Source: Leeuwenhoekiella polynyae
GTDB lineage: Bacteria > Bacteroidota > Bacteroidia > Flavobacteriales > Flavobacteriaceae
Reading direction: 5' to 3'
Assembly: GCF_004104075.1 (NCBI RefSeq)
Contig: NZ_QOVK01000017.1
Span: forward strand, 1 to 64,000
DNA length: 64,000 bases
The notes beneath the pieces were generated by a model. That model saw only the letters and a program-made list of their open reading frames with translations, did no database searches and was not told the origin of the DNA. Made by a program: the position numbers and the translations under genes. Below, piece by piece: positions 1 to 64,000 of the stretch (positions within the stretch are counted from its first letter, which is position 1; each line of letters begins with the position of its first letter).

Positions 1-366
1 AGATAAGATAAAACCAAAACGGTATAAATCAAAAAAGCTTGACGATAATAGAATCGTCAAGCTTTAAATTATAAATTTAATCCATCAATAATCTGTATCG
101 TTTATTTAGGACTAGACATATTTCAATCATTTGCGATTTGGATAAAAAAATAAAAAATTAATTTATTAAAATTATTGACGTTGTTTATTATTTGTAATAG
201 GCTGAAAAATAGCAAGATAGCATTTGCTTAATTGATTTAGTTTTGTTGGGTAACTGCTTGATTGTTAAGGTTTGAATTAGTTAATAAACTGTTAAATTGA
301 TTTTGGAGGTGTAACTGTTTGCTTTTTGGAGCGTCTTTTTAGTACATCATTCAAAAATCAAACATT
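1..366. other. AT-rich intergenic leader region with a hairpin
   Basis: No gene is visible in the first 366 bases. Positions 34-46 and 53-65 form a perfect 13-bp inverted repeat around a 6-base loop, with A-rich sequence on one side and only a weak T-run on the other. It is probably the terminator of a gene lying before the window. The rest is AT-rich and would carry the promoter of the small exported protein that starts at 367. No clear TAnnTTTG box with a spaced TTG was found there. Confidence 0.5.
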
Positions 367-729
367 ATGAAAACTTTTAAAACAATGGTACTTGCAGTTG
401 CAATCATCTGCGGTACAGCGGTAAACGCAAACACAACAGAACCAACCGAGCCAACAGCAAAGACTACAAGTAAAGCTGTTAAAAAGGCAATGAACAGAGA
501 ATTGGGTAATTTCTTATCTGATCCCAACTTTGAAGTTGAAGAAACCATTTCAGTAAAAGTCTCTTTCACGGTTAATAAGAACAACGAGGTAGTTGTACTT
601 AATGTAGACTCTAAGGATGCTTCTATAGAGAAGTTTATACAAGGTCGCTTAAATTATAAAAAGCTTGATTCTAAAGCTTTAATTGGTCAAACCTATCACG
701 TACCGGTAAAAATAGAAGGTACTAGATAG
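367..729 (+). CDS. Small exported protein with a TonB-C-like fold, function unknown
   Basis: 120 residues. Residues 1-22 are a typical signal peptide ending in the signal-peptidase-I-like site VNANT, with no lipobox cysteine, so the product is probably periplasmic. A Thr/Pro/Glu-rich linker follows. The C-terminal half (VKVSFTVNKNNEVVVLNVDS and onward) has the alternating pattern of a beta-alpha-beta domain and resembles the short TonB C-terminal-like domains common in Bacteroidota. The match is by pattern only. The gene stands alone, with a long AT-rich upstream region and a strong terminator downstream. I cannot assign a function. Confidence 0.7.
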   Translation: MKTFKTMVLAVAIICGTAVNANTTEPTEPTAKTTSKAVKKAMNRELGNFLSDPNFEVEETISVKVSFTVNKNNEVVVLNVDSKDASIEKFIQGRLNYKKLDSKALIGQTYHVPVKIEGTR

Positions 730-760
730 TTTTAGTTTAATATTTTTAGTTAGTCCTAAA

Positions 761-790
761 AGCCCGACTGTTTCAGTCGGGCTTTTTATT
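761..790 (+). terminator. Rho-independent terminator
   Basis: A 10-bp GC-rich perfect stem (761-770 with 774-783, agcccgactg/cagtcgggct) with a 3-base loop is followed by a T-run. It lies 31 bases after the small exported protein. Confidence 0.9.
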
Positions 791-918
791 TTATTTAAAA
801 TTGACAAAAAGTCACCTTAAACTCATTAATTAATGACATAATGGCTTAGTGAATGCATTGGTATCTGTTTTGCTAATATCTAAGCGTAAACAAAAAGCAT
901 AACATAAAATTTATAGAT

Positions 919-1362
919 ATGAGTTTAGTAAAGCGAACAAACGAGAATTGGTTACCATCAGTTTTTGACGATATGTTTAAAACAGACTGGTTAGGTGGAA
1001 CTACAAATGTTAACAGCATAGGGGTGAGTATACCAGCTGTTAATATTATAGAGAATGAAGAGAGTTTTGAACTTGCGGTAGCAGCTCCTGGAAAGACTAA
1101 GGCAGATTTCAATATCGAGTTAGATCATGATGTTTTAACCATTTCTGCTCAGGAAAGTAAAGAATCTGAGAAATTTGAAGATAAAGGAAAGTATACCCGT
1201 AGGGAGTTTAGTTACAGTACGTTTAAACGTGCATTTAGCTTACCTGAAACGGTAAATAGCGCTAAGATTAATGCAAGTTATGATAATGGGGTTTTAAATA
1301 TTTCAATCCCAAAGAAAGAGGAAGCTAAAGTTCAGGCAAAACGCTTAATTGAAGTTTCCTAA
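919..1362 (+). CDS. Hsp20/alpha-crystallin small heat-shock protein
   Basis: 147 residues. ATP-independent cytoplasmic holdase that binds unfolding proteins. Residues about 38-140 form the alpha-crystallin domain: VNIIENEESFELAVAAPG begins the sandwich, the A-x-x-x-NGVL motif appears as ASYDNGVLNISIPK, and the tail ends KRLIEVS. The length is normal for the bacterial HspA/IbpA class. The N-terminal SLVKRTNENWLPSVFDDMF is the usual start for flavobacterial members. It is monocistronic, with its own terminator. No heat-shock operator (CIRCE) was seen upstream. Confidence 0.93.
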   Translation: MSLVKRTNENWLPSVFDDMFKTDWLGGTTNVNSIGVSIPAVNIIENEESFELAVAAPGKTKADFNIELDHDVLTISAQESKESEKFEDKGKYTRREFSYSTFKRAFSLPETVNSAKINASYDNGVLNISIPKKEEAKVQAKRLIEVS

Positions 1363-1398
1363 GATTAAGTAAGTAAGTTTTTTTTTGGTTAGTTGAAA

Positions 1399-1430
1399 GA
1401 TCCCGGATTGTAATAGTTCGGGATTTTTTA
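1399..1430 (+). terminator. Rho-independent terminator after the hsp20 gene
   Basis: The stem atcccg/cgggat (1400-1405 with 1419-1424) is followed by TTTTTT. It lies between two convergent genes (hsp20 and the xerD-type gene) and may serve mainly the plus strand. Confidence 0.7.
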
Positions 1431-1455
1431 ATTTATATTTTAAATAAACCGCTTT

Positions 1456-2352
1456 TTATTTTCTGGGATGAAAGGTGTTCATTACTTCGGCTAGATGCGT
1501 GCGATCTACATGCATATATACTTCGGTAGTAGTTATGCTTTCGTGCCCCAGCATTTGTTGTATGGCTCTTAAGTCTGCTCCATTTTGTAGTAAATGTGTG
1601 GCAAAAGAGTGTCTGAATGTATGCGGACTAATTTTCTTTTTTATACCGGCTTTTTGAGTATGGTTACGAACGATAGTAAAAATCATCGCTCTTGTGAGTT
1701 GCGCACCGCGCCTGTTTAAAAAAAGGGTATTGGTGAATTCTGGTTTTGGTTCCTCATGAGCTCGTATCTGTTCTATATATATAGTGATAAACTTTTGCGT
1801 TGTTGGAGCGATGGGTACAAAGCGCTGTTTATCACCTTTACCCGTAACTAAAATGTAACCTTCATCAAAAAACAGGTCTGATAATTTTAAGTTGAGTAAC
1901 TCAGAGACGCGGAGGCCACACCCATATAGCGTTTCTATAATTGCACGATTACGTTCTCCCTGGGGTGTGCTGAGGTCTATTGATTCTATGATTTGGTCGA
2001 TCTCTTTTTCAGATAAGGTATCCGGAAGTTTTCGACCTACTTTGGGAGATTCTATTAAATCGGTTGGATTGTCTTTGCGGTAATCTTCAAATACCAAATA
2101 ATCAAAATATCCTTTTAACCCTGAAATTAAACGCGCTTGTGAGGCTGCATTTAGGGCTTTGACATTAGCGTAAATGAATTCCTGAAGGCGTTCCTTATGG
2201 ATAGAAATTGGACTTTCTGTAATTGAATTTTCTTCAATCCAATTGATGAGTTTGGCAACATCGAGGCCATAATTGATTACAGAATTTTCTGAAAGGCCGC
2301 GCTCAAGCTTTAAGAATAATTTATAATCTATTAACGATTTTTGCCAATTCAT
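1456..2352 (-). CDS. xerD: Tyrosine recombinase XerD-type
   Basis: 298 residues, the normal length of XerC/XerD. These recombinases resolve chromosome dimers at dif. An N-terminal SAM-like core-binding domain (residues about 1-90) precedes the catalytic domain. The catalytic set is visible: Arg in GCGLRVSELLNL, Lys in GKGDKQRFVP, His and Arg in HTFRHSFATHLL, His in LGHESITTTEVY, and the Tyr nucleophile in VYMHVD. It is a single gene, divergent from the barrel-protein gene at 2462, and sits near aroQ as is common in flavobacteria. XerC or a phage-type integrase is less likely because no mobile-element genes flank it. Confidence 0.9.
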   Translation of the reverse strand: MNWQKSLIDYKLFLKLERGLSENSVINYGLDVAKLINWIEENSITESPISIHKERLQEFIYANVKALNAASQARLISGLKGYFDYLVFEDYRKDNPTDLIESPKVGRKLPDTLSEKEIDQIIESIDLSTPQGERNRAIIETLYGCGLRVSELLNLKLSDLFFDEGYILVTGKGDKQRFVPIAPTTQKFITIYIEQIRAHEEPKPEFTNTLFLNRRGAQLTRAMIFTIVRNHTQKAGIKKKISPHTFRHSFATHLLQNGADLRAIQQMLGHESITTTEVYMHVDRTHLAEVMNTFHPRK

Positions 2353-2461
2353 AAATGAAGTATGGTGTTTTTGGGAATACTTTAGAGATATTTTATAACA
2401 GCATTAATAGGAGTGTGTCTCCTCGAAAAGTAGTTTTGTTTCAAATCTAAATATAAAAATC

Positions 2462-3061
2462 ATGAAAAAATTATTTTTTGCAGCAATACTTGTTTTTGGA
2501 ACTACTTCTCTCATTCAAGCGCAAAGCGAGTTAGCCTTTGGTATTAAGGGTGGTGTTAACTTTTCAAATTTAACAGGAGATCGTTTTGGTGAATTTGATG
2601 ATGATAGTGCCAGAACTTCTTTTAATTTAGGTGCTCTTGTTGAAATCCCGGTAACAGAGAAATTCGCAATCCAACCGGAGGTTTTTTACTCAGGTCAAGG
2701 TTTTGATTTGATTCAGCGGGATAATGATCAGGATACCGAATTTCAACTGAATTATATTAATGTTCCTGTTTTGGCTAAGATTTACTTAGTTCAAGGTCTA
2801 TATTTAGAAGCAGGTCCACAAGTTGGATTTCTAGTTGATAGTAAAATTGAGGGTCCTAATGCAACTTTAGGCTTAAATGAAGACAATTTTAATGATATTG
2901 ACTTTGCTGGTGCAGTAGGAGTAGGTTACAAATTTAACGGGGGTATGTATTTAAATGCGCGTTATACTCAGGGATTCACAGATATTTATGATGGTGAGAC
3001 GGGAGATAACGCAACTAAAAACGGTGTGTTTGCCGCTTCATTAGGATTTATCTTCAATTAA
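2462..3061 (+). CDS. PorT-family outer-membrane beta-barrel protein (copy 1)
   Basis: 199 residues. Signal peptide of about 20 residues ending LIQAQ, then a barrel domain of the OMP_b-brl_2/PorT type: it opens with FGIKGGVNFSNLTGD, has alternating hydrophobic strands (KFAIQPEVFYSGQGF, INVPVLAKIYL, LEAGPQVGFLV) and ends with an aromatic-rich final strand, SLGFIF. It is likely a small porin-like or structural outer-membrane protein. The neighbouring protein at 3481-4083 is a clear paralogue. It is not called porT itself, because the fold is widespread and nothing ties it to type IX secretion. Confidence 0.85.
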   Translation: MKKLFFAAILVFGTTSLIQAQSELAFGIKGGVNFSNLTGDRFGEFDDDSARTSFNLGALVEIPVTEKFAIQPEVFYSGQGFDLIQRDNDQDTEFQLNYINVPVLAKIYLVQGLYLEAGPQVGFLVDSKIEGPNATLGLNEDNFNDIDFAGAVGVGYKFNGGMYLNARYTQGFTDIYDGETGDNATKNGVFAASLGFIFN

Positions 3062-3084
3062 AAAATAGTATAACTTACCTTATA

Positions 3085-3115
3085 AAAACACCTCTTTCAA
3101 GAGGTGTTTTTTTTT
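3085..3115 (+). terminator. Rho-independent terminator after barrel protein 1
   Basis: Stem aaaacacctct/agaggtgtttt (3085-3095 with 3100-3110) with a T-tract of more than eight. It separates the two barrel-protein genes, so they are not one operon. Confidence 0.9.
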
Positions 3116-3445
3116 GTTTTAAACCGAAATTCTTTTTTCACTTCACCATTTAAAATTAGTGATCAGCATCTTCGCTTTGATTAAAAATGATATACTGAGC
3201 TTTCGTTTTTATTACTTATTAACAGAAATTAACATTTGAAATATAGTTTGTGTTTTATACAATAAAACACAAAATTTTAGTTTTCAGGTTATTAATGAAG
3301 TTTAAATCGTTTATCAAAAATCCCTAAAAATCTTAATTAACAGGCAGTCAAATTGTTTGCTCTTTTTGTTGTTAACCCTTGCCAATTGTGAATTCTTTAA
3401 ATAAATCTTAGAGTTCTATTAATACTTCTTAGGCCTTATAGAATA

Positions 3446-3453
3446 TAGCTTTG
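3446..3453 (+). promoter_or_regulatory. -7 element TAGCTTTG of the second barrel-protein gene
   Basis: It matches the Bacteroidota -7 consensus TAnnTTTG exactly; no TTG is found at the expected -33 distance. It overlaps an upstream in-frame TTG at 3451, which could therefore hardly be the start codon and argues for the ATG at 3481. Confidence 0.45.
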
Positions 3454-3480
3454 TCGAAAATTATAAACAACAAATTATTT

Positions 3481-4083
3481 ATGAAAAAGCTAATTTTAAT
3501 TGCAAGTTTTATTGCATTGGGTACTACAGCAGCTAAGGCTCAAGATACGTTTCATTTTGGAGTTAAAGGTGGGGTGAATTTTGCGAATATCGCAGGAGAT
3601 GATTCTGCAGATCAAGATTCAAGAACCAGTTTTTATGCAGGTTTAGTTGCGGAGCTTCCTATTTCTGAAATGTTTTCTATTCAACCAGAGGTAATTTATT
3701 CTGCTCAGGGTTCTACTATCGCAGCAATTGATGAGGATAACTTTCTAGATGTTGATGACAATATAGAGTATCAGTTAGACTACATCCAAGTGCCTTTAAT
3801 GGCTAAAATTTACTTGGCAGATGGTTTGAGCTTACAAGCAGGTCCATCTTTCAACTTTTTAGTTAGTGAAGAGATCGATAACCAGCCAACATCTGCTTCT
3901 GGCGATATTGATATTGTAAACGGAGCAAACGATTTTGAGTTTGGTACAGCTGCAGGTTTAGAATACCAGTTTGATAGCGGTCTGTTTATTCAAGGACGTT
4001 ATACCAGAGGATTTACAAAAATCTATGACAATGTAAATGCTTACAACTATGCAATTCAGGCAGGTGTAGGTTTTGTATTCTAA
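3481..4083 (+). CDS. PorT-family outer-membrane beta-barrel protein (copy 2)
   Basis: 200 residues from the ATG at 3481. A longer reading from a TTG at 3451 adds ten residues before a normal signal peptide and overlaps a promoter-like box, so it is rejected. Signal peptide MKKLILIASFIALGTTAAKA, then the same domain as copy 1: FGVKGGVNFANIAGD, FSIQPEVIYSAQGS, YIQVPLMAKIYLADGLSLQAG, and a final strand AGVGFVF. The strong parallel with 2462-3061 indicates a local duplication. Two extra acidic loops (EDNFLDVDDNIEY and the SGDIDIVNGANDFEF stretch) differ most between the copies, as expected for exposed loops. Confidence 0.85.
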   Translation: MKKLILIASFIALGTTAAKAQDTFHFGVKGGVNFANIAGDDSADQDSRTSFYAGLVAELPISEMFSIQPEVIYSAQGSTIAAIDEDNFLDVDDNIEYQLDYIQVPLMAKIYLADGLSLQAGPSFNFLVSEEIDNQPTSASGDIDIVNGANDFEFGTAAGLEYQFDSGLFIQGRYTRGFTKIYDNVNAYNYAIQAGVGFVF

Positions 4084-4116
4084 AAGCTACTTCAATAACC
4101 AACCAATTCTAGAAAT

Positions 4117-4142
4117 AGCCTCGCAACGCGGGGCTTTTTTTA
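4117..4142 (+). terminator. Rho-independent terminator after barrel protein 2
   Basis: Eight-base stem agcctcgc/gcggggct (one G-T pair) with a 3-base loop, then seven T. Confidence 0.85.
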
Positions 4143-4233
4143 TGGTAATTTTTTAAATTACCTTTACTTGATAATTCCGATTTAAACGATATTTATTTTG
4201 CTTTATTAGCAGTAACTATTTCAATTTATGTAA

Positions 4234-4659
4234 ATGGCACAAGAACTCAAAATACTCATTATAAACGGGCCCAATTTAAACCTCTTAGGTAAACGCGAAC
4301 CTGATGTTTACGGCAATCAATCTTTTGGAGATTATTTCTCGAAGCTTCAATTTCAATTTAAAGAGACCGAACTCTCTTATTTTCAATCCAATTCTGAAGG
4401 GGATTTAATTACCAAAATCCAAGATGCAGACGGTGTTTTTGACGGGGTCGTGCTTAATGCAGCGGCGTATACGCATACCTCAGTAGGAATTGGTGATGCT
4501 ATTGCTGCGGTTTCGGTACCGGTCATTGAGGTTCATATATCTAATACCTTTGCTCGCGAATCATTTCGGCATCAATCTTACATTTCAAAACATGCTACAG
4601 GAATCATCGTAGGTTTTGGTTTGCAGAGCTACGAATTAGCGATTAAATCATTTCTTTAA
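4234..4659 (+). CDS. aroQ: 3-dehydroquinate dehydratase, type II
   Basis: 141 residues, the normal length for the dodecameric type II enzyme. It converts 3-dehydroquinate to 3-dehydroshikimate in the shikimate pathway, in the cytoplasm. Visible motifs: NGPNLNLLGKREPDVYG with the catalytic Tyr and Arg of the lid, VLNAAAYTHTSVGIGDAI with the substrate-binding Asn, and the His-containing EVHISNTFARESFRHQS. It is followed after 9 bases by the PP-loop protein gene, so the two are probably cotranscribed. Confidence 0.95.
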   Translation: MAQELKILIINGPNLNLLGKREPDVYGNQSFGDYFSKLQFQFKETELSYFQSNSEGDLITKIQDADGVFDGVVLNAAAYTHTSVGIGDAIAAVSVPVIEVHISNTFARESFRHQSYISKHATGIIVGFGLQSYELAIKSFL

Positions 4660-4668
4660 AATTATCTT

Positions 4669-5394
4669 TTGAAACAAGCTTATTTTAATTGGAGTAGTGG
4701 TAAAGATTCTGCATTAGCACTCTATAAAGTTCTGACTGAAAGAGAATTCAAGATTACAAAACTAGTTACTACCGTTAACACTGATGTTGAGCGTGTTTCT
4801 ATGCATGGTTTACGAGAAGAGCTTTTAGACCTTCAGGCGGAACGTTTAGGATTACCGCTTGAGAAAATTCCATTGGCTGGCAATGTAACAATGACCGAAT
4901 ATTCAAAGATTTTAGGAGCTGTAGCAAACCGATTGGTTTCAGGTGGAAATACCCATACTATTTTTGGCGATATTTTTTTGGAAGATCTTAAGGCTTATCG
5001 GGAAGAACAGCTAGCTTCCGTAGGACTTAAAGCAGTTTTTCCGCTATGGAAAAAAGACACTAAACAATTAATAACTGAATTTATTGATCTGGGTTTTAAG
5101 GCAATCACGGTTTGCGTAAATGGAAAATACCTAGACGAATCTTTTGTGGGTAGAATACTAGATCATCAGTTTGTGGCAGATTTGCCCAAAAATGTAGATC
5201 CTTGTGGAGAAAATGGAGAATTTCACACTTTTGTTTTTGATGGACCTATTTTCTCAAACTCAATAGAGTTTAAAATAGGAGAGAAAGTTAATCGTAAATA
5301 TGAACCATCAGAAAGCAATGATGATAATTGTTTTTCTGATGATAAAAAACCTTGGGATACCAAATTTTGGTATCAGGATTTAATTCCTACTTAA
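4669..5394 (+). CDS. Diphthine-ammonia ligase family PP-loop ATPase (DUF71)
   Basis: 241 residues with a TTG start. The N-terminal PP-loop SSGKDSALALYK binds ATP. The C-terminal half contains the family motif VDPCGENGEFHTFVFDGPIF. In eukaryotes and archaea this family amidates diphthine on elongation factor 2. Bacteria lack diphthamide, so the bacterial role is unsettled; roles in thiouridine- or cobalamin-related amidation have been suggested for relatives. It lies 9 bases behind aroQ, with no functional link that I can see. Confidence 0.85.
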   Translation: MKQAYFNWSSGKDSALALYKVLTEREFKITKLVTTVNTDVERVSMHGLREELLDLQAERLGLPLEKIPLAGNVTMTEYSKILGAVANRLVSGGNTHTIFGDIFLEDLKAYREEQLASVGLKAVFPLWKKDTKQLITEFIDLGFKAITVCVNGKYLDESFVGRILDHQFVADLPKNVDPCGENGEFHTFVFDGPIFSNSIEFKIGEKVNRKYEPSESNDDNCFSDDKKPWDTKFWYQDLIPT

Positions 5395-5498
5395 CTCTTG
5401 GATTAAAATATTGTTATTTGTTTAAGGGTTTTTAACCAGAGCTTAAGAACTAATCCTGCTTTGTTTTTGTTGCTTTGTGGCAAGCAAAAAAACAAATT

Positions 5499-6044
5499 AT
5501 GAAAAAGTATTTATTTTTAGCCCTTACAATTACAGGATTGTCTGTAAGCTCTTGTAGTGATGACGATAACATTATAGATCGTATTAGAACAATAGATGAT
5601 ATTCCGGTAAGTGTAGATGCAAGTATTGACTATCTACCTATTAATCCTTTTGAGATTCCTGTTGAAACAGATGTCAATTTAAGAGGGGCATTAGAAAATG
5701 AGAGTGGTGTAGATAACACCATCGATCAAGTTGAGGATATACAGTTAGATGACTTGGAAATAGAACTGGTGAGTGCAGACGACCAAGATAATTTTGATTT
5801 TATAAATTCAGTTACTTTGGGTGTACGCACTGACGATTTAGAATACAAAGAAATAGCAAGTTTAAATTCTGTACCTACGGGACAGACTGTTATTGAACTT
5901 GAGACGACTGATGATTATTTAGATGAATATGCCAAGTCTACAAGTTTGAAGCTAGTCGTTAAATTTGATAGTACAGAAGATGCTAATGATCTTAAAGTAA
6001 GATTAAATCTTGAGTTAGAAGCTAAAATAGATCCTTCTTTATAA
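5499..6044 (+). CDS. Acidic exported lipoprotein, function unknown
   Basis: 181 residues from the ATG at 5499; an upstream in-frame TTG at 5475 would put eight residues before the signal and is unlikely. The signal peptide ends at the lipobox SVSSC, directly followed by SDDDN. This acidic stretch is the flavobacterial pattern associated with export of lipoproteins to the cell surface. The mature part is strongly acidic and beta-rich (DDLEIELVSADDQDNFDF, LKLVVKFDSTEDANDLKVRL). No enzyme motif was found. It ends at a terminator shared with the lpd gene on the other strand. Confidence 0.75.
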   Translation: MKKYLFLALTITGLSVSSCSDDDNIIDRIRTIDDIPVSVDASIDYLPINPFEIPVETDVNLRGALENESGVDNTIDQVEDIQLDDLEIELVSADDQDNFDFINSVTLGVRTDDLEYKEIASLNSVPTGQTVIELETTDDYLDEYAKSTSLKLVVKFDSTEDANDLKVRLNLELEAKIDPSL

Positions 6045-6063
6045 GCTTTGACATCTTTTAGTA

Positions 6064-6105
6064 TAAAAAAACCTGCAATTTTATTAATCGCAGGTTTTTT
6101 ATTTT
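6064..6105. terminator. Bidirectional terminator
   Basis: Stem acctgc/gcaggt (6071-6076 with 6090-6095), with an A-run before and a T-run after, lies between convergent genes (the lipoprotein and lpd) and can work on both strands. Confidence 0.85.
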
Positions 6106-6119
6106 AAGTGTAAGCTATA

Positions 6120-7496
6120 TTATAAGTGAATTACTTCATCATAAGCAGCAGCTACAGCTTCCATCACAGCTTCACTCATTGTAGGGTGTGGGTGAACAGC
6201 TTTTAATACTTCGTGACCTGTAGTTTCAAGCTTACGACCTAAAACCGCTTCAGCGATCATATCAGTAACGCCGGCACCAATCATATGGCAACCTAACCAT
6301 TCCCCATATTTTGCATCAAAAATAACTTTTACAAATCCGTCTTTATTTCCAGAAGCACTTGCTTTACCAGAAGCAGAGAATGGGAATTTACCAATTTTCA
6401 ATTCGTAACCAGCTTCTTTAGCTTGCTTTTCAGTCATACCTACAGAAGCAATTTCAGGAGAAGCATACGTACATCCCGGGATGTTTCCGTAGTCTAGTTT
6501 CTCAACATGCATTCCTGCTAATTTCTCCACACAAATGATACCTTCAGCCGATGCTACGTGAGCTAGTGCTGGTCCGGGAGTGATATCACCTATCGCGTAG
6601 TATCCCGGCATGTTGGTCTGGTACCAATCATTCACAATAACTTTGTCTTTATCAGTAATGATACCCACATCTTCAAGACCTATTCCTTCAATATTGGTTT
6701 TAATGCCCACTGCCGAAAGAACGATATCAGCTTCTAGCTTTTCTTCTCCTTTTTTTGTCTTAACAGTCGCAACAACGCCGTCACCAGATGTGTCAACAGA
6801 TTCTACAGAAGAACCAGTCATAACTTTGATCCCTGCCTTTTTAAGACTGCGTTCAAATTGTTTAGAAACTTCCTCATCTTCAACAGGAACGATGTTTGGC
6901 AAATACTCAACGATGGTTACTTCTGTTCCCATTGAATTGTAAAAACTACCAAACTCACAACCTATCGCACCAGAACCTACTACGATCATCTTTTTTGGTT
7001 GCTCTTTTAAAGTCATCGCTTCCCGATAACCTATAATTTTTTTACCGTCTTGTTTAAGGCTTGGTAACTCGCGAGAACGCGCACCCGTTGCGATAATGAT
7101 GTTATCGGCGCTGTACTCTGTGCCATCAACATCAATTTTCTTACCGGGTTTTAATTTTCCAAAACCTTCAATAACGTCGATTTTATTCTTTTTCATCAAG
7201 AATTGAACACCTTTGCTCATTCCTTCTGCAACACCACGACTACGCCTTACAACAGCATCAAAATCTTTATCTGCACCATCTACTTTAAGACCGTAATCTT
7301 CAGCATGTTTAAGATATTCAAATACCTGTGCACTTTTTAGAAGGGCTTTAGTGGGAATACAACCCCAGTTCAAACAAACGCCTCCAAGGCTTTCTTTTTC
7401 TACAATAGCGGTTTTAAAACCTAATTGTGAAGCTCTGATAGCTGTTACATAACCACCGGGTCCACTTCCTAAGACAATAATATCGTATTTACTCAT
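6120..7496 (-). CDS. lpdA: Dihydrolipoyl dehydrogenase (E3)
   Basis: 458 residues. FAD enzyme that reoxidises dihydrolipoamide in the pyruvate, 2-oxoglutarate or branched-chain dehydrogenase complexes and reduces NAD. It shows the FAD-binding GSGPGGYVTAIRA near the N terminus, the redox disulfide GGVCLNWGCIPTKALL (Cys41 and Cys46), the NAD-binding motif VVGSGAIGCEFGSFYNSMG, the second FAD motif YYAIGDITPGPALAHVASAEG, and the catalytic His-Glu pair in HPHPTMSEAVMEA at the C-terminal interface. It is monocistronic here; no E1 or E2 gene is adjacent. Confidence 0.96.
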   Translation of the reverse strand: MSKYDIIVLGSGPGGYVTAIRASQLGFKTAIVEKESLGGVCLNWGCIPTKALLKSAQVFEYLKHAEDYGLKVDGADKDFDAVVRRSRGVAEGMSKGVQFLMKKNKIDVIEGFGKLKPGKKIDVDGTEYSADNIIIATGARSRELPSLKQDGKKIIGYREAMTLKEQPKKMIVVGSGAIGCEFGSFYNSMGTEVTIVEYLPNIVPVEDEEVSKQFERSLKKAGIKVMTGSSVESVDTSGDGVVATVKTKKGEEKLEADIVLSAVGIKTNIEGIGLEDVGIITDKDKVIVNDWYQTNMPGYYAIGDITPGPALAHVASAEGIICVEKLAGMHVEKLDYGNIPGCTYASPEIASVGMTEKQAKEAGYELKIGKFPFSASGKASASGNKDGFVKVIFDAKYGEWLGCHMIGAGVTDMIAEAVLGRKLETTGHEVLKAVHPHPTMSEAVMEAVAAAYDEVIHL

Positions 7497-7584
7497 AGTT
7501 TTCAGTGAAATTTGAAGGCACGAATTTACGCATAAAAACCCTAAAAAACGAACGCGGTTGTGCTTGTGATTTTGAGAGTGTTGG

Positions 7585-8151
7585 TTATTTTAAGCGCTTT
7601 TTAATCTCGTTTTGTAAAACAGGAATGACATCGGTTTCAAACCATTTGTTTTTATTCATCCAGAAATGGTTTACCGGTGAAGGGTGGGGGAGTACAAAAT
7701 AGTTGGGCAGATATTCTGTGAAATTCTGAAGACGCCTGGTAAGCGTGAGCTTGTCTTGCAAATAATAGCTTTGCGAATGATTGCCAATTAATATATGAAG
7801 CGGATCATTTGCAAATTGATCGGTTACTTTTTTGTGCCAAAGCGGAGCACACTCAGGTCTGGGAGGGAGGTCTCCGGTCTTGCCTTTACCGGGATAACAA
7901 AAGCCTAAAGGCAGAATCGCAAAATTATCGGGATTGTAAAAGGTTTTTTCATCTACATCAAGCCACTTTCGTAAACGTTTGCCACTGGGGTCATCCCAAG
8001 CGATTGAATTTTCATGAGCAATTTTTCCCGGAGCCTGGCTGGCTAAGACAATTTTACTTTGAGGCGAGGCCGAAATAATAGGGTTAGCTCCTAAAGGCAA
8101 AAAAGGCTTACAAACGGAACATTTTCGTATTTCCGTGAGTAAGCCTTTCAT
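7585..8151 (-). CDS. Uracil-DNA glycosylase family protein
   Basis: 188 residues. The N-terminal RKCSVCKPFLPLGANPI resembles the start of the COG1573-type UDG superfamily but lacks the full four-cysteine iron-sulfur set. Motif 1 appears as LASQAPGKIAHENSIAWDD, followed by SGKRLRKWLDVD, and motif 2 as LPHPSPVNHFW. Members of this subgroup are commonly annotated as uracil-DNA glycosylase family proteins with unproven activity. It is likely a cytoplasmic base-excision or nucleotide-binding protein. It is followed on the same strand by no close partner; lpd begins 88 bases further on. Confidence 0.8.
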   Translation of the reverse strand: MKGLLTEIRKCSVCKPFLPLGANPIISASPQSKIVLASQAPGKIAHENSIAWDDPSGKRLRKWLDVDEKTFYNPDNFAILPLGFCYPGKGKTGDLPPRPECAPLWHKKVTDQFANDPLHILIGNHSQSYYLQDKLTLTRRLQNFTEYLPNYFVLPHPSPVNHFWMNKNKWFETDVIPVLQNEIKKRLK

Positions 8152-8173
8152 AAATTTATAGTCTTAAATATTA

Positions 8174-8716
8174 TTATTGAAGAATTTGAACATCAGATTC
8201 ATTCAGCTCTAAAGCAGACATTACTTCATTATAATTTGAGAAGTCACCGTTGAAATTTTCAGCATATTCCGTAGGTATAATAACGATTCTAACTGTTTGA
8301 TTTGAAACGGCAGCGTTGTTAAGAGTACTCAAATCGAAATTACCTACTATATTTAATTCTACGTTTTCAAAAGTGTGATTAAATTCATATTGAAACTCTC
8401 CATTAGCATCAAAAAAGGTTATGGGCATAAGTTTCCATAATTCTGTAGGTTCACCATCAGAAGCGGTAACACTTCCATCAGCTAAATACACTAGCACTGC
8501 GTCACCTTCTAAAACTTCAACTCCGTCAAATGGGATAGGGTTTTGTGTAAACCATTCGTTATTGGCATCGTCATAGACATAATCTATACCTGTAACTTCG
8601 ATCACTTTAGAATATTCTGCGTCTAATCCATCAACACCATCTCTACCATCAGAACCTGAGCAAGATGTTAGAATTATAACTAATAATAGGCTTAATATTG
8701 TTGTTGTTTTTTTCAT
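8174..8716 (-). CDS. Lipoprotein with a short collagen-like segment
   Basis: 180 residues. The lipobox ILTSC is followed by SGSDGRDGVDGLDAEY, a short Gly-x-Asp triplet run resembling a collagen-like linker. This is common at the N terminus of flavobacterial surface lipoproteins. The remaining domain is rich in acidic and aromatic residues (WKLMPITFFDANGEFQYEF, TVRIVIIPTEYAENF) and is probably a beta-sandwich. No catalytic motif was seen. It lies 22 bases upstream of the UDG-like gene on the same strand and may be cotranscribed with it. Function unknown. Confidence 0.7.
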   Translation of the reverse strand: MKKTTTILSLLLVIILTSCSGSDGRDGVDGLDAEYSKVIEVTGIDYVYDDANNEWFTQNPIPFDGVEVLEGDAVLVYLADGSVTASDGEPTELWKLMPITFFDANGEFQYEFNHTFENVELNIVGNFDLSTLNNAAVSNQTVRIVIIPTEYAENFNGDFSNYNEVMSALELNESDVQILQ

Positions 8717-8847
8717 AATTGTATGTTTTTCAAGTTTAGGCTAAATTTAAATCAAGAGTTATTCCGAAAATTTTAAAACTATCCTAAACCTATAAGTTTT
8801 AATAAATTATTAACGAATTTTTTTTTTAGATTGTGCTGAAAATTAAT

Positions 8848-9246
8848 CTAATTACTGTCGTAATCTATTGAGGCAGAGTTCACGCAATATCGTTGACCGG
8901 TTTCTGTTGGTCCATCATCAAAGACATGACCCAAGTGGCTTCCGCAATTGGCACACAAAATTTCAGTTCGCATCATTCCAAAAGTGGTATCACGCACATA
9001 TTCTACAGCACCGTCTATAGATTCATCAAAACTGGGCCATCCGCAACCGCTTTCAAATTTGCTATTTGCTTCAAAAAGTTTTGCATCACAAGCACCACAG
9101 TGGTAGGTGCCGTCTTTTTCAAAATGCAGATTGTATTTACCGGTATGGGGTCTTTCAGTCCCTTTACCACGTAATATATGATACCGTTCTGGATTCAACT
9201 CTTCTTTCCATTGGGCTTCCGTTTTTTGTATTGGATATTCTTTCAT
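8848..9246 (-). CDS. msrB: Peptide methionine (R)-S-oxide reductase MsrB, cytoplasmic
   Basis: 132 residues from the ATG at 9246. A longer reading from 9285 (MLSASKYGNDENN before MKEYPIQK) lies over a repeat-like sequence and is rejected. MsrB reduces methionine-R-sulfoxide in proteins. All zinc cysteines are present (CGAC at 50/53 and CANC at 98/101), the catalytic Cys121 lies in RYCVNSAS, and a resolving Cys68 in FESGCGWPSF. No signal peptide is present. A second, exported MsrB is encoded next door at 9414-9887. Confidence 0.93.
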   Translation of the reverse strand: MKEYPIQKTEAQWKEELNPERYHILRGKGTERPHTGKYNLHFEKDGTYHCGACDAKLFEANSKFESGCGWPSFDESIDGAVEYVRDTTFGMMRTEILCANCGSHLGHVFDDGPTETGQRYCVNSASIDYDSN

Positions 9247-9299
9247 ATTATTTTCATCATTTCCGTACTTCGACGCACTCAGCACAAGCTTCGTCGGAA

Positions 9300-9425
9300 A
9301 TCTTTATGTTTTAAGTTTAGATCTTTTTTTACATCCCTCCAACCTCTCTTCAGAGGGAGGCTTTTTGTAATATAAAATTTTGTTTTAAGATAGGGTCTGT
9401 TCCCCTTTGGGGGTTAGGGGGCTTC
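9300..9425. repeat. Two palindromic repeat-like elements between the msrB genes
   Basis: Around 9334-9366 the sequence contains CCTCT-CTTC-AGAGG within ccctccaacctctcttcag and then gagggaggcttttt. Around 9400-9421 it contains gttcccctttgggggttagg followed by GGG. Both are C/G-run palindromes quite unlike the AT-rich surroundings. They look like short interspersed extragenic palindromes. The second element reaches into the 3' end of the lipoprotein msrB and supplies its last codons and stop. Confidence 0.55.
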
Positions 9426-9887
9426 AGGTACAAAGTTAAGCGCAACACCGTTTATACAATGCCGCTTACCGGTAGGCTTTGGTCCGTCGTTAAAAACATG
9501 ACCTAAATGTCCACCACAATTTGCGCAATGTTCTTCACTACGGGTGTAGCCCAATTTGTTATCTGAGCCAAAAGCAACATTCCCTTCAATATAATCGTAA
9601 AAAGACGGCCAGCCGGTACCGCTGTCAAATTTAGTGCTGCTCTTAAAAACAGGATTTTGGCAAGCTGCACAAACATAAGTACCTTCTTGTTTGTTCTCTA
9701 AAAGATCACTGCTAAATGGTGTTTCTGTAGCCTCTCGTCGCAAAACCTGAAATTCTTCAGGACTTAATTCTGCTTTCCATTCAGCATCTGTTTTAGATAC
9801 CGGAAACGTTTCTTGTTTATCATTTTGAGCTGTTCCCTTACAAGCGTTAAGGCCTAATAACAGACCCAATAGAAGTATTTTTTTCAT
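9414..9887 (-). CDS. Lipoprotein MsrB methionine-R-sulfoxide reductase
   Basis: 157 residues from the ATG at 9887 (MKKILLLGLL). The lipobox LGLNAC puts the protein on a membrane facing the periplasm. The zinc cysteines are present (CAAC and CANC), with the catalytic Cys in GKRHCINGVALNF. The resolving cysteine of the cytoplasmic copy is replaced by Thr in FDSGTGWPSF, so reduction must use another route. It probably repairs oxidised envelope proteins. An earlier start at 9911 adds eight residues before the signal peptide and is less likely. Confidence 0.9.
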   Translation of the reverse strand: MKKILLLGLLLGLNACKGTAQNDKQETFPVSKTDAEWKAELSPEEFQVLRREATETPFSSDLLENKQEGTYVCAACQNPVFKSSTKFDSGTGWPSFYDYIEGNVAFGSDNKLGYTRSEEHCANCGGHLGHVFNDGPKPTGKRHCINGVALNFVPEAP

Positions 9888-10068
9888 TATCATTTTTTTA
9901 AAATTACGCAAAGCGCTATCCTTTGGTTTGTTTTAGTCGCACATTTAACAAAAGACTAACGCCTGTTGTGTTTGTTAAGCCTTTGTCAAATTCATATAAT
10001 GTATCGTCTTCTAATTAATTATTGCTATTTTTAGAGGTGTTCAACTGAAAATATAAAACTAACTAACC

Positions 10069-12003
10069 TTGACTAGAGAACGTATAGTAATTGAGAATGT
10101 AGAGCCCCAACTGCAAGGCGGGGATTTTTTTATAAAGAGAGTGATCGGTGAACTGGTGCAAGTTACTGCAGATGTTCTGGGTGACGGGCATGATGTTGTA
10201 GAAGCTGAAGTTTGCTATAAATGGGAACAAGATAAAGTCTGGAAAACCGAACGATTAGCGCACAGAGTTAACGATGCGTATTCCGCTAATTTTGTAGTTG
10301 AAAATCAAGGTTTTTATGAATATAAAATACGAGGGTGGATTGATCATGCTTTAAACTGGCAGCACGGTATTGAAGCAAAGCTGAAAGATGCACAATATGT
10401 GAAAAGTGAATTACTTGACGGAATACAATATCTGGAAGCGGTAGAGGCAAAGCTGGATGAAGACGGAAAGCATTATGTGCGTATTGTAAAAGAGCTTTTT
10501 GCTGATGAGCAACGCTATGATGAGGCGTGTCGCTATGCAGTTTCTGAAGATTTACACTGCATTTTTAAAGATAATCCTACCCGTAAATTTGCAAACGAGA
10601 GTGCTGCATTAAAAATATATGTAGACCGCTTAAAGGCACGTTTTAGTACGTGGTATGAGTTCTTTCCGCGGTCTGCGAGTCAGGAGCCGGGGAAGCACGG
10701 TACCTTTAAAGACTGTGAGCGTTTGCTGCCTCGTGTGGCTTCAATGGGCTTTGACACCTTATATTTTCCGCCCATTCACCCTATTGGAGAGGTAAATCGT
10801 AAAGGAAGAAATAACGCAACCAATGCAGAAGAAGGAGATAGTGGTGTGCCGTGGGGAATAGGTTCGCATTTGGGTGGGCATAAGGCTATTCATCCGGAGT
10901 TGGGTTCTGAAAAAGATTTTAGAAACCTTATAAATAATGCAAATAGTTTAGGGATAGAAGTAGCGATGGATTTAGCTTTTCAGGCTGCGCCAGATCATCC
11001 CTATTTAAAGGAGCATCCTTCTTGGTTTAAAAAACGTCCAGATGGTACAATGCAATATGCAGAAAATCCACCTAAGAAATATCAGGATATCGTAAACTTC
11101 TATTGGGAGTCTGAAGATTTTAAAGATTTATGGAAGGAGTTATTGAGCGTTGCTTTTCACTGGATAGATTTTGGAGTAAAAGTTTTTAGAGTTGATAACC
11201 CACATACTAAACCCTATTATTTCTGGAACTGGTTTATTACCGAAATAAAGAAAAAACATCCGGATGTACTGTTTTTAGCAGAAGCATTCTCACGTCCTAA
11301 AGTGATGCAGCAGCTCGCAAAACAAGGTTATAGTCAGTCGTATACGTATTTTACATGGCGTACGAGCAAGCATGAATTGACCGAGTATATGACCGAGTTG
11401 ACTCAGACCAATCAAAAGGAATATTTTAGACCTAATTTTTGGCCAAACACGCCAGATATTAACCCGTATCATTTACAAGGTGCTAATGAGGCACAGCATA
11501 TAATTCGTTATGCGCTCGCCGCTACGTTGAGCTCAAACATTGGGCTTTATGGTCCAGTGTATGAATTTATGGTAAGTGAACCGGTTCCTGGGAAGGAAGA
11601 ATACATGAATTCTGAAAAATATCAAATATGCCACTGGGACTGGAATACTGATAACAAGCTCATTCGTCTTATCACTAAGATTAATGCGATTAGAAAACAG
11701 CACGAGGCTTTGCAACAGACTAATAATATTAGATTTTGTGATTTGCATAACGAGGGTATGATGGCATTTTATAAATGGAATCAAGACCGAACCAGTGAGC
11801 TTTTAGTAGTAATAAGTTTGGATCCTTATTATCAACAATCGGGTAGCTTGAGAGTACCTTTTGAATCTATGAATCTTACTCCAGGTTCAGAATTGATGCT
11901 CAAAGATCTGGTCACAGACAATACCTACACTTGGAATGATGAATGGAATTATGTCGAGCTACACCCGGCAATGCCATTCCATATTTTTCAGATTTTTAAA
12001 TAG
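10069..12003 (+). CDS. glgE: Alpha-1,4-glucan:maltose-1-phosphate maltosyltransferase
   Basis: 644 residues with a TTG start. GH13_3 enzyme that transfers maltose from alpha-maltose 1-phosphate to the non-reducing end of an alpha-1,4-glucan, in the cytoplasm. An N-terminal beta-sandwich (residues about 1-110) and a helical insert precede the (beta/alpha)8 barrel. Family marks: GRNNATNAEEGDSGVPWGIG, HKAIHPELGSEKDF, the nucleophile Asp near 377 in FRVDNPHTKPYYFW, and the acid/base Glu near 404 in LAEAFSRP. It is first gene of the alpha-glucan cluster, with the maltokinase 43 bases downstream. Confidence 0.95.
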   Translation: MTRERIVIENVEPQLQGGDFFIKRVIGELVQVTADVLGDGHDVVEAEVCYKWEQDKVWKTERLAHRVNDAYSANFVVENQGFYEYKIRGWIDHALNWQHGIEAKLKDAQYVKSELLDGIQYLEAVEAKLDEDGKHYVRIVKELFADEQRYDEACRYAVSEDLHCIFKDNPTRKFANESAALKIYVDRLKARFSTWYEFFPRSASQEPGKHGTFKDCERLLPRVASMGFDTLYFPPIHPIGEVNRKGRNNATNAEEGDSGVPWGIGSHLGGHKAIHPELGSEKDFRNLINNANSLGIEVAMDLAFQAAPDHPYLKEHPSWFKKRPDGTMQYAENPPKKYQDIVNFYWESEDFKDLWKELLSVAFHWIDFGVKVFRVDNPHTKPYYFWNWFITEIKKKHPDVLFLAEAFSRPKVMQQLAKQGYSQSYTYFTWRTSKHELTEYMTELTQTNQKEYFRPNFWPNTPDINPYHLQGANEAQHIIRYALAATLSSNIGLYGPVYEFMVSEPVPGKEEYMNSEKYQICHWDWNTDNKLIRLITKINAIRKQHEALQQTNNIRFCDLHNEGMMAFYKWNQDRTSELLVVISLDPYYQQSGSLRVPFESMNLTPGSELMLKDLVTDNTYTWNDEWNYVELHPAMPFHIFQIFK

Positions 12004-12046
12004 GAAAGCTTACAAATTAACAACTAACTTCAAAAGAAACTAATAA

Positions 12047-13684
12047 ATGGCTCAGGATCAGGAAATAGATGGTCGCATTTCGTTTAAATATGACTCAGAT
12101 TGGAATACCCTAACTGAGTTAGACCGGTTTAGAAAAGAGTTGTGTGATGATATTCTAGAGCCATATATTCTTAACCAGCGTTGGTATGGTGGTAAAGCCA
12201 GTGCGCTCAAGTATATTGAGATTATAGACTGTTTTCCTATAGAAGACGATCAAGATTTATTTTATGGTATTGTTCTGGAAGTTAATTTTAAAGAAGCTTT
12301 TGTACATAACTATTTTTTACCCATTGCTTTTGTAACAGATCAGTCATTGATAGGCGATAAATTTATCGCACATTTAAACTTAAATGGTACAGCAGGATTT
12401 CTGGTAGATGCATTGCTGTTAGAGTCTTTCCGAAAGCAAATCTTTGAAAAAATATTAGAGGGCGAAAAGTACAGATATAAAGAAGTTGCTTATCGTCGTG
12501 GTCGTTCTAATACCGCACAATCTTACGAAAGCAGTAAGTTGATAGGAGTAGAGCAAAGCAATACTTCAATCGTTTATAATGATAGTTATATTCTGAAAAT
12601 TTTCAGGAGAGTATATGTAGATGAGAATCCTGATTATGAGATAAGCAAGTACCTTACGATGAAAGGTATTTTTAAAAATACCCCAAAATACTTAGGAAGC
12701 ATCACCTTAAAATTCAGTAATAAAAATGTGATCACGCTGGGGTTAATGCAAGAGCTTGTTCCTAATCAAGGAGATGCCTGGGAATATTTTGTACATAATC
12801 TTAAACTCACTTTCGAAGAACTTTCTAGACAAAAGCCCAAACTAGAAACCTTAAGACCTACAAGATATTTGGGGCAAATTGCGATCACAGATATCCCGCC
12901 CGTATTATTAGCCTGGTGTCCGGTAGAATTTTTTGAAGATGTCTCACAGTTGGCATTGCGTACAGCCCAGATGCACATCGCATTAGGGCAAGAACGGGTG
13001 AATACAGCATTTACGCCACAGGCTTTCAGTAGTGATTATTCGGTTTGGTTAAAAAACAGATTGATTTATCAATTTGAAAACCGCATCAATCTGGTAGAAA
13101 ATAACCTACATAAATTAGAAGGTTTACAGTTAGATCTGGCAAATGAACTGTTAAGCAAGAAAAAAATAATCAGAAAGCAACTGCTTGATTTTGATGAAGC
13201 TTTGCTTAAAAGTGAACGTCTGCGTATTCACGGAGATTACCACTTAGGTCAGGTTCTGGTAAAAGATCGTGATTTTTATATTATAGATTTTGAGGGCGAG
13301 CCTGAAAGCACAATCAGAGACCGAAAAGTAAAACAACCTCCTATAAAAGATATAGCGGGGATTTTCAGATCTTTTAATTACGCAATTTACGCGACTATTT
13401 TCAACAATTTTGAGCAATATAGCTATGACTTAGAAGAGCTTTTTGAGGTTGCAGAAGTGCTTTACAGTCATATTGTAGGGGTGTTTTTAAAAACCTACAT
13501 CAATGAAGTGCAAACAGCCAATTTAAATATTGGTTACATTAAAGAAATTGAATTTTTATTACAATATTGCCTGTTAGAGAAAGCTATATACGAGTTGGGT
13601 TATGAGTTAAATGCTCGACCACGCTGGGCTATAATTCCATTAAAAGGAATCTCTAATATTCTTAACCAACAACACTATGAGTAA
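12047..13684 (+). CDS. Maltokinase (Mak/Pep2), stand-alone
   Basis: 545 residues. Makes alpha-maltose 1-phosphate from maltose and ATP, supplying GlgE. The N-terminal cap contains ILNQRWYGGKASALKYIEI, typical of this family and of the C-terminal half of TreS-Pep2 fusions. The kinase C-lobe shows the catalytic loop HGDYHLGQVLVKD near residue 395 and the metal-binding IIDFEGEPE near 412. Here it is not fused to trehalose synthase and no treS is in the window. Its end overlaps the start of glgB by 8 bases, indicating translational coupling. Confidence 0.9.
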   Translation: MAQDQEIDGRISFKYDSDWNTLTELDRFRKELCDDILEPYILNQRWYGGKASALKYIEIIDCFPIEDDQDLFYGIVLEVNFKEAFVHNYFLPIAFVTDQSLIGDKFIAHLNLNGTAGFLVDALLLESFRKQIFEKILEGEKYRYKEVAYRRGRSNTAQSYESSKLIGVEQSNTSIVYNDSYILKIFRRVYVDENPDYEISKYLTMKGIFKNTPKYLGSITLKFSNKNVITLGLMQELVPNQGDAWEYFVHNLKLTFEELSRQKPKLETLRPTRYLGQIAITDIPPVLLAWCPVEFFEDVSQLALRTAQMHIALGQERVNTAFTPQAFSSDYSVWLKNRLIYQFENRINLVENNLHKLEGLQLDLANELLSKKKIIRKQLLDFDEALLKSERLRIHGDYHLGQVLVKDRDFYIIDFEGEPESTIRDRKVKQPPIKDIAGIFRSFNYAIYATIFNNFEQYSYDLEELFEVAEVLYSHIVGVFLKTYINEVQTANLNIGYIKEIEFLLQYCLLEKAIYELGYELNARPRWAIIPLKGISNILNQQHYE

Positions 13685-15596
13685 CGTACACGTTTACAGT
13701 TTATTTTCAGAATTTGACATCTCGCTATTTAAGGCCGGTAAGCATTTCAGACTCTATGAAAAATTGGGTTCACACCCTATGACCGTTAACGGTGAAAAGG
13801 GAACTTATTTTGCGGTCTGGGCGCCCAGTGCAAAATCTGTTTCTGTTGTGGGAGACTTTAATTTTTGGATAGAAGGAGACCATAAGTTGAATGTACGTTG
13901 GGACGGCAGCGGTATTTGGGAAGGTTTTATTCCGGGTGTTGAGCCAGGCACAATCTATAAGTATAAGATTCAGTCTAATAATAATGATATTAAGACCGAA
14001 AAAGCCGACCCGTTTGCAAGACGGGCAGAACATCCACCTAAAACAGCTTCAGTAGTTTATGATGCAAATTATAAATGGAAGGATAAAAAATGGATGACTA
14101 ACCGGGCAAAATATAATTCGCTAGACACCCCATTTTCAGTATATGAAGTGCATTTGAGTTCTTGGCGCAAGACAGGTGAAGAGAATCGGAGTCTGAGCTA
14201 TACCGAGATGGCTGATGAACTGGTGGCTTACGTAAAGAAAATGGAGTTCACGCACGTGGAATTTATGCCAATAATGGAATACCCTTACGATCCGAGTTGG
14301 GGATATCAGTTAACAGGATATTTTGCACCTACTTCTAGATTTGGTTATCCCGAAGAATTCATGTTATTGGTAGATAAATTTCATCAAGCAGGTATTGGGG
14401 TGATTCTTGACTGGGTTCCTTCGCATTTTCCTGAAGATGCTCATGGCTTGGGTAATTTTGATGGCTCACACTTATATGAGCATCCAGATCCGCGAAAAGG
14501 GTGGCATCCAGATTGGAAATCTTTGATCTTTAATTATGGTCGTAATGAAGTGCGGGCATTTTTAATCAGTAACGCATTATTCTGGTTAGATCAATATCAT
14601 ATTGATGGTTTACGCGTAGACGCAGTTGCATCTATGTTGTATCTTGATTATTCTCGTGAAGACGGGGAGTGGGAGCCTAATGAATTTGGCGGAAGAGAAA
14701 ATCTAGATGCGATTTCGTTCTTAGAAGAATTGAACATGACGGTTTATAAAAACTTTCCTGATGTTCAAACCATCGCAGAAGAATCTACAAGTTATACAGG
14801 GGTTTCAAAACCAGTATTTCTAGGAGGATTAGGTTTTGGTATGAAATGGATGATGGGGTGGATGCACGATACACTTGAGTATTTTAAAAAAGAACCGGTT
14901 TATCGAAAGTTTCATCAGAACGATATAACCTTCAGTTTGACTTATGCATTCTCAGAAAACTTTATGTTGCCCTTATCCCACGATGAGGTAGTATATGGTA
15001 AGAAATCTTTATTTGATCGTATGCCGGGAACTGAATGGGAGCGTTTTGCAAACTTACGCTTGATGTTTGGTTATATGTTCACACATCCCGGGACTAAACT
15101 GATTTTTCAGGGAGGTGAATTTGCTCAAAGTTCAGAATGGAATTTTCAGGAAAGTTTAGATTGGCATTTGCTTGAATATGATTTTCATATCGGCTTACAG
15201 CAATGTGTTATTGATCTTAATAAATTATACAAGACACATCCTGCTTTATTTGAAAAACAATTCAGTCAGGAAGGTTTTGAGTGGATCGAGTGGGCAGATG
15301 GCGAGAACAGTGTGCTTACATATATTAGAAAAGGGTATAAGTCTAAAGAAGCTGTATTAGTAGTTTGTAATTATACTCCCGTTCCTCGAGAAAATTACAG
15401 GGTGGGAGCACCGGCAGAATTATATAAAGCAGGAGGCAAACTCCGAGAGGTCTTTAATAGTAACGCTAAAAAATATGGCGGTAGCGGTGATTATATTGCA
15501 GAAAGTGTTGCTGTAGAAGCTGTACCGTGGAATAATAGAGAAAACTCTATAAAAATAGATTTAGCACCACTTGCAGTAATGGTTTTTGCACTTTAA
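13677..15596 (+). CDS. glgB: 1,4-alpha-glucan branching enzyme
   Basis: 639 residues. GH13_9 enzyme that makes alpha-1,6 branches in glycogen-like glucan. CBM48 module at about residues 25-120 (FAVWAPSAKSVSVVGDFNFW), then the catalytic barrel: the nucleophile Asp near 315 in GLRVDAVASMLYLDYSR, the acid/base Glu near 368 in TIAEESTSYTG, and LSHDEVVYGKKSL. It is slightly shorter than E. coli GlgB because it lacks the long N-terminal N1 domain. It follows the maltokinase with an 8-base overlap, so chain extension and branching are co-expressed. Confidence 0.96.
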   Translation: MSNVHVYSLFSEFDISLFKAGKHFRLYEKLGSHPMTVNGEKGTYFAVWAPSAKSVSVVGDFNFWIEGDHKLNVRWDGSGIWEGFIPGVEPGTIYKYKIQSNNNDIKTEKADPFARRAEHPPKTASVVYDANYKWKDKKWMTNRAKYNSLDTPFSVYEVHLSSWRKTGEENRSLSYTEMADELVAYVKKMEFTHVEFMPIMEYPYDPSWGYQLTGYFAPTSRFGYPEEFMLLVDKFHQAGIGVILDWVPSHFPEDAHGLGNFDGSHLYEHPDPRKGWHPDWKSLIFNYGRNEVRAFLISNALFWLDQYHIDGLRVDAVASMLYLDYSREDGEWEPNEFGGRENLDAISFLEELNMTVYKNFPDVQTIAEESTSYTGVSKPVFLGGLGFGMKWMMGWMHDTLEYFKKEPVYRKFHQNDITFSLTYAFSENFMLPLSHDEVVYGKKSLFDRMPGTEWERFANLRLMFGYMFTHPGTKLIFQGGEFAQSSEWNFQESLDWHLLEYDFHIGLQQCVIDLNKLYKTHPALFEKQFSQEGFEWIEWADGENSVLTYIRKGYKSKEAVLVVCNYTPVPRENYRVGAPAELYKAGGKLREVFNSNAKKYGGSGDYIAESVAVEAVPWNNRENSIKIDLAPLAVMVFAL

Positions 15597-15705
15597 CTAT
15601 ATTGAGCTGATTGCAACGTTGTAGTTAATATCTTTTACTTTAGTAAACTAGATTCCCCGTAGAAACCCTTAATTTAGTAATCCCAACACGTTATAAAGAC
15701 TACTT

Positions 15706-18099
15706 ATGATTATTAATACGGAGTTAGAACAAAAGGGTAATCAGTTTCCCAATGCCGTTGTAAACGTCCGGCAAGAAGTAGATACACTATATTTTACCAC
15801 TGAAAATAATATCATACTAGAATTAACGGTTTTACGCGACAGCGTGATTCGGTTTAGATATGGTACGCGTGGTATACTAGAAGATGATTTTTCATATGCA
15901 ATAGATCCTGAGAGTCACATAGGCTACAACCATCTGGAGCTTACGGAGAATAAAAATTTCCACATAATTACCACAGCTAAACTTATCATTAAGGTCGAAA
16001 AGATAAGTCTGCAGACTAAAATTCTTGATATTGAAGGAAATCTGATCAATGAAGATGAGATAGGTTTTCATTATGAAGAAAGTTTTCCTTTAGGTGGAAA
16101 TATAGTCAAAATGAGTAAACGCTCACATCCGGGAGAAGCCTTCTACGGTCTGGGTGATAAGCCGGTTCATCTCAATTTAAGAGGGAAAAAGGTTTCTAAC
16201 TGGGCTACAGATTCGTATGCGTTTGGTAAAGACACAGACCCGATCTATAAAACGGTTCCTTTTTATATCGGTTTAAAAGAGAAGCGAGCTTACGGAATTT
16301 TCTTTGACAATACCTTCAAGTCTAATTTTGATTTTTGTCACGAGCGATTAGATGTAACCAGTTTCTGGGCGTCCGGAGGTGAAATGAATTATTATTTTCT
16401 CTACGGTCCCGGGATGAACGAAGTAGTAGAAAATTACACGCATCTTACCGGTAAACCAGAATTACCTCCACTGTGGACTCTCGGCTTTCAGCAGTGTAAA
16501 TGGAGTTATTATCCTGAAAGTACTATAAAAGGAATTGCTCGAAAATTTAGAGATCTTAAAATTCCTTGTGATGGCATCTATCTGGATATAGATTATATGG
16601 AAGGTTTCAGGTGTTTTACCTGGAACAAAGAATATTTTCCTGATCCAAAGCGTATGGTGCAGGAGTTGCTTGATGATGGTTTTAAAACCATAGTTATTAT
16701 AGATCCGGGAATTAAAATCGATCCGGATTATTGGGTTTATAAAGAGGCTTTAGAAAATGATTATTTCTGTAAACGTGCAGACGGTCCTTATATGATAGGT
16801 AAAGTATGGCCGGGTGAATGTGCCTTTCCAGATTATACTAATCCTGAAGTCCGAGAATGGTGGGCCGGCTTGTTTAAAGAATTAGTAGGTGAAATAGGAG
16901 TGCGCGGAGTTTGGAATGATATGAACGAGCCTGCAGTAATGGAGGTTCCCGGGAAAACATTTCCTGATGATGTGCGACACGATTATGATGGTCATCCGTG
17001 TAGTCACCGTAAAGCCCACAACGTCTATGGTACACAGATGGCACGAGCTACTTATGAAGGGGTAAAAAAGTTTGTTTACCCAAAAAGGCCTTTGGTCATT
17101 ACACGTTCAGCATATAGTGGTGCGCAGCGCTATACTTCGTCGTGGACGGGTGATAATGTTGCAACTTGGGAGCATTTATGGATTGCTAATAACCAAGTGC
17201 AGCGTATGTGTCTGTCTGGTATGTCTTTTACCGGTACAGACATTGGCGGTTTTGCAGAACAACCTACTGGTGAATTGTTTGTGAGATGGATTCAGCTTGG
17301 AGTTTTTCACCCGTTTTGCAGAGTGCATTCTAGTGGGCATCATGGGGATCAGGAGCCTTGGTCTTTTGATGATGAGGTTACAAATATCACGCGTAAGTTC
17401 ATCGAAATGCGTTACACGCTTTTACCGTATTTATACACGATGTTTTACGAGTACGCCACAGATGGCGTACCTATGCTAAAACCTTTAGTGTATTACGATC
17501 AGGATGATGTGCATACCCATTACCGCACAGACGAATTCATTTTTGGAAACAATATCTTAGTTTGTCCTATCTTAGAGCCTAATTCTAAAGGGCGTAGAAT
17601 GTATTTGGCACGTGGGAACTGGTATGATTACTGGACTAATGAAGTCCTTGAGGGTGGTCGCGAACTTTGGGTAGATGCAGATTTTGATACCATCCCGATG
17701 TTTGTAAAAGCAGGTTCAATTATACCAAGATACCCTGTTCAACAATTTGTAGGGGAGAAGGTTATTGGAGAGTTAAAACTCGATGTTTATTTCGCCGAAG
17801 AAACGATGAAATCTCAGGTTTATGAGGATGCGAATGATGGTTATGATTATAAGAAAGGGCGGTATAGTTTACGGAGTTTTAAATTGACCGGTAAGAAAAA
17901 TGACTTGACGATACAGCAACACAAGTCTGGGACTTATGAGACTGAATACGATATTATAAAACTTAACCTGATAGGTTTGCCCTTTGTTATCAAAAATATT
18001 AAAGTAGATAATGTTACCTATGATTTAAACAATCTGGATAAAAAGGATAAGTATCTTAAATTACCTAAGGGCTTTTCAGTTGTTCATTTAATAGGATAA
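15706..18099 (+). CDS. Alpha-glucosidase, glycoside hydrolase family 31
   Basis: 797 residues. GH31 retaining exo-alpha-glucosidase. N-terminal beta-sandwich with FYGLGDKPVHLNLRGKKVSN, then the barrel with WTLGFQQCKWSYYPE, the nucleophile Asp near 405 in GVWNDMNEPAVME, the acid/base Asp near 483 in SWTGDNVATWEHLW, and HHGDQEPW. No signal peptide, so it is probably cytoplasmic, acting on maltose or malto-oligosaccharides. It lies 109 bases after glgB on the same strand and may have its own promoter. It would draw on the same substrates as the maltokinase. Confidence 0.93.
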   Translation: MIINTELEQKGNQFPNAVVNVRQEVDTLYFTTENNIILELTVLRDSVIRFRYGTRGILEDDFSYAIDPESHIGYNHLELTENKNFHIITTAKLIIKVEKISLQTKILDIEGNLINEDEIGFHYEESFPLGGNIVKMSKRSHPGEAFYGLGDKPVHLNLRGKKVSNWATDSYAFGKDTDPIYKTVPFYIGLKEKRAYGIFFDNTFKSNFDFCHERLDVTSFWASGGEMNYYFLYGPGMNEVVENYTHLTGKPELPPLWTLGFQQCKWSYYPESTIKGIARKFRDLKIPCDGIYLDIDYMEGFRCFTWNKEYFPDPKRMVQELLDDGFKTIVIIDPGIKIDPDYWVYKEALENDYFCKRADGPYMIGKVWPGECAFPDYTNPEVREWWAGLFKELVGEIGVRGVWNDMNEPAVMEVPGKTFPDDVRHDYDGHPCSHRKAHNVYGTQMARATYEGVKKFVYPKRPLVITRSAYSGAQRYTSSWTGDNVATWEHLWIANNQVQRMCLSGMSFTGTDIGGFAEQPTGELFVRWIQLGVFHPFCRVHSSGHHGDQEPWSFDDEVTNITRKFIEMRYTLLPYLYTMFYEYATDGVPMLKPLVYYDQDDVHTHYRTDEFIFGNNILVCPILEPNSKGRRMYLARGNWYDYWTNEVLEGGRELWVDADFDTIPMFVKAGSIIPRYPVQQFVGEKVIGELKLDVYFAEETMKSQVYEDANDGYDYKKGRYSLRSFKLTGKKNDLTIQQHKSGTYETEYDIIKLNLIGLPFVIKNIKVDNVTYDLNNLDKKDKYLKLPKGFSVVHLIG

Positions 18100-18190
18100 T
18101 TTTCACAAGTTGTACTAAAATTTAGCTAAATGTTAAAATGCAAGAGGTTATAATTTGTAATTTCAACTCGCTAATCTTTAATAAACTAAA

Positions 18191-19003
18191 ATGAAATTAA
18201 AACAAATACTCGTCGCATGTATGACTATAGTGCTGGTTGTAAGCTGTAAAACCAGTCCATTCACAGGTAAAAAGACGCTTAACGCCTATAGTAATGAGAA
18301 GATATTCCCAATGGCTTTTCAGCAATACAATCAGTTTTTATCTGAAAATAATGTTGTAAGAGGAACAGCTGAAGCCGCAATGGTTCAGCGTGTAGGAAAT
18401 AATATAGCAAAAGCTGCAGAACGTTATATGACAGCTTTAGGTTACCCAAATTATCTTGACGATTACCGCTGGGAGTATAGCTTAGTAAAAGATGACGCTG
18501 TAAACGCTTTTTGTATGCCGGGAGGTAAAATCGTAGTATATACCGGGATATTACCTATAGCTCAGGACGAGACGGGTCTGGCGATGATTTTAGGTCATGA
18601 GTTGGCTCACGCATTAGCGAATCACGGAGCCCAACGTATGACTGCACAGCAAGGTCAGGCTATTGTAGGAGCAGCGGGCGGTATTGCGCTTGGCGATTCT
18701 AGAGCAGGGCAATTGTTCAATCAATACTATGGTACAGCAAGCACTGTAGGTGCTATTTTGCCATTTAGTAGAAGCCACGAAAGCCAGGCTGATGAGATAG
18801 GAACTATTATTGCGGCAATTGCCGGATATGATCCTTATGAGGCTCCTAAACTTTGGGAACGCATGAAGGCTCAGGGAGGTTCAGGTACTTCAGAAATTTT
18901 AAGCACTCACCCATCTCCAGATACACGTATACAAGCTTTAAATCAAATTGCACCGCGTGCAGTTGCTGAAGCTAAAAAATTTGGAGTTACTTCTTTTAAG
19001 TAG
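18191..19003 (+). CDS. M48 family zinc metallopeptidase, lipoprotein
   Basis: 270 residues. The signal peptide ends at the lipobox VLVVSC, followed by KTSPFTGKKTL, as in LoiP/YggG-type proteins. The zinc motif HELAH is at residues 136-140 within LGHELAHALANHG, and the third ligand Glu lies in RSHESQADEIG. It has the size of the stand-alone M48 domain without BepA-type TPRs. It probably works in the periplasm on damaged envelope proteins. It is monocistronic, with a terminator 23 bases after the stop. Confidence 0.92.
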   Translation: MKLKQILVACMTIVLVVSCKTSPFTGKKTLNAYSNEKIFPMAFQQYNQFLSENNVVRGTAEAAMVQRVGNNIAKAAERYMTALGYPNYLDDYRWEYSLVKDDAVNAFCMPGGKIVVYTGILPIAQDETGLAMILGHELAHALANHGAQRMTAQQGQAIVGAAGGIALGDSRAGQLFNQYYGTASTVGAILPFSRSHESQADEIGTIIAAIAGYDPYEAPKLWERMKAQGGSGTSEILSTHPSPDTRIQALNQIAPRAVAEAKKFGVTSFK

Positions 19004-19025
19004 GATAACGCAAAAATAAAAAGTA

Positions 19026-19058
19026 AAAGCCGCTCTATTGGAGCGGCTTTCTTATTTT
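19026..19058 (+). terminator. Rho-independent terminator
   Basis: Ten-base stem aaagccgctc/gagcggcttt (19026-19035 with 19041-19050) followed by a T-rich stretch. Confidence 0.9.
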
Positions 19059-19084
19059 AGCCGATTCAACTAGTTATTTTTTCT

Positions 19085-20419
19085 ATGGAAGCTTTACCAA
19101 AAGGGAGTAAGAAACTTTTAAACGCCTGGGCCTTTTATGACTGGGCTAATTCAGTTTATAGTCTGGTTATTGCGTCTGCTGTATTTCCTATTTTTTATGG
19201 AGCGCTAACGCTAGTAAAAGATGAGAACGGAAAGATCTTAGATGACACTGTAAACTTTTTTGGCTTTGACTTCAATAATGATACACTCATAAGTTATGTG
19301 ACCGCTGCAGCATTTTTAGTAGTTTCTTTTTTGAGTCCTTTTTTAAGCGGGATTGCTGATTATGTTGGGAATAAGAAAACCTTTATGAAGTTCTTCTGCT
19401 ATTTGGGAGCAATTTCCTGCATAGGGTTATTTTGGTTTAATATGGAGAATCTCTGGTTCGGACTCTTATGCTATTTTCTAGCATTGATCGGGTTTTGGGC
19501 TAGTCTGGTTTTTTACAACTCGTATTTGCCGGATATCGCTTTTCCTGACCAACAAGATAAAATAAGTGCCAAAGGTTATTCTCTAGGTTATGTGGGAAGT
19601 GTGATTTTACTCCTTGTTTGCCTGGCAATGATCTTGATGTATGAAACTTTTGGTTTTGAAGATGAAGGTCTGCCCACACGATTATCATTTGTATTAACTG
19701 GTTTATGGTGGATAGGCTTCAGCCAATATACCTATCACTATCTTCCGAAGGGAAACAAGAAAGAAAAGCTTACCAAAAATGTAATGTTTAACGGTTTTAA
19801 AGAGCTGCGCAAAATCTGGAAAAAGCTGAAAGAAGATAAACCGATGCGTACGTATCTCACTGCTTTTTTTGTGTACAGTATGGCGGTACAAACCATAATG
19901 CTTGTTGCAACCTATTTTGGTATTGAAGAATTAGATTGGGGTACTACAGACAGTACAACCGGACTTATCGTTAGTATTTTGCTTATTCAACTGGTTGCTG
20001 TTTTAGGAGCGTGGTTAACCTCAAAAGCTTCGGCAAAATATGGAAACATTCAGACGTTAATTGTGATCAACTGTATTTGGATCGCGATCTGTGTTTATGC
20101 ATATACAATTACTACGCCTTTTCAGTTTTATTTTACAGCTGCTTTTGTAGGGCTTGTTATGGGAGGAATACAGTCATTATCACGCTCTACGTATTCCAAA
20201 TTAATTCCTGAAGGGGAGAAGGACACTGCTTCTTATTTCAGCTTCTATGATGTTTCAGAAAAAATAGGTATTGTAATTGGGATGTTGAGTTATGGCTATG
20301 TGGCTCAATTAACCGGAAGTATTAGATATGCTATTCTGTTCTTCATCGTATTCTTTATTGCTGGTGTTATCTTGTTATTATATGTTCCTCGTAAGCGCAT
20401 AACTGAACAGACAGAATAA
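19085..20419 (+). CDS. UMF1-family MFS transporter (Atg22-like)
   Basis: 444 residues, about 12 predicted membrane segments. The N-terminal WAFYDWANSVYSLVIASAVF is the signature of the UMF1 family, related to yeast Atg22. A long cytoplasmic loop between segments 6 and 7 (PKGNKKEKLTKNVMFNG and onward) divides the halves. The conserved GGIQSLSRSTYSKLIPEGE loop lies in the second half. Substrate unknown in bacteria; amino acids are possible by analogy with Atg22. It ends at a strong bidirectional terminator. Confidence 0.9.
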   Translation: MEALPKGSKKLLNAWAFYDWANSVYSLVIASAVFPIFYGALTLVKDENGKILDDTVNFFGFDFNNDTLISYVTAAAFLVVSFLSPFLSGIADYVGNKKTFMKFFCYLGAISCIGLFWFNMENLWFGLLCYFLALIGFWASLVFYNSYLPDIAFPDQQDKISAKGYSLGYVGSVILLLVCLAMILMYETFGFEDEGLPTRLSFVLTGLWWIGFSQYTYHYLPKGNKKEKLTKNVMFNGFKELRKIWKKLKEDKPMRTYLTAFFVYSMAVQTIMLVATYFGIEELDWGTTDSTTGLIVSILLIQLVAVLGAWLTSKASAKYGNIQTLIVINCIWIAICVYAYTITTPFQFYFTAAFVGLVMGGIQSLSRSTYSKLIPEGEKDTASYFSFYDVSEKIGIVIGMLSYGYVAQLTGSIRYAILFFIVFFIAGVILLLYVPRKRITEQTE

Positions 20420-20420
20420 G

Positions 20421-20450
20421 AAAAAGGCTGTCTACTAAGACAGCCTTTTT
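20421..20450. terminator. Bidirectional terminator
   Basis: Thirteen-base perfect stem aaaaaggctgtct/agacagccttttt (20421-20433 with 20438-20450) with a 4-base loop between the convergent transporter and GIN-domain genes. It has A-runs and T-runs on both sides. Confidence 0.95.
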
Positions 20451-20487
20451 CCAGATTTGATTGATGAATTTACTCGATAATCGAGTT

Positions 20488-21216
20488 TTAGTTTCTGACG
20501 CTTCCAGAGCCTACGACTTTAGAATCTACTTTATTAGGCTTGCCGCTGTAAACGACATCACCAGAACCAGCTACAGAAGCTTTAAGCGTCCCTTTATCAC
20601 AATTAAGACTGATGTCGCCACTACCTGCAATACTGGCTTCAGCATCAATACTGCTCAATCTTGAAGCTTCAAGATCACCGCTTCCGGCAACTTTTAAATG
20701 TGTTTTTTGAGCACTACCGCTTATCGAAAGATCACCAGAACCAGCTACTGATGCGCTAATATCCTGAGCGTTTACTTCTAAGATCATATCACCGCTTCCT
20801 GCTACAGCGCAAGAAAACTGCTGCGAATGAATAGGATCTTTCCCTATAACATCACCAGAACCAGCCATGCTTACTTTTTCAATATCTTTAAAAGGAACAG
20901 TAACTGTTATGTCTTTATTTCTGCTGGTTCTCAGGCTAATGCCATCTTCAGTATAAATCTTTAACTTATTGCCTTTTACTTCTGTGATAATATATTCCTG
21001 AAGGTTTTCTTCTGCTTCAACACTTATTTGACCTTCATTTCCGGCAACTAGAATAACAGTGAAAGAACCGGCGACACCTATTTCATCATAATCTCCAACG
21101 TTACGATCATTGGTGGTTAAATTACCATTGCCTTCAATTTTTTTTCCTCCCCACCATTGTGCATTTGTAGAACCTGAAACTAATGCGATAGCAACTATTA
21201 GTACTAATTTTTTCAT
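20488..21216 (-). CDS. Head GIN domain protein (DUF2807) with AGSGD repeats
   Basis: 242 residues. Signal peptide ending STNAQW, then a beta-helix of the DUF2807/head GIN type. The phrase AGSGD occurs six times and a variant VGSGS once at the C terminus, one per rung of about 20 residues. It is probably an exported or cell-surface structural protein. It is the last gene of the sigma-factor operon; the DUF4097-like gene ends 19 bases upstream. The family is common in Bacteroidota and its function is unknown. Confidence 0.85.
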   Translation of the reverse strand: MKKLVLIVAIALVSGSTNAQWWGGKKIEGNGNLTTNDRNVGDYDEIGVAGSFTVILVAGNEGQISVEAEENLQEYIITEVKGNKLKIYTEDGISLRTSRNKDITVTVPFKDIEKVSMAGSGDVIGKDPIHSQQFSCAVAGSGDMILEVNAQDISASVAGSGDLSISGSAQKTHLKVAGSGDLEASRLSSIDAEASIAGSGDISLNCDKGTLKASVAGSGDVVYSGKPNKVDSKVVGSGSVRN

Positions 21217-21234
21217 TTTTTGATTGATATTTAA

Positions 21235-22338
21235 TTAATTGACTTTATAAAAACTTACACCACCATACTCTGAATTGATGCTTAAGTTATTTTTAGCAGA
21301 AGCACTACCGTAATAGCCTTCATAGTATTTATCTGATGATTCAATTTGACGTTTTGTGATCTCAAACTCTTCTTCACCTTTAAGACTAGCGTAATCAAGC
21401 TTGATTATAAAATTGAATTTATAAGCTGTGTTGTAACCAACTTTAACTCCGGCATATTCTGTATTGATGCGTACATTACCTGCATTTGCGGTAAGCTCAT
21501 CAATACGTAGCGAACCATAATCCATATTCAAATCAAGATTACCGCTTACTTTACCCAGTTTTACACTAAGGTAATCAGAGCTTCCTTCTATATTATTTAC
21601 AGCGTCTAATGATACTCCACCATAATCACAACTGTATTTGAGGTTTTTGACGGCACCAAAATTTGACTTGGTATAATCTGCATTAAGCACTACATTTTCT
21701 GCTTTTTCAAGTGTGAACGAACTGTAGTCAGCGCTTATTTTACCACTTTTCATATAAGTGATATTCGAGTTATTGGTGTAATCAAAGCTCAATACGTTAT
21801 TATCTGCTAAGAGTTCGCCTAGATCCAGATGTCCATAGTCACAAGATATTTTAGCAACACCTTTTATTTTATCTATCGAAATACCACCATAATCATTGCT
21901 CAAGTCAACCTTATTTGTAATTGGAACTTTGATCTTATAGTTGATTTCCATATTTACATTATTGTTGCTTGAAGTCCAGCTGCTCCACCACGAGCTTCTG
22001 CCTTCTTCAATCTCTGTTCGAGCAGAAACCATATCGGCGCTGGCATCAAATTTTACTTCGATTTCATTAAGTTTTTTCGTCACTTTATCCTCGTCATTAC
22101 CGTTTGTTTTTACAATAACCTCAATAACGACTTTGTTCTGTTCCCAAGAAATCACGTCTACATTTCCGTAGCTATTATTGATCTTAAGCAACGCATCTGA
22201 ATTAACGTTGTATTCTTTAGTAATCTTCTTTTCTTTAGTATAGCGACCTTTAAAGTGATCAGGATCGTTTCCGTTAGCAAAGGTCACCGCGCTGGTTACC
22301 AAGAAAAGTAGTAGGGTTTTATAGTAATTGATCTTCAT
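21235..22338 (-). CDS. Exported beta-helix-like protein (DUF4097-type)
   Basis: 367 residues. Signal peptide (LLLFLVTSAVTFANG), then repeated short segments containing DYG, DYS or EYG about every 20 residues (NDYGGISIDKIKG, CDYGHLDLGELLA, MDYGSLRIDELTA, SEYGGVSFYKVN), the pattern of a right-handed beta-helix resembling DUF4097 adhesin-like proteins. Its start overlaps the anti-sigma-like gene by 20 bases, so they are translationally coupled. Probably surface or periplasmic. The function is unknown; membership in an ECF operon suggests an envelope-stress output. Confidence 0.75.
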   Translation of the reverse strand: MKINYYKTLLLFLVTSAVTFANGNDPDHFKGRYTKEKKITKEYNVNSDALLKINNSYGNVDVISWEQNKVVIEVIVKTNGNDEDKVTKKLNEIEVKFDASADMVSARTEIEEGRSSWWSSWTSSNNNVNMEINYKIKVPITNKVDLSNDYGGISIDKIKGVAKISCDYGHLDLGELLADNNVLSFDYTNNSNITYMKSGKISADYSSFTLEKAENVVLNADYTKSNFGAVKNLKYSCDYGGVSLDAVNNIEGSSDYLSVKLGKVSGNLDLNMDYGSLRIDELTANAGNVRINTEYAGVKVGYNTAYKFNFIIKLDYASLKGEEEFEITKRQIESSDKYYEGYYGSASAKNNLSINSEYGGVSFYKVN

Positions 22339-22876
22339 AATCGTTTGTTTTAATTTTTTTGATTGATTCTATTTCTTCTAAAACAGTGTTGAGTAAATCT
22401 ATACGTGCCTGAAAATTGGCAATCATCGCATAGATAACGCGTTTATCCTCCCCGCTTGTGGCCAAATCATTGGTAAGTTTATTATAATCTTTTTCAAGAA
22501 TTTCGAGTTGTACAAGCGCATCTTCAACCAGTTTTTGGGTTTGTGGAGTGCGTGCTTCATTAATATTATAAAGCTCTTCTTCAATTGCTTTTGTAAAGAA
22601 GTCTTGTGTTTTAGCCATTTCTGGAGAAACGGCTGCAAGACCTACATTTGAAACTGTGGGTTTTACGGTAGCATAACCTGCAAATACAAGGAGTACAATT
22701 GCGGCGGCGGCTGCCAGAGGTTTCCACCAGCCTAAAGTACGGGTGGTAACAACTTTTTCTTCTTTTTTACGTTCTTTGAGTTTGTCTAAAAAGCGCAGTT
22801 CATGACCATCGCCGGGCTCGGCAATGTCAAAACAGTCTCGCTGTTCTTCAAACCAGTTTTCTAAATTCGTTTTCAT
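22319..22876 (-). CDS. Single-pass membrane protein, probable anti-sigma factor
   Basis: 185 residues. A cytoplasmic N-terminal segment (residues 1-48, charged), one membrane segment (about 51-70, LAAAAAIVLLVFAGYATV) and a helical periplasmic C-terminal domain rich in Glu, Leu and Lys, likely a coiled coil. It starts 7 bases after the ECF sigma gene and overlaps the next gene. The arrangement and topology fit an anti-sigma factor, but the zinc-binding H-x3-C-x2-C motif of the ZAS class is absent, so the call rests on position and topology. Confidence 0.6.
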   Translation of the reverse strand: MKTNLENWFEEQRDCFDIAEPGDGHELRFLDKLKERKKEEKVVTTRTLGWWKPLAAAAAIVLLVFAGYATVKPTVSNVGLAAVSPEMAKTQDFFTKAIEEELYNINEARTPQTQKLVEDALVQLEILEKDYNKLTNDLATSGEDKRVIYAMIANFQARIDLLNTVLEEIESIKKIKTNDYEDQLL

Positions 22877-22883
22877 AATTCTT

Positions 22884-23444
22884 TTATTCTGTGATTATAT
22901 CACTTAATTTTTTTCTTAAACTTTCTTTCGCTCGGGAAATAGTTGTTCTGCAATTGGCATAACTTATTCCCAGTATTTCACTCATTTCTTCATAATCATA
23001 ACCTTCTATTAGGTTTAAGGTTAGAGCTACTCTGTAATTCTCTTTGAGGTGATTCATAGTATGCATTACACGCTGTATTTCAAGATTATCTGTATCACAC
23101 TCTGTAATGCCTTGGTTTTCATCTTCCAGTCTGTACATTGTGTCTTCAAGATCATCTTCTTTACGGCGTACACGTTTATTGTAGCTGCTTATACTATTGT
23201 TTACCACAATACGCTTAAGCCAACTGCCAAATGTAGCTTCACCGCTATAACTCTCAAGCTTCGTAAAGGCACTTAAAAAAGATTCTTGCATAACATCTTC
23301 GGCTTCAGCGCTATCTTTTACAATACGTAGCGAAGTATTGTACATGGCTTTGTAATAGCGCTTATAAACCGCAAGTTGCGCTTGCTGATTTCCGTTTTTA
23401 CATTGCTCTATGAGCAAGTCAATATGATGGTTAGTAGTATTCAA
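22884..23444 (-). CDS. ECF-type RNA polymerase sigma factor
   Basis: 186 residues with a TTG start. Region 2 is visible as YYKAMYNTSLRIVKDSAEAE with the -10-recognition stretch DVMQESFLSAFTKL and WLKRIVVNNSI. A linker rich in Asp and Glu (RRKEDDLEDTMYRLEDENQG) follows. Region 4 contains LNLIEGYDYEEMSEILGISY and a helix-turn-helix ending in RAKESLRKKL. It belongs to the SigE-like ECF group. It heads a four-gene operon (sigma, probable anti-sigma, two beta-rich exported proteins), so it probably controls its own operon in response to an envelope signal. Confidence 0.93.
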   Translation of the reverse strand: MNTTNHHIDLLIEQCKNGNQQAQLAVYKRYYKAMYNTSLRIVKDSAEAEDVMQESFLSAFTKLESYSGEATFGSWLKRIVVNNSISSYNKRVRRKEDDLEDTMYRLEDENQGITECDTDNLEIQRVMHTMNHLKENYRVALTLNLIEGYDYEEMSEILGISYANCRTTISRAKESLRKKLSDIITE

Positions 23445-23670
23445 TAGGTTAATGCTTCACTATAAAGATACAGTTCGTTAGGTTTTGTTACAGTTGTTAG
23501 AATTTTTTTTCAAATCTTTAAAAAAATTAAGGTGGCATAACAATTGAATTATATTTAAAACAAAATACCTCTAGAGGCTCAATAGCCCGTTAATAAAGGG
23601 GTTAAACCAAATAAAAAAGATCGCATTGTTCTGAATATTTAAAAATTATGACAATGTGGCGTTAAATAAT

Positions 23671-26121
23671 ATGGCTAGAACAAAATTTACAAATCTTGAC
23701 AATCTGTCATTGCAGGACTTTGAAGGAGATGCTGAATTAATCCCGTTGATGACCCCTGAAGATGAAGATGAGATAAATCGTGAAGAATTACCAGAAACCT
23801 TACCTATTTTACCACTAAGGAATACAGTTTTATTTCCCGGTGTGGTGATCCCCATTACTGCAGGACGTGATATGTCTATAGACTTGATCAACGAAGCAAA
23901 TAAGGGGTCAAAAATTATAGGTGTTGTTTCTCAAAAAGATGAGACTGTAGAAAATCCTTCTGCAGACGATATCAATACTACAGGTGTAGTGGCTCGTATT
24001 TTACGAGTTTTAAAAATGCCTGACGGGAATGTTACCGTTATCATTCAAGGAAAGAAACGTTTTAATGTAGCTGAGGTTATTACCGAAAAACCGTATCTGG
24101 TTGCAACAGTACGTGAAGTTCCTGAAACACGCCCCGAGAAGAATTCTGCTGAATTTAAAGCGATCATAGAGTCTATAAAAGAACAAGCTTTACAAATCAT
24201 TAAGCAGTCGCCCAACATCCCAAGTGAGGCTGGTTTTGCTATAAAAAACATAGAAAGCGAATCGTTTTTAATCAATTTTGTGAGTTCTAATATGAATCTC
24301 ACGGTTTCTGAAAAACAAGGACTTCTAGAAATCAATGATTTGCAGGAGCGTGCTTTGCAAACTTTGCGTCATATGAATACCGAAATGCAAAAACTGGAGC
24401 TGAAAAATGATATTCAGAGCCGGGTGCATAATGATATGAGTCAGCAGCAGCGCGAGTATTTCTTACATCAGCAGATGAAAACTATTCAGGAAGAACTGGG
24501 GGGTGTTTCTCAGGAAGATGAGATTGATGAAATGCGCCAGCGTGCAAAGAAGAAGAAGTGGGATGAGAAAGTAGGTAAGCAGTTTAAAAAAGAGCTTGCC
24601 AAAATGCAGCGTATGAACCCACAGGTTGCAGAATACAGTATTCAGCGTAACTATTTAGATCTGTTTTTAGACCTTCCTTGGAATAAATTCAGTAAAGATA
24701 AATTTGATCTTAAACGTGCTAAGAAAATATTAGATCGGGATCATTATGGTCTTGACGATGTTAAAAAGCGTATCATAGAATATCTCGCAGTTCTTAAACT
24801 ACGTAATGATATGAAGTCACCTATTCTATGCCTTTACGGACCTCCTGGAGTTGGTAAAACTTCTTTAGGAAAATCTGTAGCTGAGGCCTTAGGACGTGAA
24901 TATGTGCGTATGAGTTTAGGTGGTTTACGTGATGAAGCTGAGATACGTGGTCACCGTAAAACCTATATAGGTGCGATGCCGGGTAGAATTCTTCAGAGTT
25001 TGAAAAAAGCAGGCACCAGTAATCCTGTTTTTGTATTGGATGAGATTGACAAGTTGAGCAACAGCAATCAGGGAGATCCTTCTTCGGCTTTGCTAGAAGT
25101 TTTAGATCCTGAACAAAATTCAGAATTTCACGATAACTTCTTGGAGTTAGGTTTTGACCTTTCTAAAGTGATGTTTATCGCTACTGCAAACAATCTCGGA
25201 AACATTCAGCCTGCATTGCGTGATCGTATGGAGATCATAAATGTAACCGGTTATACGATTGAAGAAAAAGTTGAGATTGGTAAACGCCACTTGCTTCCGA
25301 AGCAATTGAAAGAACATGGTGTTACTGCAGATCAACTTAAAATCGCTAAACCACAATTAGAGAAAATAGTTGAGGGGTATACCCGTGAGTCTGGGGTACG
25401 AGGACTAGAAAAACAAATCGCGAAAATGGTGCGTTATGCTGCTAAAAATATCGCGATGGAAGAGGAGTATAATGTGAAGATTGATAATGCAACGGTTATT
25501 GATGTGCTGGGTTCTCCTAAACTACAGCGTAACAAGTATGAGAATAACGAAGTTGCCGGAGTGGTAACCGGTTTGGCTTGGACGCAGGTAGGTGGTGATA
25601 TTCTTTTTATAGAATCGATACTTTCTAAAGGTAAAGGAAACCTTACGGTTACCGGGAACTTAGGAAAAGTTATGAAAGAGAGTGCAACACTTGCCATGGA
25701 ATACATTAAATCTAATGCCGAAGAACTGAAATTAGATCCATCGGTATTTGAGAAATACAATGTGCATATTCACGTGCCAGAAGGTGCAACTCCAAAAGAT
25801 GGTCCTAGTGCGGGTATCACCATGTTAACTTCATTAGTTTCATTGTTCACCCAACGTAAAGTGAAGAAAAATATAGCAATGACTGGTGAGATCACGCTTC
25901 GAGGAAAAGTACTTCCTGTGGGAGGAATTAAAGAAAAAATTCTTGCAGCAAAACGCGCCCATATTAAAGAGATTATTATGTGTGCTGAGAATGAGCGTGA
26001 TATCAAAGAGATCAATGAGGAGTACTTAAAGGGGCTAACTTTTCACTATGTAAATGATATGAGTGAAGTTCTGGAGCTGGCTTTGACCAATCAGAAGGTT
26101 AAACGAGCTAAAGAACTCTAG
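23671..26121 (+). CDS. lon: ATP-dependent protease Lon
   Basis: 816 residues from the ATG at 23671; an in-frame GTG at 23656 adds five residues and is less likely. Cytoplasmic AAA+ serine protease degrading misfolded and regulatory proteins. N-terminal LON domain ([19 protein letters not shown]), then Walker [14 protein letters not shown] near residue 390, Walker [11 protein letters not shown], and the C-terminal protease with Ser-Lys dyad: Ser in [10 protein letters not shown] near 713 and Lys in [13 protein letters not shown] near 755. A short palindrome cctctagagg (23568-23577) lies upstream. The terminator is 20 bases after the stop. Confidence 0.97.
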
Positions 26122-26140
26122 TATTTAAGATTTATAATTC

Positions 26141-26173
26141 AAAGCCCGCTTTCTAATACAAGCGGGTTTTTTT
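26141..26173 (+). terminator. Rho-independent terminator after lon
   Basis: Stem cccgctt/aagcggg (26145-26151 with 26160-26166) followed by seven T. Confidence 0.85.
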
Positions 26174-26284
26174 GTGGAGACGAAATAAAGTAAATTATCT
26201 TTGAGCGTACTTGGGATACCTTTTTAATTTCGACTATCGTGTAACTTTGTTAGTCTTTAGAAGGGTATTGTTGCAAACGAACTT

Positions 26285-27304
26285 ATGTTAAAAAAGCTAT
26301 TACTGCTTCTTACTTTACATATGGGACTTACTGCTTTTGGGCAGTTAGGCGGTCGTGCAACGTACCAGTTTTTAAATTTGGTTTCTTCGCCTAAGCAAGC
26401 TGCCTTAGGAGGAAAATTGCTTACCGATCAAAGTTATGATCCCACTTCCGGCTTGTTCAATCCGGCTTCTATAAATACGGAAATGGATAACCAACTCTCT
26501 TTAAATTACGTCAATTATTTAGCAGATGTAAATTATGGTACGGTAAGTTATGCGTATGAGTATGACCGCCGTACGCAAGTGATTCACGCAGGAGTAACTT
26601 ATGTAAATTATGGTACTTTTCAAGGTTTTGATGAGCGAGGTAATGCAACCTCAGACTTTAGTGGGGGCGAAGTGGCTTTTTCTGTGGGGTATGCCTATAA
26701 TATTCCACGAACTGATTTTTTTATAGGTGCACATGCAAAATTGATTTCGTCTAAGCTTGAAGAATACACCTCACTGGGAGGAGCTGTTGATCTCGGGATT
26801 TTATATGTCAATGAAGATTTAGATCTCAATATAGGCGGCGTGGTGCGTAATATAGGAACGCAGTTTACCGCTTATGATGTTACCTATGAAAGGCTTCCGC
26901 TAGAAGTTGATTTTGGGATTTCTCAAAAGTTAGAACACGTTCCGCTTCGGTGGCATTTCACTCTGGAAAATTTACAAAATTGGAATGTAGCTTTTGCCAA
27001 TCCGGCACGAGAAACTTCAGATTTAAGCGGCGATACAACTTCAGAAAATATAAATTTTTTTGATGAAGCTTTGCGACATATGATTTTTGCAGCAGAATTA
27101 TTTCCTGATAAAGGCTTCAATATAAGGTTGGGTTATAACGTAAGAAGAGCTGAAGAACTACGCATTGTAGATCAGCGTAGTTTTGCAGGGCTCAGTGCCG
27201 GTTTCTCTATTAAGTTTAATAAATTGCGCCTGAGTTATAGCTATGCCAGATACAACAGTGCTGCAAGCTCAGGTTTCTTCGGTTTGAATATTGATTTACG
27301 ATAA
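26285..27304 (+). CDS. porQ: Type IX secretion protein PorQ
   Basis: 339 residues. Signal peptide ending LTAFG, then a beta-barrel of the PorQ/PorV type: GGRATYQFLNLVSSPKQAA with ALGGKLLTDQSYDP, FNPASINTEMDNQLSLNYVN, and a last strand FGLNIDLR. PorQ is an outer-membrane protein of the type IX secretion system, related to PorV and PorP. The order lon, porQ, cmk is the usual flavobacterial one. A TAACTTTG -7 element lies at 26242-26249. A T9SS cargo-type protein is also encoded in this window, at 50320. Confidence 0.9.
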   Translation: MLKKLLLLLTLHMGLTAFGQLGGRATYQFLNLVSSPKQAALGGKLLTDQSYDPTSGLFNPASINTEMDNQLSLNYVNYLADVNYGTVSYAYEYDRRTQVIHAGVTYVNYGTFQGFDERGNATSDFSGGEVAFSVGYAYNIPRTDFFIGAHAKLISSKLEEYTSLGGAVDLGILYVNEDLDLNIGGVVRNIGTQFTAYDVTYERLPLEVDFGISQKLEHVPLRWHFTLENLQNWNVAFANPARETSDLSGDTTSENINFFDEALRHMIFAAELFPDKGFNIRLGYNVRRAEELRIVDQRSFAGLSAGFSIKFNKLRLSYSYARYNSAASSGFFGLNIDLR

Positions 27305-27347
27305 ATGAGATTCAAGCCGATTAGTTTTAATATTCAACTCTAAACTT

Positions 27348-28043
27348 TTGAAAAAAATCACCATTGCCATAGACGGTTATTCTTCTACCGGAAAAAGTAC
27401 AGTTGCTAAAATGTTAGCTAAAGAATTGAGTTACGTTTATGTAGATACGGGTGCGATGTATCGCGCGGTAACGCTTTATGCGATGCGAAAGATTTTTATA
27501 AAAGAAGGTCATTTTGATAAAGAAGCTCTGATCAGACATTTGTTTATGATTTCGGTAAAATTTCAAATGAATGAAAAGACCGGGATCGCTGATATGTATT
27601 TGAATGGTGAGAATGTAGAAAGAGAAATCAGGACCTTGGAAGTATCTAATTTTGTGAGTCAGGTTGCTGCGATTCCTGAGGTGCGTAAGCTTATGGTAAA
27701 AAAGCAACACGAAATGGGAAAAGAAAAAGGTATTGTGATGGACGGCCGGGATATAGGTACCGTTGTTTTTCCTGATGCAGAATTAAAGGTTTTTATGACT
27801 GCAACTGCAGATGAGCGTGCTCGCAGACGTTTTGAAGAACTGAAAGCTAACGGCGATGATGTGAGTTATGAAGCCGTTTTAGAGAACGTTCAAAAACGGG
27901 ATCAGTTAGACACGAGTCGCAAGGATTCGCCACTAGTTCAAGCTGAAGATGCGATACTTTTAGATAACACAGATACAAATATCGAAGATCAGTTTCATAT
28001 ACTACTTCAGTTGGCAAAAGACCGCATCTTTGGCAGATGCTAA
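27348..28043 (+). CDS. cmk: Cytidylate kinase
   Basis: 231 residues with a TTG start 43 bases after porQ. Transfers a phosphate from ATP to CMP or dCMP in the cytoplasm. P-loop IDGYSSTGKSTVAK at the N terminus, then VYVDTGAMYRAVTLYA, the NMP-binding insertion, MDGRDIGTVVFPDAELKVFM and the lid segment RARRRFEELKANGDDVSY. The family's usual first Gly of the P-loop reads GYSSTGKS, as in other flavobacteria. It is likely cotranscribed with porQ. Confidence 0.95.
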   Translation: MKKITIAIDGYSSTGKSTVAKMLAKELSYVYVDTGAMYRAVTLYAMRKIFIKEGHFDKEALIRHLFMISVKFQMNEKTGIADMYLNGENVEREIRTLEVSNFVSQVAAIPEVRKLMVKKQHEMGKEKGIVMDGRDIGTVVFPDAELKVFMTATADERARRRFEELKANGDDVSYEAVLENVQKRDQLDTSRKDSPLVQAEDAILLDNTDTNIEDQFHILLQLAKDRIFGRC

Positions 28044-28124
28044 TAAACTCGAAGTATAAAGCTGTTTTCTTTTATCCCTTGTGGCTTACTTGAAATCGTT
28101 TATTAAAACCTTCTAATTCCGTTG

Positions 28125-29294
28125 ATGAAAGCTACCCAACTCAATAAATCCTTGCTGTATCTTATGGCAGCAGGAGCAGGTCTTGTTGTTGCCAATAACT
28201 ATTACAACCAGCCATTACTCAATTTGATGGCAAATACATTTGACGTTTCCGAAGCTCAGGTGAGTAATATTCCGCTTGCGACACAATTGGGTTATGCTTT
28301 TGGGTTATTGTTTATCATTCCTCTAGGCGATAAATTTTCAAGGCGTAAAATTATTCTTATTGACTTTATTGCAATTATTGCAGCATTACTTGTTACTGCG
28401 ATGGCTCCCAGTTTATTGGTGTTGACGATTTCAAGCTTTTGTGTTGGGTTTGCCTCTGTAGTGCCACAGTTGTTTGTGCCTATGGCTGCGCAATTAGCTA
28501 CAGAAGAAAAACGAGGTAAAGCTATAGGGATCGTGATGAGTGGCTTGCTGATTGGAATTTTAGGCAGTCGGTTTTTAAGTGGAATGATAGGTGAATATTA
28601 TGGCTGGCGGTTTATGTATTATCTAGCAGCCGGAATTATGGTTATTTACGCCATACTCCTGTATTTTAAACTTCCGGATGTTGCGACTGATTTTAAAGGA
28701 ACTTATGTGCAACTTATGCGTTCTTTGCTGAAGCTTTTTAAAACCAAACCTGATGTACGTATTGCTGCATTGAGAGGTGCACTGGGCTTTGCAGGTTTTA
28801 GTGCGTTCTGGACCACACTGGTTTTTCTGATGGAAGCTAATTTTGGTTACGGTAGTGGTGGAGCCGGACTTTTTGGTGTATTGGGAATGGTGGGGGCATT
28901 AGGCGCAACTCTAGCCGGAAAACTGAATGATAAATACAATTCCCAAAATCTAATTTATATGTTTTCCGGTATTTTGGTCGTATCATGGATTGTGTTTCAA
29001 TTTTCAGGAAGTTCATTAATCGGTTTGATAATAGGCGTTCTTCTTGTAGATTTTGGACTACAGTGTTTACACGTCACCAATCAGAATATCATTTTCAACC
29101 AGAATCCAGAAGCACGCAATCGCGTAAACACCATTTATATGGTAATCTATTTTATAGGAGGTGCTCTAGGTACTGTTACCGGAGCGTATGCCTGGCAACA
29201 TTATCAGTGGGCAGGTGTTGCGACTTTAGGTCTGGCTTATTCTATACTCATTATTCTATTTCAGCTTTTGTTTCAATGGCGGTATAAACGATGA
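28125..29294 (+). CDS. MFS transporter, drug- or sugar-efflux type
   Basis: 389 residues from the ATG at 28125 (a TTG just before gives one extra Met). About 12 membrane segments. The N-terminal half has the MFS signature loop GDKFSRRKIIL, a variant of G-x3-D-R-x-G-R-R, and ANNYYNQPLLNLMANTF at the end of the first segment, typical of the YgaY/araJ-like subfamily. The second half starts after the ATDFKGTYVQLMRSLLKLFK loop. Substrate unknown. It has no close operon partner; cmk ends 81 bases upstream. Confidence 0.88.
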   Translation: MKATQLNKSLLYLMAAGAGLVVANNYYNQPLLNLMANTFDVSEAQVSNIPLATQLGYAFGLLFIIPLGDKFSRRKIILIDFIAIIAALLVTAMAPSLLVLTISSFCVGFASVVPQLFVPMAAQLATEEKRGKAIGIVMSGLLIGILGSRFLSGMIGEYYGWRFMYYLAAGIMVIYAILLYFKLPDVATDFKGTYVQLMRSLLKLFKTKPDVRIAALRGALGFAGFSAFWTTLVFLMEANFGYGSGGAGLFGVLGMVGALGATLAGKLNDKYNSQNLIYMFSGILVVSWIVFQFSGSSLIGLIIGVLLVDFGLQCLHVTNQNIIFNQNPEARNRVNTIYMVIYFIGGALGTVTGAYAWQHYQWAGVATLGLAYSILIILFQLLFQWRYKR

Positions 29295-29464
29295 ATTTTC
29301 AGTTTTAGGGATTTTTAGAAATCTGTTATGCTAAATTACCCATAAGATGTGCTTAAGGCTTTATTAAAACGACTTGCTTGAGCGGGGCTACTCATTAACT
29401 TTAAATAAAACAATCGGCAGCTTGTTAATACAAGTAAAACCGAAAACTATTTAAAAGATAAATT

Positions 29465-30895
29465 ATGAGTACAGATATTTTAGAGAAGCCCAATGCAACG
29501 CAAAAAGCTTCAAGTAGCAATACAATCCAAACGATAAATCCAGCAACCGGTAAACTACTCAATAGTTATAAAATGATGACTGATCAGGAGGCTAGTGACG
29601 CTGTCAAAGCAACTCACGAAGCTTTTTTAACATGGAAAACTTTTTCGCTAGAAAAACGAGCTGACTATATTAAAAAAATTGGAGAGAGTTTAATTAAGCA
29701 TAAAGACAGTCTTGTAAAATTAATGACTGAAGAGATGGGGAAACTCACGAGTCAGGGAGAGCAGGAAGTTGACCTGTCTGCCGGAATTTGTGAATATACC
29801 GCAAAGAATGGCCTGGAAGAGTTGAAAGATAAGGAGCGTACTTTACCGCAAGGAGGTAAGGGGTTAATTACATATTCGCCTTTAGGTGTAATTTATGGAA
29901 TACAACCTTGGAATTTCCCAACCTATCAGGTGATGCGTTATACGATAGCGAACTTAATGGCAGGTAATGGTATTTTGCTGAAACATGCAGAGAACGTTAC
30001 TGGCTCTGCGTTATTGATTGAAAAGATCATAAAAGATGCTGGTTTGCCCGAAAACATTTTTACGGTTCTGAGAATTTCTCACGACCAATCTGATGATATT
30101 ATAGAAAATGATTTAGTACGCGGAGTAACTTTAACTGGTAGCGGAGTTGCAGGTAAAGTTGTAGGCGAAAAAGCAGGGAAAGCTTTAAAGAAGACTGTTT
30201 TAGAATTGGGTTCTAACGATGCATACTTGGTGTTAGATGATGCTGATATTGATGTTGCGGTAGAATGGAGTATTAAGGGTAGAACGTATAACAACGGCGA
30301 GACTTGTGTAGCTGCAAAGCGCTTTGTTGTGACCGAAAAAGTTTACGATGAATTTAAAGAGAAGTTTGTCGCCGGAATGAAAGAATTAAAATATGGTGAT
30401 CCTAAAGATGACGCTGTAGATATGGGACCAATGGCACGTAAAGATTTACGTAAAAAACTGCACGATCAGGTAGAAGAAAGTGTTGCCAATGGAGCTGAAA
30501 TTTTATGTGGAGGCAAGGTACCAGAAGGTGATGGCTATTTTTATCCTGCAACTATTTTAGGTAATGTAAAACCCGGTCAATCTGCATATGATGATGAATT
30601 ATTTGGTCCGGTTGCTTCTTTAATAAAAGCTAAGGATAACCAAGATGCTATGCGTATAGCTAACGATAGCCGATTTGGTTTAGGTGGGGGTATTTTCTCT
30701 AAAGATGAAGATGCTGCATTTGAATTGGCTAAGAATCATTTTGATACTGGGATGGTATTTATCAACAGTTTTGGTCTGGCTCAGCCCAATATGCCTTTTG
30801 GTGGAGTAAAAGCATCAGGTTATGGTAGAGAACATGGTGGTTTTGGTATTAAAGAATTTGTAAATGAGAAAGCAATCATGAGACTTAATAAGTGA
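29465..30895 (+). CDS. gabD: NAD(P)-dependent succinate-semialdehyde dehydrogenase
   Basis: 476 residues. Aldehyde dehydrogenase superfamily. The catalytic Cys lies in NNGETCVAAKRFVV and the general base Glu in TVLELGSNDAYLVLDDAD. The cofactor-binding GSGVAGKVVGEKAG and PWNFPTYQVMRYTIANLMAGN are present, with FINSFGLAQPNMPFGGVKASGYGREHG at the end split into usual blocks. The likely reaction is oxidation of succinate semialdehyde to succinate in the GABA shunt; a related aldehyde cannot be excluded. It is monocistronic. Confidence 0.85.
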   Translation: MSTDILEKPNATQKASSSNTIQTINPATGKLLNSYKMMTDQEASDAVKATHEAFLTWKTFSLEKRADYIKKIGESLIKHKDSLVKLMTEEMGKLTSQGEQEVDLSAGICEYTAKNGLEELKDKERTLPQGGKGLITYSPLGVIYGIQPWNFPTYQVMRYTIANLMAGNGILLKHAENVTGSALLIEKIIKDAGLPENIFTVLRISHDQSDDIIENDLVRGVTLTGSGVAGKVVGEKAGKALKKTVLELGSNDAYLVLDDADIDVAVEWSIKGRTYNNGETCVAAKRFVVTEKVYDEFKEKFVAGMKELKYGDPKDDAVDMGPMARKDLRKKLHDQVEESVANGAEILCGGKVPEGDGYFYPATILGNVKPGQSAYDDELFGPVASLIKAKDNQDAMRIANDSRFGLGGGIFSKDEDAAFELAKNHFDTGMVFINSFGLAQPNMPFGGVKASGYGREHGGFGIKEFVNEKAIMRLNK

Positions 30896-30914
30896 TTTTA
30901 ATACCTCTTGAAAC

Positions 30915-30950
30915 AAAAATCCCCGTTCAGTGATGAGCGGGGATTTTTTT
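30915..30950. terminator. Bidirectional terminator
   Basis: Stem aaaaatccccg/cggggattttt (30915-30925 with 30938-30948) with A- and T-runs lies between convergent genes, the dehydrogenase and the lipase-like hydrolase. Confidence 0.9.
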
Positions 30951-30962
30951 GTTAACTTTTCG

Positions 30963-31802
30963 TTATTGAATTTCACTCAAAATCCAATCAACATAATAAG
31001 TCAGAACTTCTTCTTTGTTGAGCTCGTTATGGGTCTCGTGTCTCAAATCTTTCCAAGACTTAAATTTAATTTGATCCTGATGTCTTGATGCTAATGTTTT
31101 GGATGCTTTGTACTTTGTGATTTTATCCGCTGTGCCGTGTGCTAATAAAACAGGAGCTTTAAAATCAAAAGTTTTATCCATAAGATAAACGCCGTTATCA
31201 TTCAGACCGAAAAAAAGCCGTGTAGAAGCGTCACCGTGCACCAACTCATCTTTAAGATATGCTTTGCCTACTTCGGGATCGCGGGAAAGATCGTCAGGAT
31301 TTAATTTGGTTTGTTGAACAGGATTTAATGCAAAGGTTAACGCCATTCTCCCGAGAATAATTTTTAAAGCTCCGGGATTTTTCACAAGTTTTAGCCAGGG
31401 CGAAGTAACTAGAGCCCCTTTAGGTGGTAAAGCGGTAAGAAGAAGATACCTTAAAACAATGCCGCCTCCCATACTGTGACCGTATAGAAACACAGGTGTG
31501 TCGGGATTTTCATCAACTGCTTTTTCATAAATAAAATCTACTGCAAGAATAAAATCTTGTAACGAGCGTACCACTCCGCGTTTTCCACTTGATTTACCAT
31601 GACCGGGAAGATCTACCGCATAACAACTTATCTTTTTTATATTGAAAAATTGAGCGACGTGCTCATACCTGCCTAGGTGCTCGCCAAAACCATGAATCAT
31701 ACACACAACAGCTTTTTGATTAGGTACTTTCCATAGCTTTCCAAAGAGCTCATGTCTAGCAGTTTGTCCCTTAAAAGTTTCCGCAGAAATTTCTTCTTGC
31801 AT
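30963..31802 (-). CDS. Alpha/beta hydrolase, monoacylglycerol-lipase-like
   Basis: 279 residues. Serine hydrolase fold: oxyanion-hole region MIHGFGEHLGRYEHVAQFF, nucleophile Ser in YGHSMGGGIVLRYLL, Asp in LLAHGTADKITKYKAS and His in LRHETHNE. The HGxGEH sequence and GHSMGG are the lysophospholipase/monoglyceride-lipase (PldB-type) signature. No signal peptide, so cytoplasmic or membrane-associated. It is divergent from rpsA. Confidence 0.88.
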   Translation of the reverse strand: MQEEISAETFKGQTARHELFGKLWKVPNQKAVVCMIHGFGEHLGRYEHVAQFFNIKKISCYAVDLPGHGKSSGKRGVVRSLQDFILAVDFIYEKAVDENPDTPVFLYGHSMGGGIVLRYLLLTALPPKGALVTSPWLKLVKNPGALKIILGRMALTFALNPVQQTKLNPDDLSRDPEVGKAYLKDELVHGDASTRLFFGLNDNGVYLMDKTFDFKAPVLLAHGTADKITKYKASKTLASRHQDQIKFKSWKDLRHETHNELNKEEVLTYYVDWILSEIQ

Positions 31803-31818
31803 ATTTTTTATTTTAGAA

Positions 31819-31848
31819 TTGAAAATATGAAAAGTTTATGTAATTTTG
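31819..31848 (+). promoter_or_regulatory. Promoter of rpsA (TTG-N19-TAATTTTG)
   Basis: TTG at 31819-31821, exactly 19 bases, then TAATTTTG at 31841-31848: a full match to the Bacteroidota housekeeping consensus TTG-N19-TAnnTTTG. Transcription should begin near 31855, giving a leader of about 140 bases. Confidence 0.85.
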
Positions 31849-31854
31849 CACTCC

Positions 31855-31995
31855 TTTTGACAACAGTTAGGAAGCACAAAAGGCGCAGAGAAGAATTTTA
31901 TTCTTAGCTGTTGAAAACAAATATTCTAAACCTCTTTTATGGTTTTGTGTTGTTTAGTTTCCGCGAAAGCGTAAAATACAAATTTTTAATCAGCA
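31855..31995 (+). promoter_or_regulatory. Structured 5' leader of rpsA
   Basis: The leader from the predicted start site to the ATG is about 140 bases. It contains a nested fold: outer stem caacag/ctgttg (31861-31866 with 31908-31913) around an inner hairpin aagaat/attctt (31891-31896 with 31900-31905). Further on, at 31957-31971, it carries gtttccgcgaaagcg, a half-palindrome also seen upstream of mtaB. S1 autoregulates its own translation in enterobacteria; a similar role here is an inference. Confidence 0.5.
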
Positions 31996-33879
31996 ATGGC
32001 TGAAGAAAACAAAAACCCGGAAGCTCAAGAAGCAGTAGAGCTTAAAACAAATGTTGCAGCAGCAGAAGAACTTGCTACTCCTGATGCAATTGAAGAGCCA
32101 AAAGGTTACGAAAGTGCTGCACAAGCAAACCCTGAGAAATTTCTTAAAGAATTTAACTGGCATAACTACGAGGAAGGTATTGACCCAATCGATGATGACA
32201 AGTTAGATGAGTTTGAAAAGCTTGTGGCAGAAAACTTTGTTGACACTCTTGATGACGAAGTTGTAGAAGGTACCGTAATCAACATCACAGATCGTGATGC
32301 TATTATAGATATCAATGCAAAATCTGAAGGCGTAATTTCTCTTAACGAGTTTCGTTACAACCCAGATCTTAAAGTAGGTGATACTGTTGAGGTATTAATT
32401 GATGTGCGTGAAGATGCAACTGGTCAATTAATTTTATCTCACCGTAAAGCTCGTGTAATCAAAGCTTGGGAGCGTGTAAATAAAGCTCACGAAGATGGTA
32501 CTATTGTTACCGGTTTTGTAAAAGCACGTACTAAAGGTGGGATGATCGTTGACGTATTTGGTATAGAAGCGTTCTTACCAGGTTCTCAAATTGATGTTAA
32601 GCCTATTCGTGATTACGATGCTTATGTGAATAAAACAATGGAATTTAAAGTTGTGAAAATCAACCAGGAATTCAAAAACGTTGTTGTCTCTCACAAAGCG
32701 CTTATCGAAGCAGATATCGAAGAACAGAAAAAAGAAATCATTGGGCAGCTTGAAAAAGGTCAGGTTCTTGAAGGTACCGTTAAAAACATTACTTCTTACG
32801 GAGTATTCGTTGACCTTGGTGGCGTAGATGGATTGGTTCACATTACAGATCTTTCTTGGTCTCGTATCAACCACCCTAATGAGATCGTTGATCTAGATCA
32901 GAAATTAAACGTTGTTATCCTTGACTTTGATGAGGATAAAACACGTATCCAACTTGGTCTTAAGCAGCTTAAGAAGCACCCATGGGATGCTCTTAGCGAA
33001 ACCTTAAGCGTAGGGGATAAAGTAAAAGGTAAAGTAGTTGTAATCGCAGATTACGGTGCTTTTGTAGAAGTAGAAGAAGGAGTTGAAGGTCTTATCCACG
33101 TTAGTGAGATGTCTTGGTCTACGCACTTGCGCAGCGCTCAGGATTTCGTAAATGTTGGTGACGAAGTTGAAGCTCAGATTCTTACTATGGATCGCGAAGA
33201 TCGTAAGATGTCTCTTGGTATCAAGCAATTATCGCAAGATCCTTGGACAGACATTACTACTAAATATCCTGTAGGATCTCGTCATACCGGTATTGTACGT
33301 AACTTCACTAACTTTGGTGTATTCGTAGAATTAGAAGAAGGTATTGATGGTCTTATCTACATCTCAGACCTTTCTTGGACTAAGAAAATCAAGCATCCAT
33401 CAGAATTTACAAACATTGGTGATAAACTAGAGGTTGTAGTTCTTGAGCTTGATGTAGAAGGACGTAAACTAAGCTTAGGTCACAAGCAGATTGAAGACAA
33501 TCCTTGGGATAAATATGAAGCTGAGTTTGCAGTAGGAACGAAGCACACCGGTACAATCGGAGAGATTGTAGATAAGGGAGCAACTGTAGAATTCAACGAG
33601 GACATCGTGGCATTTATTCCAGGGCGTCACTTAGAGAAAGAAGATGGTAGCAAACTTGGTAAAGGTGATGAAGCAGAGTTCCAGATCATTGAGTTTAATA
33701 AAGACTTTAAACGTGTAGTTGCATCGCATACTGCATTATTTAAAGAAGAGGAAGCTAAGATTGTTAAGCAGGCAGCTAAGAAAGCAGCTGATTCTGCAGC
33801 AGCTAGTGCACCTACTTTAGGAGACGCTAATGATGCTCTTGCAGCATTGAAAAAGAAAATGGAAAAAGGCGGTAACTAA
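31996..33879 (+). CDS. rpsA: 30S ribosomal protein S1
   Basis: 627 residues with six S1 (OB-fold) repeats beginning near residues 88, 168, 254, 340, 425 and 513; the clearest are GQVLEGTVKNITSYGVFVDL, KVKGKVVVIADYGAFVEVEE and HTGIVRNFTNFGVFVELEEG. An acidic N-terminal extension (residues 1-75) and an Ala/Lys-rich tail make it longer than the 557-residue E. coli protein, as usual in Bacteroidota. S1 binds mRNA at the 30S platform; anti-SD use is rare in this phylum, so S1 may matter for initiation. It has a strong promoter and structured leader. Confidence 0.95.
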   Translation: MAEENKNPEAQEAVELKTNVAAAEELATPDAIEEPKGYESAAQANPEKFLKEFNWHNYEEGIDPIDDDKLDEFEKLVAENFVDTLDDEVVEGTVINITDRDAIIDINAKSEGVISLNEFRYNPDLKVGDTVEVLIDVREDATGQLILSHRKARVIKAWERVNKAHEDGTIVTGFVKARTKGGMIVDVFGIEAFLPGSQIDVKPIRDYDAYVNKTMEFKVVKINQEFKNVVVSHKALIEADIEEQKKEIIGQLEKGQVLEGTVKNITSYGVFVDLGGVDGLVHITDLSWSRINHPNEIVDLDQKLNVVILDFDEDKTRIQLGLKQLKKHPWDALSETLSVGDKVKGKVVVIADYGAFVEVEEGVEGLIHVSEMSWSTHLRSAQDFVNVGDEVEAQILTMDREDRKMSLGIKQLSQDPWTDITTKYPVGSRHTGIVRNFTNFGVFVELEEGIDGLIYISDLSWTKKIKHPSEFTNIGDKLEVVVLELDVEGRKLSLGHKQIEDNPWDKYEAEFAVGTKHTGTIGEIVDKGATVEFNEDIVAFIPGRHLEKEDGSKLGKGDEAEFQIIEFNKDFKRVVASHTALFKEEEAKIVKQAAKKAADSAAASAPTLGDANDALAALKKKMEKGGN

Positions 33880-33902
33880 GCCCTAATGTTTTTAATATAG
33901 AG

Positions 33903-33937
33903 AAGCCCTTTAGCATTTGCTAAAGGGCTTTTTTTAT
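33903..33937 (+). terminator. Rho-independent terminator after rpsA
   Basis: Thirteen-base stem aagccctttagca/tgctaaagggctt (33903-33915 with 33918-33930) followed by TTTTTT. Confidence 0.92.
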
Positions 33938-34029
33938 ATCTAAATCTTAAAGTGATTTAATTTTTACTACAGAGATTCTCTAGATATAAATGTTTAATTT
34001 CGCTTACCAAATCAATTAGAATCACCAGA

Positions 34030-35208
34030 ATGAACTACATCCTCTTTGACGGTCCTGTACGCAATCAATTATTACCTTTTACGTATACTAAGCCGGTGGC
34101 AGATTTAAGAATCGGTATTTTGACTATTCGTGAAAAGTGGGAAAAGCATCTGGGCAGCACAACTTCCACAATTACTGAGGATTATTTGTCTGATAAATAC
34201 CCAATGGTTGAGTTTGAAGAAAATGTGATGATTAATGCGGCTTATCTGCCTACTGAAATCTTAGTGGAAATGATAGTTGACCTTCAACAAAATCAAGCGA
34301 TTTTTGATGGTGAAGATCTTGTTGCTTTTTATAGCGATGATAGTCAGGAAGAAATAGATTTTGATACGTATGAGCAGTTAGAAATTCCGGAAGAGGCTGT
34401 GTTTAAGGTTGAGAATACTTGGGATATTTTCAGTAAAAATCACGATGCAATTCGGTTAGATTATGATTTGTTAACTGAAGACCGAAAGTCAGCTCTAATT
34501 CCTTCGACTGTGCAAACCCTCAATCCTGAGAATATATTTATTGAAGAAGGAGTAAAGCTTAACTTTTGTACGCTTAACGCTTCAGAAGGCCCTATTTATA
34601 TTGGTAAAGATTCTGAAATAATGGAAGGTGCTCTTATTAGAGGTCCTTTTGCAATGTGTGAGCATGCTACCGTAAAAATGGGAGCTAAGATTTATACCGG
34701 GACAACCATTGGCCCGTATTGTAAAGTAGGGGGAGAGGTTACTAATTCGGTTTTGATGGCCTATTCTAATAAAGGTCACGATGGATATTTGGGGAACTCG
34801 GTTTTGGGGGAATGGTGTAACATAGGTGCTGATTCTAATAACAGTAACCTGAAGAATAATTACGAAGAAGTGCGTCTATGGAATTATGAGACTGAAGGTT
34901 TCTCAAAAACCGGACTCCAGTTTTGTGGTTTAATTATGGGAGATCATAGTAAGTGCGGTATCAATACGATGTTTAATACCGGTACGGTTATCGGTGTGAG
35001 TGTTAATATATTTGGAACCGGATTTCCACGAAATTTCATTCCATCTTTCAGTTGGGGTGGCGCTGCAGGTTTTACAACTTATAAAACAGTAAAAGCTTTT
35101 CAGACGGCAAAGCTGGTGATGGAACGCCGCAACATACCATTTGATGAGCAAGAAGCGGCGATCTTAGAACATGTTTTTGAAGAAACTGCTAAGTACAGAA
35201 GGTATTAG
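34030..35208 (+). CDS. GlmU-like putative sugar-nucleotidyltransferase
   Basis: 392 residues. N-terminal part resembles the GlmU_Nter domain found in Bacteroidota (FDGPVRNQLLPFTYTKPVAD). It lacks a canonical nucleotidyltransferase signature G-x-G-T-R-x-x-P. The C-terminal part is a left-handed beta-helix of hexapeptides (IYIGKDSEIMEGALIRG, GGEVTNSVLMAYSNKGHDGY, GEWCNIGADSNNSNLKNNY). The family is usually listed as putative sugar nucleotidyltransferase, role unproven. Its stop codon overlaps the stop of the convergent efflux gene by four bases. Confidence 0.85.
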   Translation: MNYILFDGPVRNQLLPFTYTKPVADLRIGILTIREKWEKHLGSTTSTITEDYLSDKYPMVEFEENVMINAAYLPTEILVEMIVDLQQNQAIFDGEDLVAFYSDDSQEEIDFDTYEQLEIPEEAVFKVENTWDIFSKNHDAIRLDYDLLTEDRKSALIPSTVQTLNPENIFIEEGVKLNFCTLNASEGPIYIGKDSEIMEGALIRGPFAMCEHATVKMGAKIYTGTTIGPYCKVGGEVTNSVLMAYSNKGHDGYLGNSVLGEWCNIGADSNNSNLKNNYEEVRLWNYETEGFSKTGLQFCGLIMGDHSKCGINTMFNTGTVIGVSVNIFGTGFPRNFIPSFSWGGAAGFTTYKTVKAFQTAKLVMERRNIPFDEQEAAILEHVFEETAKYRRY

Positions 35209-36791
35209 TGAACTGAAGAAGTATCTACTTTTCCGGCTCCTTTTTTCAGCATTAAAACAAAAGGTACGCAAATAAGGAATAAAATTCCTAAGTATAAGAA
35301 CACATCCATATACGTGAGTACAGTACTTTGAAGCATAATTTTTCCCTCTAAAACCTGATACGCACGATCTAAAGCTTCATTAAAACTGAAGCCTTTGCCC
35401 ATAAACATGTGTTGCAAGCCTTTTAGCTGTTCTTGAGTTTGAGTATTTACAGCGCTGATATTTGGTATCAGGTCTACGCGGTGTTGTTGATTCAGTCTGC
35501 TGATCATTGTCGTTATGATAGCAATACCAAAAGAACCACCTAACTGACGCATCATCCCGGTAAAAGCTGCTCCTTCACCTATTTCAGCACCTTTTAGTGT
35601 GGATAAAGCTAAGGTAGTAATAGGCACAAAAAGCAATCCTAATCCCATTCCGCGTACCACAAGTGGCCAAAACATGGCCTCGCTAGAAGTGTCTGGGGTG
35701 AGCAAGTTGTGCATCCACAAACTATAGAGGAAAAAACCTATAAAACCGCCCGCAACCAAATACTTTGCAGGAATACCGCGTTCTAAAAGCTTACCGATAA
35801 TTGGCATCATCAACCCGGTAGTTATCGAACTTGGAATTAACAAGAGCCCTGCATCTGTAGCGGTCCAGCCCAGGATAGATTGAGTGTAAATAGGGATTAC
35901 AAACGTAGAACCATACAGCCCAAAACCTAAAATAAACGTCATTATGGTACCTGTCCATAAATTTGTATTACGGAGTACTCTCAAGTTTACAATTGGATAT
36001 TTATAAACCAATTCTCTCCAGATAAAAGCCACCAGGCCAAATGCTGAAACAACACTTAGCGTTACAATCATATGATCTTCAAACCAGTCATCTTGTTGCC
36101 CATGTTCTAATACAAATTGCAATGAACCAATAAATGCGGTTAGAAATACAATTCCCCACCAGTCAACTTGATTAGCTCTTAATTTTTCACCATATTTTGG
36201 ACTTCTTACATACATTATCGTAAGAATGGTGGCAATGATTCCTATTGGGATATTGATGTAAAAAATATAAGGCCACGAGTAATTATCTACTAAATAACCG
36301 CCTAATGGTGGACCTAAAGTAGGTCCCACAATAACACCCATTCCATAAATGGCTTGTGCCATACCACGTTTTGCGGCTGGATAACTTTCGGTAATGATAG
36401 TTTGTGCAGTAACGAGAAGTGCTCCACCTCCTAAACCTTGTACAAATCTAAAAGCTACCAATTCCCAGATATTTGTGGCGTTTCCGCAGAGAAAAGATGA
36501 AAACGTAAATATGACAATCGAAACGGCAAAATAATTACGTCTACCAAATTGTTTAGAAAGCCAACTTGTCATCGGGATGATGATGACGTTTGCTATTGCA
36601 TAGGCGGTAATTACCCAGGCAACGTCTGTTAAAGTTGCACCCAGACTACCGCGCATATCATTTAACGCAACGTTTACAATGGTTGTATCTACTATTTCCA
36701 GTAGGGCACAGAGAATAGCGGTAATCGTAATAATCACGCGTCTAAAACCGTACTCAACCAGACTGTCTTGTGCTTCAATAGCCTCAGGCAT
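35205..36791 (-). CDS. DHA2-family MFS drug efflux pump (EmrB/FarB-type)
   Basis: 528 residues with about 14 membrane segments. Inner-membrane proton antiporter. Motifs: the DHA2 signature DTTIVNVALNDMRGSLG near the N terminus, WLSKQFGRRNYFAVSI (motif A), and GPTLGPPLGGYLVDNYSWPYIFYINIPIG (motif C region, in parts). It is the last gene of a tetR-tolC-emrA-emrB operon, 6 bases after the HlyD gene. Together they would form a tripartite pump across both membranes. Substrates unknown, probably hydrophobic compounds. Confidence 0.93.
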   Translation of the reverse strand: MPEAIEAQDSLVEYGFRRVIITITAILCALLEIVDTTIVNVALNDMRGSLGATLTDVAWVITAYAIANVIIIPMTSWLSKQFGRRNYFAVSIVIFTFSSFLCGNATNIWELVAFRFVQGLGGGALLVTAQTIITESYPAAKRGMAQAIYGMGVIVGPTLGPPLGGYLVDNYSWPYIFYINIPIGIIATILTIMYVRSPKYGEKLRANQVDWWGIVFLTAFIGSLQFVLEHGQQDDWFEDHMIVTLSVVSAFGLVAFIWRELVYKYPIVNLRVLRNTNLWTGTIMTFILGFGLYGSTFVIPIYTQSILGWTATDAGLLLIPSSITTGLMMPIIGKLLERGIPAKYLVAGGFIGFFLYSLWMHNLLTPDTSSEAMFWPLVVRGMGLGLLFVPITTLALSTLKGAEIGEGAAFTGMMRQLGGSFGIAIITTMISRLNQQHRVDLIPNISAVNTQTQEQLKGLQHMFMGKGFSFNEALDRAYQVLEGKIMLQSTVLTYMDVFLYLGILFLICVPFVLMLKKGAGKVDTSSVH

Positions 36792-36797
36792 GATTTT

Positions 36798-37880
36798 TTA
36801 ATTTAGATGAACATCTATTTCGGCGTTCATTCCGGCGCGCAATAGCGCCAGTTTTGCTGCGTCATTTGCATTTGTAAAGTTGATCTTCACCGGAAGTCTC
36901 TGTACCGTTTTGACAAAATTCCCAGTTGCATTATCGGGAGGTAAAAGCGAGAAACGTGCTCCTGTCGCCGGAGAAAAATTACTGATAATCCCTTCAAATT
37001 CTACATCAGGAAAGGCATCAATGGTAATACCTACTTTTTGCCCTACTTTCATATCGTTCAGTTGCGTTTCTTTAAAGTTTGCAACCACCCATTTGTTTTG
37101 TGTATTTACCAAATAAAATAAAGCCTGTCCCGGCTGCACAAATTGACCTTGCTGCATTTCAACCGAAGAAAGTTGGCCGTCTATAGGAGCAGTTACTACT
37201 GTATAATCCAGATTGAGTTGCGCAGCATCTACCTGTGCTTGTGCACTCTTAACATTAGCTTCTGCAACTGCTACTTGTTTTTCGGTCACCTTACTCTGAG
37301 AAGTAGCAGCCTGACTCTGACTTCTTACAGCTTTCTGCTGATCTTCTAAAACCGAAAGACGTGCAGCAGCTTCTTGTTTTGAGGCCAAAGCCTGCTCGTA
37401 TTGTTGTGTGGTGATGCTTTTATTATCATAAAGATTTTTATAGCGGGTATAATCATCTGTAGCTCTTCTAAGTTGAATTTTTGCAGACTCTATACTTCCG
37501 TAAGTTGAAGAAACCTGAGCATACGATGCATTTGCATTAGCCTGTGATGAACCTATTGAAGATTCTGCAACAGCAACCTGACTTTGAGCAGCAGCCAAAT
37601 TAGCTTTTGCTTGTTCTAGCTGAACGAGATAATCACGCTGATCTATAGTAAAAAGCGTGTCTCCTGCTTTAACAATATCATTATCAGACACAAAAATTTT
37701 ATCGACATAACCACCCACGTGCGGAATGATCGAGTTCATATTTGCTTCTACCTGAGCATCGTCTGTCTCCTCGTGAGAAAGAGAATGTACAAACTTATAA
37801 CCTCCGTAAGCAACACCAAGTATCACAAGAACTGAGATAATGATGATAAACTTTTTATTGGTTTTTTTCTTCTGTTCCAT
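36798..37880 (-). CDS. HlyD/EmrA-family membrane-fusion protein
   Basis: 360 residues. Periplasmic adaptor with one N-terminal membrane segment (residues about 10-28, FIIIISVLVILGVAYGGYKF), a lipoyl-like domain (VGGYVDKIFVSDNDIVKAGDTLF), a long coiled-coil hairpin rich in Ala/Gln/Ser (residues about 80-210), then the second half-lipoyl (TVVTAPIDGQLSSVEMQQG) and beta-barrel domains. The EmrA-type DDAQVEANMNSIIP motif follows the membrane segment. It sits between the TolC and DHA2 genes (13 and 6 base gaps). Confidence 0.93.
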   Translation of the reverse strand: MEQKKKTNKKFIIIISVLVILGVAYGGYKFVHSLSHEETDDAQVEANMNSIIPHVGGYVDKIFVSDNDIVKAGDTLFTIDQRDYLVQLEQAKANLAAAQSQVAVAESSIGSSQANANASYAQVSSTYGSIESAKIQLRRATDDYTRYKNLYDNKSITTQQYEQALASKQEAAARLSVLEDQQKAVRSQSQAATSQSKVTEKQVAVAEANVKSAQAQVDAAQLNLDYTVVTAPIDGQLSSVEMQQGQFVQPGQALFYLVNTQNKWVVANFKETQLNDMKVGQKVGITIDAFPDVEFEGIISNFSPATGARFSLLPPDNATGNFVKTVQRLPVKINFTNANDAAKLALLRAGMNAEIDVHLN

Positions 37881-37893
37881 TTTTTTGAGGGGA

Positions 37894-39228
37894 TTAATTT
37901 TGAGAAAATTGATTGGTGAGCGCGCCTTCAGCGCTTAATAATTCGTAATATTTTTGGGTAATATCTGCTTTCGCATAAGCGAGATTGATACGTGTTTGCA
38001 GTTGTTGTACATCTGCTTCAAGTAAATCATTAGTATCAGATAAACCGTTGTCGTATTTGTCTTTAACGATACGGTAGTTTTCAACAGCTTGTTCTTCAGA
38101 AACCTCATAGACTTCAAAAGTTTCTAAAGCCAGATTATATTCAGCTAATGCATTTTGAGCATTCACTTGTGCTTGTGAAGTAGCCTGATCAATACGGTAA
38201 TTCATTTCTTGAGCCTGACTTTCGGCTAATTTCACTTTGGCTTTGGTCTTAAAAAGTGACGAAACATTATACGATAAACCCACACCTACATTCATCGCAT
38301 TCGTTACAGTAAGTGCATTATTTAAATCAAGAGCTATATAACCCCCTACAAGAGCTAGAGATGGGTAATAGTCCCCTTTTGCAATTTTTATTTGATCTTG
38401 TAAGGCTTCTTCCTGATAATTTAAAGCCTGAAGATCATTACGCTGAGAAATATTGGGTAAAGTAGCAGCAATAGGGGTGATGGCACTTACGTCTGTATTA
38501 ATTGTAGTGTCTTCTGGCAGTTTTAATAAAGCGTTGAGATTATAATTTAGAATACGGGCATTTTTTTTAGCATTAGCCAGTGACAATTCTATATTGGCTT
38601 GTTGTAATTGAGCCTTTAAAAGATCATTACGAGCAAGCAAACCATTTTCCTCCATATTCGTAAAATCTTTAACGCGTTGATCTGCGCTTTTAAGATTGTC
38701 TTTTACTAAATCTATTGTAGCATTAGCCTTATAAAGACTCAGATACATTTGAATAGCTTGTAATGCGAGTTTTTCCTGTTCATTAGCAGCATTAAATATG
38801 GATGCTTGTAACTTGTTTTCACTGGCAGAAACACTATTCTTTAGTTTAAAACCAGAAAAAATTGGTAAGGATACGTCAGCAGAGCCAATTAATAATCCGT
38901 TTACATCGGGAGAAGAACTGGTTTGTTCTGATGAGCCATCGCTGCTTTCTGGCGAACTTAACGGAATCTGAAGATTGACATTTGCATTTGTCAAATACCG
39001 ATATTGACCTGAAATATTCAAGTCTGGATATTGCATATTCTTAGTGATGGTGAGTTCATTTTTAGCCAGATCTATTTGAGATCCGTTTATTTTTGAAGCA
39101 TCACTTGTACTAAGTGCAAGCTTTACAACTTCTTCAAGCGAGAGATTTTTAGAATTCTGAGCTTGAGCCTGAGCGAATTTTATACTTAGCAGTACAAGTA
39201 GAACGGCCAATATAGATTTAGTTTTCAT
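37894..39228 (-). CDS. TolC-family outer-membrane efflux channel
   Basis: 444 residues. Signal peptide ending IKFAQAQ, then two repeats of the OEP domain with long helices and beta strands: NLSLEEVVKLALSTSD, AQEKLALQAIQMYLSLYKAN, and NALTVTNAMNVGVGLSYNVS. C-terminal half contains the QVNAQNALAEYNLALETFEV helix. It forms the trimeric exit duct for the EmrAB-like pump. Its start overlaps the tetR stop by 11 bases, so all four genes appear to be one transcript starting at tetR. Confidence 0.93.
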   Translation of the reverse strand: MKTKSILAVLLVLLSIKFAQAQAQNSKNLSLEEVVKLALSTSDASKINGSQIDLAKNELTITKNMQYPDLNISGQYRYLTNANVNLQIPLSSPESSDGSSEQTSSSPDVNGLLIGSADVSLPIFSGFKLKNSVSASENKLQASIFNAANEQEKLALQAIQMYLSLYKANATIDLVKDNLKSADQRVKDFTNMEENGLLARNDLLKAQLQQANIELSLANAKKNARILNYNLNALLKLPEDTTINTDVSAITPIAATLPNISQRNDLQALNYQEEALQDQIKIAKGDYYPSLALVGGYIALDLNNALTVTNAMNVGVGLSYNVSSLFKTKAKVKLAESQAQEMNYRIDQATSQAQVNAQNALAEYNLALETFEVYEVSEEQAVENYRIVKDKYDNGLSDTNDLLEADVQQLQTRINLAYAKADITQKYYELLSAEGALTNQFSQN

Positions 39229-39841
39229 AAGTCAAGAGAGCTTTAAGCGTAGTTTGTATGTGCTTAGTAAGGGTAGTTTTTACAAAAGAGTCGGTTTGCC
39301 TTTTGCTTTTTATAGAATAGATCTGATTGAAATATTCCTGATTGTAGTTGAAGTGAAAATAGATTCCTATAAGTGTAGGTATGATTAATGGAATTTCTAT
39401 GTTTTCTTTAAAAATGCCAGCCTGCTGACCTTTAATAATAAAAGATTCAAGAGTCTGATGATTTTCTTTTTTCTGATTGATGTAGTGCTCAAAGGTGAGA
39501 CAGCCGGATTCTTTCGATAATTCAGTATGAATTATTTTATAAATACGCTGATTTTCATGAATGCGCATAACAAATAAGGTCACAAGCTGGTCTAGACGTT
39601 TTTTAAAACCAACATCATCTTTATTGATAACACTAAGAAGATCAATCTTAAAGTTTGCCATACGGTAAACCACTAAGTGCTCTAGTAATTTTTCTTTTGA
39701 GCCAAAATAATAAGATATCATCGCGATATTGATACCTGCCTCTTTAGCAATGTTGCGCACAGAGGTACCGGTAAAACCATTTTCTGCAAACAGTTTTTCA
39801 GCAACTGTTATAATTTGTAATTGTTTTTCGTTTAACTCCAT
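39218..39841 (-). CDS. TetR-family repressor of the efflux operon
   Basis: 207 residues. N-terminal helix-turn-helix: LQIITVAEKLFAENGFTGTS followed by VRNIAKEAGINIAMISYYFG, the classic TetR pattern ending in YYxFGSKEKLL. The C-terminal ligand domain is helical and variable. It is first gene of the efflux operon and overlaps tolC. Three copies of TTAAACnnnnGTTTAA lie just upstream, two within its own predicted promoter spacer, indicating autorepression and control of the pump. The inducer is unknown. Confidence 0.92.
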   Translation of the reverse strand: MELNEKQLQIITVAEKLFAENGFTGTSVRNIAKEAGINIAMISYYFGSKEKLLEHLVVYRMANFKIDLLSVINKDDVGFKKRLDQLVTLFVMRIHENQRIYKIIHTELSKESGCLTFEHYINQKKENHQTLESFIIKGQQAGIFKENIEIPLIIPTLIGIYFHFNYNQEYFNQIYSIKSKRQTDSFVKTTLTKHIQTTLKALLTYEN

Positions 39842-39861
39842 AACATTTTAAAAATGTTAGA

Positions 39862-39921
39862 CAAAGTTAAACGTTTGTTTAAATTAAACGTTTGTTTAAT
39901 TGTATTTAAACACTTGTTTAA
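39862..39921 (-). promoter_or_regulatory. tetR efflux-operon promoter with three palindromic operators
   Basis: Three copies of ttaaac-N4-gtttaa occur at 39867-39882, 39884-39899 and 39906-39921; the first two are identical (ttaaacgtttgtttaa) and the third is ttaaacacttgtttaa. Spacing is 17 and 22 bases. On the minus strand a -7 box TAACTTTG (39862-39869) overlaps the first operator; no good -33 TTG was seen. The leader also has an inverted repeat aacatttt/aaaatgtt at 39842-39858. Confidence 0.85.
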
Positions 39922-39986
39922 CAGAAAACGTTTTCGTACTATGAATTGGTTTATGAGATGATCTTAAACTATTATTAGAACTTGTT

Positions 39987-41624
39987 TTAGTCTTTTCTAA
40001 CGTGTTTCAAAACCAGAAAATCTTGTGGGTTTGCCTTTAGTCCGTCAACATTTTTGTGTACAAATTTGATCACCTGATCGTAGTAAAGGGTTACAAAAGG
40101 AGCTTTTGAGATGAGAATAGAATCCATTTTTTGATAGAGTTCTTTTCGCTTTTCTATATCTGAAATTTTAAAGCTTTCTTCGTAAAATTGATCAAATTCT
40201 TCATTAGAGAAGTGTGTGTAATTAGGCCCTCCTGGGGTAAAATTTTTACTGTAATACAGAGAGAGGTAATTTTCTGCATCTGGATAATCTGCGATCCAGC
40301 TGGCACGGAAAGCATCCAGTTTTCCAGTTGACTTCAATTGGCGTAGGGTAGAGGGCGGCATCACATCGATATTAATTGTCAAGCCTAATTTTCCCAGCTC
40401 CCGTTGAATGTATTCGCAAATATCAAGATACTGGCTGTTTGTTCCTATGTTGATAACAGGATTAGGGTTTCCTGTTTGTTTAATATATTTTTCAATTAAC
40501 TTACGAGCTTTTACAGGATCATATTCAAATCCTTTAGCACCATAACCGGGTAATCCTTTAGGGATAAAGCCTGAATTGGCAGGTTCTCCTATTCCATTAC
40601 GCAAATATTTGATCATCTTGACGCGATCAAATCCATAGTTAATAGCTTTTCTAAGTAAAGGAGAGCGTACTTCTTTTGAAGAGCTTTCTAAGAAAAACCC
40701 TAAGTATTCTGTATTTAAAAATGGGCCGGTAATCGTCTTTACCTGATCTTTATATTTGTCTTTTAGCTTGCCGGTAGCAGTAAGTAACTCGTCTTTGTAA
40801 GAGGGGTCTAGACTGTTGAGCATATCGAGATTGCCCTGAGCAAATTGCAAAAACTCACTTTGCTTATCTGGTAAAAAAGTGATAGCTACAGCTTCGAGAT
40901 AGGGGAGTTTAACTCCGTTTTCGTCTGTTTCAAAGTAATTGTAATTCTTCCGAAGGACTAATTTAACGCCTTCTTCCCAGCGTTTAAATTTGAAAGGACC
41001 CGTGCCTATTGGGTGTTTTCTGAAATCGTTTCCATAATATTCAACAATTTCTTTTGGTATAACTGAGCAATACCGCATTGTTAACAAGCCCATAAAAGCC
41101 GGGAATTCTTTTTTTAGTTTAATAACAAGCGTACTGTCGTTAACAGCTTTATAAGTTTCAACATTATTCAACACCCAGCTTCCCGGTGAGGCGACTTTGG
41201 GATCTTTAAGGCGATCAAAACTATACACAAAATCTAATGCTGTGACCTTGCGTGTGCTGTCTGCTGTTTTAAATTGTGCGTGTTTGTGAAAAACAACATC
41301 ATCACGTAAGGTAAAAGTGTATGTTTTGGTATCCTCACTTACAACCCAACTCTTAGCTATATCCGGAGCTATATTTAAACTATCATCCTGTTGTACTAGG
41401 CCATTAAATAATTGATTCGTGGGCCAGATTATAGGTGGGTTTCTGGCAAAAGCAGGATCTAAAGTAGCAACATTATAATGCTCATTGTATCTAAAAACTT
41501 TAAGTTCATTCTTAGTGTTTTTTTCAGAATTACAAGAGCTGAATACTATAACGAATATTGCGCAAAGCATATACCTGTAACGTTTTTGAAAAAAAGTAAA
41601 AAGGCGGTAGTTGTTTAGGGTCAT
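39987..41624 (-). CDS. Peptide/oligopeptide ABC transporter substrate-binding lipoprotein
   Basis: 545 residues from the ATG at 41624. A reading from 41834 would add 70 residues without signal character and overlap mtaB, so it is rejected; the ATG at 41570 is another possible start. Lipobox IVFSSC, then an SBP_bac_5 domain: NPPIIWPTNQLFNGLVQQDD, SWVVSEDTKTYTFTLRDDV, YCSVIPKEIVEYYGNDFRKH with PIGTGPFKFKRWEEG, and RKAINYGFDRVKMI. It probably binds peptides in the periplasm. No permease or ATPase genes are adjacent, so it is an orphan of its transporter. Confidence 0.9.
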   Translation of the reverse strand: MTLNNYRLFTFFQKRYRYMLCAIFVIVFSSCNSEKNTKNELKVFRYNEHYNVATLDPAFARNPPIIWPTNQLFNGLVQQDDSLNIAPDIAKSWVVSEDTKTYTFTLRDDVVFHKHAQFKTADSTRKVTALDFVYSFDRLKDPKVASPGSWVLNNVETYKAVNDSTLVIKLKKEFPAFMGLLTMRYCSVIPKEIVEYYGNDFRKHPIGTGPFKFKRWEEGVKLVLRKNYNYFETDENGVKLPYLEAVAITFLPDKQSEFLQFAQGNLDMLNSLDPSYKDELLTATGKLKDKYKDQVKTITGPFLNTEYLGFFLESSSKEVRSPLLRKAINYGFDRVKMIKYLRNGIGEPANSGFIPKGLPGYGAKGFEYDPVKARKLIEKYIKQTGNPNPVINIGTNSQYLDICEYIQRELGKLGLTINIDVMPPSTLRQLKSTGKLDAFRASWIADYPDAENYLSLYYSKNFTPGGPNYTHFSNEEFDQFYEESFKISDIEKRKELYQKMDSILISKAPFVTLYYDQVIKFVHKNVDGLKANPQDFLVLKHVRKD

Positions 41625-41700
41625 AAGTATCTTCCGTTCATCTGTTGCCAAATAAATTTCTTTAATTGACCAGGCCAGTTGTATGAATCGCTTTACAGAC

Positions 41701-41731
41701 TTGAGCAATAGGATTATTGTAGTTAACTTTG
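41701..41731 (+). promoter_or_regulatory. Promoter of mtaB (TTG-N20-TAACTTTG)
   Basis: TTG at 41701-41703, 20 bases, then TAACTTTG at 41724-41731. It fits the Bacteroidota consensus. The 14-bp perfect palindrome gctttcgcgaaagc at 41759-41772 lies in the leader that follows. Confidence 0.75.
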
Positions 41732-41806
41732 CACCCTTAATAGATGCGGTTATTTTTCGCTTTCGCGAAAGCAAAACAAAAGTAACCAATTGTGAAGAAG
41801 ATTCTA

Positions 41807-43144
41807 ATGAACGAAGCAGGTAAAAAAGTCGCATTTTATACGTTGGGTTGTAAACTCAATTTTTCTGAAACCGCAACCATTTCCAGAAGTTTTGAAAACG
41901 AAGGTTTTGATCGGGTAGATTTTACTGATGAAGCAGATATTTATGTGATCAATACGTGTAGTGTAACTGAAAATGCTGACAAGCGTTTTAAAACTATTGT
42001 TAAGCAAGCTCAGAAAATTAATCCCGATGCTTTTGTTGCTGCTGTAGGTTGTTATGCACAATTAAAACCAGAAGAGCTTGCTGATGTAGATGGTGTTGAT
42101 CTCGTTTTGGGAGCTACTGAAAAATTTAAGATTACAGACTATCTCAATGACCTTTCTAAAAACGATATGGGAGAGGTGCATAGCTGTGAGATTGAAGATG
42201 CAGATTTTTATGTGGGGTCTTATTCTATAGGCGATCGCACGCGTGCTTTCTTAAAAGTTCAAGATGGTTGTGATTATAAATGTACGTATTGTACCATACC
42301 GCTGGCACGTGGGATTTCGCGTAGTGATACCTTAGAGAATGTTCTTAAAAACGCTAAAGAGATCTCTGAGAAAGGTATACGTGAGATTGTGTTGACTGGA
42401 GTAAACATAGGAGATTATGGTAAGGGTGAGTTTGGTAATAAAAAACATGAGCATACGTTTTTAGATCTTGTGAAAGCGATTGATCAGATTGAAGGTATTG
42501 AGCGCTTGCGTATCTCCAGTATAGAGCCTAATCTTCTTAAAAATGAAACGATTCAAGTAGTTGCAGAATCGCGAGCATTTGTACCGCATTTTCATATTCC
42601 ACTGCAAAGCGGTAATAATGAGCTTTTGGGTAAAATGAGCCGTCGTTACAAACGTGAACTTTATGTTGATCGGGTTCAGGAAATTAAAAGACTTATGCCA
42701 GACGCGTGTATTGGAGTAGATGTGATCGTAGGTTTCCCCGGAGAGACTGATGAACATTTTTTAGATACGTATACATTTTTAAATGAGCTTGATATCTCGT
42801 ACTTGCATGTGTTTACCTATTCTGAGCGTGACAATACTAAAGCTGCAAATATGAATGGAGTAGTACCACTTAAAACACGTAAAAAGAGAAGTAAAATGCT
42901 CCGTGGACTTTCGGCAAAAAAGAGAAGGGCTTTTTATGAATCTCAATTAGGAACTGATAGAACGGTTCTTTTTGAAGGTGAAAACAAAAAAGGATACATA
43001 CACGGTTTTACCGAAAACTATGTAAAAGTTAAAACGCCTTGGGACCCTGCATTAATAAATACGACACACCAGATAAATCTGAGTGATATAGATGAAGATG
43101 GTTTAGTCCGTTTTGAATATGCAAGCGAACCTGAAATCGCATAA
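41807..43144 (+). CDS. mtaB: tRNA t(6)A37 methylthiotransferase MtaB
   Basis: 445 residues from the ATG at 41807; an in-frame GTG at 41792 would add five. Radical-SAM enzyme converting t6A37 to ms2t6A37 in tRNAs reading ANN codons. N-terminal UPF0004 domain with three cluster cysteines (TLGCKLNFSE, VINTCSVTENAD, VGCYAQ), the radical-SAM CxxxCxxC in DGCDYKCTYCTIPLARG, and a C-terminal TRAM domain. The order MtaB-type (CKLNFSE) rather than MiaB (CQMN) supports MtaB. Own promoter; short palindrome in the leader. Confidence 0.93.
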   Translation: MNEAGKKVAFYTLGCKLNFSETATISRSFENEGFDRVDFTDEADIYVINTCSVTENADKRFKTIVKQAQKINPDAFVAAVGCYAQLKPEELADVDGVDLVLGATEKFKITDYLNDLSKNDMGEVHSCEIEDADFYVGSYSIGDRTRAFLKVQDGCDYKCTYCTIPLARGISRSDTLENVLKNAKEISEKGIREIVLTGVNIGDYGKGEFGNKKHEHTFLDLVKAIDQIEGIERLRISSIEPNLLKNETIQVVAESRAFVPHFHIPLQSGNNELLGKMSRRYKRELYVDRVQEIKRLMPDACIGVDVIVGFPGETDEHFLDTYTFLNELDISYLHVFTYSERDNTKAANMNGVVPLKTRKKRSKMLRGLSAKKRRAFYESQLGTDRTVLFEGENKKGYIHGFTENYVKVKTPWDPALINTTHQINLSDIDEDGLVRFEYASEPEIA

Positions 43145-43145
43145 A

Positions 43146-43178
43146 AAAACCTGCTCTCAAGCAGGTTCAACTTTTTTA
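43146..43178. terminator. Terminator hairpin after mtaB
   Basis: Eight-base stem aacctgct/agcaggtt (43148-43155 with 43160-43167) after an A-run. The T-run follows after four bases on the plus strand and the A-run serves the opposite strand, so it may act bidirectionally between convergent genes. Confidence 0.75.
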
Positions 43179-43193
43179 TGTAGCAAGCAGCTT

Positions 43194-43493
43194 TTAAATA
43201 TTAATACCCACAGGTAGTAAATTTTTGTACTTTCTACGGTTTGACCTCATGAATTTCGCAATTTCTGGACTTGTAGGAACCAGTCTGATGTTACGATCTT
43301 CAACTTCTTTGAATACAGCAACGATGAAGTCGTTCATTCTATCTTCAGTGCCTTCCGGCATATGAATCTTAGTTAAAAAGATTTTTCTATCCTGAAGTGA
43401 ATATTCAATTTTAGCCAACTTACCATCAAATGTGGTTTCAAATTGTCTTAAAAAATCGTTGTCTGTTAATTCAATTGCTGTCATTACATCCAT
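43194..43493 (-). CDS. YjdJ-like GNAT-fold protein with an eroded acetyl-CoA loop
   Basis: 99 residues. The pattern FETTFDGKLAKIEYSLQDRK, FLTKIHMPEG and LVPTSPEIAKFMRSNRRKYK aligns with the small YjdJ-type N-acetyltransferases (Gcn5-related, PF14542-like). The acetyl-CoA loop, normally with G-x-G near RGKGIG, reads GTEDRMNDFI here and lacks those glycines, so catalysis is doubtful. Single gene, convergent with mtaB. The upstream 220 bases to the next gene are AT-rich with nothing recognisable. Confidence 0.7.
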   Translation of the reverse strand: MDVMTAIELTDNDFLRQFETTFDGKLAKIEYSLQDRKIFLTKIHMPEGTEDRMNDFIVAVFKEVEDRNIRLVPTSPEIAKFMRSNRRKYKNLLPVGINI

Positions 43494-43714
43494 ATAAAAT
43501 TGTTTTAAGAAAATAGTTTACTCGATAATAGAGATATTAAAATGGTATATTCAATATATCTCGGCTTATGTTGCACGTGTTTACCGAATAGTTATTTAGT
43601 TTTGCTAAAAAGCTTTTGATAAACATTGAACATAATTGTAAGAAAATGCATCGTATAAACGTAAATATACAAAAAAATAAGCAGTTTTTCGGGCTTTAAA
43701 CTGTTAAACCATTA

Positions 43715-44377
43715 ATGTTGAGGTATATGATTCACGTATATTTAATGCCGGGTATGGCAGCGAATCCCAGTATTTTTGAGCATATAAAACTTCCTGAAGA
43801 AAAGTTTGTGTTACATCCTCTTTCTTGGAAAATTCCTGAGACGGCTGAGTCACTTTCAGATTATGCAAAGAGAATGCTTGAAGAAGTAACCGAAAAAAAT
43901 CCGGTGCTTTTAGGAGTGAGTTTTGGCGGGGTTGTTGTACAAGAAATGGCAAAGCAAATTGAATTTAGAAAGCTCATAATTGTTAGCAGTGTTAAGTCTA
44001 AATCTGAATTGCCTAAACGAATGCGTTTCAGCGCTGCTTTAGGTTTATATCGTTTGGCACCGGTAAGTCTAGCTCGCAATATAGATACACTGGCTAATTA
44101 TGCGGTAGGCGATAGGTTTAAGCATAAAGTTGCACTTTATCAAAAATATTTATCGATTACAGATCCTGTTTATTTGAATTGGGCATTAGAGCAGATGCTC
44201 TGTTGGGATCAAATAACTTATGATAACAGACTAGTACACATACACGGAACCAGTGATCCGGTTTTTCCGTATAGATATATAAATAATTGCATTCCTGTCC
44301 CTGGAGGAACACACGCAATGATCATCACAAAATGCAAGTGGTTTAACAAAAACCTGCCTAAAATTATTGAGAATTAA
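43715..44377 (+). CDS. Small alpha/beta hydrolase
   Basis: 220 residues. An Ser nucleophile elbow GVSFGGVVVQEMAKQI near residue 72, Asp in HIHGTSDPVFPYRY and His in PGGTHAMII fit the alpha/beta hydrolase triad, but there is no lid domain of the lipase type. The product is shorter than the usual 260-300 residue members. Two starts are possible, MLRYM at 43715 and M at 43727. It lies 36 bases upstream of the lytic transglycosylase gene and may be cotranscribed. Substrate unknown. Confidence 0.8.
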   Translation: MLRYMIHVYLMPGMAANPSIFEHIKLPEEKFVLHPLSWKIPETAESLSDYAKRMLEEVTEKNPVLLGVSFGGVVVQEMAKQIEFRKLIIVSSVKSKSELPKRMRFSAALGLYRLAPVSLARNIDTLANYAVGDRFKHKVALYQKYLSITDPVYLNWALEQMLCWDQITYDNRLVHIHGTSDPVFPYRYINNCIPVPGGTHAMIITKCKWFNKNLPKIIEN

Positions 44378-44413
44378 TTGGTAATTTGCTACAAACTTCA
44401 AAACTAATGCGCT

Positions 44414-45364
44414 ATGATAAATTTTAAAAATGTACTGGCCGGTATTGGCCTAGTTGCTACAACTGCTGTTTGTGTGCAGGCTGTACAACAAGAGAAACCT
44501 TCGGATCCCGAAATAAAGGAAAAAGAAAAATTAGTAAACGATTATAATGTTTATGCGATTCCGTTACCAGAAACTTTAGATTTTGCAGGAGAACCTGTGC
44601 CTTTAGATAATCCTGATATAAGAGAGCGTATGGATAGAGAGCTTTTGGTTAATACGTACTGGCAGTCTAACGGTTTGTTGCTGATCAAAAGAGCTGCGAA
44701 ATATTTTCCTATAATAGAGCCTATTTTAAAAGAAGAAGGTTTACCTGATGATTTTAAATATTTAGCTGTGATTGAAAGTGGTTTGACACAGGCGGTTTCT
44801 CCGGCTCGTGCTACTGGCTTCTGGCAGATATTAAGCACTACAGGTAAAGAGCTAGGACTTGAGGTTAATGATAATGTAGATGAGCGCTATAATATTGAAC
44901 TTTCAACTCGTGCAGCGTGTAAGTACTTAAAGAAATCAAAGGCTTATTTAGGTAGTTGGACGCTTGCTGCTGCTGGTTATAATGCAGGAAATGCAGGTGT
45001 AAGTAGAAGGTTAGATAGTCAGGATGTAAACGGCTATTATGACTTGTTGTTAGGCGAAGAGACCGGTCGTTATGTTTTTAGAATACTTGCACTGAAACAA
45101 ATATTGTCTGATCCTGAGACTTTTGGTTTTAATTTTACAGAAGATGATCTATATAAAGATGTAGCTTCTTATAAAGTTGAAGTGGACACGGCGGTGACTG
45201 ATTTTGTGAAATTTGCTCAGGGTTTTGGCATTAACTATAAGATTTTAAAGTTGCATAACCCGTGGTTGCGTGAAGATCATTTAAATAATGCATCAAGAAA
45301 ATTGTATCATATCGAGATTCCTAAAGAGGGGGTTTACAATGCTAATATTGGTATAGGGCAGTAA
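44414..45364 (+). CDS. Lytic transglycosylase (MltD/SLT-like)
   Basis: 316 residues. Signal peptide ending near VCVQA, then an SLT-type (GH23) domain: FKYLAVIESGLTQAVSPARA with the catalytic Glu, TGFWQILSTTGKELGLEVND, AAGYNAGNAGVSRRLDSQD. The C-terminal part (VEVDTAVTDFVKFAQGFGIN, LHNPWLREDHL) looks like a reduced LysM-like segment. It would cleave peptidoglycan glycan strands with anhydro-MurNAc formation. It sits immediately behind the small hydrolase gene and ends at a perfect palindromic terminator. Confidence 0.9.
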   Translation: MINFKNVLAGIGLVATTAVCVQAVQQEKPSDPEIKEKEKLVNDYNVYAIPLPETLDFAGEPVPLDNPDIRERMDRELLVNTYWQSNGLLLIKRAAKYFPIIEPILKEEGLPDDFKYLAVIESGLTQAVSPARATGFWQILSTTGKELGLEVNDNVDERYNIELSTRAACKYLKKSKAYLGSWTLAAAGYNAGNAGVSRRLDSQDVNGYYDLLLGEETGRYVFRILALKQILSDPETFGFNFTEDDLYKDVASYKVEVDTAVTDFVKFAQGFGINYKILKLHNPWLREDHLNNASRKLYHIEIPKEGVYNANIGIGQ

Positions 45365-45385
45365 TAAAAATGTGATTACAACTTA

Positions 45386-45427
45386 ATAAATAAATAAGGG
45401 AGCCAGCTGGCTCCCTTATTTATTTAT
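45386..45427. terminator. Perfect 42-bp palindromic terminator
   Basis: Positions 45386-45406 and 45407-45427 are nearly exact inverted copies, with agccag/ctggct at the centre and long aataaataaataaggg / cccttatttatttatt arms. It lies between convergent genes and would work on both strands. Confidence 0.85.
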
Positions 45428-45443
45428 AGACTTAGCTGTTGAA

Positions 45444-46148
45444 TTAAAATGTAGCTAAAGATTCAGGTAATTCATTGATATTGATATTCAAGTCTATATT
45501 GATCGCTGCAATTTGACGACTTAAAAAAGTGATATTTTGGTTGAAAATCTGATTTTCACTAAGATTCATTTTATTAGGAGGTCGTCTATTGATATCTAGG
45601 ATCTCCCCATCTGCAGCAAGGACAAAACTTAAAGAGATTCCCAGTGCGTGTTTTAGAAGTTTAACTGTTTGCATATAATTGTTTTGTACCTCGTCAACAT
45701 ATACAATCTGTATATTGGTATCAAACTGTTTAGCTAATCTGCGTACGGTTTTTTTCTGGTCCCAAAAGAGCACAACAAAATCAACCATATCGCCATATTT
45801 TTGAGCCATTTTATTTAAAACAGGAATTTCTCCTTCGTTAGGAATACACCAAGATGCATAAGTTAAAATAATAGTAGGTTTTTCTAGTTCTTCTGTCGAG
45901 GCGATAGAACTACTCAGTCTCTCAAATTTTAAAGGATCAATAAAACTTCCCTGAAGATGGTTTTTAACCAATGAGTCAAAAAGAGATTTGGCATAAGAAA
46001 ATTCTCCACGTTCTAAAGCATCGTCTACTTTAGTGTTGTAGTTGTTTAAATTGAGCGATAGGGCTTCAGAGAAAAAAAGTTTTTCGCTTTTCTCTTGTGC
46101 TGAAATACTGAAACTCAATAAAAAAAAGAAAAGTAAAAGTCTTGTCAT
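45444..46148 (-). CDS. Periplasmic thioredoxin-like protein with a single active-site Cys
   Basis: 234 residues. Signal peptide ending SISAQ, a helical N-terminal region, then a TlpA/ResA-type thioredoxin fold: LTYASWCIPNEGEIPVLNKMA, DMVDFVVLFWDQKKTVRRLA, ISLSFVLAADGEI. In place of the CxxC motif it reads CIPN, so only one redox cysteine remains. That rules out ordinary disulfide exchange, unless it uses a one-cysteine (monothiol) mode. The long Asn/Ile-rich tail (INIDLNININELPES) is unusual. Function unknown. Confidence 0.75.
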   Translation of the reverse strand: MTRLLLFFFLLSFSISAQEKSEKLFFSEALSLNLNNYNTKVDDALERGEFSYAKSLFDSLVKNHLQGSFIDPLKFERLSSSIASTEELEKPTIILTYASWCIPNEGEIPVLNKMAQKYGDMVDFVVLFWDQKKTVRRLAKQFDTNIQIVYVDEVQNNYMQTVKLLKHALGISLSFVLAADGEILDINRRPPNKMNLSENQIFNQNITFLSRQIAAINIDLNININELPESLATF

Positions 46149-46309
46149 AAGGTTCGCTTGGGGTTGTTATCCAAAGTTACCTTATGCTACAAGAGCAAAA
46201 AAAAGATATCGTTAAAAGGAGTTGAGAATCCGATTAAATACTATCTAAAATGAATTCTGAGCGTTGATTATCAGTTTTTTAGGATGCTAATTGTGCTAGA
46301 TTAAAAAAA

Positions 46310-46867
46310 TTATCTACGTCCACCACGACCATATTGTTGGCGTGGCATATTTGCAGCTTGCTTCATTTGCTTTTTCATCATTTTAATTTGCTCACCAAGC
46401 ATATTATTTTTGTCCAATTTTTTAGCTTCAGCGAGGAGTTTGTCTGCTTCTCTTCTGCGGTTTTTAGTCATTGCTATGCCGGCGAGATTAATTTTTGCCA
46501 TGGCAAGATCTGCATCCATATTTAAGCCCAGTTCAACTGCTTTCTTAAAATACTTTTCAGACTGAATCATATTGGTTTGAGACAACATCAAACCATTGAG
46601 ATAATTATAATACCCGTTTTGTTTGCGTACCAGAGCGGCTTCAGGATTTTTGATTTTGTCTAACCACTTCTGCGCACCGGCAAAATCTTGTTTTCTTAAG
46701 CGAAGAAAAGCCAGAATAAGAATTTCATTTTTAAAATATAGGAGCACAAAGATTGCGGCAAGTAAAATGAGCATAATACCATTACCTATAGATCTGTCTA
46801 TAATCTGCCAGATAGCAAGACCAAGAACAAGGGCAGCAAGTACTAATTTTATATTTTTGTTGAACAT
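46310..46867 (-). CDS. Two-segment membrane protein with TPR-like helices and an RGG tail
   Basis: 185 residues. Two membrane segments at residues about 8-22 and 30-50 (IKLVLAALVLGLAIW, GIMLILLAAIFVLLYF). The cytoplasmic part contains helical repeats like TPRs (LRKQDFAGAQKWLDKIKNPE, NMIQSEKYFKKAVELGLNMD, KNRRREADKLLAEAKKLDK). The end MPRQQYGRGGRR is a short basic glycine-rich tail. It lies alone between the thioredoxin-like gene and rpmH. Function unknown. Confidence 0.65.
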   Translation of the reverse strand: MFNKNIKLVLAALVLGLAIWQIIDRSIGNGIMLILLAAIFVLLYFKNEILILAFLRLRKQDFAGAQKWLDKIKNPEAALVRKQNGYYNYLNGLMLSQTNMIQSEKYFKKAVELGLNMDADLAMAKINLAGIAMTKNRRREADKLLAEAKKLDKNNMLGEQIKMMKKQMKQAANMPRQQYGRGGRR

Positions 46868-46969
46868 GAAGATTCGTATTAAAAGACTCCTAATATAGAG
46901 TAGCTAGTTGTTATTTTTATGAGCGTGCAAATGTAATAAAAACAATCTAAAATATTTTATAGAATCTAT

Positions 46970-46999
46970 TTGCTGATTTAGAAACTGTTTGTATATTTG
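46970..46999 (+). promoter_or_regulatory. Promoter of rpmH (TTG-N19-TATATTTG)
   Basis: TTG at 46970-46972, 19 bases, then TATATTTG at 46992-46999: a full match to the Bacteroidota consensus. Transcription should start near 47006. The very beginning of the RNA forms an 8-bp hairpin tttgagaa/ttctcaaa (47009-47016 with 47022-47029) with a 5-base loop. Confidence 0.85.
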
Positions 47000-47068
47000 C
47001 GCCCAGCTTTTGAGAAGGTAATTCTCAAATTAATAATCGAAAAGTAAAAGGATTAAAGAAGATATAAA

Positions 47069-47230
47069 ATGAGCAAAAGAACCTTTCAGCCTTCAAAAAG
47101 AAAAAGAAGAAACAAACATGGATTCCGCGAGCGTATGGCTAGCGCTAATGGTCGTAAAGTCCTTGCTCGTAGAAGAGCTAAGGGTAGAAAGAGATTATCT
47201 GTATCTTCAGAGCTAAGACATAAAAGATAA
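47069..47230 (+). CDS. rpmH: 50S ribosomal protein L34
   Basis: 53 residues. The sequence [20 protein letters not shown] and the rest ([20 protein letters not shown], then [13 protein letters not shown]) is a clear L34, including the basic HGFRxRM core; the tail is slightly longer than the 44-46 residues of many bacteria, as common in Bacteroidota. It binds 23S rRNA in the large subunit. It has its own promoter and terminator. The gene is too short to appear in a routine 60-residue scan, but the reading frame, promoter and terminator are consistent. Confidence 0.97.
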
Positions 47231-47258
47231 ATGGTGATTTTCCATTATTAAAAATATT

Positions 47259-47293
47259 AAGGTGTTACTTTTATAAGTAACACCTTTTTTTAT
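47259..47293 (+). terminator. Rho-independent terminator after rpmH
   Basis: Twelve-base stem aaggtgttactt/aagtaacacctt (47259-47270 with 47275-47286) followed by TTTTT. Confidence 0.9.
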
Positions 47294-47339
47294 AAATACT
47301 ACAACCGAATTTTTAGATAATACTCCTAATCTCAGTATA

Positions 47340-50192
47340 ATGCCAAAAAATAATAAACTTAAGTCTATTTTAATTATCGGTTCTGGTCCTATCGTTATAG
47401 GCCAGGCATGTGAATTTGATTACTCTGGGTCTCAGGCGCTCCGCTCATTGCGTGAAGATGGTATAGAAACCGTTCTGATCAACTCAAACCCTGCAACAAT
47501 TATGACAGATCCTGTTATGGCAGATCATGTTTATTTGTTGCCTTTGACAACTAAATCACTCGTAAAAATTTTAAAAGAACATCCTCAAATTGATGCTGTT
47601 CTACCTACAATGGGTGGACAAACAGCATTAAACCTTTGTATTGAAGCAGATGAAAAAGGAATTTGGAAAGACTTTGATGTTGAGATTATAGGTGTTGATA
47701 TTGATGCAATTAATATTACGGAAGATCGTGAGAAATTCCGTGAATTGATGTTGAAAATAGGTATAGGTATGGCACCTCAAGCTACCGCAACTTCTTTTCT
47801 TCAAGGTAAGGAGATTGCTCAACAGTTTGGTTTTCCATTAGTAATTAGAGCTTCATACACATTAGGTGGAGCAGGAGCTTCTATTGTTTACAAGCCAGAA
47901 GATTTTGATAAACAACTAAGCCACGGTTTAGAGATTTCACCTATTCACGAGGTGATGATTGATAAGGCTTTAATGGGGTGGAAAGAATATGAATTGGAGT
48001 TATTACGCGATAAAAATGATAACGTAGTTATTATTTGTACTATCGAGAATATGGATCCTATGGGAATTCATACCGGAGACTCAATAACAGTTGCTCCGGC
48101 AATGACCTTGAGTGATACTACATTCCAAAGAATGCGTGATATGGCAATACACATGATGCGTTCTATAGGGGATTTTGCAGGTGGATGTAATGTGCAGTTT
48201 GCTGTAAGTCCTGATGAGAAAGAAGATATTATCGCTATTGAGATCAACCCGCGTGTGTCTAGATCATCTGCATTAGCTTCTAAGGCTACCGGTTATCCAA
48301 TTGCAAAAATAGCGTCAAAATTAGCTATAGGATATACATTAGATGAGTTAGACAACCAGATCACAAAATCTACTTCAGCTTTATTTGAGCCAACATTAGA
48401 CTATGTAATTGTAAAAATTCCTCGTTGGAACTTTGACAAATTTGAAGGAAGTGACCGCACTCTGGGATTACAGATGAAATCTGTTGGAGAAGTGATGGGT
48501 ATAGGTCGTTCTTTTCAAGAAGCTTTACATAAAGCAACCCAGTCGCTTGAAATTAAGCGTAACGGTTTAGGAGCAGATGGTAAAGGTTATACTAATTACG
48601 ATACTATTATAGAAAAACTGACCAATGCAAGTTGGGATCGTGTTTTTACTATATATGATGCGATACAGATGGGTATTCCATTAAGTCGTATTCACGATAT
48701 TACTAAGATAGATATGTGGTTCCTTAAGCAATTTGAGGAATTAAATGCTCTTGAGAAGGAGATTTCAAACTTTAAAATAGACACGCTTTCAAGAGATTTA
48801 TTATTAGAAGCTAAACAAAAAGGTTTTGCAGATCGTCAGATTGCTCATATGCTAGATTGTTTAGAAAGTGATGTTTACAATAAAAGAGATGAACTTAAAG
48901 TGAATCGTGTTTACAAATTGGTAGATACGTGTGCGGCTGAGTTTGTGGCGCAAACACCTTATTTCTACTCTACTTTTGAAAGCGATATGCAGCTGGCAAA
49001 CGGAGAGCGTTTTGCACAGAATGAAAGCAAAGTAAGCGATAAGAAAAAAGTAATTGTTTTAGGGTCTGGACCTAACCGAATAGGGCAGGGAATCGAATTT
49101 GATTACTGTTGTGTACACGGTGTTTTAGCTGCTGCAGAATGTGGTTATGAGACTATAATGATCAACTGTAACCCTGAGACGGTATCTACAGACTTTGATA
49201 CGGCAGATAAACTTTATTTTGAGCCGGTATTCTGGGAGCATATTTATGACATTATCCGTCACGAAAAACCGGAAGGTGTAATCGTTCAGTTAGGTGGGCA
49301 GACTGCTTTGAAATTAGCTGAAAAATTAGACAGATACGGTGTTAAAATCATCGGTACCAGTTATAAAGCACTAGATTTAGCTGAAGATCGTGGTAGTTTC
49401 TCAAGATTGCTTCAAGAGAATAATATCCCGTATCCTGAGTTTGATGTTGCAGAAACTGCAGAAGAAGCTTTAGCTGTGGCAGATCGTTTAGATTTCCCAA
49501 TTCTTGTAAGACCATCTTATGTATTAGGAGGTCAGGGAATGAAGATTGTAATCAATAAAGACGAATTAGAAGAGACTGTTGTTGATCTTTTACGTAAAAT
49601 ACCGAACAATAAATTACTTCTTGACCACTATTTAGATGGAGCAATAGAAGCCGAAGCAGATGCGATTTGTGATGGTGAAAATGTATACATCATCGGTATT
49701 ATGGAGCATATAGAGCCTTGTGGTATTCACTCAGGGGATTCTAACGCAACCTTGCCTCCTTTCAATTTAGGAGATCTTGTTATTCAGCAAATAAAAGATC
49801 ACACTCATAAAATTGCTTTAGCGCTTAACACGGTAGGATTGATCAATATTCAATTTGCTATTAAAGATGATAAAGTTTATATCATAGAAGCAAACCCCAG
49901 AGCTTCTCGTACGGTACCGTTTATTGCAAAAGCATATGGTGAGCCTTATGTTAATTATGCAACTAAAGTAATGTTGGGAGAGAAAAAGGTGACCGACTTT
50001 GATTTTAAGCCGAAATTAGACGGTTATGCAATCAAACAACCGGTATTTTCTTTCAATAAGTTTCCAAATGTGAATAAAGCCTTAGGCCCAGAAATGAAAA
50101 GTACGGGTGAAAGTATCTTATTTATAGATAGTTTGAAGGATGACGCATTTTATGATTTATACGCTAGAAGAAAAATGTATTTAAGTAAATAA
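47340..50192 (+). CDS. carB: Carbamoyl-phosphate synthase large subunit, short form
   Basis: 950 residues. Makes carbamoyl phosphate from glutamine-derived ammonia, bicarbonate and two ATP, for arginine and pyrimidines. Two ATP-grasp halves: IIGSGPIVIGQACEFDYSGS starts the first, VLGSGPNRIGQGIEFDYCC the second; AIEINPRVSRSSALASKATG and IEANPRASRTVPFIAKAYGE close them. E. coli CarB has about 1073 residues: here the C-terminal MGS-like regulatory domain, which binds UMP and ornithine, is missing. carA is not adjacent. It has its own leader after rpmH. Confidence 0.95.
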   Translation: MPKNNKLKSILIIGSGPIVIGQACEFDYSGSQALRSLREDGIETVLINSNPATIMTDPVMADHVYLLPLTTKSLVKILKEHPQIDAVLPTMGGQTALNLCIEADEKGIWKDFDVEIIGVDIDAINITEDREKFRELMLKIGIGMAPQATATSFLQGKEIAQQFGFPLVIRASYTLGGAGASIVYKPEDFDKQLSHGLEISPIHEVMIDKALMGWKEYELELLRDKNDNVVIICTIENMDPMGIHTGDSITVAPAMTLSDTTFQRMRDMAIHMMRSIGDFAGGCNVQFAVSPDEKEDIIAIEINPRVSRSSALASKATGYPIAKIASKLAIGYTLDELDNQITKSTSALFEPTLDYVIVKIPRWNFDKFEGSDRTLGLQMKSVGEVMGIGRSFQEALHKATQSLEIKRNGLGADGKGYTNYDTIIEKLTNASWDRVFTIYDAIQMGIPLSRIHDITKIDMWFLKQFEELNALEKEISNFKIDTLSRDLLLEAKQKGFADRQIAHMLDCLESDVYNKRDELKVNRVYKLVDTCAAEFVAQTPYFYSTFESDMQLANGERFAQNESKVSDKKKVIVLGSGPNRIGQGIEFDYCCVHGVLAAAECGYETIMINCNPETVSTDFDTADKLYFEPVFWEHIYDIIRHEKPEGVIVQLGGQTALKLAEKLDRYGVKIIGTSYKALDLAEDRGSFSRLLQENNIPYPEFDVAETAEEALAVADRLDFPILVRPSYVLGGQGMKIVINKDELEETVVDLLRKIPNNKLLLDHYLDGAIEAEADAICDGENVYIIGIMEHIEPCGIHSGDSNATLPPFNLGDLVIQQIKDHTHKIALALNTVGLINIQFAIKDDKVYIIEANPRASRTVPFIAKAYGEPYVNYATKVMLGEKKVTDFDFKPKLDGYAIKQPVFSFNKFPNVNKALGPEMKSTGESILFIDSLKDDAFYDLYARRKMYLSK

Positions 50193-50219
50193 TTTTTGCA
50201 ACATAATGCTGTGAACAAC

Positions 50220-50299
50220 GTCTTTATGTAAAGTATAGTATAATTATGAGAAAATTTTAGCATTTTTAAGTTATACTTATTTTATCTTTACATAAAGAC
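50220..50299. repeat. Fourteen-bp inverted repeat upstream of the T9SS cargo gene
   Basis: gtctttatgtaaag at 50220-50233 is repeated as the exact reverse complement at 50286-50299, 52 bases apart, in the 127-base gap after carB. The inner flanks are also partly complementary. It is not GC-rich and has no T-tract, so it is not an ordinary terminator. It may be a paired regulatory site, an RNA stem or a mobile-element relic. Confidence 0.6.
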
Positions 50300-50319
50300 T
50301 TCAAACACAGTAATATGGC

Positions 50320-50913
50320 ATGAAATTTACTTGGCTTTACATTTTTATATTTATAATAGGAGCATCTATAAGCGCTCAGGAGACACACATAATCAAGTGG
50401 GCCTCTGGGACTGATGACCTCCAAGCTCCACTAGAGGTTCAAGTGGGAGATAAAGTGCAATGGGTTTTTGGGGAGTCAACACCGCAGAATTTAATTGGTA
50501 ATTCTTTAGGTGAATCTTCAGATTTTGGAATTCAACAGGTCTTAGCTAAGGGGTCTATATATGAATATGTGTTTGCAAAAAGAGGTATTTATACGTTTCA
50601 GAGCGCTGTAAATAAAGATTTGAAAGGAACCATTCGTGTAACCCAATCAAAATCTACTTTATCGCAGACTAAAGACGGCTTTAAGATTTATCCTAACCCT
50701 GTAAAAGACAGAATATTTTTTAAGAATCCTAAAGCTTCCAACGGAGTAGAAATTACATTCTACGATGTACTAGGAAAGCTTGTAAAACGGAATTCTATCG
50801 ACTCTAATATGTTGCAAAGTGGTATGGATGTAAGCCGACTTAAGCGTGGCGTTTATTTGGTTCAGATAGATAATGGAGAGCGTTCTTTTACTCAGAAACT
50901 AATTAAAGATTAA
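50320..50913 (+). CDS. Cupredoxin-like protein with a type IX secretion sorting domain
   Basis: 197 residues. Signal peptide ending ASISAQ, then a beta-sandwich of cupredoxin type (VQVGDKVQWVFGESTPQNL, YEYVFAKRGIYTFQSAVNKD). The usual copper ligands (His-Cys-His-Met) are absent, so it should not bind copper. The last 75 residues are a T9SS type A sorting domain: FKIYPNPVKDRIFFKN, VLGKLVKR, RLKRGVYLVQIDNGERSFTQ and KLIKD. It is probably exported through the PorQ-type system and attached to, or released from, the surface. The ATG overlaps the stop of a two-codon reading (atggcatga). Confidence 0.85.
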   Translation: MKFTWLYIFIFIIGASISAQETHIIKWASGTDDLQAPLEVQVGDKVQWVFGESTPQNLIGNSLGESSDFGIQQVLAKGSIYEYVFAKRGIYTFQSAVNKDLKGTIRVTQSKSTLSQTKDGFKIYPNPVKDRIFFKNPKASNGVEITFYDVLGKLVKRNSIDSNMLQSGMDVSRLKRGVYLVQIDNGERSFTQKLIKD

Positions 50914-50935
50914 GAATCACACACGAATTATAATA

Positions 50936-50966
50936 AAGCCCTTCTGGATTTCAGAAGGGTTTTTTG
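50936..50966 (+). terminator. Rho-independent terminator
   Basis: Stem cccttctg/cagaaggg (50939-50946 with 50952-50959) with a 5-base loop, followed by TTTTTT. Confidence 0.9.
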
Positions 50967-50975
50967 GTTTTATCC

Positions 50976-51053
50976 TTATAAATTGTATTCTTCAGGTTTT
51001 AGTTTATCCTGATCAAAATCTATGAAAAAATAGTCTACTTTATCCTTAGAAGA
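50976..51053 (-). pseudogene. Short C-terminal remnant of an unidentified protein
   Basis: On the minus strand a 26-codon open stretch reads FSSKDKVDYFFIDFDQ and DKLKPEEYNL before a stop. It looks like the tail of a protein but has no start codon or upstream frame. It may be the end of a decayed gene. The identity is unknown and the call is weak. Confidence 0.3.
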
Positions 51054-51109
51054 AAATCACTTTTTTATGTTGCACATATTCATATGATAGCCAAACAGGT
51101 ATGTTTTAC

Positions 51110-51660
51110 GAGTGCTAAGCATTAGTGCCCATGTTCCATAAGCAGGATGTAAAGATATGCTCTGCTGTACATGTAACGTATCCAAAAACCGTCAAAAGTA
51201 TGCCTTGCCGAGGTTAGATAGGGATGAAATTATGTTGCTATCACAGAAGCTGAGGCAGCCCGTCCATGTTTGCCTGACTCCCCACTTCAAGAAAGGAGTA
51301 GGGTGGTTTGATGAGTTTGGTAACACCAATGAGCAAACCTCCATGAATGCTAATCCAGATTAAACCAATGGCAATCAGACCCGGGTTTTCAAGCGCTTTG
51401 GTCAAACCCATTTGTATACTTATGGTCGCTGCGAGAATGTAGATAAAGCGCTCACCAAATTTACTGCTGCAGGCCCCTTCGTAATTTTTCGTTCTGGTAA
51501 ATGGAAGTATAATCCCGAAAGCGGTAGCAAAAACTACCATCCATAAAAAGTCTGTACGCAGCGAAGACAGGATTTTTTCTTTGTTGCGAACTACTTCAAA
51601 ATTGTTATCTAAAAAGGAAGCGAAGTGTGTATTCAGATAGTGCACCAGACCTTTTTGCTG
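51110..51660 (-). pseudogene. Decayed DUF819-family membrane protein gene
   Basis: The longest open part, ending at 51241, reads FLWMVVFATAFGIILPFTRT, then NPGLIAIGLIWISIHGGLLI and EVGSQANMD, which matches the middle to C-terminal part of DUF819 membrane proteins. The family continues GGAASAPVVAAAFHPSLAP, GVLLAVLGYALGTYGAW. Those pieces can be read here, but in three other frames: RAASASVIAT, stop, FHPYLTS, then QGILLTVFGYVTCT and AYGTWALMLST. So several frameshifts and a stop interrupt it. The N-terminal half of the family is absent. It has no function. Confidence 0.8.
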
Positions 51661-51664
51661 TGAG

Positions 51665-51715
51665 CCGAATCAGGTTCAAAGACACTCTCTCAATTCTTTT
51701 CAGAATACTCCTAAA
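51665..51715 (-). ncRNA. Degenerate TPP-riboswitch (thi-box)-like remnant
   Basis: On the minus strand, positions 51665-51681 read ctttgaacctgattcgg, closely matching the TPP core (cUUUGAACCUGAUC-x-GG). Before it come GAGAGAGTG and, further 5', a small stem attc/gaat, in the place of the CUGAGA and P3 parts. The 3' half (consensus TAAT-CC-GCG-AGGG) is degraded to ctcacagcaaaaagg. The P2 stem does not pair as expected. It lies just upstream of the decayed DUF819 frame, so it may be a decayed riboswitch of a lost gene. Covariance-model search is needed. Confidence 0.4.
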
Positions 51716-51916
51716 ACGAGACTAAGGATACAGATTAGGAGTCGGATCGCTTTAAATACAGCCGGTTTTATGCAGAAACAGATTTGGAACGGTTTTTTTA
51801 AGTGGACTATGTGTAACGGAGGAATCTCCTGTTTAGTATCATTTCAGGTTTTTTAGGGTACTTGTATTAATAATAGACTCCAGAATCCTACCGGGATTCT
51901 TCCCGGTAAATCCCAA

Positions 51917-51983
51917 CTGCAACCATAGTGCAACCACACTGCAACCACACTGCAACCACACTTTACCACACTTTTTGTGGTTG
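51917..51983. repeat. 11-bp tandem repeat with a terminal hairpin
   Basis: Four units of ctgcaaccaca with small changes occupy 51917-51960 (ctgcaaccata, gtgcaaccaca, then two identical copies), and a shortened fifth unit follows. The last full unit's caaccaca (51953-51960) pairs with tgtggttg at 51976-51983, so it forms a hairpin. Eleven bases is one helical turn. Confidence 0.85.
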
Positions 51984-52417
51984 AAGACGGTTGGATTAAG
52001 GTAGTATATTGGTATCAGGTATAAAGATTCAGGTAGTTATCAGGACTAAACCAGATACTAAGAAAGACGTGGTATAGAACATAGAATGGGGTGTGTAAAG
52101 TATGAATGGGAAAACCTTTTGCGAATGTGATGGGAGAAATTCATGAGTTGGCTGCTGGTCCCCCTTTCTTTAACAATGAATGCCTTATCAGGGTTTTATG
52201 TGATTCTACGGGAACAAGATCCGGGCAGCAACGGAAATTTAACTATGGCTAAAAACCGCTTCGACTTAAAGTTAGCCTAATTGGAGAAGTCTCGAACTGT
52301 TTGAGAATGCCTGCGGTTTAAAGAATCCCTAAGCTTTTCAAGCTATACTTTATGGGCTGCTAAATCATGTATTTGCACCTCAAAAGTTTTGGTGTTATTC
52401 AGCTTTGGAATTTTTGA

Positions 52418-52963
52418 TTAATACTTCAACTGCACCTTATGTGAGTTTTTAAGTATCTCGAGATCCTCGTTGTTGATTTCGTGTTTTGCAGAAGACGCTG
52501 CCCGGTGCTTTTTCTTCATCTCCTGGCGGTTGAGGCTTTTTAAAAAGCGGCGCATCTGCTTTTCGTTTTTCAAAATAAGACCGGGCACAGGCACCGAGTC
52601 CCCGTTTTTATCTTTAGCAACCATTGTAAAATAACTAGAGTTACAGTGTTTTATAATTCCGCTGTGTATATCTTCAGATTCAACCCGAATACCCACAACC
52701 ATTGAAGTTCTGCCCACAAAATTTACTGAAGCTTTCATTTCCACGAGTTCGCCCACCTCAATAGGTCTTAAAAAATCCACAGTATCTACCGAGGCGGTCA
52801 CGCAATAATTGCCGCTGTGTTTTGACGCGCAGGCAAAGGCGATCTGGTCCATTAAAGAAAGAATGTAGCCTCCATGAATTTTTCCGCTGAAATTAGTATG
52901 AGAAGGTAGCATCAGTTCGCTAATGGTCACCTGTGATTGTTCAATATTTTTAAATGATTCCAA
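52418..52963 (-). CDS. Acyl-CoA thioesterase, hotdog-fold
   Basis: 181 residues. Hotdog domain: MLPSHTNFSGKIHGGYILSL, FACASKHSGNYCVTASVDTV, FLRPIEVGELVEMKASVNFV, with IRVESEDIHSGIIKHCNSSY. This matches the YciA/BFIT-type acyl-CoA thioesterases that hydrolyse acyl-CoA to free acid and CoA in the cytoplasm. The C-terminal extension (SLNRQEMKKKHRAASSAKHE) is basic and helical. It lies 22 bases after the small membrane-protein gene. Confidence 0.9.
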   Translation of the reverse strand: MESFKNIEQSQVTISELMLPSHTNFSGKIHGGYILSLMDQIAFACASKHSGNYCVTASVDTVDFLRPIEVGELVEMKASVNFVGRTSMVVGIRVESEDIHSGIIKHCNSSYFTMVAKDKNGDSVPVPGLILKNEKQMRRFLKSLNRQEMKKKHRAASSAKHEINNEDLEILKNSHKVQLKY

Positions 52964-52985
52964 GTAGGTTGGTTTAGAGGGTTGT

Positions 52986-53354
52986 TTATTCGCGATTAAA
53001 ATGTGGTGAATTTTCTTTGGAGATATCGGTTACAAAATATTTTGTATCACCCCAGAAAATAAAGGTTGCATAACGCTCAACGTAAGTCAACTTTACATAG
53101 CTTCCCTGATAATCTTTCAGTTTTTGAATAACTTCATCTTCACTTCCCATCACCGAAAAATCAAAGATCTGAGCACCACTAATTCCCTGACTAATCTGGC
53201 CTTCCCAGGTTTTAGATAAAATACCTTTTTTACTGAATTTGATCAGTTCGCCTGCACGTGTCCCTTCACTATAAGGAACAAAATAAACAAACGAGTAAAA
53301 CAGAATGGCGAGAAGTATGATTCCGCCCAAAACAAAAGCTAAAAGTTTTTTCAT
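52986..53354 (-). CDS. Small single-pass membrane protein, function unknown
   Basis: 122 residues. One N-terminal membrane segment (LLAFVLGGIILLAILFYSFV) and a compact domain with SEGTRAGELIKFSKKGILSK, TWEGQISQG and SEDEVIQKLKDYQGSYVKLT. Flavobacterial homologues are sometimes misannotated as 6-phosphogluconate dehydrogenase; nothing here supports that. Probably an envelope protein with its domain in the periplasm. It sits between the thioesterase and rmuC (22 and 24 base gaps), and the three may be one operon. Confidence 0.75.
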   Translation of the reverse strand: MKKLLAFVLGGIILLAILFYSFVYFVPYSEGTRAGELIKFSKKGILSKTWEGQISQGISGAQIFDFSVMGSEDEVIQKLKDYQGSYVKLTYVERYATFIFWGDTKYFVTDISKENSPHFNRE

Positions 53355-53378
53355 AAAATACAGGGTCTAAGTTCAAAT

Positions 53379-54716
53379 TTAGTCATTAGCTGCTTCAATA
53401 GAGTCATCTTCTGTAGCGCTGTTCAATAATTTTTGATCTATATCTTTACTGGTTTTGGCTCCAAGCTTTTTTAGACGTTCTACACGGTTGATGAGATTGC
53501 CTTTTCCTGTAAGTTTTGTCATCGTGCGATCATAGGTGTTTTGTACCGTTCCCAGTTGGGTTCCTACTTTGATGAGTTCATCTGTTAACAGTGTAAAGGA
53601 GTCATAAAGTCTGCCGGCCTGCGTTGCAATTTCTATAGCATTCTTCTTTTGACGATCGTTTTGCCAAAGGTTTTCTACCAGTTTTAAAGCGGCGAGCAGG
53701 GTAGAAGGAGTAACAATGATTACATTTTTACTAAAAGCTTCCTCATAAAGTTGCGGAGCATGGGCAGAAGCAATAGCAAAAGCGGGCTCGATGGGAATAA
53801 ACATAAAAACCGTATCTGGACTTTCTTCTAAAAGAGCTTGATAATTTTTTGAACTCAAGGTATTAATATGGTTTTTTACCGAAAGAATATGCTGTTTAAG
53901 AAAGGTGTTTTTTAAATTTTCTTCAGTTTCAGAAACGTATCGTTCAAAGGCTGTAAGAGATACTTTACTGTCTACGATCATTTTTTTTCCATCAGGAAGA
54001 TGGATTAATACGTCTGTCTGAAAACGTTTTCCGGTTTCGTCAGTATGGCTGTCTTGCAACGTGTATTCGCGATCTTTCTCAAGTCCAGATTTTTCAAGAA
54101 CTCGAGTGAGTATTAGCTCACCCCAGTTTCCTTGCATTTTAGTATCGCCTTTTAATGCCTTGGTAAGATTATCTGCATCTTTACTCATTTGTAAATTGAG
54201 TTCTGCCAGACCTTTTATTTGCTGTCTCAGTTCGCTGTGTCTCCCTAAACTTTCCTTATTTGTGTCTTCTACCTTTTTCTCAAAACTGTTGATTTTTTCT
54301 TGTAAGGGTTTTAAAATTGAGTTTAGGTTTTCTTTATTCTGAAACATAAATTTAGAAGATTTCTCTTCCAAAATTTTATTAGCAACAATCTCAAAATCCT
54401 TTGTGAATTTCTCCTGAAGTTTTTCTAGTTCAGCAGATTTTTCTGAGATGCGCTGTTCTAAGTTTTCAAAAGCTACATTACGGCTGGTTAGTTCATTTTG
54501 AAAAAACTCTTTATCGTCCTGCAGTTGCTCTTGTTTTTTGAGCAAATCAGCTTTTTCTTTTTCAAAACCTTCCAGTTGTTGCTCTTTGAGTTGTAATCTT
54601 TCGTGTAAGCGGGCAGTTTCAGATTTTTTTTTAAGACCAGTAATTAGTTGACCTAAAAAAAAGCCTATACTTAAGGATACTATAACACTAATTATCAGGA
54701 TGAGACTATCATTCAT
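53379..54716 (-). CDS. rmuC: DNA recombination protein RmuC
   Basis: 445 residues from the ATG at 54716. An earlier reading from 54743 adds nine residues before the membrane segment and is less likely. An N-terminal membrane segment (LILIISVIVSLSIGFFLGQL), a coiled coil rich in Lys/Glu/Gln (residues about 30-190), and the RmuC core: LTKALKGDTKMQGNWGELIL, FQTDVLIHLPDGKKMIVDSK, FMFIPIEPAFAIASAHA. RmuC limits inversions at short inverted repeats. Usual length. Confidence 0.93.
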   Translation of the reverse strand: MNDSLILIISVIVSLSIGFFLGQLITGLKKKSETARLHERLQLKEQQLEGFEKEKADLLKKQEQLQDDKEFFQNELTSRNVAFENLEQRISEKSAELEKLQEKFTKDFEIVANKILEEKSSKFMFQNKENLNSILKPLQEKINSFEKKVEDTNKESLGRHSELRQQIKGLAELNLQMSKDADNLTKALKGDTKMQGNWGELILTRVLEKSGLEKDREYTLQDSHTDETGKRFQTDVLIHLPDGKKMIVDSKVSLTAFERYVSETEENLKNTFLKQHILSVKNHINTLSSKNYQALLEESPDTVFMFIPIEPAFAIASAHAPQLYEEAFSKNVIIVTPSTLLAALKLVENLWQNDRQKKNAIEIATQAGRLYDSFTLLTDELIKVGTQLGTVQNTYDRTMTKLTGKGNLINRVERLKKLGAKTSKDIDQKLLNSATEDDSIEAAND

Positions 54717-54853
54717 GCAACTGGGATTTATTGGCACCCCCAAAGGGTTTAATACCCCGAGTCTTGCCTCTATATTGAAAAATTGTTTCTAATAAATAAC
54801 TCGTGGGCTTGCCCCGAGGTAGTTTACTCAAAGATAGGGATAAGGCTTTGGTA

Positions 54854-55642
54854 TTACCGAATAAAAAATCGCTGGTTTTCTTTGTTGAAGCCAATAATGT
54901 TATCGGGGAATAACTGTTCAAAAATCCCAGACTCTGTCAAGTTTTTCGGAGTGTCTTGCGTTGCTTTTCCGTTGTGAATCACCAGCATTTCATCAGACAT
55001 CCCTAAAACCAATTCGATATCGTGCGATGTACTTAAGATCGTTTTTTGTTGCTCGTGAGCGATTGTTTTCAGTAAAGAAAAAATAGAAGCTTTGTGATGT
55101 AAATCAAGATGAGTTGTGGGTTCATCAAGCAAAATGACTTCCGTATTTTGGGCTAAAGCACGAGCAATTAGTGCTCTTTGAAATTGGCCGTCGCTTAGTG
55201 CGTGACAAGCTGTATTTTTAAGAGCTTCTAACTCAGTTGCGTTTATAGCATTTAAAATATGGACTTTATCTTCTTCTGAAAGTTTTCCTAACCAATTAGT
55301 ATAGGGCTGTCTTCCTAGCGCAACCAACTCTAAAACTGTTAGGTTTTTTGAAATATATTGTCCGGTTAGAACTACGCTCAATTGTTTAGCTTTTATTTCA
55401 GCATCAAGTGTTTTAATAGGTGATTTTTCAAGTAAAACCTCTCCGGAAATAGGATTCTGAAGTCCGGCTAGTGTGCGTAATAATGTAGATTTACCAGAGC
55501 CATTAATACCCACCATTGTTGTTAAGGTTCCTTTTTTAAGAGAAAGATTCACATCTTCAACAATGATAATCTTTTCCTGTCCATTTTTATATCCAACGGA
55601 AAGTTTTGAACTGCTTAGCAATATTTTATTAAAATCTGACAT
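54854..55642 (-). CDS. btuD: Cobalamin/iron-type ABC transporter ATP-binding protein
   Basis: 262 residues. Walker A GINGSGKSTLLRTLAG, signature LSDGQFQRALIARALAQN (C-loop read as LSDGQ), Walker B EVILLDEPTTHLDLHHK, and His of the switch in STSHDIELV. It is the FecE/BtuD-like ATPase of the vitamin or siderophore class. It lies 3 bases after the permease gene. The divergent cobalamin riboswitch and receptor favour cobalamin. Confidence 0.85.
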   Translation of the reverse strand: MSDFNKILLSSSKLSVGYKNGQEKIIIVEDVNLSLKKGTLTTMVGINGSGKSTLLRTLAGLQNPISGEVLLEKSPIKTLDAEIKAKQLSVVLTGQYISKNLTVLELVALGRQPYTNWLGKLSEEDKVHILNAINATELEALKNTACHALSDGQFQRALIARALAQNTEVILLDEPTTHLDLHHKASIFSLLKTIAHEQQKTILSTSHDIELVLGMSDEMLVIHNGKATQDTPKNLTESGIFEQLFPDNIIGFNKENQRFFIR

Positions 55643-55645
55643 TAC

Positions 55646-56674
55646 TTAAAATAAGAGTTTTTTCTTCCTAATTAAAAGCCAGATCACAACCGGCGCACCT
55701 ATAATTGAAGTAATAGCGTTTATGGGTAGCGAGAATTCAAATAGAGGCATTTGTGCCAATGTATCGCAAAAAAGCATCAATACAGCACCTCCTAAAACGC
55801 AAGCCGGCATCAGCGTCCAGTGATTAGAAGCTGTAAACCATTGTCTGATCAAATGCGGAACGGCGAGCCCGACAAAGGCTATTGGTCCTACAAAAGCAGT
55901 TAGACTTCCTGCGAGAATACTGGTTGCTATTAAAATGATAAATCTGCTTTTTTGTAAGGAAACACCAAGCGTCTGAGCATAGTGATCACCAAGTAATAGA
56001 CTGTTGAGGCTTTTTGTGACTGAAAAAGCTAAAATCATTCCTATAAAGTAGCAAAACGAAAGAATTATTAGTGCATCCCAAGAGATGTCTCCCAGACTTC
56101 CGAAGGACCAAAACATATACCGCTGTAATTCTTCTGCCGGACTAAAATACGCGAGTATGCTTACCACTGCAGCAGTAAGACTCCCAAACATTAAGCCTAT
56201 AATCAATAAAGCCATCGCATCGCGAACTCTTGAGGCGACAAGCAATACAATGCTCAAAACAGCAAAACTTCCCAAGCTGGCAGCGAGAATGGTTCCCCAG
56301 CCATTAGGCACAACAAATGCAGATAAGCCCAGAGCACTTCCTCCTAAAATAAAAAAAGCAACACCCAAACTTGCACCACTACTAATTCCTAATACAAAAG
56401 GTCCCGCCAGCGGATTTTTAAATAGCGTTTGCATCATTAAACCTGCAACAGCTAGTCCGCTTCCGGTCATAATAGCCGCTAAAGCTTTTGGAATTCGATA
56501 ATCGAGAATGATATATTGCCAGGCTTCTTTTACACTATCATCCCCAAGAATAATTTGAATAATAGCCTTTAATGGAATCAGTACTGAACCCAAAGCAATA
56601 TTGACTACGAACAGCAAAATCAAAAGTGTTCCTAGAATTACAAATTGAACGCTATGTTTACTGGTACTATTCAA
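55646..56674 (-). CDS. btuC: BtuC/FecCD-family ABC permease
   Basis: 342 residues, about 10 membrane segments. FecCD motifs: LAVAGLMMQTLFKNPLAGPF, VLGISSGASLGVAFFIL, and AFVGPIAFVGLAVPHLIRQW, the segment that contacts the ATPase. Overlaps the binding-protein gene by 8 bases. It would move cobalamin (or a corrinoid) across the inner membrane. The same family also moves ferric siderophores, so the substrate is inferred from the divergent cobalamin riboswitch. Confidence 0.85.
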   Translation of the reverse strand: MNSTSKHSVQFVILGTLLILLFVVNIALGSVLIPLKAIIQIILGDDSVKEAWQYIILDYRIPKALAAIMTGSGLAVAGLMMQTLFKNPLAGPFVLGISSGASLGVAFFILGGSALGLSAFVVPNGWGTILAASLGSFAVLSIVLLVASRVRDAMALLIIGLMFGSLTAAVVSILAYFSPAEELQRYMFWSFGSLGDISWDALIILSFCYFIGMILAFSVTKSLNSLLLGDHYAQTLGVSLQKSRFIILIATSILAGSLTAFVGPIAFVGLAVPHLIRQWFTASNHWTLMPACVLGGAVLMLFCDTLAQMPLFEFSLPINAITSIIGAPVVIWLLIRKKKLLF

Positions 56675-57812
56675 GTGGTGTGAAAAAGTGAGAGGCTTTA
56701 TTACTGTTAAGTTCCGGGTGAAAAATAGTTACCAGATCTTCAAGAACCCAGTCTGGTCGAGAAGGAGCCAACTCATAATAAAGCATTCCACCGGTTTCTC
56801 CTTTTGCAGCAGCAAAGCTGTAAATAGCTTTGTTTTTAAAAGCAGCAAATTGTGTGTAGGCATCATTTGTTTCTTTTAAAGATTGGTAGCTTTCAAAAGC
56901 ATTAGGAGCAATCCAAAATTCAGCATTTTGTGCCTTATCCAGAACACTTTCAATACTTAAAGAAAGGCTTCCGGTTCCCTTGGTGTCTTTATATAAATAC
57001 TCAGCATTTGCATCAGCTACCAGTTGTGCGGCCCAGCTTTCACCTTTTGGTAAATACCATACATCTTTAAACATAGCACCACTTAAAACTGTAGGCTTTT
57101 TCTTCGCTTTAAGGGCTTCTTTTTTTAAAGAATTGTAGTTGTCTTTTATGGAGTTGAAAATAGAATCAGCTTGTTTTTCTTTATTGTAGAGTGCAGCAAA
57201 AAATTTGATCCATTCTGCTTGACCAAGAGGAGAAGTTTCCGTCCAATCGCCATTATACAATACCGGAATATTTGCGCGTTGCAACGAGTTTAAGCTTTTG
57301 TTCTCACCTTCAACGCCAAAGCTCACCACAACATCAGGATTTAAATCGATCGCTCTCTCTGTATTTATAGATTCATTTTGTCCTAATTCTTCAATTTTTT
57401 CAGCCTTGATAAGCGCTCTTGTTTTGGGCGAAGAAATATAATCAAGATTTGGGAAACCCTTTAGAGTTTCTTCAACACCAAGCAGTTCTAGGGCGGGAAT
57501 ATGCGTTGTTGAAGTTACCACGATTGAAGTAATCGGGATTGTTAGTATAGCATCTGCTTCGATGCTATCTGGTAGTTTTTGTCCTTCTTTGAGTAATGCA
57601 TATCTGAAGGTTTTTTTACTTCCGGGCCATGCTTGAGAAACACTTAAAATTTTATAAGCTTCGTGGTCTAGAATGTCAAATCCTGTAGCAAACTCTACTA
57701 GTGATTTGCTCGTTTGTTGATTCTCTGAAACTTCAGGTTTTGACTCGTTTTTACACGAGTTAAAGAGTAAAAAAGAGAAGAGAAATACAGTTGTAAATAG
57801 GTTTTTTATCAA
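56667..57812 (-). CDS. btuF: Cobalamin-type periplasmic binding lipoprotein
   Basis: 381 residues with a TTG start. Lipobox LLFNSC, then a TroA-type fold with a rigid helix: IPITSIVVTSTTHIPALELL, IDLNPDVVVSFGVEG, and LYNGDWTETSPLGQAEWIKF. The C-terminal lobe contains FWIAPNAFESYQSLKETND. It would deliver corrinoid to BtuCD. A -7 type TACTTTTG lies on the minus strand at 57850-57857, with no good -33. The three genes (F, C, D) are tightly packed with 8-base overlap and 3-base gap. Confidence 0.85.
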   Translation of the reverse strand: MIKNLFTTVFLFSFLLFNSCKNESKPEVSENQQTSKSLVEFATGFDILDHEAYKILSVSQAWPGSKKTFRYALLKEGQKLPDSIEADAILTIPITSIVVTSTTHIPALELLGVEETLKGFPNLDYISSPKTRALIKAEKIEELGQNESINTERAIDLNPDVVVSFGVEGENKSLNSLQRANIPVLYNGDWTETSPLGQAEWIKFFAALYNKEKQADSIFNSIKDNYNSLKKEALKAKKKPTVLSGAMFKDVWYLPKGESWAAQLVADANAEYLYKDTKGTGSLSLSIESVLDKAQNAEFWIAPNAFESYQSLKETNDAYTQFAAFKNKAIYSFAAAKGETGGMLYYELAPSRPDWVLEDLVTIFHPELNSNKASHFFTPLE

Positions 57813-57914
57813 AATCGTCTGATTTGGTGTTTAGGTAGTAATTGAAATTCAAAAGTAAGATTAATTAAAAAAAGTAAGGTAGACTAAGTGATTTGATTAA
57901 CTTCGCGCTTGAAT

Positions 57915-58105
57915 TTTGGTGGTTATTTTCTACTAACGGAAATACCTTAAAAGGGAATCAGGTGCTTAATTTTTTTAATATTCCTGAGCTGTTCCCGCAA
58001 CTGTAAGCTTTGTTCGGTTAACCGAACGGTAAAATCGCTCTTACACCACTGTCTTTACGATGGGAAGGTTGATTTTTATACGCGAGCCAGGAGACCTGCC
58101 AGAAG
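57915..58105 (+). ncRNA. Cobalamin (adenosylcobalamin) riboswitch
   Basis: The characteristic blocks appear in order: GGGAATCAGGTG, CCTGAGCTGTTCCCGCAACT (the B12 box) with GTAA, CACCACTG, GGGAAGG and CGAGCCAGGAGACCTGCC at 58083-58100. It lies on the plus strand between the divergent btuF gene and the TonB-receptor gene, and ends about 45 bases before the receptor's ATG. Cobalamin binding should repress the receptor and following genes. No intrinsic terminator is obvious, so translational control is likely. Confidence 0.95.
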
Positions 58106-58148
58106 TAACTATTAACTGAAGACTTTCGGGGTAAAGGTCAAAGGGCTT

Positions 58149-59987
58149 ATGAATTTTAGATTTAACTACATTTTTGTAGGGATTCTGTTGTGTGCAGGGT
58201 TTCTTTATTCGCAAGAGCGTACGGTGACGCCTCTAGACTCTGTGTATTTAACAGATTCTAAATTAAAGGAATATTCTACCGGTCGCGATGTCTTGACGCT
58301 TTCTGATTCGATTTTGTACCAAAACAGAGCTTTACTAACCAATACACTCAATTTTAACACGCCCATATATTTTAAAGAAAATGGCTTGGGAATGGTCTCA
58401 TCACCATCATTTAGAGGTACAACTGCTTCTCAAACCGCTGTGTTGTGGAATGGGATCAATATCAATTCTCAGTTTAACGGTCAGCTTGATTTTAATACGA
58501 TCAACACCGGTGCTTATAATGAAATATCAGTGCGTGGCGGTGGTGGAAGCGTCGTTTATGGTACGGGGGCAATAGGCGGAAGTGTACATTTAAACACGAC
58601 GTTAAGCTTTGAAAAACTACATGAACATAATCTCTTTCTTCAATATGGTAGCTATACTACTCGTGATGCTCGATACACTTTTAAATTGGGTACAGACCAA
58701 TGGAGTTTAAATCTGGCATTGTCCCGAAACAGCAGCGATAACGACTATGAGTATCCAAATGGAGGTGAAAATTTAAATGGTCAATTTGAAAATACTGCAT
58801 TTAATGTAGGTCTGGGATTTAAAATAAATGACAAGAATTCTATCAGGATTTTTAGCGAACTCTTTGACGGGGAGCGCCATTTTTCATTAATACGTGCTTC
58901 AGAGACTGCTACAAAATATCAAGATCTAAATAGTAAGAATTTATTGGAGTGGGAGAGTAGCTTCGGAGATTTTATTTCGGTTACTCGACTGGCATATTTA
59001 GATGAACACTATAAATACTTCGGAAATCTCAATTACGATTCGTTCACCTTTGGAAGGGCTAAAACATTTATCGCAAAATATGATTTGAGTTATTCTGTTT
59101 TAGATAATCTAACACTGAATACCGTTTTGACCAATACCAACACGACCGGTGAAGGTTCAAGTTTAGGTGAAAATGATCGAAATATTTTTGCAGCTGCTCT
59201 TTTAATGAAACATCAGTTGGCTTCGGACTTTAAATACGAATTGGGTTTTAGAAAAGAAGCTACAGCCAATTATGATAGTCCGTTTTTGTTTTCTGTAGGA
59301 GCTACGAAAGACTTTAGTGATTTTTTCAGTTTAAATGTTAATGCTTCCCGAAACTTTAGAATTCCTACCTACAACGATCTGTACTGGTCTTCTGCCGGAA
59401 ATCCTGATTTGCTTCCGGAGAAATCTTTGCAAGGGCAGATAGGAGCTGTGTTTAATTACCGCTCGTTGCGTTTAAACATCACAGGGTATTACAATTCGGT
59501 TACAGATATGATCAGATGGTTGCCCGGAAGCGATGGGGTTTGGAGACCGGTTAATGAAGATGAAGTGCAAATCTATGGTTTAGAATCGGGTTTAAACTGG
59601 TTTAAGACTTTTAAAAATAAACACCGATTTTCTTTAAATGCGACCTATGCGTATACAATTTCAGAGAATAAAGAGACGGGTTATCAACTGATCTACGTTC
59701 CTTTTCATAAAGTCACTGCCGGGATGAATTATAACTATAAGCGACTGCATACAAACCTTCAATTCTTATATGTGGGAGAAGTGTTTACACGCAGTGATAA
59801 CAACAGTCGATATAATCTAGATCCCTATACGGTTGGCAACTTCAGTATGGGCTATCGCTTCGGCAAATCAGAACAATTTGAACTGGGTGGACGTATCAAT
59901 AACTTTTTTGATGCTGAATATCAAAGTGTTGAAAACCGTTGGATGCCTGGTCGAAATTTTACTATGTACTTAAATTTTAAACTATAA
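58149..59987 (+). CDS. btuB: TonB-dependent cobalamin receptor, BtuB-like
   Basis: 612 residues. Signal peptide ending FLYSQ, a plug domain (LTNTLNFNTPIYFKENGLGM, VSSPSFRGTTASQTAVLWNG, EISVRGGGGSVVYGTGAIGG) and a 22-strand barrel ending in MYLNFKL with the terminal aromatic residue. Loops are short, as in BtuB. The function is TonB-driven import of corrinoids across the outer membrane. It is preceded by a cobalamin riboswitch and followed after 10 bases by the beta-propeller lipoprotein gene. The size matches BtuB more than iron-siderophore receptors. Confidence 0.92.
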   Translation: MNFRFNYIFVGILLCAGFLYSQERTVTPLDSVYLTDSKLKEYSTGRDVLTLSDSILYQNRALLTNTLNFNTPIYFKENGLGMVSSPSFRGTTASQTAVLWNGININSQFNGQLDFNTINTGAYNEISVRGGGGSVVYGTGAIGGSVHLNTTLSFEKLHEHNLFLQYGSYTTRDARYTFKLGTDQWSLNLALSRNSSDNDYEYPNGGENLNGQFENTAFNVGLGFKINDKNSIRIFSELFDGERHFSLIRASETATKYQDLNSKNLLEWESSFGDFISVTRLAYLDEHYKYFGNLNYDSFTFGRAKTFIAKYDLSYSVLDNLTLNTVLTNTNTTGEGSSLGENDRNIFAAALLMKHQLASDFKYELGFRKEATANYDSPFLFSVGATKDFSDFFSLNVNASRNFRIPTYNDLYWSSAGNPDLLPEKSLQGQIGAVFNYRSLRLNITGYYNSVTDMIRWLPGSDGVWRPVNEDEVQIYGLESGLNWFKTFKNKHRFSLNATYAYTISENKETGYQLIYVPFHKVTAGMNYNYKRLHTNLQFLYVGEVFTRSDNNSRYNLDPYTVGNFSMGYRFGKSEQFELGGRINNFFDAEYQSVENRWMPGRNFTMYLNFKL

Positions 59988-59997
59988 ATAATCAAAA

Positions 59998-61062
59998 ATG
60001 AAAATTAATAAACTTAGTCTTTTAGCGCTTTTAGGCGTATTTATTTTAAACTCGTGTTCTAATGACGATGACAATCTAGAACCACTTCCTGAAGGGGATT
60101 ACACTGATGGTTTTTTTGTTACTAACGAAGGAATGTTTGAAGGAAGAGGAACAGTCTCTTTTATAAGCGACGACTTACAAACTTCAGATATTGATGTGTA
60201 TTCGACAGTAAATCCTTCTGAAAGTGATTTGGGTCAATTTGTACAGTCTATATTTTTTGACGAAGACAATGCGTATGTAATTTCTAATGGATCAAATTAT
60301 ATAACTGTCGTAGATCGCTATACCTTTGAATATATAGGAGTGATTGATTCAGAACTTTCAATTCCAAGATACGGTGAGGTTGTGAATGGAAAAGCTTATG
60401 TGACCAATCAGGGAGATTTTTCTACAGGAGCAGATGATTATGTTGTTGTAATAGATTTAGAAACCCTAACAGTAGAAAACACGTTAATTATCGGTAATAA
60501 AATTGATAAATTAGAAGAGGAAGACGGTCTGATTTATATTCAAGGAAGTGCCTTTAATGATGGTAATAGTATAAATGTTTTAGATCCAACTTCAAATTCT
60601 ATTACAACTACGTATACAACTGAAGGATCTCTTAACTCATTTGATATTGAGGATGGTTTTATTTATGCTTTAACGAGAAAGGATGTTGAAGGTACAGATC
60701 CTCTGGAAAAAGTAGCTTATTTAGAAAAAATAGATCTTGCTACAGGAAATAGATCTACTCAGATTGTTTTTTCACAAGCAACCAGTGTTGCAAAAAACTT
60801 AACAATAGAAGATGATACAATTTATTATATGATTGGTACTTCTGTATATAAAATAGCTTTAAGCACAAGTGAGGAGCCGTTGCAAGATTTACTTACTTTT
60901 AGCGGTAATCTTGCTTACGGATTTGATGTAGAAGATGATCGCATATTTATTGCTCAAGGAACTTTTGATTCAGATAGTTTTGTTGAGATCTACTCAACAA
61001 ATGGAAGTTTATTAAAAAATATAACAGTTGGATTAGGACCCAACGGTTTCTATTTCAACTAA
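59998..61062 (+). CDS. Beta-propeller lipoprotein, BtuG-like (DUF5074/YncE family)
   Basis: 354 residues. Lipobox ILNSC followed by SNDDDN, an acidic flavobacterial surface-export signal. The rest shows the blades of a beta-propeller: DGFFVTNEGMFEGRGTVSFI, AYVISNGSNYITVVDRYTFE, YVVVIDLETLTVENTLIIGN, ITTTYTTEGSLNSFDIEDGF and so on. In Bacteroides, BtuG is a surface beta-propeller that binds cobalamin and sits on BtuB. Position directly behind a riboswitch-controlled receptor makes the same role likely, by inference. Confidence 0.8.
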   Translation: MKINKLSLLALLGVFILNSCSNDDDNLEPLPEGDYTDGFFVTNEGMFEGRGTVSFISDDLQTSDIDVYSTVNPSESDLGQFVQSIFFDEDNAYVISNGSNYITVVDRYTFEYIGVIDSELSIPRYGEVVNGKAYVTNQGDFSTGADDYVVVIDLETLTVENTLIIGNKIDKLEEEDGLIYIQGSAFNDGNSINVLDPTSNSITTTYTTEGSLNSFDIEDGFIYALTRKDVEGTDPLEKVAYLEKIDLATGNRSTQIVFSQATSVAKNLTIEDDTIYYMIGTSVYKIALSTSEEPLQDLLTFSGNLAYGFDVEDDRIFIAQGTFDSDSFVEIYSTNGSLLKNITVGLGPNGFYFN

Positions 61063-61085
61063 ACAACTTCTTACACTTTAAAGCA

Positions 61086-61122
61086 TAAAAAAATCCGCTG
61101 ATGAACTCAGCGGATTTTTAGT
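61086..61122. terminator. Bidirectional terminator
   Basis: Stem atccgctg/cagcggat (61093-61100 with 61108-61115), with an A-run before and a T-run after, between convergent genes (the propeller lipoprotein and the S41 peptidase). Confidence 0.9.
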
Positions 61123-61138
61123 TTATAAAAATGAAATG

Positions 61139-62638
61139 CTATTTCTTAATTTCCGGAAGTCTGTTATCATACATTCTTTGGTAAGTAGGAGAAAACATGT
61201 CGGTTTCTCCAACCAATTGATAAGCAGGTCCTGAACGACGTTTAGTGCTTCGGCTTTTTCCTAAAATTTGATCTAAAGCTAACCTTAAAAGTGGTTCGTC
61301 AGGATCTCCTAACTGCCCAAGATTAGTAAGATCTTCTTCCAATTCAAAATCTGGTTCGATACCTGTAGGAGGTCCTACCAAGCCATTAGCATTTGAATAG
61401 GTGTAAATCAAAGGTTGAATCGCATAGGTATGATCTGGGTTTACGTTTTCTTTAAAGAAATTATCTCCATCATATAAAGTTGCAGACGCCTGAAATTTGC
61501 CAACTGTTGTAGTCCCAATAGTAGTAACGTCTATGTAAGGTCGTAAACCAATAATGGTTAACTCACTCGCAGAGGCTGTACTTCCTGTACCTATTACATA
61601 GAGACGACTTAGATTTAAACTGTTTATAGCTTCTTCATGATCTGTTTCGCTATAAATTGTAGAATTGAAACGATCAATTAAATTATCTGGACTTTCTAAC
61701 TCAAAATAAGCTTGTGCCTCGGCATTCCATTGTTGTTTAGTTATAACATCTCCTTCAAATTGACCGGTAATCATTGAAGCCAAATCGATAGCGCTTGCAA
61801 CAGAACCACCGCCATTATATCTTAAATCTAAAACTAAGTCAGTAACACCGTCTGCTTTAAAATCAGCAAAAGCAGCATTTAATTCGCCATCAAAATTAGA
61901 CACGTAAGAGTTGTACATTAAATAGCCTATTTTTTGACCATCTATATCAAGTGTTTCAGCAATATAAACCGGGTTTTCAGTAAACCCTTCTTCTTTAGTG
62001 AGTGTAACACTTTCTCCTGTATTGCTCACGGTGTTATCTGAAACCGAAGCTAAATTCAGTGTATAGGTATCTTGATTAAGTAAGGTTTGATAATTATTTA
62101 TAGTCATCTGGGTACGTACCGTCTACCTCCATAAAAAGATCGCCGCGCTCAATAATTGTGCTTGAAGCATTAGAATTAGGAGCAACATAACTTACATAAC
62201 CAAAAATATCATTTGAATTTGAAAAACGAACTAGACTAAATTTAAGTCCATTACTTTTGCTAACTCCAGAAAAACTGTTTTCTAACTCGATATAATTATC
62301 TGTTATAAAACTGAAGCGATCTTGATCTGAAATCAACTCATCGTAATAAAAATTTTCAGGATCAGGATTCTCTGATAAATAGGTTACATATTCATTTGTA
62401 TCAGTAAAGTAACCATCAGCCAATTCAGGGATGTCAGCTTTGTATAAATAATAAACATTCATCGCTTGGTAAATGAAGTCTTGAATAGGATAATCTTCTC
62501 TATCTAAAGTGACTTCTTCCGGTTCTTCAGTAGTAGGTTCTTCAACTAACTCTTCTGTAACATCATCATCATTAGAGCATGATGATAGCGCTAGAATACT
62601 TAGTAAGAGTATAAGAGTATTAGAAAGTGCTTTTTCAT
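61139..62638 (-). pseudogene. S41 peptidase lipoprotein gene interrupted by two frameshifts
   Basis: The full gene would start at the ATG at 62638 and end at 61139. The start reads atgaaaaagca; with one more A the frame would give MKKALSNTLILLLSILALSS followed by CSNDDD, a signal peptide and lipobox. As it stands, it stops after 12 codons. A second break lies at the CCC (GGG on plus, 62110-62112); with CC the frame reads EVDGTYQMTINNYQTLLN. The rest encodes the S41 core: DLVLDLRYNGGGSVASAIDL, GSTASASELTIIGL with the Ser, and TTTVGKFQASATL with the Lys. Its neighbour (62684 on) is an intact paralogue. Sequencing error is possible. Confidence 0.75.
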
Positions 62639-62683
62639 ATTATATTTGTATTTTTTTTAATAATTGAAGAATACATTGAAATA

Positions 62684-64000
62684 TTATTCAAAACTATCTG
62701 GGAGTTCTTCAATATACATACGTTGATAATCTTGCTTTTGGTTTTCCCGTTCTCCAATAACTTCAAAGACTGTACCATGACTTTTTTTAGATGAAACGAG
62801 ACCTTTTCCTAAAATTTGATTTAAAGCTAAGCTTAAAAGTGGTTCATCAGGATCTCCTAAAGTTCCCAGATTTGAGAGGTCTTCACTCAGTTCAAAATCT
62901 GGAATGATACCGCTAGGTGGCCCCACAACACCATTTTTATTACTATAGGTATAAACTAAAGGTTGAATGGCGTATCTGTGATTCAGATTTAAGCTTTCAT
63001 CATTTTTTCTAAAGTTATCAGAATCATAAAGTGTGATTGAAGCCTGAAATTTACCTACAGTTGTTGTCCCTATGGTTTGAACATCTATGTACGGATCAAG
63101 ACCTATGATTGTAAGTTCGCTGGCAGATGCCGTGCTACCGGTTCCTATAACATATAATCGATTTAGATTAAGACTATTTATAGCATTACCATTTGAGATG
63201 GTACTATCAAAACGATCAATAAGCGACTCTGGTTCTTCTGCATCAAAAGCGGCCTGTATTTCGGGATTCCATTGCTGCTGAGTTACAATTTGTCCTTCAA
63301 ACCGACCGGTGATCATCGAAGTGAGATCTATAGCGGTTTCTACCGAACCACCACCATTATACCTTAAATCAAGAACCAAATCTTCAATACCATCTGCTTG
63401 AAATTGAGCAAAAGCTGCATTCAACTCTTGATCAAAATTTCTTCGGTAGGCGTTGTACATTAAGTATCCTATTTTGCTTCCATCAATGTCTAATGTTTTG
63501 GCGATAAACACCGGATTTTCGGTGTATTCTTCCTGAACTAGATCAAAACGCGTTCCACTAGGTTGAAACACATCGTTAGCATCAAAAGTCCCGGTTTCTA
63601 GGGTAAAAGAATCTAACGCCAAAAGTTCGCGAGAACGTGCACTTAGAGAATAGGTCCCGTTTGCGTTTGCTGTTGTTGTTAAACGTTCACCGTTAACACT
63701 ATTAAACAGCATGCCTCTTAGAACACCGCTTTCTGAAGCAGAAGTATTAGGCAACACATAACGAACAAAAGCGAAAGCAAAGTTAGGATCACCGGGATCA
63801 AGTGCAAGCCCATAATCTATACCACTGGTTTTACTTATACCTGCAAAGCTGTTCTCAAGTTCGCGGTAATCATCTGTTATAAAACTGAACCGATCTACAT
63901 CGGCCACTAGTCCGTCATAAAACAACGATTCAGGAGACTCAAAACCGTCAAGAAAACCATTAAGTTCTGTTTGTGTGTCAAAAAAATCGTTTGCAAGCTC
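62684..64000 (-). CDS. S41 peptidase, lipoprotein-type, partial (5' end outside)
   Basis: 438 residues visible. The reading frame runs from the window edge without a break (ELANDFFDTQTELNGFLDGF before SPESLFYDG), so the start is outside. C-terminal processing-type peptidase: PDZ-like region (VRYVLPNTSASESGVLRGML), substrate groove DLVLDLRYNGGGSVETAIDL, catalytic Ser in GSTASASELTIIGLDPYI, catalytic Lys in TTTVGKFQASITLYD. It is strongly similar to the broken copy downstream, a tandem duplication. Probably cleaves exported proteins in the periplasm or at the surface; the substrate is unknown. Confidence 0.88.
   Translation of the reverse strand, partial: ELANDFFDTQTELNGFLDGFESPESLFYDGLVADVDRFSFITDDYRELENSFAGISKTSGIDYGLALDPGDPNFAFAFVRYVLPNTSASESGVLRGMLFNSVNGERLTTTANANGTYSLSARSRELLALDSFTLETGTFDANDVFQPSGTRFDLVQEEYTENPVFIAKTLDIDGSKIGYLMYNAYRRNFDQELNAAFAQFQADGIEDLVLDLRYNGGGSVETAIDLTSMITGRFEGQIVTQQQWNPEIQAAFDAEEPESLIDRFDSTISNGNAINSLNLNRLYVIGTGSTASASELTIIGLDPYIDVQTIGTTTVGKFQASITLYDSDNFRKNDESLNLNHRYAIQPLVYTYSNKNGVVGPPSGIIPDFELSEDLSNLGTLGDPDEPLLSLALNQILGKGLVSSKKSHGTVFEVIGERENQKQDYQRMYIEELPDSFE

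Follow-up and report, generated by a model that had tools for sequence, protein, structure and literature searches.

The window analysed here is a 64,000-nucleotide stretch of the Leeuwenhoekiella polynyae genome. An open reading frame at 59998-61062 on the forward strand, with an ATG start and a length of 354 aa, encodes BtuG, which family membership and a predicted fold indicate to be a surface lipoprotein beta-propeller and a putative B12-binding lid. Its start is separated by 10 bp from the stop of btuB (58149-59987, forward strand), a gene for a 612-aa TonB-dependent receptor with Plug and TonB_dep_Rec domains that is assigned to the BtuG-capped type by a profile of 28 relatives. The pair is preceded by a cobalamin riboswitch at 57900-58117 on the same strand (RF00174, 92.3 bits, E 1.3e-21, full model 1-189). 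On the reverse strand, btuF (56667-57812), divergent from btuB, encodes a periplasmic binding protein (PF01497, E 2e-21; NCBIfam BtuF, E 1.3e-8, below cut-off), btuC (55646-56674) an ABC permease (FecCD, E 4.7e-80; best NCBIfam model BtuC, E 9.5e-63, below cut-off) and btuD (54854-55642) an ABC ATPase (ABC_tran, E 5.3e-29), the last of which is named from its position since its best NCBIfam model is FecE. A terminator-like hairpin of 13 pairs, scored on the reverse strand, lies at 61089-61119 between btuG and a convergent S41 peptidase gene, and promoter-like sites occur at chance level (13 against 12.9 expected). The S41 gene itself (61139-62462, reverse strand) is read as two overlapping frames of 322 and 122 aa, and its counterpart in L. 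aestuarii is a single 512-aa frame with 90% identity over 324 aa; the split may reflect a frameshift in this copy or an error in the sequencing.

The genome possesses genes for B12-dependent methionine synthase (metH) and methylmalonyl-CoA mutase, and no match to CbiC, the marker used for cobalamin biosynthesis (CbiK was dropped as a poor marker), was found in it; it is therefore probably dependent on B12 uptake. A second riboswitch in the genome precedes an ORF read as metE, which we take to encode the B12-independent methionine synthase.

Residues 1-20 of the window BtuG form a lipoprotein signal, read by eye, that ends in LNSC and is followed by SNDDD. Cys20 (60055-60057, forward strand) is the predicted lipidation site from sequence and conservation, and its equivalent is invariant in 26 of 26 and in 80 of 80 aligned sequences, the latter from the best 80 of 166 loci. 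A sequence-only reading of this DNA had described a protein with a surface-lipoprotein signal behind a riboswitch and a BtuB; this gene context holds, and the signal agrees with the one read by eye here. Membership of DUF5074, for which a comparison had been proposed there, is borne out by a match to PF16819 over residues 37-343 (E 7.3e-17, 61.9 bits against a Pfam cut-off of 27.2 bits). A single-sequence phmmer search of solved structures returned BtuG chains at E 2.4e-12 to 5.3e-10, and the nine distinct sequences recovered up to E 1 were all BtuG-type. With a same-family profile of 26 of the 28 relatives, from which two with longer ORFs (L049 and L056) were omitted, BtuG3 scored at 1.5e-84 and BtuG2 at 2.3e-83, in a range that extends to 3.9e-80 and includes 3DSM, followed by BtuG1 (4e-41 to 6.2e-38), the archaeal propeller 1l0q (5.7e-29) and BtuK1 (6.4e-19). 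The 80-sequence alignment omits one BtuG, that of Salegentibacter sp. R32 (L105:6548-7936), a protein of 463 aa whose extra N-terminal part of about 100 residues separates the lipoprotein signal from the propeller and is perhaps a spacer domain.

The AlphaFold2 model of the window BtuG, built from an input alignment of 80 sequences, consists mostly of beta strands and has a mean pLDDT of 90.4 and a pTM of 0.87. The propeller fold and the number of seven blades are read from structural matches and not from blade counting: the model lies nearest to seven-bladed BtuG chains, in line with the propeller-like repeats that had been read from the sequence, and not to a non-propeller fold. Ranks 1-16 of a Foldseek search were all BtuG-type chains. 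In VIA-align, BtuG2, BtuG3, BtuG1 and 3DSM aligned at Z 31.7-35.2 over 299-311 residues with an rmsd of 2.8-3.6, including Z 35.0 to 3dsm and Z 35.2 to 8bai (BtuG2) over 304 residues. The comparison with BtuG2 that had been proposed earlier therefore favours a BtuG, at Z 35.2 against 27.8 for the best non-BtuG chain, which is BtuK1; the archaeal surface-layer propeller 1l0q follows at Z 27.5. A generic DUF5074/YncE propeller with no B12 role was rejected, as BtuG ranks first by both sequence and fold and 1l0q trails it in each (E 5.7e-29, Z 27.5). The fold match to BtuK1 of Bacteroides thetaiotaomicron (9s6c), itself a B12-binding propeller, is good enough to raise the idea of a B12-binding propeller of this other class that is no BtuB lid. 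This is extremely unlikely, however, given that all BtuG chains score higher than BtuK1 by sequence (BtuG2/3 at 3.9e-80 or better, BtuG1 at 4e-41 to 6.2e-38, BtuK1 at 6.4e-19) and by fold, and that the gene sits directly behind btuB. Judged from sequence and modelled structure, 59998-61062 is a BtuG, a member of a known family with predicted B12 binding. The counterpart of BtuG in Flavobacteriaceae proposed by the sequence-only reading was therefore rightly called, as a kind of protein already known, and it agrees with the best profile score of 1.5e-84, the Z of 35.2 to BtuG2 and the presence of BtuG with BtuB in 28 of 28 genomes (below). Its suspicion of divergence from Bacteroides BtuG was also correct, with an identity to BtuG2 of about 21% and BtuG2 residues Tyr239 and Trp272 not conserved.

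A profile of the 28 related BtuBs matches BtuB2 (8bmx_C) at E 3.8e-131, BtuB3 at 8.9e-131, BtuB1 at 6.8e-69 and E. coli BtuB at about 1e-41. In B. thetaiotaomicron, as described in PMC10404256, BtuG forms a lid on BtuB and binds B12 tightly, and loop EL8 of BtuB probably displaces the vitamin from it; growth on B12 stops when the tip of EL8 is replaced (PMC10404256). An alignment of the 28 BtuBs with BtuB2 and E. coli BtuB places Trp465 of the window BtuB (59541-59543, forward strand) at Phe523 of BtuB2 and Tyr538 of BtuB3 in this loop, for which a role is given in that source, and the position is W or F in all 28 relatives. The closest known systems are BtuG2/BtuB2 and BtuG3/BtuB3 of B. thetaiotaomicron (8bmx, 8p97, 8bai), which share with the window pair a propeller lipoprotein encoded with BtuB, the fold, the EL8 aromatic and the NEG, Q and P[RK][YF] positions. 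They differ in that the window operon consists of the two genes btuB and btuG and has no other lipoprotein gene ahead of the terminator, in the low identity noted above, in the length of the beta5A loop (short in 78 of the best 80 of 166 related loci) and in the receptor, which has 612 aa against 693-713 for the solved chains. BtuG1/BtuB1 (BtuGH; 8blw, 8ptd) is alike in fold and, by analogy, in role, and has counterparts of its own in Flavobacteriales (loci L174-L177), but the window pair is nearer to BtuB2/3 and BtuG2/3.

To place the B12 pocket, BtuG2 residues were mapped onto the window protein through alignments with PDB chains. The numbering taken from two papers is sound, because all twelve residues fall on the expected letter of the PDB chain (Cys32, Asn54, Thr64, Trp194, Asp236, Tyr239, Pro249, Lys266, Trp272, Ser274, Tyr316 and Tyr335). 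The named pocket residues Trp194, Tyr239, Trp272, Tyr316 and Tyr335 correspond to Phe186, Val230, Val264, Tyr307 and Phe323, of which three are aromatic and two, at Tyr239 and Trp272, are not. Among the 26 aligned sequences, BtuG2 N54, E55, G56, Q93, P132 and Y316 are each kept in 24 to 26, and an aromatic residue is present at the W194 position in 23 and at the Y335 position in all 26; the window residues Gln83, Pro123 and Tyr307 and the NEG motif with which the first clamp loop begins vary little or not at all. Residues 43-52 (NEGMFEGRGT; 60124-60153, forward strand) are the mapped equivalent of the BtuG2 loop Asn54-Thr64, one clamp arm on B12, and residues 223-243 (60664-60726, forward strand) cover the region of the beta5A loop, the other clamp arm, roles that are given in PMC10404256. 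The beta5A region is long here: BtuG2, the window BtuG and the L. marinoflava BtuG each have 21 residues in it, against 9 to 15 in the remaining 78 BtuGs from the best 80 of 166 loci. By charged-residue count, the mature window BtuG carries -44, BtuG2 -18 and the 80 flavobacterial BtuGs (best 80 of 166) -5 to -62, with a mean of -27.

By analogy with B. thetaiotaomicron, the lipid-anchored BtuG propeller would capture cobalamin on the cell surface and close as a lid over the co-encoded BtuB, whose loop EL8 would dislodge the vitamin into the barrel; TonB would drive B12 inward, BtuF-BtuCD from the divergent operon would import it, and B12 would shut off the btuBG mRNA through the riboswitch. 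Surface location, B12 binding, the complex with BtuB, lid motion and release are all carried over from B. thetaiotaomicron, and we infer capture, lid closing and release from homology and conservation. A propeller that caps BtuB but has lost tight B12 binding, serving as a structural lid or as a shield against, for instance, phages or bacteriocins over a BtuB that itself captures the vitamin, would fit the replacement of Tyr239 and Trp272, the short beta5A clamp loop of 78 of 80 relatives (best 80 of 166), although not of the window protein, and the comparison of the window genome with L. aestuarii, in which btuG differs far more than btuB. It also has a precedent in BtuK2, which PMC12751083 describes as lacking B12 binding though resembling BtuK1. 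The retention of N54, E55, G56, Q93, P132 and Y316 in 24-26 of 26 sequences and of an aromatic residue at W194 (23 of 26) and Y335 (26 of 26) speaks against such a shield, as does EL8, which B. thetaiotaomicron needs to undo tight binding and which is kept in 28 of 28 receptors; this alternative is unlikely, and a vitamin-capturing lid is preferred.

To follow the pair through related genomes, a census of 60 genomes, including that of the window, was performed. Window-type BtuB, called at E 1e-30 or better, is present in 28 of the 60, a threshold that is not airtight outside Flavobacteriaceae, where a BtuB-like receptor beside a propeller gene was missed in G049. BtuG lies beside BtuB on the same contig in all 28 genomes and, by coordinates, is the next gene in 27. 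The exception is G050 (L182:2098-4007), where a DUF4465 (BtuH-type) protein with a Por_Secre_tail and a 319-aa protein with no Pfam match lie between btuB and btuG. In the 32 genomes in which window-type BtuB was not called, nothing matches the window BtuG with an E-value below 1e-10, and weaker matches were seen in two of them, G049 (4.9e-5) and G012 (7.1e-4). Among named loci, the best 80 of 166 confirmed, BtuB is upstream of BtuG in all 80, within 300 bp in 79, and a B12 box is present in 79 (73 exact, 6 with one mismatch); at L121, the sole one of these 80 with no B12 box, Rfam finds no riboswitch either. One of the named loci, L102 of Mesonia oceanica (L102:5327-6979), carries between btuB and btuG a MACPF (perforin-type) lipoprotein-like gene, which is unexpected for a vitamin operon.

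A second receptor type occupies the same locus in part of the genus. Eight of 13 Leeuwenhoekiella genomes possess the lidded pair and five possess a lidless receptor, and in all 13 the receptor lies between btuF and the S41 peptidase gene. The five lidless genomes (G002, G004, G005, G007 and G012) possess MetH and the riboswitch, at which a single receptor ORF of 622-669 aa is found; neither a window-type BtuB nor, beyond the weak match in G012, a BtuG was detected in them, at completeness values of 98-99% for G002, G004 and G005, 99% for G007 (contamination 9) and 81% for G012. The nearest solved relative of the G004 receptor (L201) is E. coli BtuB (E 1.6e-37), and the G002, G004 and G012 receptors score E 1e-74 to 6e-65 against the B12-receptor model TIGR01779, which is below its cut-off; comparison with the window BtuB gives short matches only (best E 1e-8). 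E. coli BtuB is a B12 receptor of the same superfamily and the nearer relative of the receptor at this locus in 5 of 13 genus genomes, but it has no BtuG, and its EL8 region is a short Y-x-N in place of [WF]-x-x-x-N. By alignment, Y-x-N is the pattern of 19 of 19 lidless receptors and [WF]-x-x-x-N that of 28 of 28 lidded ones. The EL8 aromatic taken alone was rejected as a discriminator of the two types, as four lidless receptors fit [WF]-x-x-x-N and two lidded ones fit Y-x-N, and the alignment is uncertain there.

Across the census, E. coli-type BtuB (E 1e-30) is present in 19 of 60 genomes, none of which is among the 28 lidded. With 8.9 double carriers expected and none observed, the hypergeometric P is 1.7e-7 over the 60 genomes, and within Flavobacteriaceae alone, where 15 of 37 genomes are lidded and 18 lidless, P for zero overlap is 4e-7; both values ignore relatedness. 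Of the 23 genomes outside Flavobacteriaceae, 13 have the lidded receptor and 1 has the lidless one. A cobalamin riboswitch precedes 17 of the 19 lidless receptors, with none at L285 and L288. By eye, no same-direction lipoprotein-like gene was seen within 1.8 kb behind 18 of the 19 lidless receptors, the exception being L288, where one lies 228 bp behind btuB; "lidless" is defined by neighbourhood and by the absence of BtuG matches, so an unrelated lid could be encoded elsewhere. The lidless genomes G007, G012, G013 and G031 gave weak matches to DUF5074 or BtuG. These were read individually, with marginal DUF5074 matches in ORFs of at least 1300 aa inspected for G007 and G013, and none is a BtuG beside a B12-type receptor. 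The G012 match (E 7.1e-4) covers only query residues 4-67 and belongs to a 415-aa lipoprotein-like gene that follows a 790-aa receptor-like gene (L291:131-3771). Thirteen of the 60 genomes were negative for both types in these searches. Four of them contain related genes, namely a BtuB1G1-type pair in G028, a BtuB-like receptor accompanied by a propeller in G049, and a propeller adjacent to btuF and btuC in G048 and G059. Seven of the remaining nine have no MetH.

Two trees were used to trace changes between the receptor types. The MetH tree (quick search) holds 40 of the 49 genomes with MetH, comprising 21 lidded, 18 lidless and one with neither type. The btuFCD tree (careful search) holds 27 chosen rows, comprising the 13 genus genomes, seven of the other 14 lidless genomes and seven of the 80 named lidded loci, which are typed by their btuB-btuG locus alone; G012 fills just 24% of its columns. 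Nine state changes are needed on the MetH tree, where starred branches force at least seven for the lidded label and at least eight for the lidless label, and six are needed on the btuFCD tree, where starred branches force six. Three of the switches fall inside the genus Leeuwenhoekiella on each tree, the counts carrying no direction, and lidded G008 and lidless G012 are sisters on both, with support of 100/99 on the btuFCD tree. MetH and btuFCD may themselves have been transferred. Shuffled labels gave counts as low as those observed in 3 of 500 (lidded) and 25 of 500 (lidless) cases on the MetH tree and in 19 and 24 of 500 on the btuFCD tree. The labels are thus more clustered than in most shuffles on both trees which, along with the skew outside Flavobacteriaceae (13 of 23 lidded against 1 of 23 lidless), is what would be expected if the exclusion merely reflected clade structure, with one type inherited per lineage and little exchange. 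The changes forced by starred branches (at least seven or eight on the MetH tree, six on the btuFCD tree) and the three changes within one genus on both trees, including the sister pair G008 and G012, make this reading very unlikely.

Exchange is also apparent within the lidded pair. The closest BtuG to that of the window among the best 80 of 166 loci is from L. marinoflava (95% identical), whereas by MetH and btuFCD L. aestuarii is the nearer of the two to the window genome. Identity between the window genome and L. aestuarii is 99% for MetH, 94% for BtuB and 59% for BtuG. At the DNA level, btuFCD is 98-100% identical in every 250-base bin but one (92%), and identity drops from 86% where btuB ends to 73, 65, 62 and 61% along btuG, recovering to 92% immediately after the gene. 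The BtuGs of L. palythoae and L. aequorea are closer to the L. aestuarii BtuG, with 90% identity. These values are most simply read as recombination of the lid gene on its own, carrying the shorter beta5A loop with it. Other local events are also possible, as the S41 genes behind btuG vary as well (76-99%).

Taken together, the outer-membrane B12 part in Flavobacteriaceae behaves as an exchangeable cassette between conserved neighbours, consisting either of BtuB with BtuG or of an E. coli-type BtuB with no BtuG, and repeatedly swapped. A BtuG lid over the co-encoded BtuB that imports cobalamin, in combination with this cassette, is highly likely to account for the locus as a whole, with binding, complex and lid motion being predictions by analogy. 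A more extended account is slightly favoured, in which the frame of riboswitch, btuFCD and S41 stays fixed, the receptor flips between capped and uncapped and the lid gene recombines alone. Selection at the surface, through phage or bacteriocin entry or through a trade-off of affinity against corrinoid range or speed, would drive the switching, and the lid would be a conditional benefit and not an advance simply fixed in the phylum.

The lidded receptor is widespread in Flavobacteriaceae, including Leeuwenhoekiella, Mesonia, Salegentibacter and Flavobacterium, genera that are mostly marine, saline, soil or freshwater, and the gut alone therefore cannot explain it. In gut Bacteroides, BtuG helps in competition for B12 and can take B12 from host intrinsic factor, according to PMC6143338. 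The gut survey reported there found btuG in 106 of 109 btuB operons, with a divergent btuG in two of the other three, which contrasts with the near-even split in Flavobacteriaceae (15 lidded and 18 lidless of 37). Among flavobacterial reports, a predicted cobalamin transporter BtuB is listed among the receptors of Flavobacterium psychrophilum (PMC9331221) and a DUF5074 protein was found in vesicles of Elizabethkingia anophelis (PMC9431301). A search of the open-access literature, mostly at title level, yielded no account of what BtuG does in Flavobacteriaceae and none of an exchange between lidded and lidless receptors. Apparently new are the wide occurrence of BtuG in Flavobacteriaceae, its mutual exclusion with a lidless receptor and the repeated replacement of one by the other at a single locus. 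A single genus in which lidded and lidless receptors share one locus, and in which riboswitch and inner-membrane transporter are of one kind, constitutes a matched strain set that could show what the lid buys, be it affinity, corrinoid range, speed or protection from phages or bacteriocins. The question of what drove Bacteroidetes to add BtuG, raised in PMC6143338, becomes testable in such strains.

DUF5074 matches away from window-type BtuB (loci L174-L181) were inspected for pairing with non-B12 receptors, and no such partner receptor was found among these eight loci, six of which carry a cobalamin riboswitch (none at L178 and L180). L174-L177 are BtuB1G1-type loci: L176 matches 8blw_A at 2.1e-132 and 8blw_B at 7.7e-68, and L174, L175 and L177 match the L176 pair at 1.8e-101 or better for the receptor and 2.4e-48 or better for the propeller. 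At L179 (G049), the propeller lies beside a BtuB-like receptor. In G048 and G059 (L178:3604-6695 and L180:1992-6206), the propeller gene adjoins btuF and btuC, not btuB, with no riboswitch above the gathering score. At L181:5405-7147, a cobalamin riboswitch directly precedes the gene for a 581-aa protein that matches DUF5074 and has no immediate neighbour of receptor size. The Flavobacteriaceae BtuB1G1-type loci L174:921-6562 and L177:3785-8043, which lie behind a riboswitch, have further lipoprotein-like genes after the propeller. The extra protein of L174 matches PKD_3 and DUF5074 (E 9.5e-84) and that of L177 has a sub-threshold PKD_3 match, and both are candidate B12-binding proteins.
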